IMG/VR virus record: IMGVR_UViG_3300027413_000034
Coordinates: 1 to 22,801 of that record
Origin: a virus
DNA: 22,801 nt
Direction: 5' to 3' (one strand)
The translations under genes and the position numbers were made by a program. The notes below the pieces were generated by a model. It was not told where the DNA came from, did not search any database, and was given only the letters and a program-made list of their open reading frames with translations. Below, piece after piece: positions 1 through 22,801 of the stretch. Position 1 is the first letter of the stretch. Each line of letters starts with the position of its first letter.

Positions 1-20
1 ACGGGCTTTGTGGTTTTCAT
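1..20 (-). CDS. 5' end of a further gene, cut by the window edge
   Basis: Only the start is visible: an ATG at position 20 followed by codons for MKTTKP, then the window ends. A GAGG ribosome binding site lies about seven bases upstream, within the 11-base gap after the MAM-like adhesin gene. Both the spacing and the site support a real start. Nothing can be said about function, except that it continues the tail-adhesin operon. Confidence 0.55.
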
Positions 21-31
21 GTATAACCTCT

Positions 32-658
32 TTAACTAATAACGTTTATATAAAAGTCTAGTGATCCTATGTTACTACCATATCTCGAAGTATAAAAGCT
101 AACAGAAGTATTACCTGAAGGTAAAGTTACTTGAGGACTTTTTAACCAGTATTTGCCGCTATTAGTATTTGATCCTGAAGTTTCTGCATAAACGTAATAA
201 TTACCGGCAGCAGCATTTGTAGAACCAGTACTACTTGAAGGAGTACCACCACTGTCTCTGTTCCATCGATACGAGGAGGTTCCTGATCCTAAATTCGAAA
301 AAGACAAGGTTGAAAAGTTGTTATTAGTGATCGAAGTAGTTGTTTTAAAAGACTCTAATGAAAATTCAAAACTATAATAAGTGGTTGTAGTTCCACCGGA
401 CATCAGTCTTATATAGTCTATCTGAAAATCTCCTCGGTAACTAGTACCAGACGCGCCGTTGACGTATCGCCAAACAAGTTCTACAGTACTTCCTGCGTAA
501 GGGCTAGTGTCTACTGAGTGAAGACCCCAAGCGTTAAAGCTTGTTTGTCCAGTTATAGTTGCTAAGGAAGGAGAGAGACCTAAGTCTGGGCCTGAAGCAG
601 GAAGACTCGTGCCTAACCCAAAGGCCCTTGATGATGCTGCGCCAAAGGTAGAAAGCAT
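32..658 (-). CDS. putative tail adhesin with MAM-like domain
   Basis: This 208-residue protein is probably a virion surface or receptor-binding accessory protein. Residues about 96-208 match the MAM (meprin/A5/mu) jelly-roll pattern: SFEF at 97-100, WNRDSGGTPSSSTGS at 132-146, GNYYVYAETS at 152-161 and LKSPQVTLP at 172-180. Residues about 40-86 (SVDTSPYAGSTVELVWRY, then GDFQIDYIRL) look like the C-terminal half of a second, related jelly roll. The protein may therefore be the tail end of a longer two-domain ancestor. There is no signal peptide, as expected for a phage virion protein. It starts 11 bases after the preceding gene with a G-rich site (TAGGGGG) upstream, and it follows the tail fibre in the same operon. 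The MAM assignment is by motif reading; the adhesin role is inferred from context. Confidence 0.75.
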   Translation of the reverse strand: MLSTFGAASSRAFGLGTSLPASGPDLGLSPSLATITGQTSFNAWGLHSVDTSPYAGSTVELVWRYVNGASGTSYRGDFQIDYIRLMSGGTTTTYYSFEFSLESFKTTTSITNNNFSTLSFSNLGSGTSSYRWNRDSGGTPSSSTGSTNAAAGNYYVYAETSGSNTNSGKYWLKSPQVTLPSGNTSVSFYTSRYGSNIGSLDFYINVIS

Positions 659-669
659 ATAATTACCCC

Positions 670-1452
670 CTACGCAAACTGTGTCTGGCTAGCTATCACA
701 ACATAGGCAGATAACTCAGCCGGATTAATTATTGTGATGCTGTAGCTGTCAATCCCGCTTGCGTTGCCGCTTGTCGGGGCTGTCCCGCCCTGCCACTTCA
801 CACTGGAACTAATAAGTGTTCCATCAATTCCAATACCATTTATATAATAAGCTGTGCTGCCTTGCTGGAACATGAACACTGTTGTTATGCTTTGCCCGAC
901 AGGAAGAAACGTGCCGCTTGATAGTCCTGTAAGATTAATCATGCGGTTTGCAGTTTGGTCAACATTGCAGAGAACAATCGCAGGACCAGTATCTAGTGCA
1001 TGTACTAAAGTGCCTGTAGTTGAGCTGTCTATAGAAACCTTCTCGCGTATTTCCTCAAACGAGGAAGTGCCAGAGGCTGTTAGTCCTACAGTGCTAGTAT
1101 CTCCTATAACAGTAATTCCAGTTGGGTCAACTTTAAGTCGATCCGCTGCAGAGTTGCCAGGATTATTACCCGCATTTGCAATACGAAAAACAACACCACC
1201 ATCTTCAGTGCCGTCTGTAATGTCTTGTTGATACCCTGCAATTTTTGAGTAAATCTGATCGTTCCCTGCTGAATTTATTCCATAAAAGTTTATCCCTCCC
1301 AACAGGTCGCCATCTGCTGAGGAAGGGTTTTGTTTCTTCAAATTAAAATTGGGTCTTACATTGCTAGTCTCTTGTGTAGAAATAAGAGTAACAGTATCTC
1401 CAAAAGCAGGGGTGCTAACGGAAAGGCTAGCAAGATCTCTTGTTTTAGTCAT
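670..1452 (-). CDS. putative tail-fibre-associated structural protein
   Basis: This 260-residue protein is rich in G, S, T and N, with no membrane segments and few cysteines. Residues about 33-118 (PNFNLKKQNPSSADGDLLGG, QIYSKIAGYQQDITDGTEDG, VVFRIANAG, then RLKVDPTGITVIGD) follow a pattern I know from many phage tail fibre and side-fibre proteins. There, a beta strand with a KVDPTGI-like step precedes the fibre tip. The C-terminal half is predicted beta-rich. The gene lies between the 101-residue protein and the MAM-like adhesin, with a 10-base gap upstream carrying TAGGAGA. It is probably a second fibre or fibre-tip protein; enzymatic function is not visible. Confidence 0.7.
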   Translation of the reverse strand: MTKTRDLASLSVSTPAFGDTVTLISTQETSNVRPNFNLKKQNPSSADGDLLGGINFYGINSAGNDQIYSKIAGYQQDITDGTEDGGVVFRIANAGNNPGNSAADRLKVDPTGITVIGDTSTVGLTASGTSSFEEIREKVSIDSSTTGTLVHALDTGPAIVLCNVDQTANRMINLTGLSSGTFLPVGQSITTVFMFQQGSTAYYINGIGIDGTLISSSVKWQGGTAPTSGNASGIDSYSITIINPAELSAYVVIASQTQFA

Positions 1453-1462
1453 TTACTGTCTC

Positions 1463-1768
1463 CTACTCTGCTATGCTGCCAGCCATGTCAGGCTGGGACA
1501 TTACCCACGTATAACACTTGGATAAAAAAGTGTCTCCCGTAGCAGCTTCAATTTCTGTGAGAGAGGCTTTGTAACGTTTAAAGTCTACATTACGGGTGTT
1601 ATCACTGGGCGGCGGTGTAGCGTAGCCTGATAGGTCAATCATAACTGTAAACTTTGGGTTGTCTTCTCGTTCTCTTGAAACTATTGCAGTGACAATGCGA
1701 TAGTACGCACCGTCAAAAGCAATACCGTACTGTGAGTTTTCTGTAGTTATATTATTTGTAATAGCCAT
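1463..1768 (-). CDS. hypothetical protein of the tail-fibre cassette
   Basis: This is a 101-residue protein of unknown function. It opens with MAITNNITTENSQYGIAFDG, followed by a short beta-like segment (YYRIVTAIVSRE) and FTVMIDLSGYATPPP. It sits 10 bases after the tail fibre gene and 10 bases before the next fibre-like gene, with an in-frame ATG start. The position suggests a small virion component or fibre chaperone, but no domain is recognisable. Similar short proteins occur after tail fibres in marine phages. Confidence 0.7.
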   Translation of the reverse strand: MAITNNITTENSQYGIAFDGAYYRIVTAIVSREREDNPKFTVMIDLSGYATPPPSDNTRNVDFKRYKASLTEIEAATGDTFLSKCYTWVMSQPDMAGSIAE

Positions 1769-1778
1769 TTATTTATTC

Positions 1779-4700
1779 CTATGCAAAAGTTACTTCAACA
1801 GTGCGAATGTTAGCTACCCAACGAATGTTGTGGCTTGCTTCACCTGTTGCTGTAATTAACAAAGCGTTGTTTGTGTTGTCGGCAGACAAAGCTACCCCCC
1901 AGTTTGAAGTGTTAGAAATTGCTGTGATTACACTATTCGCAAGGGTAGTAGTCCCCCCGTCATTGACTAAAAGCCCCTTAACTTCCCAGCTACCGTAGCT
2001 TTGTGCGCCGTTTTGCATTGCAACAACTATACCATTAAATGTTATGCAAGTGTCAGTCGCCGCTGTGATCGCATAAACGGGTTGAAGGCTTGCCCCACCT
2101 GCAGTTAGGGGGAGGGGAGTTGCACCGGTAGTGGCTAACTGTAAAACATATTCACCGCCTTGGGCGTCACCACCAGCTGCAAATTTACCCGATGCGTGTG
2201 TTCTACAACCCCATGTAGAAGATAGACCATAACGTCCATGAACAAGAGAATATGCTGCCGATGCAGTGTTTTCACCGCCTAATGCTGCGGCTCCGCCGTT
2301 TGTTACAGAATTGTTGTAACCATACGCAAAACTGTAAGTACCTGATATGTCGTTGCTCTGGCCACCTGCTATGGTACTATAATCCCCTGTTATAATGTTG
2401 TCTCTGCCGCCTGCTATAGCACTATAAGACCCTGCACTCGTAATATCATTATCCCTGCCACCAGATATATTGCTAGAATATCCCTCAACATCATTCTGGA
2501 AACCAAGACTAACAGAGTAAGCGCCATTTGCATCAGCGGCAGACCCAGACGTTATAGAACTTTGTCCCCCTGCTTGTGAGTACCTACCTAGTGCAATCGA
2601 ATTTGGACCAAGCGCCCCATAAGTAGCACTACTGGATTCGCCACCTGCTGCAAAACTATCTGTACCACTAGCGTAAGATTGCCCAAACGCCATTGATCTC
2701 AATCCTGTCGCTGTTGCAGTCTTTCCTATTGCTACAGATTTACCACCACTTGCTACAGCAGCCTCACCTATAGCTATAGCGTTTGATCCAGTAGCAGAGG
2801 GTTGTGCGGAAGGGCTATTTTCATTACCTGCATAAAGAGGAGCACCTGAAGCAGCTTCTGCCCAAGTAAGTCCTCCTGTGTTTCCACTTTGAGCAGTTAA
2901 CACATAACCGTTAGTAGGGGTGTTAGAAATTTTAAGGTTGTCTTCGTCAACTACGTTGGAAGCAATAACAGTTGCACCATCCGCTGTAGAAGTAACTTCA
3001 CCACTGTGATTAGGATGTACATAGTTGTTAGCAGAAGAAGCAATACCGTCTAGCTTGGTTCCGTCTGCAGAAACATCTCTACCATCTACAGTAAACGACC
3101 CTGTTAAAAGGTTTCCTCCTAGTTCTGGTGACTGGTCAGTAGAAAGTTCTACTACTCCGCTAGTAAGAACCCCAGCAGAGGTAAACTTTTGTATTTCTAG
3201 TAAGTCACCTACTGCTGCGCCTGTTGCTAAAACAACAGAAGTCCCGTTAGTAGCAGTATAGTCTGCGTCTTGTAGTTTTACCCCATTCAAAAATACTAGT
3301 ATAGTATTAGGAGAGTAAGTAGTTGTAAAGGTAGTTTGTCCGGCTGTAGCAGTAAACTCCGCATCTGTCATAACAGCGTAGTCTAAGGCTGTAGCTGCAA
3401 CCCAAGAACTACCATTCCAAACCCGCAGGTTTCCTGCAGTACTATTGAAGTACAAAGAGCCTGTTATTAAAGCATCCCCGTCATTATCTACAGTAGGATC
3501 ACTTGACTTAGCACCTAAGTAGCGATCATCAAAAGAATCATAAAGAGTCGCAGTGTTTGTAGCACTAGTGGCTGCATTAGTAGCAGAAGTTCCAGCGTTA
3601 GTAGCAGAGGTAGCAGCGGCAGTTGCACTGGTAGACGCAGCGGTTGCCTGAGTCGTAGCCGTTGAAGCGGAAGTAGCAGCGTTAGTTGCGCTTGTTGCTG
3701 CATTAGTTTCAGAACTACCTATGTTACTTAAGGAAGTTGCAGCAGCGGTTGCGCTAGTGGCGGCGGCTGAAGCGGAAGTACTCGCATTACCTTCGCTAGT
3801 AGCGGCGGTAGTAGCAGAACCACTTGCAGAAGTAGCACTAGTCGCGGCGGCGGTTGCACTAGTAGCAGCGTTAGTAGCACTAGTAGAAGCGTTAGTAGCA
3901 CTAGTCGCGGCAGCAGTTTCGGAAGCAGCTGCGTTGGTTTCAGAGCTACCGATGTTACTTAGAGAAGTTGCAGCGTTAGTAGCACTAGTAGCAGCGTTGG
4001 TTTCCGAGGTTGCAGCGTTAGTCGCGCTAGTAGCGGCATTAGTGGCAGAAGTGAGTGCCTGATTTGCCTTGGTGTTAGCCGTAGCCGCACTTCCAGCGGC
4101 GGCAGTAGCACTGCTTGCAGCTTGACTTGCAGAAGTTGCTGCACTGGCACTAGGAGCTTCCCACGCACTGCCATTAAAAAACTTTAGTACGTTGGTAGTA
4201 GTGTTAAAGTAAATATCACCAACAGTAAGGGCGTCTCCGTCATTGTCTACAGTAGGATCAGTACTGTAAGCACCTAAGTAGGTGTCATCAAAGTTATCAA
4301 ACAAAGTTTGAGCGCTTGCTAAGGCAGTGTTAGCGCCAGTAGCACTAGTCGCGGCGGCGTTTTCAGAAAGAAGAGCAGCAGCGGCACTTGCAGAAGAAGC
4401 TGTAGCACTAGTAGCAGCGGCAGTTGCGCTATTGTAAGCGGCGGTATAAGAACCAGCTGCATTGGTCTCTGCTGATTCTGCTGCATTTTTAGCAGTTGTA
4501 GCACTGGTTGCAGAGTTTGTAGCAGAAGTAGCACTAGTAGCTGCGCTGGTTTCTGAACTAGCGGCGTTATTTTCCGAAGTAGAGGCATTACTAGCAGAGG
4601 TGCTAGCAGAACTTTCCGAAGCCAAAGCAGCGGCGGCAGAGACAACTGCTGAAGCCTTTTCTTGTCCAGCTAAAGTAGCCTGTTGCGCAGCAGTTACAGC

Positions 4701-5156
4701 AGAAGCTGCGGCGGTAGTTGCAGAGCTAGTAGCAGAGTTTTTAGAAGACAGTGCGGAGGCTTCCGAAGTAGAGGCATTACTAGCACTGGTAGCGGCCTCT
4801 GCTGCAGGATACTCCCAAGAAGTGCCGTTATAAACCCCTAGCTCAGAAGTAGTAGTGTTAAAAAATAAAGCGCCAGTTGTGCCAGAAGGTTCAGTTGCTA
4901 AAGACCCTAAGTATTTTGTACCAAAGTCAGTTAGTTGATTTACTAACGCTGAACCACCAAGATTCACAGTGCTAAGAGTATTACCCGCGCCATCAACAAT
5001 AGTAACAATAGTGTCATTATTGGAGTCGAGGACAATAGAAGATATAGAATCTCCTTTAGCTCCTTGTGAACCAGTTCTTGAAAGGGTCAATGCTACGCTG
5101 TTGGAAGTTGCATTCAAGTTTACGTTGTTAGCAGAAACAGTAGTAGTATAAGCCAT
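1779..5156 (-). CDS. modular tail fibre with YadA-like head
   Basis: This 1125-residue protein is the likely receptor-binding fibre. The N-terminus (1-70) carries a short collagen-like GSQGAKGD stretch. Three copies of a module with consensus YLG-x3-(S/T)-(D/E)-P...GDIYFNTTT...NGSAW occupy about 78-117, 289-335 and 542-588. They are separated by Ala/Ser/Thr/Asn-rich heptad-like tracts (118-283 and 336-537), probably trimeric coiled coil stalks. A domain at 596-660 contains LVFLNGVKLQDADYTATNGT, common in marine phage fibres. Residues about 785-985 carry YadA/trimeric-autotransporter head repeats such as SNAIAIGEAA, KSVAIGKTA and NSIALGRYS. A beta-rich C-terminus (1027-1125) probably forms the tip or trimerisation unit. 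It starts three bases after the upstream stop codon and appears intact. The fold assignments are motif-based; the receptor role is inferred. Confidence 0.92.
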   Translation of the reverse strand: MAYTTTVSANNVNLNATSNSVALTLSRTGSQGAKGDSISSIVLDSNNDTIVTIVDGAGNTLSTVNLGGSALVNQLTDFGTKYLGSLATEPSGTTGALFFNTTTSELGVYNGTSWEYPAAEAATSASNASTSEASALSSKNSATSSATTAAASAVTAAQQATLAGQEKASAVVSAAAALASESSASTSASNASTSENNAASSETSAATSATSATNSATSATTAKNAAESAETNAAGSYTAAYNSATAAATSATASSASAAAALLSENAAATSATGANTALASAQTLFDNFDDTYLGAYSTDPTVDNDGDALTVGDIYFNTTTNVLKFFNGSAWEAPSASAATSASQAASSATAAAGSAATANTKANQALTSATNAATSATNAATSETNAATSATNAATSLSNIGSSETNAAASETAAATSATNASTSATNAATSATAAATSATSASGSATTAATSEGNASTSASAAATSATAAATSLSNIGSSETNAATSATNAATSASTATTQATAASTSATAAATSATNAGTSATNAATSATNTATLYDSFDDRYLGAKSSDPTVDNDGDALITGSLYFNSTAGNLRVWNGSSWVAATALDYAVMTDAEFTATAGQTTFTTTYSPNTILVFLNGVKLQDADYTATNGTSVVLATGAAVGDLLEIQKFTSAGVLTSGVVELSTDQSPELGGNLLTGSFTVDGRDVSADGTKLDGIASSANNYVHPNHSGEVTSTADGATVIASNVVDEDNLKISNTPTNGYVLTAQSGNTGGLTWAEAASGAPLYAGNENSPSAQPSATGSNAIAIGEAAVASGGKSVAIGKTATATGLRSMAFGQSYASGTDSFAAGGESSSATYGALGPNSIALGRYSQAGGQSSITSGSAADANGAYSVSLGFQNDVEGYSSNISGGRDNDITSAGSYSAIAGGRDNIITGDYSTIAGGQSNDISGTYSFAYGYNNSVTNGGAAALGGENTASAAYSLVHGRYGLSSTWGCRTHASGKFAAGGDAQGGEYVLQLATTGATPLPLTAGGASLQPVYAITAATDTCITFNGIVVAMQNGAQSYGSWEVKGLLVNDGGTTTLANSVITAISNTSNWGVALSADNTNNALLITATGEASHNIRWVANIRTVEVTFA
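3546..4151 (-). repeat. second A/S/T/N-rich repeat tract within the tail fibre gene
   Basis: This stretch codes for about 200 residues built from a seven-residue unit close to AATSATN, with variants SETNAAT and TAAATSA. A longer 12-residue block, SLSNIGSSETNA, occurs twice. At the DNA level it is a run of imperfect 21-base repeats using GCT, GCA and ACT codons. It also produces long meaningless open frames on the plus strand. It lies between fibre modules 2 and 3 and probably sets stalk length. Confidence 0.85.
4308..4805 (-). repeat. first A/S/T/N-rich repeat tract within the tail fibre gene
   Basis: About 166 codons between fibre modules 1 and 2 encode alanine, serine, threonine and asparagine in a heptad-like pattern (for example SASNASTSENNAASS). 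The pattern is less regular than in the second tract and includes a QQATLAGQEKASA stretch. Such tracts are prone to recombination and length change in phage fibres. Confidence 0.8.
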
Positions 5157-5159
5157 TGT

Positions 5160-5615
5160 TTAACTAGCCTCCGTTGGAGAGTAACGTACTTCAACTAACC
5201 CGCGCATAGGTTTGTAAATTTGTTTAGCCGTTCCTGTTGCAGTGTCTTGTAACTCTAACCCGATAAACCCATAAACAGGGTTTCCAGGAGAAGGTGCTTG
5301 ATCCCAGTTAGCAATTAAGGTCTCTGGGATTACCACATCGAAAAGATTGTCTGTGCTATCAGCGTCGATAATAAGGCCGTTAGCTACGGTTAACTCAATA
5401 ATTTGTGGGCTTGTTGCATGTTGCGTAGGTTTGGTGCCAAAGGCATCATTGTTACCTTCTACAATTTTTGCAGTTATAGTATAACCTGTTAGGTTAGTAA
5501 TCCAACCTATAGTTAAGTTTAACCTTATTTGTTCTCCGTGAATTACAGAGACAAGAACAGAACCATCGTCTGTAATAAGATCTTTTGAAGTTGATGTGAT
5601 ACTTGATCGTGCCAT
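5160..5615 (-). CDS. beta-rich putative virion protein preceding the tail fibre
   Basis: This 151-residue protein has no recognised enzymatic motif. Alternating hydrophobic segments (IRLNLTIGWITNLTGYTITA, DVVIPETLIANW, YGFIGLELQDTATG, RGLVEVRYSPT) suggest a beta-sandwich. They recall the N-terminal domains of baseplate or receptor-binding proteins such as BppU, though only loosely. It ends four bases before the tail fibre start and begins with ATG after a strong GAGGAG site six bases upstream. It is the first gene after the 5.6-5.7 kb regulatory gap. Inference: it is a structural protein at the tail-to-fibre junction, expressed with the fibre. Confidence 0.75.
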   Translation of the reverse strand: MARSSITSTSKDLITDDGSVLVSVIHGEQIRLNLTIGWITNLTGYTITAKIVEGNNDAFGTKPTQHATSPQIIELTVANGLIIDADSTDNLFDVVIPETLIANWDQAPSPGNPVYGFIGLELQDTATGTAKQIYKPMRGLVEVRYSPTEAS

Positions 5616-5664
5616 TGTGTTCTCCTCATGCCGATCCTCAGATGGGCGTCAACGGGTGATTAAA
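5616..5664 (-). promoter_or_regulatory. GC-rich leader before the tail-fibre operon
   Basis: These 49 bases separate the hairpin at 5665-5688 from the first gene of the fibre operon. The part at about 5628-5658 is roughly 60 percent G+C, clearly richer than the AT-rich neighbourhood. It includes TTGACGCCC and GAGGATCGGCATGAGGAG on the minus strand. The last part holds the ribosome binding site. It may be a 5' untranslated leader with structure; function is unknown. Confidence 0.4.
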
Positions 5665-5688
5665 GAGACCGCCACCTTTAGCGATCTC
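5665..5688 (-). terminator. stem-loop overlapping regulatory motif copy 1
   Basis: On the minus strand GAGATCGC pairs with GCGGTCTC (eight pairs, one G-U) around an eight-base loop, followed by CTTTAAT. The T run is weak, so termination would be poor. The left arm is itself part of the repeated GATCGCT motif. It could be a leaky terminator, an mRNA processing or stabilising hairpin, or a by-product of the promoter-like motif. Confidence 0.4.
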
Positions 5689-5695
5689 TATTTTT
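5674..5695 (-). promoter_or_regulatory. putative phage promoter-like motif, copy 1
   Basis: The minus strand reads AATAGAGATCGCTAAAGGT, preceded by A-rich sequence. Sixteen consecutive bases (AAAAATAGAGATCGCT) are identical to the copy at 10.77 kb. It lies just after the 23-residue AT-hook gene and upstream of the tail-fibre operon, in the same orientation as the genes. A promoter for the fibre operon is the favoured reading; a protein-binding or RNA-processing site is possible. Confidence 0.5.
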
Positions 5696-5696
5696 A

Positions 5697-5768
5697 TTAT
5701 TTCTTTTTGCCGCCTTTTTTAGGTGGACGACCTTTTTTAGTTCCGTAAGTTCCCATTCCTTTTGGCAT
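5697..5768 (-). CDS. 23-residue basic AT-hook-like micropeptide
   Basis: ATG at 5768 opens a 23-residue frame beginning MPKGMGTYGTKKGRPPKK and ending in three lysines. A strong GGAGGAAAATAACT ribosome binding stretch stands directly before it. GRPPKK resembles an AT-hook core, and nine of 23 residues are K or R. It starts two bases after the preceding basic protein gene. Short peptides of this form (MPKGxGTYGxxxGRPPKK) are familiar to me from other marine phages, which supports translation. The role is unknown; DNA binding in the virion or during packaging is inferred. Confidence 0.7.
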   Translation of the reverse strand: MPKGMGTYGTKKGRPPKKGGKKK

Positions 5769-5770
5769 AG

Positions 5771-6364
5771 TTATTTTCCTCCTCCACCTTTGTTGTTATT
5801 GCTTCCGCGTTTTCTACCACGATTAAACTCTGCAAGTTTCTTAATAGCTGCTCTTTGTGCAGCTGACCCCCACGCTTTAGCCGTGTTTATTGCACCGCCT
5901 TTACGATCACCACCTTTGCCAGTAACTTTCCCAAAAATAGCTTGTCTTCCTCTAGTTTTAAAAGTTTGAACCATAGCCTTGCGCTCTTGTTTAGTATCAA
6001 CTTTTTCGTAAGCGCTTTTAATCGCTTTCTTTTTCTTAGAGATTGTTTCAGAAGTTTTATTTTTAACAGCTACTTTAAGGTTTTTAGCAGAAGTTAAGGC
6101 TCCTGAGAAATTACCTGCGCGGAGTCTTTTTGCTACGTTGCTACCTGCACTAGACACAGTAGGTAACTTTGCCCCACTACCACCAGTACCTTTACCAGAG
6201 TTTTTAGGTACTCGAAACCCTGATCTATTAGTAGAAGCTCTACCTGCAAGAGAGGTGTTAGGGGTACTTGATCCCTTTTTTATTTGTCCAATTTTTTTGC
6301 CGCCTTTTACAACCCAACGATTTCCAGGTTTTAAAAAAGAAGTACTTTTATCCATTGTTGCCAT
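5771..6364 (-). CDS. highly basic Lys/Gly-rich protein
   Basis: This 197-residue protein has about 47 Lys/Arg and only about seven Asp/Glu, so it is strongly positive. The N-terminal third is Gly/Ser-rich and disordered-looking. The middle (about 88-135) is helix-prone (KNLKVAVKNKTSETISKKKK). The C-terminus ends in a RGRKRGSNNNKGGGG tail. It overlaps the preceding basic gene by one base (TAATGG junction). No enzyme motif is seen. A DNA-condensing or head-internal protein is inferred from charge and from its position after the large terminase. The first ATG is used here, although a second ATG three codons later is possible. Confidence 0.75.
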   Translation of the reverse strand: MATMDKSTSFLKPGNRWVVKGGKKIGQIKKGSSTPNTSLAGRASTNRSGFRVPKNSGKGTGGSGAKLPTVSSAGSNVAKRLRAGNFSGALTSAKNLKVAVKNKTSETISKKKKAIKSAYEKVDTKQERKAMVQTFKTRGRQAIFGKVTGKGGDRKGGAINTAKAWGSAAQRAAIKKLAEFNRGRKRGSNNNKGGGGK

Positions 6365-6999
6365 TAGGCTATTCCTTTAGTTAATTTTTTATACTTAGCA
6401 GTAAGTTTAGCGGCTTCTGACGAGGCTGTTGATCGATTACTGCTTGTTTGATAAGCTGATGTCTGGGCTGAAGAAATAGCCGCCCGTTTTTTAGCGTTTT
6501 GTTGGCGTAAAACCTTTGCTGCTCCTCCTGCTGCTATCCCTGCAGCAACATACCCTGCAGCTCTGACTTGGGGGTTGCCTCTAGAAGCACTCTTAACCAT
6601 ACCAGCCCCATACTTCTTAGTAAGAGACTTTTCCATGCCCTTTATAACACGATTTTTCTTACCTACATCGTGGGCAAGAATACGTACTAGGTTGTTTATC
6701 TGGTCATGTCTGTGTTGGTTACTAGCCATACCCTTAGTTACAGCTGCAATGTCTTTTTTAATCCAAGAAGGTTTAGCACCTTTCTTCTTAGACATTCTCT
6801 TTAACTCTTTCAAAGCTTTCAAGTTATGAGCTTTAGTCTTATCATAGGATTTAGAAGCCGTACGACCAAACTTAAGGGTCTTACGTGCTTTAGCAGAAGC
6901 TGCCTGAGCTTTTTGTAAAGCTTTTCTTTGAGCAAATGACATAGATCTTTTATTTAATAGTGTTTTACCAACTTTTCTAGCTACAAAAGATAATAGCAT
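6364..6999 (-). CDS. highly basic, Lys/Ala-rich protein after the large terminase
   Basis: This 211-residue protein has about 50 Lys/Arg against about seven acidic residues. Most of the N-terminal 120 residues are predicted helical (FAQRKALQKAQAASAKARKT, LKALKELKRMSKKKG). A small hydrophobic Ala/Gly stretch (AAGYVAAGIAAGGAA) lies at about 147-161. The C-terminus is Ser/Thr-rich. It begins 13 bases after the large terminase with AAGGAAT upstream. It and the following gene form a basic pair sharing a one-base overlap. I do not recognise the family. Candidate roles are internal virion protein, DNA-binding protein or head-assembly helper. Confidence 0.75.
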   Translation of the reverse strand: MLLSFVARKVGKTLLNKRSMSFAQRKALQKAQAASAKARKTLKFGRTASKSYDKTKAHNLKALKELKRMSKKKGAKPSWIKKDIAAVTKGMASNQHRHDQINNLVRILAHDVGKKNRVIKGMEKSLTKKYGAGMVKSASRGNPQVRAAGYVAAGIAAGGAAKVLRQQNAKKRAAISSAQTSAYQTSSNRSTASSEAAKLTAKYKKLTKGIA

Positions 7000-7012
7000 T
7001 ATAATTCCTTTC

Positions 7013-8344
7013 TTAAAAGCCGAAGCCTCTTTTTGTTACTTTTGTTCCCGCCCTTACAGGCCAGAGGTACTCTACAGCATACCGTATACCATCTGAGAAG
7101 TGTTCTACACCGTCCTTCTTACAGATAGTAGCAGTATTGGGGTTGCCATCAACCCACACAGTCCTTTCCATAGACTGTATGACGTTAGTGCAACGAGGGT
7201 GAACATAGATATCTATAGTACCCTTAGCGTTTTCTAACTTCTTGTTAACAGCAGCCACCGAGTCCACTATGGGGGGAGCCTTGTTATGTGATCGTAGTTG
7301 TATACCGTGGGATAGCAAGATACTAAAGTCGGTAACGCCCACAGCAGCAGAGGTCTTTCGAGCCTTCCCTGCAGGGTCAGGATAACCGATAATCTTGTGT
7401 CCTTTGTATTTAGCCACTAGTGATTGAGCCAACGTCTCTGTGTCTGGATGTCCTATACTTTCAGCAAGTATGTGCATTTGACCACCCCTAACCGCGAAAA
7501 CGGTTGTAGCCTGTATACCAACGTTAAAGTCGATAGCGCAGTGTACATCTTCATTCTCTTCAAAGTCAGGTAGACTGTTGTCTATGTGCTTCTTTCTATT
7601 AAACATATAAAATACATTATTACCAGAGTCTTCAAAGGAAGCCTCATACTCTCTAGCAAACTTAATAGGGTCTAGTGTAGTCTTAACCCTTTCGATTTCC
7701 GTCTCATCTAGGTACGGCGAATCATGGTAGGTGTAGTGAAAACTCTTCCAGTCATCATCTACATCTTGTCTGTTGTATAACTCCCAAAAGTAATCATATC
7801 CTTTGGGTGTACTAATTATTAATGCTCTTCCTGGGTTAGCACCATAGCGCTCTGCATTCTGTTCACTCCAACGAGTAGTAATACATGGCTGGATAATACT
7901 CTCCCAAGACTCTTTAAAATTCATTCCTGCACCTTTCCAAGAGGTGACCTCGTCTCCTATAACCATGTACTGTCCACTACCCCGCATCCTTTCGGAAGCT
8001 TCGTAGGACCATAGCTTGAGGTTAACGTTTCTAGGGAACCAGAAGTGTCCTGCAGCCCTAGAAGACTTGTCTGCATAACTTTCCATGCCTAACTGATAGG
8101 CTAGTAGCGGAAAGTAAATATCTACTGCTTGCTGATAGGTAGGAGCGATGAGAGCTACGTTTTTGTTAGGAACACTTTCATCAAGCTCCATTAATTCTTG
8201 TACTGCTATCATGGCAGCTGTAGCACCTAAGTAAGACTTACCAAAGCCCCTTGAAGCACACGCTACAGCATACCTACAGTTATTGTCTATAAATAAGGAT
8301 TCAATAACATCGGACTGGCCTTCGTTTAATACTATCTCTTGCAC
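7013..8344 (-). CDS. terL: terminase large subunit (DNA-packaging ATPase and nuclease)
   Basis: This 443-residue protein is the motor that drives DNA into the prohead and cuts it. The ATPase domain has a Walker A-type loop ASRGFGKS (30-37), an adenine-side segment NVALIAPTYQQA (62-73), Walker B YMVIGDE (126-132) and a coupling motif STPKG (178-182). The RNase H-like nuclease domain has acidic residues in AIDFNVG (D272), YPDPAGKA (D323) and HFSDGIRYAVEYL (D418). Length fits podovirus and siphovirus large terminases. Translation starts at GTG (8344), directly after the stop of the upstream membrane protein gene. The probable small subunit lies 1.2 kb upstream, with four small genes between, recalling the T7 order of small terminase, membrane/lysis genes, then large terminase. 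Confidence 0.97.
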   Translation of the reverse strand: MQEIVLNEGQSDVIESLFIDNNCRYAVACASRGFGKSYLGATAAMIAVQELMELDESVPNKNVALIAPTYQQAVDIYFPLLAYQLGMESYADKSSRAAGHFWFPRNVNLKLWSYEASERMRGSGQYMVIGDEVTSWKGAGMNFKESWESIIQPCITTRWSEQNAERYGANPGRALIISTPKGYDYFWELYNRQDVDDDWKSFHYTYHDSPYLDETEIERVKTTLDPIKFAREYEASFEDSGNNVFYMFNRKKHIDNSLPDFEENEDVHCAIDFNVGIQATTVFAVRGGQMHILAESIGHPDTETLAQSLVAKYKGHKIIGYPDPAGKARKTSAAVGVTDFSILLSHGIQLRSHNKAPPIVDSVAAVNKKLENAKGTIDIYVHPRCTNVIQSMERTVWVDGNPNTATICKKDGVEHFSDGIRYAVEYLWPVRAGTKVTKRGFGF

Positions 8345-8548
8345 TTACTTACTTCCCATGTTAGTTGGAGCATACTGCTCTCCATTGTAAGCAGGATAAG
8401 CTTCTTCTTCAACTCCAGAGTTACAACCAAAAACGACTATGCCTAAAAAGATACAGGCGTAGAGTGTGCCACGTTTCATCCACACCATAAAGCCGTCAAA
8501 AGCAGTTTCTGCCTGTGTTTGCGCAACTGCTTTAACTATGTCACTCAT
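8345..8548 (-). CDS. small membrane protein, possible lipoprotein
   Basis: This 67-residue protein has one hydrophobic segment at about 28-43 and an acidic, Tyr-rich tail. Read from an internal ATG at codon 24, it becomes MKRGTLYACIFLGIVVFGC, a short lipoprotein-like signal ending in a cysteine. That is the layout of an outer spanin, and in T7 spanin genes also lie just before the large terminase. However, phenylalanine at the -2 position is unusual and the internal start has no good ribosome binding site. The full frame begins with ATG overlapping the upstream stop (TAATGA). Membrane location is likely; the lysis role is only a suggestion. Confidence 0.65.
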   Translation of the reverse strand: MSDIVKAVAQTQAETAFDGFMVWMKRGTLYACIFLGIVVFGCNSGVEEEAYPAYNGEQYAPTNMGSK

Positions 8549-8865
8549 TAGTCATGTTCCCCGTTGTTACGCCTACCGTTATAACCGTCAAGGCGTTGGG
8601 ACAGGTTATTAAATACTTGTGGGTTTCTACTAGCAGTGTCAAACGTACCAACTGTTATTGCTATAGCTGCAAGCAAGGCTATGTGTGCTACTGCACTTAA
8701 TGCAAATACAAAGTAACTACCCAAGAGCATACTAAACACAATACACCACATCCATGCGAGTATCTGCAGGATCATGTGTCTTACTGTTGTGTCTGGAATA
8801 TTCTTTAAAGGACTTATACTACAATCCATAACAGAATTCCAAGAATCATATATATGTTGTCTCAT
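8548..8865 (-). CDS. two-TM membrane protein
   Basis: This 105-residue protein has two hydrophobic helices at about 31-49 and 52-76. They are preceded by a polar N-terminus and followed by a hydrophilic Arg/Asn-rich tail (SQRLDGYNGRRNNGEHD). It overlaps both neighbours by one base (TAATG), so it is tightly coupled to the Na/Pi-like gene upstream. Holin-like topology is possible, but size and sequence are not diagnostic. Coupling with the transporter-like gene also allows a partner role. Confidence 0.7.
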   Translation of the reverse strand: MRQHIYDSWNSVMDCSISPLKNIPDTTVRHMILQILAWMWCIVFSMLLGSYFVFALSAVAHIALLAAIAITVGTFDTASRNPQVFNNLSQRLDGYNGRRNNGEHD

Positions 8866-9296
8866 TAACCAACTCTTTCTACATATTTAGCTATTTGATG
8901 TACGAAGGGGAGTAGCCCTATCGCCATTAGTAGGTTTACACCAGTATGAACTACTGCAATCCTTAATGTGTCGTCTTTAGGCATACCATCAGAAACTAAC
9001 AATCCTGCTAGCCAGATAGTACCTGTAGTGCCAAGGTTAGCACCGAGAACTGCCGCAATAGCCGCAGGTAGTGGAACTGCCCCTGAAGCTACCAACGCTA
9101 TAATTGCTGTAGTAGACAGACTAGAACTCTGCCAAGCAAGCGTTAGTACTATAGCACCAAAAAACATATAAATAGGATTGGCTGTAAACCACTCCAAGTG
9201 TTTCATGTTGCCCATAGCTTTCATTCCACCAGAAAACATTTTAAGACCTACGTAAAAGACTACGAGGCCACAAAGAACTTGTACATAATGGGGCAT
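8865..9296 (-). CDS. single-domain Na+/phosphate cotransporter-like membrane protein
   Basis: This 143-residue protein is very hydrophobic. It matches one repeat of the Na/Pi cotransporter family (PF02690, NptA/SLC34 type). It shows a VGLKMFSGGMKAMG helix at 16-29, the signature WQSSSLSTTAIIALVASGAV at 55-74, LGANLGTT at 84-91, and RIAVVHTGVNLLMAIGLLPF at 112-131. In the family, the QSSS motif helps form the Na+ and phosphate sites, and full transporters have two such repeats. Here only one is encoded, so function would need a homodimer, a host partner or a different role. The start ATG follows AAGGA eight bases away. As an auxiliary gene it could raise phosphate uptake in an infected marine host. 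Family assignment is strong; activity is unproven. Confidence 0.85.
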   Translation of the reverse strand: MPHYVQVLCGLVVFYVGLKMFSGGMKAMGNMKHLEWFTANPIYMFFGAIVLTLAWQSSSLSTTAIIALVASGAVPLPAAIAAVLGANLGTTGTIWLAGLLVSDGMPKDDTLRIAVVHTGVNLLMAIGLLPFVHQIAKYVERVG

Positions 9297-9313
9297 AAGG
9301 GTTTCCTTACTTG

Positions 9314-9553
9314 TTATATTGATATATCCAAAATCTTTCCTGCTGGAACATCAGGGGTTATTTTTCCGTGTCTGTCATAGTTACTATTGTGATTGTGAAA
9401 CAACAGCACATCAAGCCTTTCTGCAGGGTCTACTACTCTGAGACTACTTGCGGCTGTTTGTGGTACTTTGACATTCGGGTGATTATTCGGGTGTAGTTTA
9501 GGCATATAAGGGTTAGAATAAAACGTATCTCCATAAGCGTTAACATTAATCAT
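9314..9553 (-). CDS. hypothetical protein between the terminase genes
   Basis: This 79-residue soluble protein is rich in Asn, Pro and His: FYSNPYMPKLHPNNHPN at about 11-27 and VLLFHNHNSNYDRHGKI at about 49-65. It overlaps the end of the putative small terminase gene by eight bases and precedes the Na/Pi-like gene by 17. No family is recognised. The histidine clusters could bind a metal, but that is speculative. Confidence 0.7.
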   Translation of the reverse strand: MINVNAYGDTFYSNPYMPKLHPNNHPNVKVPQTAASSLRVVDPAERLDVLLFHNHNSNYDRHGKITPDVPAGKILDISI

Positions 9554-9905
9554 CCTTACCTCTCCTTGTTAGAGTAATAGCCACAGGTTTCTTTTCTGTA
9601 ATCTCTTGCTCTAGTTTGTCAGGGATCTTCTTATAGCCATACATCATAAGGTTGTTAATCAGTGTGCCTTGTGTTGCAATTAACTGTGCAAAGGCACCGC
9701 CACCGAGTACTTTCTCACCACTATGATGTTTATCTAACTGGGCTTCAATGTAAGTATACTTCTGAACCATCATTTCAATGGGATCAAATTTTAGCTCTTC
9801 AAGCTTCTTGACAGATGCCATAGAATTAATGTTCTTAGAGCCTTTTGGACGACCAGCGCCTTCGCGTTTACCGCCATTTTTATTTTTGCGATTATCTATT
9901 CTCAT
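9546..9905 (-). CDS. putative terminase small subunit
   Basis: This 119-residue protein has a basic N-terminus with the pattern KREGAGRPKGSKN (13-25), which begins many phage small terminases and related DNA-binding proteins. Helical segments follow (SVKKLEELKFDPIEMMVQKY, then AFAQLIATQGTLINNLMMYG), fitting an oligomerising core. Translation starts at ATG after a consensus-strength AAGGAGG site. It is the first soluble gene after the membrane genes of the late module and lies upstream of the large terminase, as in T7 (gp18 before gp19). The role rests on this N-terminal pattern and gene order, not on a firm domain match. Confidence 0.65.
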   Translation of the reverse strand: MRIDNRKNKNGGKREGAGRPKGSKNINSMASVKKLEELKFDPIEMMVQKYTYIEAQLDKHHSGEKVLGGGAFAQLIATQGTLINNLMMYGYKKIPDKLEQEITEKKPVAITLTRRGKDD

Positions 9906-10016
9906 TGGACCTCCTTGAGTCTCTGGGAATTCTGGTTTCTCTTTCAGTTAAAAATAAAAACCTTTAATTACAATTCATTACAGTTTACATAAAACTTGTC
10001 TAATAATTAGTTGTTT

Positions 10017-10253
10017 TTACTCGTTAAAATTACGGTATTTTTCCGAAAGAGCAAGCTTAAGAATCTCAATTTGTTCTTTAAGAGATTCAATCTCGTCTTT
10101 CTGTATTTGTAGTTGTCTTTCCAAAGACGCAATAGCGTCATCATCCGACTTTCTTGCTAACATAAAAGTTTTAAACAACCCAAGAAAACCAGCCGAAGCT
10201 ATTACAACAAACATACCAAGTGAAGCAGGTAAGTATTGTAATATTCCATCCAT
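10017..10253 (-). CDS. membrane-anchored coiled-coil protein
   Basis: The preferred start is ATG at 10253, after GGAAGTAATACT, giving 78 residues. A longer frame from 10292 would overlap the upstream gene by 35 bases. A single transmembrane helix (about 8-30) is followed by a strongly charged coiled coil (about 36-72, ASLERQLQIQKDEIESLKEQ). This resembles a small inner spanin or a holin-associated protein, and the position just before the terminase fits a lysis role. It is shorter than typical inner spanins, so the assignment stays open. Confidence 0.65.
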   Translation of the reverse strand: MDGILQYLPASLGMFVVIASAGFLGLFKTFMLARKSDDDAIASLERQLQIQKDEIESLKEQIEILKLALSEKYRNFNE

Positions 10254-10257
10254 AGTA

Positions 10258-10632
10258 TTACTTCCGTTTTCCAAGGAGAGCACCAAAAACAAACATCATT
10301 GTTAGTGTGTACGGTGCTGCTGCAGCGGTTATGAGGTTCATTCCTCCGTACTCACAGTAAGCAGTAAAGCTTAAGTGACACCAGAAAGAACTTGACAGTA
10401 AGTTAAAGACTAACCGAGAAGTTAGGTTTGAAAGGTATAGCTGTCCTACTGCTACGAGGACTAACAGCCATAAAATTACTGTTGGGATTGTTATTAAAGA
10501 GAGTCCACCAGAAAGAAGAGTGTAAGTTGTTGCGAGAAGTCCCACTGCGGAGGCCACTTCTAACCCTCTACCATAGTCGAGGTTAGTAAGAGGAGCCTTA
10601 AACCGTTTTAGCTTTTCGCAAATGTCAATCAT
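10258..10632 (-). CDS. four-TM membrane protein, first gene of the packaging module
   Basis: This 124-residue protein has about four hydrophobic segments, at 24-41, 45-64, 73-92 and 100-120. It has a basic N-terminus and a GKRK end. It is the first gene after the terminator and regulatory motif at 10.76-10.88 kb, so it is probably an early part of the late transcript. Shine-Dalgarno pairing before ATG 10632 is weak (AAGAAGAACA). It overlaps nothing upstream and ends four bases before the next gene. Holin or envelope-modifying function is possible; no family is recognised. Confidence 0.7.
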   Translation of the reverse strand: MIDICEKLKRFKAPLTNLDYGRGLEVASAVGLLATTYTLLSGGLSLITIPTVILWLLVLVAVGQLYLSNLTSRLVFNLLSSSFWCHLSFTAYCEYGGMNLITAAAAPYTLTMMFVFGALLGKRK

Positions 10633-10763
10633 TGTTCTTCTTTAACATTTTAATTATCCTTTAAAGAGTTTCTTTTAATACAAAACAAAAACTAAAACTA
10701 CTTACATAACCTTTATAATAGTTTTAAAACTACTACCCCCAAAGGTACCTTCTTCAGGGGTTT
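10633..10763 (-). other. 5' leader of the late module
   Basis: This 131-base leader between the regulatory motif and the first late gene contains no gene of usual size. It holds a hairpin-forming ACCCC...GGGGT pair around an AAGGTACCTT palindrome (about 10735-10760) and an AGTTTTAAAACT palindrome (about 10720-10731). A seven-codon frame, MLKKNND, starts at 10645 after AAAGGA. The tiny frame could be a leader peptide or chance. The structure may influence mRNA stability or translation. Confidence 0.4.
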
Positions 10764-10788
10764 ATATCATAAGCGATCTCTATTTTTC
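10764..10788 (-). promoter_or_regulatory. putative phage promoter-like motif, copy 2
   Basis: The minus strand reads AAATAGAGATCGCTTATGAT followed by ATAAA. It shares 16 identical bases with copy 1, and nearly all of its core with copy 3, which also has CGCTTATGAT. It stands immediately after a strong terminator and ahead of the packaging module, where a late promoter is expected. TATGAT could pass as a host -10 box, but no TTGACA-like box is at the right distance. A phage-specific signal is therefore favoured. Confidence 0.6.
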
Positions 10789-10803
10789 TACCATAAAAGT
10801 ATG

Positions 10804-10877
10804 AAAAAAAAAAATAAGGGGGTCTCCCCTACTCTCTAACAAGTAACCCGAAGGCTACCTGAAAGAGAGTAAGGGAG
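10804..10877 (-). terminator. strong intrinsic terminator with UUCG loop
   Basis: On the minus strand CTCCCTTACTCTCT pairs with AGAGAGTAGGGGAG. An inner stem AGGTAGCC/GGTTACTT closes on a TTCG tetraloop. After CCCCCTTA comes a run of 11 T. The long stem, stable UUCG loop and T run make this the clearest terminator in the window. It lies six bases beyond the last gene of the replication/nucleotide region and before the late module. Confidence 0.92.
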
Positions 10878-10882
10878 AGGGG

Positions 10883-11074
10883 CTAGAGGATGTATCCCTC
10901 TAAGCCATTTATTTTTCCTTCATACATAGAAGTATACTCGTTCCAAAGTAACCAGTGTTCATTACCTCGATACTCAACAACCATCTTTTCCATGTAGTCT
11001 TCTTTTTCTAACTTAACGTAAGTAACTAGCAAGTGATCCATGTTAGCCTTTTTAGGGTGAAAGATTTCTGTCAT
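10883..11074 (-). CDS. small hypothetical protein, last gene before the terminator
   Basis: From ATG 11074 (GGTGAATACT upstream) it encodes 63 residues. A GTG at 11083 would add three. The sequence includes KKANMDHLLVTYVKLEKEDY and an EYRGNEHWLLWNEYTSMYEG stretch suggestive of a small beta-sheet fold. It has no membrane segment and no known domain. It closes the nrdJ-to-terminator operon. Confidence 0.65.
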   Translation of the reverse strand: MTEIFHPKKANMDHLLVTYVKLEKEDYMEKMVVEYRGNEHWLLWNEYTSMYEGKINGLEGYIL

Positions 11075-11079
11075 AGTAT

Positions 11080-11208
11080 TCACCAGTGATGTATTACGTT
11101 AACTAACAACAGAGTACCAATAATCACTTGCATAGCGATACCTGCGTAGTTAAGAAATTTAAGTTGAACACGTTGCTTATTAGCAGAATGTTTATATTCT
11201 TCATTCAT
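11080..11208 (-). CDS. 42-residue single-TM protein
   Basis: An ATG at 11208 overlaps the stop of the upstream gene (TAATG) and opens a 42-residue frame. It has a polar basic N-terminus (MNEEYKHSANKQRVQLKF) and one hydrophobic helix (about 22-39, AGIAMQVIIGTLLLVNVI), ending HHW. It fills the gap between two other genes exactly, and its stop touches the next start. It is a small inner-membrane peptide of unknown role. Confidence 0.65.
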   Translation of the reverse strand: MNEEYKHSANKQRVQLKFLNYAGIAMQVIIGTLLLVNVIHHW

Positions 11209-11636
11209 TACACTTCCTCTAAGAGAACAACTTCAACATTCTCAGGATTATCTAGCTTAGATACCATTTCATAGTATTCCTTTGTTGTTACTACTACAGG
11301 GTAGTACCCTGCTTCAATAAAGCCGTTAGCGGTTACAACCTCCCAACGGTGAAGAGACCAAGGCAAGTTACCTATTTCTTGGTTAATTGCTCTAAGCTTT
11401 TCAGGTATAGGATCAGTAGCAATAATAGTCATGTCAGGGTGTTTCCAACAGTACCTAATAAGTTCTTCTGTAAACTTGTCTATACCATAAATAGCGACAA
11501 AGCCAAGATAACCATACTTTTTGTAGTAGTCTTCGTAAGCTGTTTTAGGAGAGTGTTTGAGTTTAATCTTTTTAACAGGACCAGAAGACTCTTTTTTAGG
11601 TCTTCCTCTTCCCCGTTTTTCTTCAGTCAGAGTCAT
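11208..11636 (-). CDS. hypothetical protein with N-terminal AT-hook
   Basis: This 142-residue protein opens with a basic, AT-hook-like KRGRGRPKK (7-15) and a Lys-rich linker. A mixed alpha/beta domain follows (YLGFVAIYGIDKFTEELIRY, then MTIIATDPIPEKL, then YYPVVVTTKEYYEMV). The N-terminus suggests binding to AT-rich DNA; the rest is not a family I know. Its start overlaps the end of the glutaredoxin gene by 14 bases. Confidence 0.75.
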   Translation of the reverse strand: MTLTEEKRGRGRPKKESSGPVKKIKLKHSPKTAYEDYYKKYGYLGFVAIYGIDKFTEELIRYCWKHPDMTIIATDPIPEKLRAINQEIGNLPWSLHRWEVVTANGFIEAGYYPVVVTTKEYYEMVSKLDNPENVEVVLLEEV

Positions 11637-11871
11637 TCTGAGGCTTCCTTAAGCTTTTGTTTAGTTCATCAAACCCGCCAACTAACTTTAAAACAGCAGG
11701 AACACTCATTCTATCAAGGTCTAGCACTAAAGAACGGTAAGCCTTGTAGGTGTCACTTGTTGGATTAATTTTAGACAAGTTAACCTCTACAAAGTCTTCG
11801 TTGTTTTCTTTTAGCAAGTCTTTAGCCATACTGCAAAACAGACAGTTATCTTTGCTAATTACAAGGTGCAT
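11623..11871 (-). CDS. glutaredoxin-like redox protein
   Basis: This 82-residue protein has the thioredoxin fold order of a compact glutaredoxin. VISKDNCLFC places the redox pair at C10 and C13, then comes a helix (SMAKDLLKENN), a strand (DFVEVNL), a cis-proline region (MSVPAVLKL, P58) and a GGFDEL turn near 65-70. In T4 and marine phages such proteins reduce the phage ribonucleotide reductase. nrdJ lies three genes upstream in the same operon, so it is the likely partner. CLFC is not the commonest active site (CPYC), so redox potential may differ. The ATG overlaps the upstream stop by one base. Confidence 0.85.
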   Translation of the reverse strand: MHLVISKDNCLFCSMAKDLLKENNEDFVEVNLSKINPTSDTYKAYRSLVLDLDRMSVPAVLKLVGGFDELNKSLRKPQNDSD

Positions 11872-12053
11872 TACTCTTCTTCCTCTTCAAGTTCTAAAAG
11901 GATACCTTGTTCAAACCCTGAACAGTAAACTTCAAAAAGAATGTCTTCAAGAGTCATTGAAGGGTCTAACTCAAACTCCTCTGAAAACTCGTTAAAAGAT
12001 TCTTCTGCTAAGTTATCTATTATTTCTTCAAGCCGCAATTCTGTTGTCTTCAT
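11871..12053 (-). CDS. small acidic protein
   Basis: This 60-residue protein is very acidic: about 21 Glu and Asp, ending in a run of five Glu. Predicted helices are RLEEIIDNLAEESFNEFSEE and LEDILFEVYCSGFEQGILLE. It lies between an 80-residue protein and the glutaredoxin, with short gaps. Acidic small proteins in phages often mimic DNA or inhibit host nucleic-acid-binding proteins. That is a general association, not evidence here. Confidence 0.65.
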   Translation of the reverse strand: MKTTELRLEEIIDNLAEESFNEFSEEFELDPSMTLEDILFEVYCSGFEQGILLELEEEEE

Positions 12054-12061
12054 AAGTTTTC

Positions 12062-12304
12062 CTAACTAGTTTTAAAGTCTTCTTCTACCATAGCCAGTGC
12101 TCCTATGAGCATAGCCTTTATCATTTCGGGGTCGTTATCCATAGCAATACAGATAAGTTCATCATCTTCATCGTTATCCCAAGTTACTACAACAGCATTT
12201 TTTGTAAACACCTTTTCTAGTTGATCCATAATCCAGTCGTGGTTTTTGTAAGGATCCTGTTGAGGAACCTCACGCTGTTTAAACTTTATAACGTTATCTG
12301 TCAT
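12062..12304 (-). CDS. hypothetical protein
   Basis: This 80-residue soluble protein contains AVVVTWDNDEDDELICIAMD followed by a helix, PEMIKAMLIGALAMVEEDF. The pattern of strand, acidic turn, strand and helix is similar to small phage proteins of unknown function found in many podoviruses. ATG overlaps the upstream stop by four bases. The Shine-Dalgarno match is poor, so translational coupling is likely. Confidence 0.65.
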   Translation of the reverse strand: MTDNVIKFKQREVPQQDPYKNHDWIMDQLEKVFTKNAVVVTWDNDEDDELICIAMDNDPEMIKAMLIGALAMVEEDFKTS

Positions 12305-12528
12305 AGAGGAAGCAAGTTAAAGTAAGTAAGTAACCAGATAGCTACAAACACTTTAGCGGTTTCTATTGCAATTCTAATAGCAGCTATAAAAATCCAAGCA
12401 AAAGCTTTACCTGCTCCTGCTCCAACTTCTGTTGCTAAATCTTTTTCTGAATCTCTCACTGACTCTTCCTTTTTTAAACTATTTCTTAATGTTTTTTGTA
12501 GTTCTTCTAAACTGCTTTTATTAGTCAC
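12301..12528 (-). CDS. small membrane protein downstream of nrdJ
   Basis: This 75-residue protein has a charged N-terminal half (about 1-32), then a Gly/Ala hinge (EVGAGAGKAFAW). A long hydrophobic stretch (about 43-72) contains two charges, so it forms one or two membrane helices. It starts at GTG inside the nrdJ stop (GTGA), with GGAGG about ten bases upstream within nrdJ. Function is unknown. Confidence 0.6.
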   Translation of the reverse strand: MTNKSSLEELQKTLRNSLKKEESVRDSEKDLATEVGAGAGKAFAWIFIAAIRIAIETAKVFVAIWLLTYFNLLPL

Positions 12529-14393
12529 AACTCACACCCTCCCGCTGTACAAGCCAAAGTCTGAGAACCCTCTGTTGTGTCTCCTTCTTCGTAGTCTTGA
12601 AGTCTATTAAAGTTAACTTCTGGCATTGCTTTTACAGCTTTAATGTACTCTTGTTCAGTACAAGGCGTATAAGGGGCTTGTTGATAAGTATGCTCGGAAT
12701 AAGGTAAGAAAGACACTCCTGTAAGAGAGTCGAAATTCTTATAACACCAAGCACCTACTTCCATCCATTCATGTTCTTTAACATAAACAGTAACACTAAC
12801 AGAGTGCTCAGACCAGTATTGTTGATAAATCAACCAGTTTTCTAGCTGTTGAATAGCCCCCTGTTCGTTAGCTAACACGGCCCCTTTAGGAGACTTAATT
12901 GGAAAGTAAAACACTGTAGTTTTAGCAGGGTTCATAACGTCTGGTTCGTTAGGCACTCCTTGTGCTTTCATAAAGGTAGTTAAAGGGTCATTATTAGCTT
13001 GTCTAACAGCACGTATATAATACTCGGAAAAACGCCCATGAATACCAGAAGCACTATCAACCAGTTGGGACACGGTTCCTGACGGTTTAATTGTTGTAAT
13101 TGCCGTAGCTTCTTTAATTCCGAGTTTGTTCGCATAGTTGGTGTTTGCATCAATAGCCTCTTGCTTCATTTCGCTTAACAACATAGGATCAGGGTTTTGT
13201 AAAAGTTCACAATCCTGAATACCAGTTAAGCTTACTCCTAGTAAAGCTTCATCTTCACAGTTAGTTTGCCAAATTTTACGAACATAGTTAAAGTTAGTAA
13301 GAGAAGCTTGTAGCGTGCCAAGAATAGCAGCAAGTCTAACTTTACGAAGAAGGTCTTCTTCTGTGTCGCCCTGACGAGCTACTACTTCTGTAAGATTACA
13401 CAGCTGCCCGTTTCTTAATTGGATTTCAGCACAAGGATTGCAACCAACAATACGATCACCATCACGGCGTTTAGGGGCCATAGAGCGAGCGCCACCCCGA
13501 TTATAAATTCCACGTTCACCACTTCCTGACTTCATTAAAGCTGTCCACTCATCCATAAAGACCGCCATGGACGGTTTAGAATCATAAACAGCAGAGTTAT
13601 TCGCTAGTGCTCTGTGAGCAGTAGTTTCCCACCAACGACCCGACTTACAGTCACGAATTTCTGGATCTCCAAGATCACTAAGACTAATTAGAGCAGAGCG
13701 CCGTACGCCCCCTACTACTACTACTTCAGCAATTTTACAAATAATATCGTGTACTTCTTGCGGCGTTAGTTTACGACCAGCAGCCTTTTTAAAGACTTCT
13801 GTTACAAACTTAAATAGTTCTACTAGCGGGGCAGGACCAGAAGCACGACCGCCCATAGTCTTTAAACGAGCACCTTCTGGACGAATAGCAGAGAAGTCCC
13901 AGTCATGCTCATTACCAAGATACAACTCAGCAATTAACTTTCTTAAACCTTTAGCCCAACCTTCTGCACTGTCTTCAATAGAGAGTACACGGTTAGACAT
14001 GTTAAAAGTGTCATTAATAATTGGTAGCTTGTTTACGTACTGAGACTCGGCAGAGAAGCCAACTCCTGTACCAGCCATAAGAATAAAAAGAATTTCGTCA
14101 AAGACTCTAATGTGGTTTACTGCGGCAAAGCTACAGTTATAACCACGAAAATGATTTTGTTCTAGAGCAGTTCCAGCAGACCACATTGCTCTCATGGAGG
14201 GCATAACTTCTCTATTTAAAATAGCAGTGTGAACTTCCTGGAATTCTTCATCAGTAATGATGTTATCACTAACTCTAGCTTTCCAAAAGTTAACCAGTCT
14301 ATCTACGGTCTCGATCCACGTTTCGCGACGATTTTCTTCGTCTATAAAACGAGAATAACGAGAAAGATGGATAAATGATTCGTAAGGTTTCAT
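12525..14393 (-). CDS. nrdJ: class II (adenosylcobalamin-dependent) ribonucleotide reductase
   Basis: This 622-residue enzyme should reduce ribonucleotides to deoxyribonucleotides for phage DNA synthesis, using vitamin B12 as radical source and so without oxygen dependence. It is most like the monomeric RTPR type. Visible residues are redox C87 (GYNCSF) and C332 (LCNL), thiyl radical C321 within N319-P-C-A-E323, the phosphate loop IKPSGTVS (435-442) and GVGFSAE (110-116). A C-terminal C615-x4-C620 pair in LACTAGGCEL would accept electrons from a thioredoxin or glutaredoxin. It is shorter than the 739-residue Lactobacillus enzyme but has all expected catalytic positions. ATG overlaps a 41-residue gene (ATGA), with AGAGG upstream. 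A glutaredoxin lies downstream. A B12-using or B12-making host is implied. Confidence 0.93.
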   Translation of the reverse strand: MKPYESFIHLSRYSRFIDEENRRETWIETVDRLVNFWKARVSDNIITDEEFQEVHTAILNREVMPSMRAMWSAGTALEQNHFRGYNCSFAAVNHIRVFDEILFILMAGTGVGFSAESQYVNKLPIINDTFNMSNRVLSIEDSAEGWAKGLRKLIAELYLGNEHDWDFSAIRPEGARLKTMGGRASGPAPLVELFKFVTEVFKKAAGRKLTPQEVHDIICKIAEVVVVGGVRRSALISLSDLGDPEIRDCKSGRWWETTAHRALANNSAVYDSKPSMAVFMDEWTALMKSGSGERGIYNRGGARSMAPKRRDGDRIVGCNPCAEIQLRNGQLCNLTEVVARQGDTEEDLLRKVRLAAILGTLQASLTNFNYVRKIWQTNCEDEALLGVSLTGIQDCELLQNPDPMLLSEMKQEAIDANTNYANKLGIKEATAITTIKPSGTVSQLVDSASGIHGRFSEYYIRAVRQANNDPLTTFMKAQGVPNEPDVMNPAKTTVFYFPIKSPKGAVLANEQGAIQQLENWLIYQQYWSEHSVSVTVYVKEHEWMEVGAWCYKNFDSLTGVSFLPYSEHTYQQAPYTPCTEQEYIKAVKAMPEVNFNRLQDYEEGDTTEGSQTLACTAGGCEL

Positions 14394-14515
14394 TCGTATT
14401 TCCTCTTATGTTTTTCTTGTGATTTAGTTTTAGGCTTTTTCTTATTAGGCACAACCCTTGGTTTATACTTAGGTTGCCTTAAGTCTTTGGCCATAGGGTT
14501 GCGCTTAGTAAGCAT
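14390..14515 (-). CDS. 41-residue basic peptide upstream of nrdJ
   Basis: ATG at 14515 opens a 41-residue frame with MLTKRNPMAKDLRQPKYKPR followed by VVPNKKKPKT. Nearly half of it is Lys/Arg. It fills the gap between the preceding gene and nrdJ and shares ATGA with nrdJ. Short peptides of the form NPxAKxLRxPxxxxRVV are common in marine and enteric T7-like phages, which supports it as a real gene. The role is unknown; nucleic-acid or ribosome binding is suggested only by charge. Confidence 0.75.
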   Translation of the reverse strand: MLTKRNPMAKDLRQPKYKPRVVPNKKKPKTKSQEKHKRKYE

Positions 14516-14518
14516 AGT

Positions 14519-14734
14519 TTATCCTTTAGATTTTTTCTTTTTAGGTTTCATAAAAGAAGTAAAAGGATCTTTAGCGATCACTGTTTGCTTTTCCCAAAGG
14601 TCTCTCATTTCTTCAAGTTGTGCTTCTGAAAACTTAGTAGTAGTCGCCTTCATTTCTTCAAGAAAATTGTTTAAGTGTTCTGTAGACTTTATATTAGCTT
14701 TAATAAAGTCTTCAAAGTAATTTTTAATATCCAT
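14519..14734 (-). CDS. hypothetical helical protein with Lys-rich tail
   Basis: This 71-residue protein is almost wholly helix-prone (YFEDFIKANIKSTEHLNNFL, then AQLEEMRDLWEKQ) and ends KPKKKKSKG. An AAGGAGA site stands before its ATG. Its 3' part contains a copy of the GATCGCT regulatory-like motif at codons for QTVIAKDP. It may be a small structural or phasin-like helical protein; no family is certain. Confidence 0.7.
   Translation of the reverse strand: MDIKNYFEDFIKANIKSTEHLNNFLEEMKATTTKFSEAQLEEMRDLWEKQTVIAKDPFTSFMKPKKKKSKG
14567..14585 (-). promoter_or_regulatory. weak intragenic copy of the promoter-like motif, copy 4
   Basis: The minus strand reads AACAGTGATCGCTAAAGAT, matching copy 1 at 16 of 19 positions. 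It is inside a coding region, about 175 bases upstream of the nrdJ start and in the same direction. It could drive the nrdJ operon from within the preceding gene, as T7 promoters sometimes do. Because codon constraint could explain part of the match, confidence is low. Confidence 0.3.
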
Positions 14735-14744
14735 AGTAGTCTCC

Positions 14745-14981
14745 TTAGTGTATTTGTTTGTTATAGTGCGCTAGTTCTTTATCTAAAAAGAGTTCTACAG
14801 ACTTTACTAGCATTTCTCCGTCTTCCCCTACTTCTTCTCCAAACCCCCTTAACCACTCTTTAACTCCAACAGAAGCTCTACTAGTGTCTGCTGTTTGCAT
14901 TAGTATGTAAATTAATCCATAGGCTAACTGTTTTTCAGCAAGAACTTCTTCAAGAGTTTCTTGTTCTTCTTTTTCTTTCAC
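14745..14981 (-). CDS. hypothetical acidic protein after primase-helicase
   Basis: This 78-residue protein is Glu-rich at its N-terminus (KEKEEQETLEEVLAEKQLAY) and helical throughout, with WLRGFGEEVGEDGEMLVKSV in the middle. Translation starts at GTG within the primase-helicase stop (GTGA), with GGAGA upstream inside that gene. It may act with the helicase, since the coupling is tight, but no domain is known. Confidence 0.65.
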   Translation of the reverse strand: MKEKEEQETLEEVLAEKQLAYGLIYILMQTADTSRASVGVKEWLRGFGEEVGEDGEMLVKSVELFLDKELAHYNKQIH

Positions 14982-16618
14982 AGTTTTAACTCTCCTTCTG
15001 CAACAAACTCATCGTTACTTTTAGTAAGTCTACCTGTTTTAAAGTCGTAAGACATAGTACCAGAAGGACCAGTAAGGCCGGTGTAGCGACACTTTAATAC
15101 CTTAGTTTGAATAGTATTGCGTTCAAGTTCTGTATCAGCACCAATATTACGAGCAAAAGCAATAATATCCATTGAGATTTGTTTAATAGAACCTGAGCCT
15201 TTAATATCATCCATAGAGGGTAGTTGACCATCTTCAAATGACTTTCCTTGATTACCTGTCTTACGCAAGTGACTAATAAGACCAATCCACACGTTGTACT
15301 TTTTTACTAAACCTAGTAAGTCATTCATAATCTTATCAATAGCCTCATTGCCAGTTAATCCTTCGGTGCCTTCTGAAGCCAAGATGGTGATATGGTCAAT
15401 AAAAAGATACTTAGCCCCTGAAAGACACATATACTCAAGAAAATCCATAATGGATCCATCACTGATGCTACCTTGATGATCAAGAACAAGAAAGCGATCA
15501 GCGCCAAATACTTTATCAAAACCTTCTTCATAATCTTCGATAGAAATTTCTTCATTAGCAGGGTTCCTGTTTAGTGCTGCGCCAGCCATCTTCCTAACCG
15601 TCTCTGCCGGAGATTCTTCTAGAGAGATAATGCCGACCTTGTCGTCAGTTGTTTTCATTAGTGAAAGGGCAATCTCCCGAAGGAGAGTAGACTTGCCAGA
15701 ACCAGTACCAGAAGTCCAAAGAGTAATTTCTCCTAGCCTCATGCCCTTAAGCTTCTCATTTAGCCCCTCCATTACTTCTGGATAAGGTACTGATTCCATT
15801 TCGTTATAATTTACAAACTGTTGCCACAGCTCGTCTTTAGTAAGAATTCCTGCAGGAGTATAAGAGACTGCATCGTAAATAGTCTTTAATACTTGATCAG
15901 GATCTTTAACCCAAAGATCGTTTGCATCCTTTTCGGAAGACTTAGCAATTTTTATTTTGTCGTATCCAATAATTCTAGCAGCTTCTTTAGTCGCTGTTTG
16001 ACCAGCGTCATCCTTGTCGAGCCAAAGCACCACTTCATCAAAGTTACGTACCCAGTCACGGCAAGCAATAAGATCATTAGTGGAGCTGCTACTACGTAAG
16101 CTAACCACTGGATAAAATGTTTTATAGCGTTTATACCAAGCAGATTGCACCGCCATAGCATCGCATTCACCTTCTGTAATAACAAGTCGTTTACCTCCAT
16201 TATATAAATTCATGCCAAACAAACCACCTTTAACTTTACCAACAGAGTGAAAAGTTTTAGGAAGCTTTCTAACTTTATAGCCAGCAAGTTCTGTGTTATC
16301 GTAAAACGGATAGTAGTGAGTATCTATTTCACCATCAAAATCATAAGAGCACTTTACTCCGTAATGTTCTGCTACTGTTTTATAAATACCTCTGTCTTTA
16401 AATCCGCGTACAGGATAGTCTTGTTCTATTTCTAGCAAGTCTGTAGTATCCATTTGGACCTCTTCAAAAGTTTCACTAGCACCCTCTTTAGGTGCAGGTA
16501 TGTTTTTTCGAGAACAACTAGGGCTAAAACAATAAGAAGATCCGTCATCATAAAGTTGTCGATTATCTTTAGACCCACAGTACTCACAAGGTTGATTACT
16601 TTTTACTATTCGTCCCAT
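14978..16618 (-). CDS. T7 gp4-like bifunctional primase-helicase
   Basis: This 546-residue enzyme synthesises RNA primers and unwinds DNA at the fork. The N-terminal zinc-binding domain uses C11, C14, C30 and C35 (CEYC, CFSPSC). The Toprim primase domain has VITEGECDAMA (E149) and VVLWLDKDDAG (D201, D203). The C-terminal RecA-like DnaB/gp4 helicase has Walker A SGTGSGKST (303-311), IISLEESP (330-337), Walker B YLFIDHI (D408) and GLISHLRK (446-453). Length is close to T7 gp4 (566). It starts at ATG after AAGGAAGATTA and overlaps the nuclease gene upstream by 23 bases. Together with the exonuclease and polymerase it forms the replisome. Confidence 0.97.
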   Translation of the reverse strand: MGRIVKSNQPCEYCGSKDNRQLYDDGSSYCFSPSCSRKNIPAPKEGASETFEEVQMDTTDLLEIEQDYPVRGFKDRGIYKTVAEHYGVKCSYDFDGEIDTHYYPFYDNTELAGYKVRKLPKTFHSVGKVKGGLFGMNLYNGGKRLVITEGECDAMAVQSAWYKRYKTFYPVVSLRSSSSTNDLIACRDWVRNFDEVVLWLDKDDAGQTATKEAARIIGYDKIKIAKSSEKDANDLWVKDPDQVLKTIYDAVSYTPAGILTKDELWQQFVNYNEMESVPYPEVMEGLNEKLKGMRLGEITLWTSGTGSGKSTLLREIALSLMKTTDDKVGIISLEESPAETVRKMAGAALNRNPANEEISIEDYEEGFDKVFGADRFLVLDHQGSISDGSIMDFLEYMCLSGAKYLFIDHITILASEGTEGLTGNEAIDKIMNDLLGLVKKYNVWIGLISHLRKTGNQGKSFEDGQLPSMDDIKGSGSIKQISMDIIAFARNIGADTELERNTIQTKVLKCRYTGLTGPSGTMSYDFKTGRLTKSNDEFVAEGELKL

Positions 16619-17075
16619 TAATCTTCCTTCTCAAAGATGTTATATAACGTTTAGTTTTAAGTGTAGGTTCTTCTTTAGGAATAAACCTGATTGCTGCAAT
16701 CTGACGATTGTAGAAAAAAGGAGTTCCATCCGATTTAGTAAGAGTCATACACTCAGAAACCATTTGAGAGTAAGCTTCCGAGTAGTACAACCCACCTTTT
16801 GTTTTGTAAAGATCTACAATAGTAAACGTAAAAGATTCTTTCTTGTAACGTTTAATATCTTCATTAAGTTGTTTAGAAGAACCAGTGTAAGACCTCCACT
16901 TCATTTCCTTTCCATAAGTTTTAGAACGTTTCTTTCCTAAATGTAAAAATTGTTTTTTACCCCAGTAATACTGGTTAGTTTTTAAATTACTTATACAATA
17001 AAGAAAGCCAAAATACTTAGTAGGGTCAAAGGGGTTAAATTCCCAATGACCCATTTCTTCTTTAGAGAGCAGCAT
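16596..17075 (-). CDS. GIY-YIG-like putative endonuclease
   Basis: Starting at ATG 17075 (GAGGAGTACA upstream) it has 159 residues. An earlier in-frame ATG at 17141 would overlap the exonuclease by 80 bases and lacks a better site. The N-terminus reads YFGFLYCISNLKTNQYYWGK (21-40), matching the GIY...YIG layout with the two motifs changed to GFLY and YYWG. It continues with RSYTGSSKQLNEDIKRY (61-77) and a late acidic residue (E100 in YYSEAYSQ). Phage proteins of this type are annotated as Seg-like or structure-specific endonucleases. Between exonuclease and primase it could do the branch-resolving job of T7 endonuclease I. Alternatively it is a free-standing homing nuclease. Confidence 0.65.
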   Translation of the reverse strand: MLLSKEEMGHWEFNPFDPTKYFGFLYCISNLKTNQYYWGKKQFLHLGKKRSKTYGKEMKWRSYTGSSKQLNEDIKRYKKESFTFTIVDLYKTKGGLYYSEAYSQMVSECMTLTKSDGTPFFYNRQIAAIRFIPKEEPTLKTKRYITSLRRKINGTNSKK

Positions 17076-17781
17076 TGTACTCCTCTCGACTAAAAGAAAA
17101 GTGATCACCATAGCTTCTCCAAATGTGTAACAACTTACCATTTAAAAGCATACGTTCAAAACCATCTTTAGGGTACTTGTTGTTATAAGCCTGAGAAACT
17201 ATTCTTTTGTAGTCTTGTCTTTGGCTATAATCTGCAAGTAAATTTTGGGCTTTCTTTGGGCCAATTCCCTCAATTCCAGGAATGTTGTCAACAGAATCCC
17301 CCATAAGAAGTTGAGTCCAATAAAACCGTTCTGCATACTCTTCGCTAACTTCATAAATCTTGCCTTTTCTTCCGTTATAGTGTTTACCAACAATACAGTC
17401 AAGATCTTTGTCAATAGAATCAACAATATAGTCTTTACCGTTATTAACACACTCGTTTGCCCAAATACGTAGCTGATCATCAGCTTCATAGCCATTGCAG
17501 ATAACACCCTCATGTTGATGATGAGCGTAAGCTTTTAGCATATCGAACCATTCTGGTTTATTTGAGCTAGACTTTATTCTAGACTTACTTCGTTTATACT
17601 CAGGGTAGAGGTTTACTCTAAAGTTATTAGGGCCACCAAGAGCCATTGCGTACTTGTCAGTCCAACACGCCTCTAAGTTTTCCGCTAACTTGTTAGTAAA
17701 GTTCTCTTGAGCCTCTTCTAATCCTTCTGAACCCCAAATTGAGGCATAAAGAAGAACATCTCCATCTATTAAACTAATCAC
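17062..17781 (-). CDS. 5'-3' exonuclease (T7 gp6/FEN family)
   Basis: This 239-residue nuclease probably removes RNA primers and degrades host DNA to nucleotides. Metal-binding acids appear in the usual order: LIDGD (D6, D8), GYEADD (E99, D101, D102), DSIDKDLD (D121, D124, D126) and LMGDSVDNIPG (D162, D165). A helix-hairpin-helix follows, GIEGIGPKKAQNLL (169-182). YKRSK (62-66) corresponds to the helical arch base. Length is near other phage FENs, shorter than T7 gp6 (300). GTG start at 17781 follows GGAGAAAGCTT and overlaps the upstream stop. Downstream is the GIY-YIG-like nuclease. Confidence 0.93.
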   Translation of the reverse strand: MISLIDGDVLLYASIWGSEGLEEAQENFTNKLAENLEACWTDKYAMALGGPNNFRVNLYPEYKRSKSRIKSSSNKPEWFDMLKAYAHHQHEGVICNGYEADDQLRIWANECVNNGKDYIVDSIDKDLDCIVGKHYNGRKGKIYEVSEEYAERFYWTQLLMGDSVDNIPGIEGIGPKKAQNLLADYSQRQDYKRIVSQAYNNKYPKDGFERMLLNGKLLHIWRSYGDHFSFSREEYNAAL

Positions 17782-17987
17782 AAGCTTTCTCCTTCACATT
17801 GATCACACTGCCACTCACTAACATCATTTCCATGTCTGCAAATGTACCAAGGAGTTATTTCAGAGCATACGTGACACCTTAACTCCTCTCCATGAATACT
17901 TGTACTGCCACAAGGCATAGAAACAAGTTTACCATGACCATACCTACTGGTTTCAACCCACTGATCTACTGTATTTTTACAACGCAT
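17778..17987 (-). CDS. small zinc-finger-like protein
   Basis: This 69-residue protein has cysteines at C26, C38, C41, C50, C61 and C64, including two CxxC pairs (CHVC and CDQC) that could hold one or two zinc ions. Aromatic residues between them (ITPWYICRHGND) suggest a compact zinc ribbon. A near-perfect AAGGAGG site precedes the ATG. It is the first gene after regulatory motif copy 3, so it heads the exonuclease/primase operon. Its role (transcription factor, host inhibitor) is not visible. Confidence 0.72.
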   Translation of the reverse strand: MRCKNTVDQWVETSRYGHGKLVSMPCGSTSIHGEELRCHVCSEITPWYICRHGNDVSEWQCDQCEGESL

Positions 17988-18005
17988 AAACCCTCCTTAA
18001 GTTTT

Positions 18006-18026
18006 GATCATAAGCGATCACTATTT
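18006..18026 (-). promoter_or_regulatory. putative phage promoter-like motif, copy 3
   Basis: The minus strand reads AAATAGTGATCGCTTATGAT. It differs from copy 2 by one base over the 20-base core. The TGATC...GATCA arms form an imperfect inverted repeat. It sits in a 59-base gap upstream of the zinc-finger and exonuclease genes, in gene orientation, 7 bases before the AAGGAGG site. It is a probable promoter for the replication operon. Confidence 0.55.
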
Positions 18027-18046
18027 AGCCAATACTTTTCAAACTA

Positions 18047-18253
18047 TTAGCCGTCTGTTTCTATTTCCAATATTTCAGTATTATATCTTTTGGCATAACG
18101 TTTCCAGTAACGTGTTATTTCTTCCCAACCAACTAAAATATTAGGATCCCTAGTTATCCAAATAAAGTCGTGTTCTTCGTCTTCAAAACGAAGTTCCATG
18201 TTAGAGTCGTCATGTAACTCTCCGTAGCAGTCTACCCCATTAATACTAATCAT
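18047..18253 (-). CDS. hypothetical protein
   Basis: This 68-residue protein (ATG 18253; a TTG three bases earlier has slightly better spacing from GAGGAG) begins MISINGVDCYGELHDDSNME and includes EEHDFIWITRDP. It appears to be a small beta-rich, acidic protein. It is the last gene before the gap carrying motif copy 3 and overlaps the upstream gene by eight bases. Unknown function. Confidence 0.6.
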   Translation of the reverse strand: MISINGVDCYGELHDDSNMELRFEDEEHDFIWITRDPNILVGWEEITRYWKRYAKRYNTEILEIETDG

Positions 18254-18440
18254 CAAAACTGTACTCCTCGTTTATGATTTCATCCATTAGTTTGTTTTCT
18301 TTTTCAAGAGCAACATTTCTTTCACGCAAAGTAACCGCTTGGTTTCTCCAGTAGTTTACTTCTTTTAGCAACTCTTGGTTTTCTTTAAACAATTCTTCAA
18401 ACTGTGTCTCAACGTCAGGAATCATCAGATATTTCCTCAT
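18246..18440 (-). CDS. small coiled-coil protein
   Basis: This 64-residue protein is nearly all charged helix: TQFEELFKENQELLKEVNYW and RERNVALEKENKLMDEIINE give clear heptads. There is no membrane segment. It overlaps the zinc-ribbon micro-gene by 26 bases in another frame, and its own ATG is clear. It may dimerise or act as a scaffold; the role is unknown. Confidence 0.6.
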   Translation of the reverse strand: MRKYLMIPDVETQFEELFKENQELLKEVNYWRNQAVTLRERNVALEKENKLMDEIINEEYSFDD

Positions 18441-18507
18441 TTAAGCAAAATTCACAAAACTCACCTTTAGCGGGTCCACCGCAGCTTAAACATTCATACT
18501 TTTCCAA
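18415..18507 (-). CDS. 30-residue zinc-ribbon micropeptide, TTG start
   Basis: A TTG at 18507 opens a 30-residue frame with MEKYECLSCGGPAKGEFCEF then CLNEEISDDS. Four cysteines in two CxxC knuckles (CLSC and CEFC) are separated by nine residues, the shape of a minimal zinc ribbon. AAAGGAGAG lies a suitable distance upstream, inside the end of mazG, and the frame bridges the gap to the next gene. The alternative is chance, but conserved-looking CxxC pairs plus the site make it credible. Confidence 0.55.
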   Translation of the reverse strand: MEKYECLSCGGPAKGEFCEFCLNEEISDDS

Positions 18508-18754
18508 AAGCTTCTCTCCTTTCAAGTTTGTGATAGTTTTCAGTCATAATGTCGCTAAGTGTCCAACCATTTATACGAGCTAGTGTAGTAACATACCACA
18601 GTACGTCACCTAGCTCGTCTTTAAGTTCTTCTGAAGTACGTGCTAGTTGTACTTCTTTGGCTTCTTCTAAAAGACCATCAGGTAAGTTATAGTGATTTCT
18701 ATGATTTTCGTCGTAAAAGTCAGAGATTAAATGTTCATACAGTTCTTTTTTCAT
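18494..18754 (-). CDS. mazG: MazG-like nucleotide pyrophosphohydrolase
   Basis: This 86-residue single-domain protein should hydrolyse nucleoside triphosphates to monophosphates, or (p)ppGpp-like alarmones, in the cytoplasm. The metal-binding signature is present: E30-E31-x2-E34 (LLEEAKEV) followed by E47-x2-D50 (KDELGDVLWYV). The usual C-terminal helix with N73 and K76-L77 (TENYHKLERR) follows. Marine phages often carry MazG near nucleotide genes and are thought to adjust host nucleotide pools. Its ATG overlaps the upstream stop (ATGA) with a suitable site upstream. It belongs functionally with nrdJ and glutaredoxin downstream. Confidence 0.88.
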   Translation of the reverse strand: MKKELYEHLISDFYDENHRNHYNLPDGLLEEAKEVQLARTSEELKDELGDVLWYVTTLARINGWTLSDIMTENYHKLERREAFGKV

Positions 18755-19170
18755 GTATTTGTCTCCATGTTAAAGTTGTAAGCCAGTTCTAGTTGTTCAA
18801 TTTTGTCTACAAGGTAATCTACCCTAAGCTGAATACTTTTCTTTGCATCATGAGGCTCTGTATCTAACAGACAGTCTAAGGCCATACGGTAGCCATAGAG
18901 TTCTTTGTTAAGGTTTTTGAGGCGGTAGTCTATTTGTCTGTTGTTTCCGAGGCTAGAATACATACCTTCGTCACCACTAGTACCCCACTCAACATCTTCA
19001 ACACTTTCGTTACCTGCGTTGATACTTGCTGCAGCCATACGATACGCCTCTTCAGGACTAGTTGGACCATCAAGAGTCTTATCAAGGTATACAACGTAGT
19101 TATAACAGTTCATTTCTGGAGCGTAAACTTCAATGTCTACAATGTATTCGTTCTCTGTCTCTTTAATCAT
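18751..19170 (-). CDS. hypothetical protein
   Basis: From ATG 19170 (AAGGA nine bases upstream; a GTG six bases earlier is too close to it) the protein has 139 residues. The first half is strand-rich (EYIVDIEVYAPEMNCYNYVV) with a helix SPEEAYRMAAASINAG that looks like a small phage regulator-type fold. The second half is helical (DYRLKNLNKELYGYRMALDC, then QLRVDYLVDKIEQLEL). Possibly two fused domains. Not recognised. Confidence 0.68.
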   Translation of the reverse strand: MIKETENEYIVDIEVYAPEMNCYNYVVYLDKTLDGPTSPEEAYRMAAASINAGNESVEDVEWGTSGDEGMYSSLGNNRQIDYRLKNLNKELYGYRMALDCLLDTEPHDAKKSIQLRVDYLVDKIEQLELAYNFNMETNT

Positions 19171-19369
19171 CTTCACGATTCCTTGTATCTAAAACCCAAC
19201 CGTTACGAGTGTGAACGGCAGTAAACATTTTCGTACCATGCAATAGCCAAATAACAGGAAAGCCATGTTCGTTAATTTCCATATTACCTAGCTGTCTTCC
19301 CGAAAACTCAGTCCAGCCATGTTCTGTACTAAGGCTAGAGTCTATAATTTTAACTTTTATTTTTCGCAT
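19163..19369 (-). CDS. small hypothetical protein
   Basis: This 68-residue protein is probably an all-beta fold (KIKVKIIDSSLSTEHGW, FPVIWLLHGTKMFTAVHTRN). ATG is at 19369, within the 3' end of the previous gene (20-base overlap), and its end overlaps the next gene's start. No family recognised. Confidence 0.6.
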   Translation of the reverse strand: MRKIKVKIIDSSLSTEHGWTEFSGRQLGNMEINEHGFPVIWLLHGTKMFTAVHTRNGWVLDTRNREDD

Positions 19370-19601
19370 TCTTTTTAGTCCTTATAAAGTAAGCTCCTTC
19401 AGGGCTGTTCCAAGCGGCTAAAATGTCTAAAAATTGACTTCTAGTCATATGTATAAGATCATACTCCTCGTTAAGACCACAAAACTGTCTAATCCAAACG
19501 TCTCCCTCTTTATCTAACAAAAGCTCAACGTCTTCATGTTTTCCTGTATCATCTAAAGTAGTAATAATACAGTCTTTATCTTCAAACTCTACTGTAAACA
19601 T
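19350..19601 (-). CDS. hypothetical protein sharing its N-terminus with the chimeric gene
   Basis: This 83-residue protein begins MFTVEFEDKDCIITT. The next gene upstream begins with almost the same 15 residues, so the two 5' ends are duplicates. The remainder is helix-and-strand mixed (EDVELLLDKEGDVWIRQF, then MTRSQFLDILAAW). Its ATG is in a TAATG junction with the chimeric gene. No function visible. Confidence 0.65.
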   Translation of the reverse strand: MFTVEFEDKDCIITTLDDTGKHEDVELLLDKEGDVWIRQFCGLNEEYDLIHMTRSQFLDILAAWNSPEGAYFIRTKKNAKNKS

Positions 19602-19721
19602 TAAGCGTTTTCCTCTGCTGCTTCTAACCCGTGTTCATAGCCTTGGTCATACCCCATGTTATAACCTTCTACCATACCTTTACGATAACCGTTCTCAAAA
19701 CTTCCTTCCATTTCAGTAGTG
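19579..19721 (-). repeat. tandem duplication, copy A
   Basis: This is the first copy of a duplicated segment. Bases 19579-19615 are identical to 19737-19773 (37 bases). Bases 19641-19666 are identical to 19814-19839 (26 bases). Further matching stretches extend to about 19721. It spans the TAATG junction between the chimeric gene and the 83-residue gene. Copy A lacks 24 bases (8 codons) present in copy B. Confidence 0.85.
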
Positions 19722-19759
19722 ATGATTGTATCTTCGTCTTCAAACTCTACTGTAAACAT
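19601..19759 (-). CDS. chimeric GX3-repeat micro-gene born from tandem duplication
   Basis: This 52-residue frame starts at the ATG of a TAATG junction and ends at another TAATG, so it exactly fills the gap. Its first 15 residues (MFTVEFEDEDTIITT) copy the start of the downstream 83-residue protein. From residue 16 it copies the C-terminus of the upstream 104-residue protein (EMEGSFENGYRKGMVEG, then YNMGYDQGYEHG and EENA). Glycines 24, 28, 32, 36, 40 and 44 are exactly four apart, an uninterrupted GX3 run. A domain swap of this kind looks like recombination between neighbouring genes. The reading frame is intact, so it may be expressed; function unknown. Confidence 0.72.
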   Translation of the reverse strand: MFTVEFEDEDTIITTEMEGSFENGYRKGMVEGYNMGYDQGYEHGLEAAEENA

Positions 19760-19918
19760 TAAGCGTTTTCCTCACGTTCTTCATCTAAACGTTGCTCGTA
19801 ACCGTGTTCGTGGCCTTGGTCATACCCCATGTTATAACCCTCATCATGGGCGTCTTGAGAACCGTCTACCATACCTTTAAGATAGCCGTCTTCAAACCTT
19901 TCTTCCATTTCAGTAGTG
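19737..19918 (-). repeat. tandem duplication, copy B
   Basis: This is the second copy of the duplicated segment. It holds the 3' half of the 104-residue GX3 gene, its TAATG stop/start and the 5' end of the chimeric gene. Identity to copy A is perfect over blocks of 37 and 26 bases, with diverged sequence in between, so the event is not very recent. Copy offset is 158 bases at the first block. Confidence 0.85.
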
Positions 19919-20073
19919 CGAGTCTCTTTAGAGAGCCGATACATTGCTGCCTCTAACGAGTCTAAATGGTCTAACATCTCTGAACTAACATCAATGTTAT
20001 AGAATATAAGGTTTTTATGGAACTTGTCAAAAGCGTTTTCCATATGTTTTTCTAGCGATACAGTAACATTCAT
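19759..20073 (-). CDS. GX3-repeat (Yae1/deca-GX3-like) protein
   Basis: This 104-residue protein has a helical N-terminal half (SLEKHMENAFDKFHKNLIFY, DHLDSLEAAMYRLSKE). The C-terminal part has small residues four apart: G63, G67, G71, A75, G79, G83, G87 and G91 (EDGYLKGMVDG, then EGYNMGYDQGHEHGYE). GX3 heptad-like runs occur in Yae1/Lto1 and FliH-type proteins, where they form tightly packed helices. The start ATG overlaps the preceding stop (AAAATGA). Its C-terminal region was copied into the next gene. Function is unknown; helix-helix contact or oligomerisation is inferred. Confidence 0.72.
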   Translation of the reverse strand: MNVTVSLEKHMENAFDKFHKNLIFYNIDVSSEMLDHLDSLEAAMYRLSKETRTTEMEERFEDGYLKGMVDGSQDAHDEGYNMGYDQGHEHGYEQRLDEEREENA

Positions 20074-20339
20074 TTTCTATCCTTCCAGATTCTATGGTAA
20101 ATGTTTTCCAAACCCTTTTTGTCAGGGTGTTTGCGTACCCACATGCCAGAGTCTGCCATGAAGTTCTTTTCAAACCAGTTGTCTAACTTACGATAACCAG
20201 TCTTTACATCCAAGTCTACTTCTAATGCCAGAGCGTCAAACTCTGCATCAGACATGATAGAGTCGTCGTAGTATTCATAGGCATAGGCGGCTACTGAAAG
20301 CCGTATCCTGCGCCTACGTTCTTGCTCTTTAATGTTCAA
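20070..20339 (-). CDS. LigA domain Ia-like small protein
   Basis: This 89-residue protein contains AAYAYEYYDDSIMSDAEFDA (17-36), matching the conserved start of NAD-dependent DNA ligase LigA, whose domain Ia reads YxxYYxxDxPxISDAEYDxL. That domain binds the NMN half of NAD+. The adenylation, OB and BRCT parts are absent, so this is not a ligase. Databases call such phage proteins LigA-related. It starts at TTG (20339) after AGAGG; the next in-frame ATG would cut the motif. It may modulate host ligase or sense NAD+, but this is inference. Confidence 0.75.
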   Translation of the reverse strand: MNIKEQERRRRIRLSVAAYAYEYYDDSIMSDAEFDALALEVDLDVKTGYRKLDNWFEKNFMADSGMWVRKHPDKKGLENIYHRIWKDRK

Positions 20340-20490
20340 CAGTCCAAGCCTCTACCCAGTAATACCAGTTATCTTCTTTAGCCCTTGAAAGGGCAGCAAA
20401 GTCTGCATCTTTTCTGTGTTTAAATAAAGCTCGACAACCAAAGTCACAAAGCAAAGCATACACAGTTTCTCTTTCATATCGTGGGATCAT
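20329..20490 (-). CDS. 53-residue hypothetical protein
   Basis: ATG at 20490 opens a 53-residue frame (MIPRYERETVYALLCDFGCR, then ALFKHRKDAD and NWYYWVEAWTVEH). It overlaps the end of the upstream gene and the start of the LigA-like gene, in a different frame. It has two cysteines and is Trp/Tyr-rich. AGAGG lies upstream. Without it a 134-base gap would remain, so it is probably real. Confidence 0.6.
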   Translation of the reverse strand: MIPRYERETVYALLCDFGCRALFKHRKDADFAALSRAKEDNWYYWVEAWTVEH

Positions 20491-20659
20491 TATCTTCAGC
20501 CTCTTGATAGTTAGCTTTTACTGTATACTTCCCAGTAATTCTCATGTCAGCAGACTTACGCAGTTGATAAACAGCCCAACCGTGTTTCCATTCTGGTTGT
20601 TCAAAAATATAAGACACTTTATCTTCTAAGTCTCTTAATCGCTTTTCGATGTTGCTCAT
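20474..20659 (-). CDS. hypothetical protein
   Basis: This 61-residue protein begins MSNIEKRLRDLEDKVSYIFE, a short coiled coil, followed by QPEWKHGWAVYQLRKS. GGAGAGCTTA gives a good ribosome binding site. Its start lies within the 3' end of the coiled-coil micro-gene (41-base overlap). Unknown function. Confidence 0.62.
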   Translation of the reverse strand: MSNIEKRLRDLEDKVSYIFEQPEWKHGWAVYQLRKSADMRITGKYTVKANYQEAEDNDPTI

Positions 20660-20780
20660 TAAGCTCTCCTTGCCTTTTTAAGACTTCAAACTGATCTTCA
20701 ATATCTCTTGTTTGCTCTTTAACCATTTCCTTTTCTATTTCTAAAGAAGTTGACTTTTTTATAAGCTTATCCCAGTTCAT
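20619..20780 (-). CDS. 53-residue coiled-coil micro-gene
   Basis: ATG at 20780 (AGGA seven bases upstream) encodes 53 residues: MNWDKLIKKSTSLEIEKEMV, then KEQTRDIEDQFEVLKRQ. It is all charged helix and basic at the C-terminus (KAIKRLRR). It overlaps the upstream gene by 14 bases and the downstream one by 41 bases. The latter overlap is long, so an alternative is that only part of the region is translated. Confidence 0.55.
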   Translation of the reverse strand: MNWDKLIKKSTSLEIEKEMVKEQTRDIEDQFEVLKRQGELNEQHRKAIKRLRR

Positions 20781-20958
20781 GAGGATATCCTACAAGAGTT
20801 ACTGTAATTTTATGCCACATGCCTTTGTAGACATTTTCTGCTATTCCATTAACATTCTCATAAGTTTCTTTAAATGAGCTAAAAGTTTCACCTACTGGTA
20901 TTTCCAACTCACTGCCGTCTACTGCTGTAACATAAATATAAGCTTGATATTCGTTCAT
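20767..20958 (-). CDS. hypothetical protein
   Basis: This 63-residue protein starts MNEYQAYIYVTAVDGSELEI and appears to be a small beta fold with a helix (SSFKETYENVNGIAENVYKG) and a closing strand (HKITVTLVGY). AAGGTAAACCAC precedes its ATG. It is five bases downstream of the preceding gene. No family recognised. Confidence 0.62.
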   Translation of the reverse strand: MNEYQAYIYVTAVDGSELEIPVGETFSSFKETYENVNGIAENVYKGMWHKITVTLVGYPHELG

Positions 20959-20963
20959 GTGGT

Positions 20964-21380
20964 TTACCTTTCTGTTACAAAATATTTGCCCGTGTCACAG
21001 AAGTAAGTCCAAGACTCATGAGCATCTGTGTATTCTTTACCTATTTCTTGGAGTTGTCCAAGGTTTTCTGCTCCCCCATCTTTCCAGTCAAGGTAAGCGT
21101 GTAATCGTTTAGGGTTACGAGGATTTACAGGGTGTAGCTGCATAAAGCACTCTTGGTTTACAACAAAACGACCTTCAATAAAATAACGGTCAAAGTCTTG
21201 TTTGCGTAAACAATAAGAGTATTCTAGCTCATTCATCCAAGAGCCAACACATAACCGAACGTTTTCTTTTATATTTCCTAAAGCTTTTAACTCGTTTACT
21301 CTTTTCATAAACTTATATTGAACATAAGGATCAGCCCCGTTATCAAGAGCAAAAATAGTCCAAGTATCAGTGTACATCAT
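20964..21380 (-). CDS. hypothetical protein directly after DNA polymerase
   Basis: ATG at 21380 (doubled with ATG 21377) follows AAGGACTACT and gives 138 residues. A GTG at 21407 is possible but has no such site. The start lies 14 bases inside the polymerase gene. The sequence has many aromatic and charged residues (MYTDTWTIFALDNGADPYVQ, CVGSWMNELEYSYCLRKQDF, RLHAYLDWKDGG) and four cysteines. Its tight coupling to polymerase suggests a replication accessory role, but no motif supports this. Confidence 0.65.
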   Translation of the reverse strand: MMYTDTWTIFALDNGADPYVQYKFMKRVNELKALGNIKENVRLCVGSWMNELEYSYCLRKQDFDRYFIEGRFVVNQECFMQLHPVNPRNPKRLHAYLDWKDGGAENLGQLQEIGKEYTDAHESWTYFCDTGKYFVTER

Positions 21381-22801
21381 AGTAGTCCTTCCCAATTTTA
21401 CAATCACCGCAAGTCATGATGTCAATGCCTAGCTCTTTTGGTGCTTCTTCAAAAGCTTGCATTATGATTTCTTTTGCTTGTTTTGCTTGATCACTCTTAA
21501 CTTCATACGTTACTTCGTCATGATAAAACAAAGTAATTGCAGCATCAATGTTAGCTGCTTTGAGTTGTTCATGTGCCATAGCAACAGTGTACTTCATCAC
21601 TACTGCTTCAGCACCTTGAATAAGGTAGTTTAGTGCTTTATGTCGCTCATCTGCTTTTAATACAATAGGGCGTCCATCAAGACCTTCAATCCAACCTCTT
21701 TCTTCAATATCTCCGTTAACCCTTTCAATTAACGCTGCTAAAGCTGGAAGTGCTTTCTTGTACTTATTCATTGACTTTTTAGTTTCTTTAAGACTCTTGT
21801 CAATATAGCCACTAAGTTTTTGAGCACCAGCGCCATACAAGTAAGCAAAGATAAACCTTTTAGCTTGAGGTCTTGTACAACCAAGAATATCTGCGTTCAT
21901 TTGATGAACGTCTCCGTTAAGAACCGTATCAGTAAACTTAGAGTCTTCCATGTAGTGAGCTAACAACCGTAGTTGACAAGCAGCAGAGTCAGCAGAAACT
22001 AATCTATACCCCTCTTTAGAAATAAACAGACTTCTAAACTCTTTGCCAAGGGTAGCTTGTCCTGATGGTAAGTTAGCAATAATCTTATGTGTTTGTCTAA
22101 AAGTCGGTGTACCAATGTTAAACACATCACCGTGTAGTCTACTGTTTTCGTCAATGTGAGGAAACCAGCCCTGAAGAATACTCCTACGAGATCTTAGAGT
22201 ATAGTATTCCATTAGTATTTTTCCTACACCTCCGAGTCTTTCCAAGCTAGAGTCGGAGAGTTTTGCGGAAGTTTTGAAGAACTCTTTTCCTCTCTTTTTC
22301 CAATTCCACTCATCAGGTTGCCACCCGATAGAGTAGAGGTAATCTTTAACCGTATCAGTATTACCGATGTCACCAGCTTCAAACTCAATGCGAGTATAAC
22401 TATCCCAAATGGGTAGTGAAGACTTACTGCCCAAATCGTAGATGCACTTAGAATCAAGGCCGAACCAACTACTAGTGTGCGCAGCGTACTTTCCTGCTTT
22501 TGTGAACTTCGGCTCTTTGTATTCAGCGTCAGGCCACGGTCCAAAGGGGTATCCTTCTTTGTCATAACCAATAATCCCCTGTGATTTTAATAGTTCAATT
22601 TCTTTTTTAATCTTTCTAACGCTAGAGTCTTTAGCAACAACTCTAACGCCTAGCAAGCTGTTAATTTCTTCTTCCATTTCCTTCATTTTTTCTGTAATAG
22701 TTTGATGAAGTTCTTTAGCAGCTTTTAAGTCAAACAACCAACCATTACTGCACTGCTCTTCCATAATGGCATCCATGTCCATTTCATTGCGTAAAGCCCG
22801 T
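21367..22801 (-). CDS. family A DNA polymerase, 5' end outside the window
   Basis: The frame runs open to the right edge (RALRNE precedes the ATG at 22782), so the N-terminal exonuclease part is cut off. Residue numbers here count from that ATG. Motif A is VSADSAACQLRLLA with catalytic D265. Motif B is RPQAKRFIFAYLYGAGAQK (304-322), with K308 and F312 in the place of T7 Y526 / E. coli F762. Motif C is YHDEV (D422). FRQTHKIIANLPSG (228-241) matches the T7 RATH region. Two changes stand out. Q270 replaces the steric-gate glutamate (T7 E480). Phe, not Tyr, stands at the 762 position. Together with primase-helicase and exonuclease this is the phage replicative polymerase. Confidence 0.96.
   Translation of the reverse strand, partial: RALRNEMDMDAIMEEQCSNGWLFDLKAAKELHQTITEKMKEMEEEINSLLGVRVVAKDSSVRKIKKEIELLKSQGIIGYDKEGYPFGPWPDAEYKEPKFTKAGKYAAHTSSWFGLDSKCIYDLGSKSSLPIWDSYTRIEFEAGDIGNTDTVKDYLYSIGWQPDEWNWKKRGKEFFKTSAKLSDSSLERLGGVGKILMEYYTLRSRRSILQGWFPHIDENSRLHGDVFNIGTPTFRQTHKIIANLPSGQATLGKEFRSLFISKEGYRLVSADSAACQLRLLAHYMEDSKFTDTVLNGDVHQMNADILGCTRPQAKRFIFAYLYGAGAQKLSGYIDKSLKETKKSMNKYKKALPALAALIERVNGDIEERGWIEGLDGRPIVLKADERHKALNYLIQGAEAVVMKYTVAMAHEQLKAANIDAAITLFYHDEVTYEVKSDQAKQAKEIIMQAFEEAPKELGIDIMTCGDCKIGKDYYDVH

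Follow-up and report, generated by a model that had tools for sequence, protein, structure and literature searches.

Several families of transporters resemble the phage protein described here. Na+/phosphate cotransporters of the NptA/SLC34 type II (TIGR01013; about 370-650 aa) carry two PF02690 repeats arranged as tandem inverted repeats in one chain, and the YjbB-type proteins (TIGR00704, NF037997; about 550-600 aa) share the PF02690 repeat and have a C-terminal extension. Inverted-repeat transporters are thought to have arisen when the gene of a half-size protein working as an antiparallel dimer was duplicated and fused, and half-size survivors are found in few families. EmrE/SMR, Fluc/CrcB and DUF606 proteins are small single-gene halves of an inverted-repeat fusion; in DUF606, single-gene, gene-pair and fused forms all occur (PMC3962082).

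In phages, PF02690 genes have been described in eight HMO-2011-type subgroup I marine phage genomes and, according to the accessible part of that work, were proposed to aid phosphate uptake (PMC9038755, ISME J 2022). The same part mentions neither the single-repeat size, nor a spread to T4-like or other phages, nor charge balance, nor a second start. Beyond this paper, the portion of the literature reached by our search (most subscription journals lay outside it) held no account of the half size, the breadth across phages, the charge balance or the start architecture. We analysed these four properties starting from one viral stretch of 22,801 nucleotides, hereafter the window.

Results

A single-repeat Na/Pi gene in the window

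The reading frame of the Na/Pi gene is real and begins with its ATG (Table 1). The stop codon TAA gives its last A to the ATG of the downstream 105-aa gene (TAATG overlap), and the RNA fold at the start of the Na/Pi gene is unremarkable.

Table 1. Features of the window around the Na/Pi gene.
Feature	Position	Strand	Basis or remark
Single-repeat Na/Pi cotransporter-domain protein, 143 aa	8865..9296	-	PF02690, alignments, AF2 model
Shine-Dalgarno AAGGAA of the Na/Pi gene	9303..9308	-	Read directly from the sequence
QSSS, residues 56-59, where the helical hairpin (41-55/58-70) breaks	9120..9131	-	Alignment and model
GANLGTT, residues 85-91 (LGANLGTT, 84-91)	9024..9044	-	Alignment
HTGVN, residues 117-121 (HTGVNLL, 117-123)	8934..8948	-	Alignment
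Terminase large subunit	7013..8344	-	PHROG 2, E = 1.3e-35
67-aa single-TM protein	8345..8548	-	Accompanies the Na/Pi and 105-aa genes also in L016 and L018
105-aa two-TM protein, TAATG overlap with the Na/Pi stop	8548..8865	-	Own widespread viral family
79-aa protein, immediately upstream	9314..9553	-	At -1 in 12 close loci; no family match (Pfam, PHROG)
Candidate small terminase, weak	9546..9905	-	Only E = 0.12 to PHROG 18735 (terminase small subunit)

The Pfam profile search gave a significant match to PF02690 (Na_Pi_cotrans; 60 bits, E = 3.4e-16, gathering cut-off 29.1) as a single stretch covering residues 14-120, and the profile matched only once in the whole window record. The sequence-only reading had proposed a PF02690 protein reduced to one repeat, with the motifs QSSS, LGANLGTT and HTGVNLL. 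All three were found where it placed them, and the analysis confirmed that this phage encodes a true PF02690 protein with a single repeat.

When PDB sequences were searched with phmmer, the window protein matched both repeats of SLC34A2a (PDB entry 9z60, E = 2.4e-13). Its scores remained below the cut-offs of the NCBIfam full-length models (far below for the NptA/SLC34 model TIGR01013, 29 bits versus 306; 50.9 versus a curated 210.1 for TIGR00704 and 41.2 versus a curated 50 for NF037997), as expected because the protein is half size. Unlike NptA/SLC34, it has a single repeat in 143 aa and, unlike the YjbB-type proteins, it has neither a second repeat nor a C-terminal domain.

Conserved motifs and predicted fold

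The window protein carries the QSSS and G-N-GTT signature of PF02690. Across 119 aligned phage and cellular repeats, the window among them, S57 and S58 are invariant and Q56 is present in at least 90% of rows; G85, G89 and T90 are likewise invariant, and N87 and T91 reach at least 90%, in the phage rows and in both cellular repeats. H117 and N121 are kept in 30/30 phage rows. In cellular proteins, H is found in 36 and N in 40 of 41 repeats 2, and in 19 and 17, respectively, of 48 repeats 1, so that the phage half-size protein retains a pair of residues often lost from one cellular repeat. The fold unit and the motifs QSSS, GxNxGTT and HxxxN are shared with NptA/SLC34.

The AF2 model based on the shallow phage-only alignment was poor (pLDDT 57.9), and the model built on the deep alignment of the 119 repeats (pLDDT 90.4, pTM 0.82) was used instead. 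It contains helices at residues 3-27, 32-38 (short), 76-101 and 107-142, and a hairpin (41-55/58-70) broken at residues 56-57. We read this predicted fold as three crossings and a re-entrant hairpin; with an odd number of crossings, it would satisfy the condition for an inverted repeat. Foldseek and VIA-align searches of the PDB and BFVD gave nothing significant; the SLC34 entries from the sequence search were absent, and this outcome has no bearing on family membership.

A widespread family of single-repeat phage genes

The half-size Na/Pi gene is highly conserved and common to many uncultured phages. At least 367 relatives were recovered in IMG/VR with one pattern set and 579 with another, and a second clade (clade 2) was found via the locus L083. 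Thirty members of clade 1 are 74-94% identical to the window protein; QSSS, GAN-GTTGTIW and other positions are invariant among them, as are most of the hairpin and of the GANxGTTGTIWLAG segment. All the phage copies that we fetched (215/215) are single-repeat, with one copy per locus. Among large viral records (33-110 kb), the 22 that carry the gene each had exactly one PF02690 match, bearing in mind that these records are possibly incomplete and that the hosts may have homologues. The median pairwise dN/dS among phage copies was about 0.1. The number of relatives, this ratio and the invariant motifs put the gene well beyond chance. INPHARED phages contained no close relative, the best match (E = 4e-3) being in unannotated records.

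Two trivial explanations were rejected. The low dN/dS and the single-repeat state of every fetched copy rule out a truncated pseudogene. Host contamination is ruled out by the hundreds of viral contigs that carry the gene, and the half-size copies assigned to MAG bins (L082 and L083) share genes with viral contigs.

Cellular relatives and phylogeny

The cellular homologues are two-repeat proteins of about 350-730 aa. Among the best 80 genome matches, two domains were detected in 74 proteins, the remainder lying mostly at contig edges; the only half-size forms among these 80 were L082 and L083. In a survey of evenly drawn Pseudomonadota (299) and Bacteroidota (198) genomes, 121 matched, and all open frames were 369-709 aa long except for the contig-end fragments of one genome. 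Two-repeat relatives were present in 64/299 Pseudomonadota genomes at E <= 1e-6. No half-size form was thus found among the cellular Na/Pi (SLC34) relatives searched, and since the surveyed cellular forms are two-repeat, the half-size form is phage-specific within this sample.

Phage and cellular repeats share about 23-35% identity. In the maximum-likelihood tree of the 119 repeats, the phage rows all grouped in a single long-branched clade (100/100), which lay outside repeats 1 and 2 of both cellular types and was weakly sister to the YjbB-type repeat 1 (93/84). The phage gene is thus not a modern gene that was recently truncated. As the tree is unrooted and the branch long, the phage lineage could be either an ancient single-repeat line or a fast-evolved repeat 1.

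Charge balance

The K+R bias compares the numbers of Lys and Arg residues on either side of the membrane in the modelled topology. The window protein has a bias of -2 (-3 with K19 counted; counting K19 lowers all values by about 1), and 69 single-start phage genes ranged from -3 to +1, values that were stable to the choice of loop boundaries. In cellular proteins, repeats 1 and 2 had opposite signs in 38/41 cases, with extremes of -10 and +7. Inverted repeats should behave in this way, and these proteins thus serve as an internal control. Published dual-topology proteins lie between -2 and +1 (EmrE at -2) and antiparallel pairs at +/-6-7 (PMC3962082). By this yardstick, the window protein has the near-zero bias of the dual-topology half-transporter class (EmrE/Fluc-like). 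Its value of -2 is suggestive only: it points to dual topology, yet could also be that of a weakly N-out protein.

A second start in extended relatives

The window gene exists as a short form only. A basic N-terminal extension, with 4-9 Lys/Arg ahead of TM1, was found in 69 distinct relatives. At the position corresponding to the start of the short genes, these relatives keep an internal start codon (ATG in 67, TTG in 2); in L349-L351, the internal ATG is shifted by one codon and still present. Pairing with the anti-Shine-Dalgarno sequence before the internal start averaged -5.47 kcal/mol. The 982 in-frame ATGs elsewhere gave -3.06, and resampling of synonymous codons gave -2.78 +/- 0.18, at the lowest -3.33. 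The extension, of which there are two unlike sequences, is itself coding (pN/pS 0.15 in clade 2 and 0.36 in the other group). At the upstream start, a Shine-Dalgarno is usually absent and a TATA-like motif lies just before about half of the starts. The predicted bias is +3 to +6 for the long isoform and -3 to -1 for the short one. Judging from this architecture, one extended gene could make an N-in long form together with a short form; the conserved internal start could also be a relic or have another purpose.

Genomic context

The Na/Pi gene was found in unrelated phage backbones. It is terminase-adjacent in the group of the window, stands beside ThyX, integrase, primase and DnaB-type helicase genes in HMO-2011-like phages (our loci with ThyX and DnaB-type helicase genes carry a PF02690 gene like that of the described HMO-2011-type phages), beside gp23, PolB or gp33/gp59/gp32 in T4-like phages, and beside portal-like and Mu-F-type head genes in other backbones. 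The neighbours of the window gene are as initially described, with a clear terminase large subunit (E = 1.3e-35) and a weak candidate for the small one (E = 0.12). This packaging-module location characterises the phage group of the window, not the family.

The window terminase is 67% identical to that of the Naomviridae phages DSS3_VP1 and DSS3_PM1, and the polymerase 49% identical; from this likeness we guess a roseobacter-type host. In DSS3_PM1, an isolated relative of the window's phage, the large terminase gene is followed by one whose product bears the annotation phosphate starvation-inducible protein (L203, DSS3PM1_00046-00047).

The 105-aa two-TM protein belongs to a family with at least 586 viral relatives (window and L204-L279) whose C-terminal tail is conserved and reads YNGRRNNGEHD in the close ones, and the Methylophilales (OM43) phage Melnitz has a homologue with 54% identity. 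It accompanies the Na/Pi gene in 17-18 of about 120 clade-1 loci and in 0/80 clade-2 loci; conversely, the Na/Pi gene is absent from the fetched flank in 61 of the 76 loci with this partner. The Pfam search found no PF02690 similarity in it. The coupling of the two proteins, noted from the window sequence, is thus not general, and the two-TM protein is ruled out as an obligate partner. The Na/Pi, 105-aa and 67-aa genes have nevertheless moved jointly as a cassette to L016 and L018, between terminase and replication contexts. The 67-aa protein has a possible lipobox, VVFGC (window 8345-8548; L016:2340-2543; L018:7276-7488).

In clade 2, the Na/Pi gene is often near phosphoribosyltransferase, PnrA-like binding protein or IMPDH/GMP reductase genes; the loci with phosphoribosyltransferase, PnrA-like (Bmp) or IMPDH/GMP reductase neighbours (L294, L296, L316, L317, L338, L339, L346 and L348) may represent a purine-salvage island. 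About 20 clade-2 loci (L282, L285, L300, L313-L315, L344 and others) have, on the opposite strand beside Na/Pi, a gene for a class II (D/K/N) tRNA-synthetase-like protein of about 290 aa (PF00152, E = 3.3e-21). In T4-like loci (L289, L290, L291, L295, L297, L328-L331 and L354), an IscU/NifU-like gene (PF01592, E = 9.4e-52) and a gp33-like late-transcription regulator are followed by Na/Pi, upstream of gp59 and gp32.

Some other genes deserve mention. Directly downstream of Na/Pi in L169 (6103-10461), a protein of 1452 aa combines a PF04233 Mu-F-type head domain near its N-terminus (E = 9.6e-16) with a PF00940 phage RNA polymerase domain at its C-terminus (E = 6.1e-8); its family, present in nine loci (e.g., L037, L039, L041 and L046), may be a fusion of a head protein and a virion RNA polymerase. 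The window itself encodes a tail fibre of 1125 aa (1779-5156; PHROG tail fibre, E = 1.5e-83) with Ala/Ser/Thr/Asn repeats and, by eye, YadA-head-like repeats toward the C-terminus. A protein of 208 aa with a MAM adhesion domain (32-658; PF00629, E = 4.5e-6) adjoins the tail fibre genes.

Discussion

A proposed antiparallel half-transporter

The reading that we favour, with a probability of about 50%, is that of a phage-specific single-repeat Na+/phosphate cotransporter acting as an antiparallel dimer. Each chain of 143 aa would form one inverted-repeat unit, in which a TM helix and a short interfacial helix are followed by the re-entrant hairpin, with its break at QSSS, and by two further TM helices. 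Oppositely oriented chains would pair to give a whole inverted-repeat transporter, an assembly not known from cellular members of this family, in which the two QSSS hairpins and the GANLGTT helices would build the Na+/Pi site as repeats 1 and 2 do in NptA/SLC34. Because it is charge-balanced, the window product could insert both ways; in extended relatives, the long product of the first start would be N-in, and the short product of the second would prefer the opposite orientation. Such a pump would supply the infected cell with Pi from outside, to be used in the synthesis of phage DNA.

The suggestion that the protein may dimerise like the ancestral half-transporter thus gained indirect support from the balanced charge, the single copy and the opposite-bias isoforms of the relatives; the dimer itself stays a prediction. 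More tentatively, the phage-only clade might reach both orientations either by charge-balanced dual topology, as in the window, or by two starts in one gene, so that a single gene would supply both antiparallel halves. The phage protein resembles EmrE/SMR, Fluc/CrcB and DUF606 in being a small single-gene half, and has a K+R bias of -2, as in EmrE. It differs from them in that the fold is unrelated, its dual topology is predicted, and in the extended relatives a single gene with two starts would do the work of a gene pair.

The chain might alternatively keep a fixed orientation and form a parallel homo-oligomer, a channel or a transporter of another ion or oxyanion using the site chemistry differently. 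The basic residues before TM1 of the extended relatives should hold the N-terminus inside if the long form alone were made, and these phages have hardly any further phosphate genes: PstS was found in 0/26 phage records and PhoH in 1/26, and no Pho-box enrichment was found. The proposed tie to other phage phosphate genes was accordingly not upheld, and the phosphate role rests on family membership. A parallel arrangement is nonetheless rather unlikely, as the single repeat retains all the motifs that both repeats contribute in two-repeat members and the extended genes keep a second start that drops the basic segment. A heteromeric transporter made with the downstream two-TM protein, which the TAATG overlap and the joint transfer with the 67-aa gene could suggest, has very little credibility: this partner is missing from clade 2, occurs in a minority of clade-1 loci, is mostly found without Na/Pi and lacks PF02690 similarity.

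Two further readings are weaker than the antiparallel dimer. A half-subunit could insert into, stand in for part of, or regulate a host Na/Pi transporter, as some Pseudomonadota have two-repeat relatives and the nearest, weakly supported neighbour of the phage protein is the YjbB-type repeat 1. However, most sampled potential hosts had no match at E <= 1e-6, the phage rows form their own long-branched clade apart from the two cellular repeats, and the gene is kept in unrelated backbones whose hosts are probably different. These data, together with the strictly kept site motifs, disfavour the plugging into a host transporter that had been put forward, and we regard it as improbable. We likewise give slight credence to a co-opted holin or membrane-depolarising lysis protein, although this is a small membrane protein close to the packaging and lysis region, with a T7-like place beside the terminase in the window, the dual start and basic N-terminus of the relatives recall lambda S107/S105, and in 17/200 loci an endolysin gene (GH108 or M15) is at most four genes away. 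Neither endolysin cluster is near in the other 183/200; the neighbours are replication genes, ThyX, PolB, gp59/gp32, phosphoribosyltransferase, PnrA-like and IMPDH-like genes. Holins evolve fast, unlike the nearly invariant ion-site motifs seen here, and a PHROG lysis family match is absent, although holins are often missed by such searches.

Implications

If the phage-only clade does reach both orientations in these two ways, it would be an extant, half-size equivalent of the SLC34 fold as it presumably was before fusion. An abundant phage family with all the site motifs in one repeat would make the question of a half-size origin testable for a medically important fold, and the internal start suggests how subunits of opposite orientation could come from a single gene. 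If phosphate is moved, the gene would be a compact and widespread nutrient-uptake gene given by phages to the cells that they infect.
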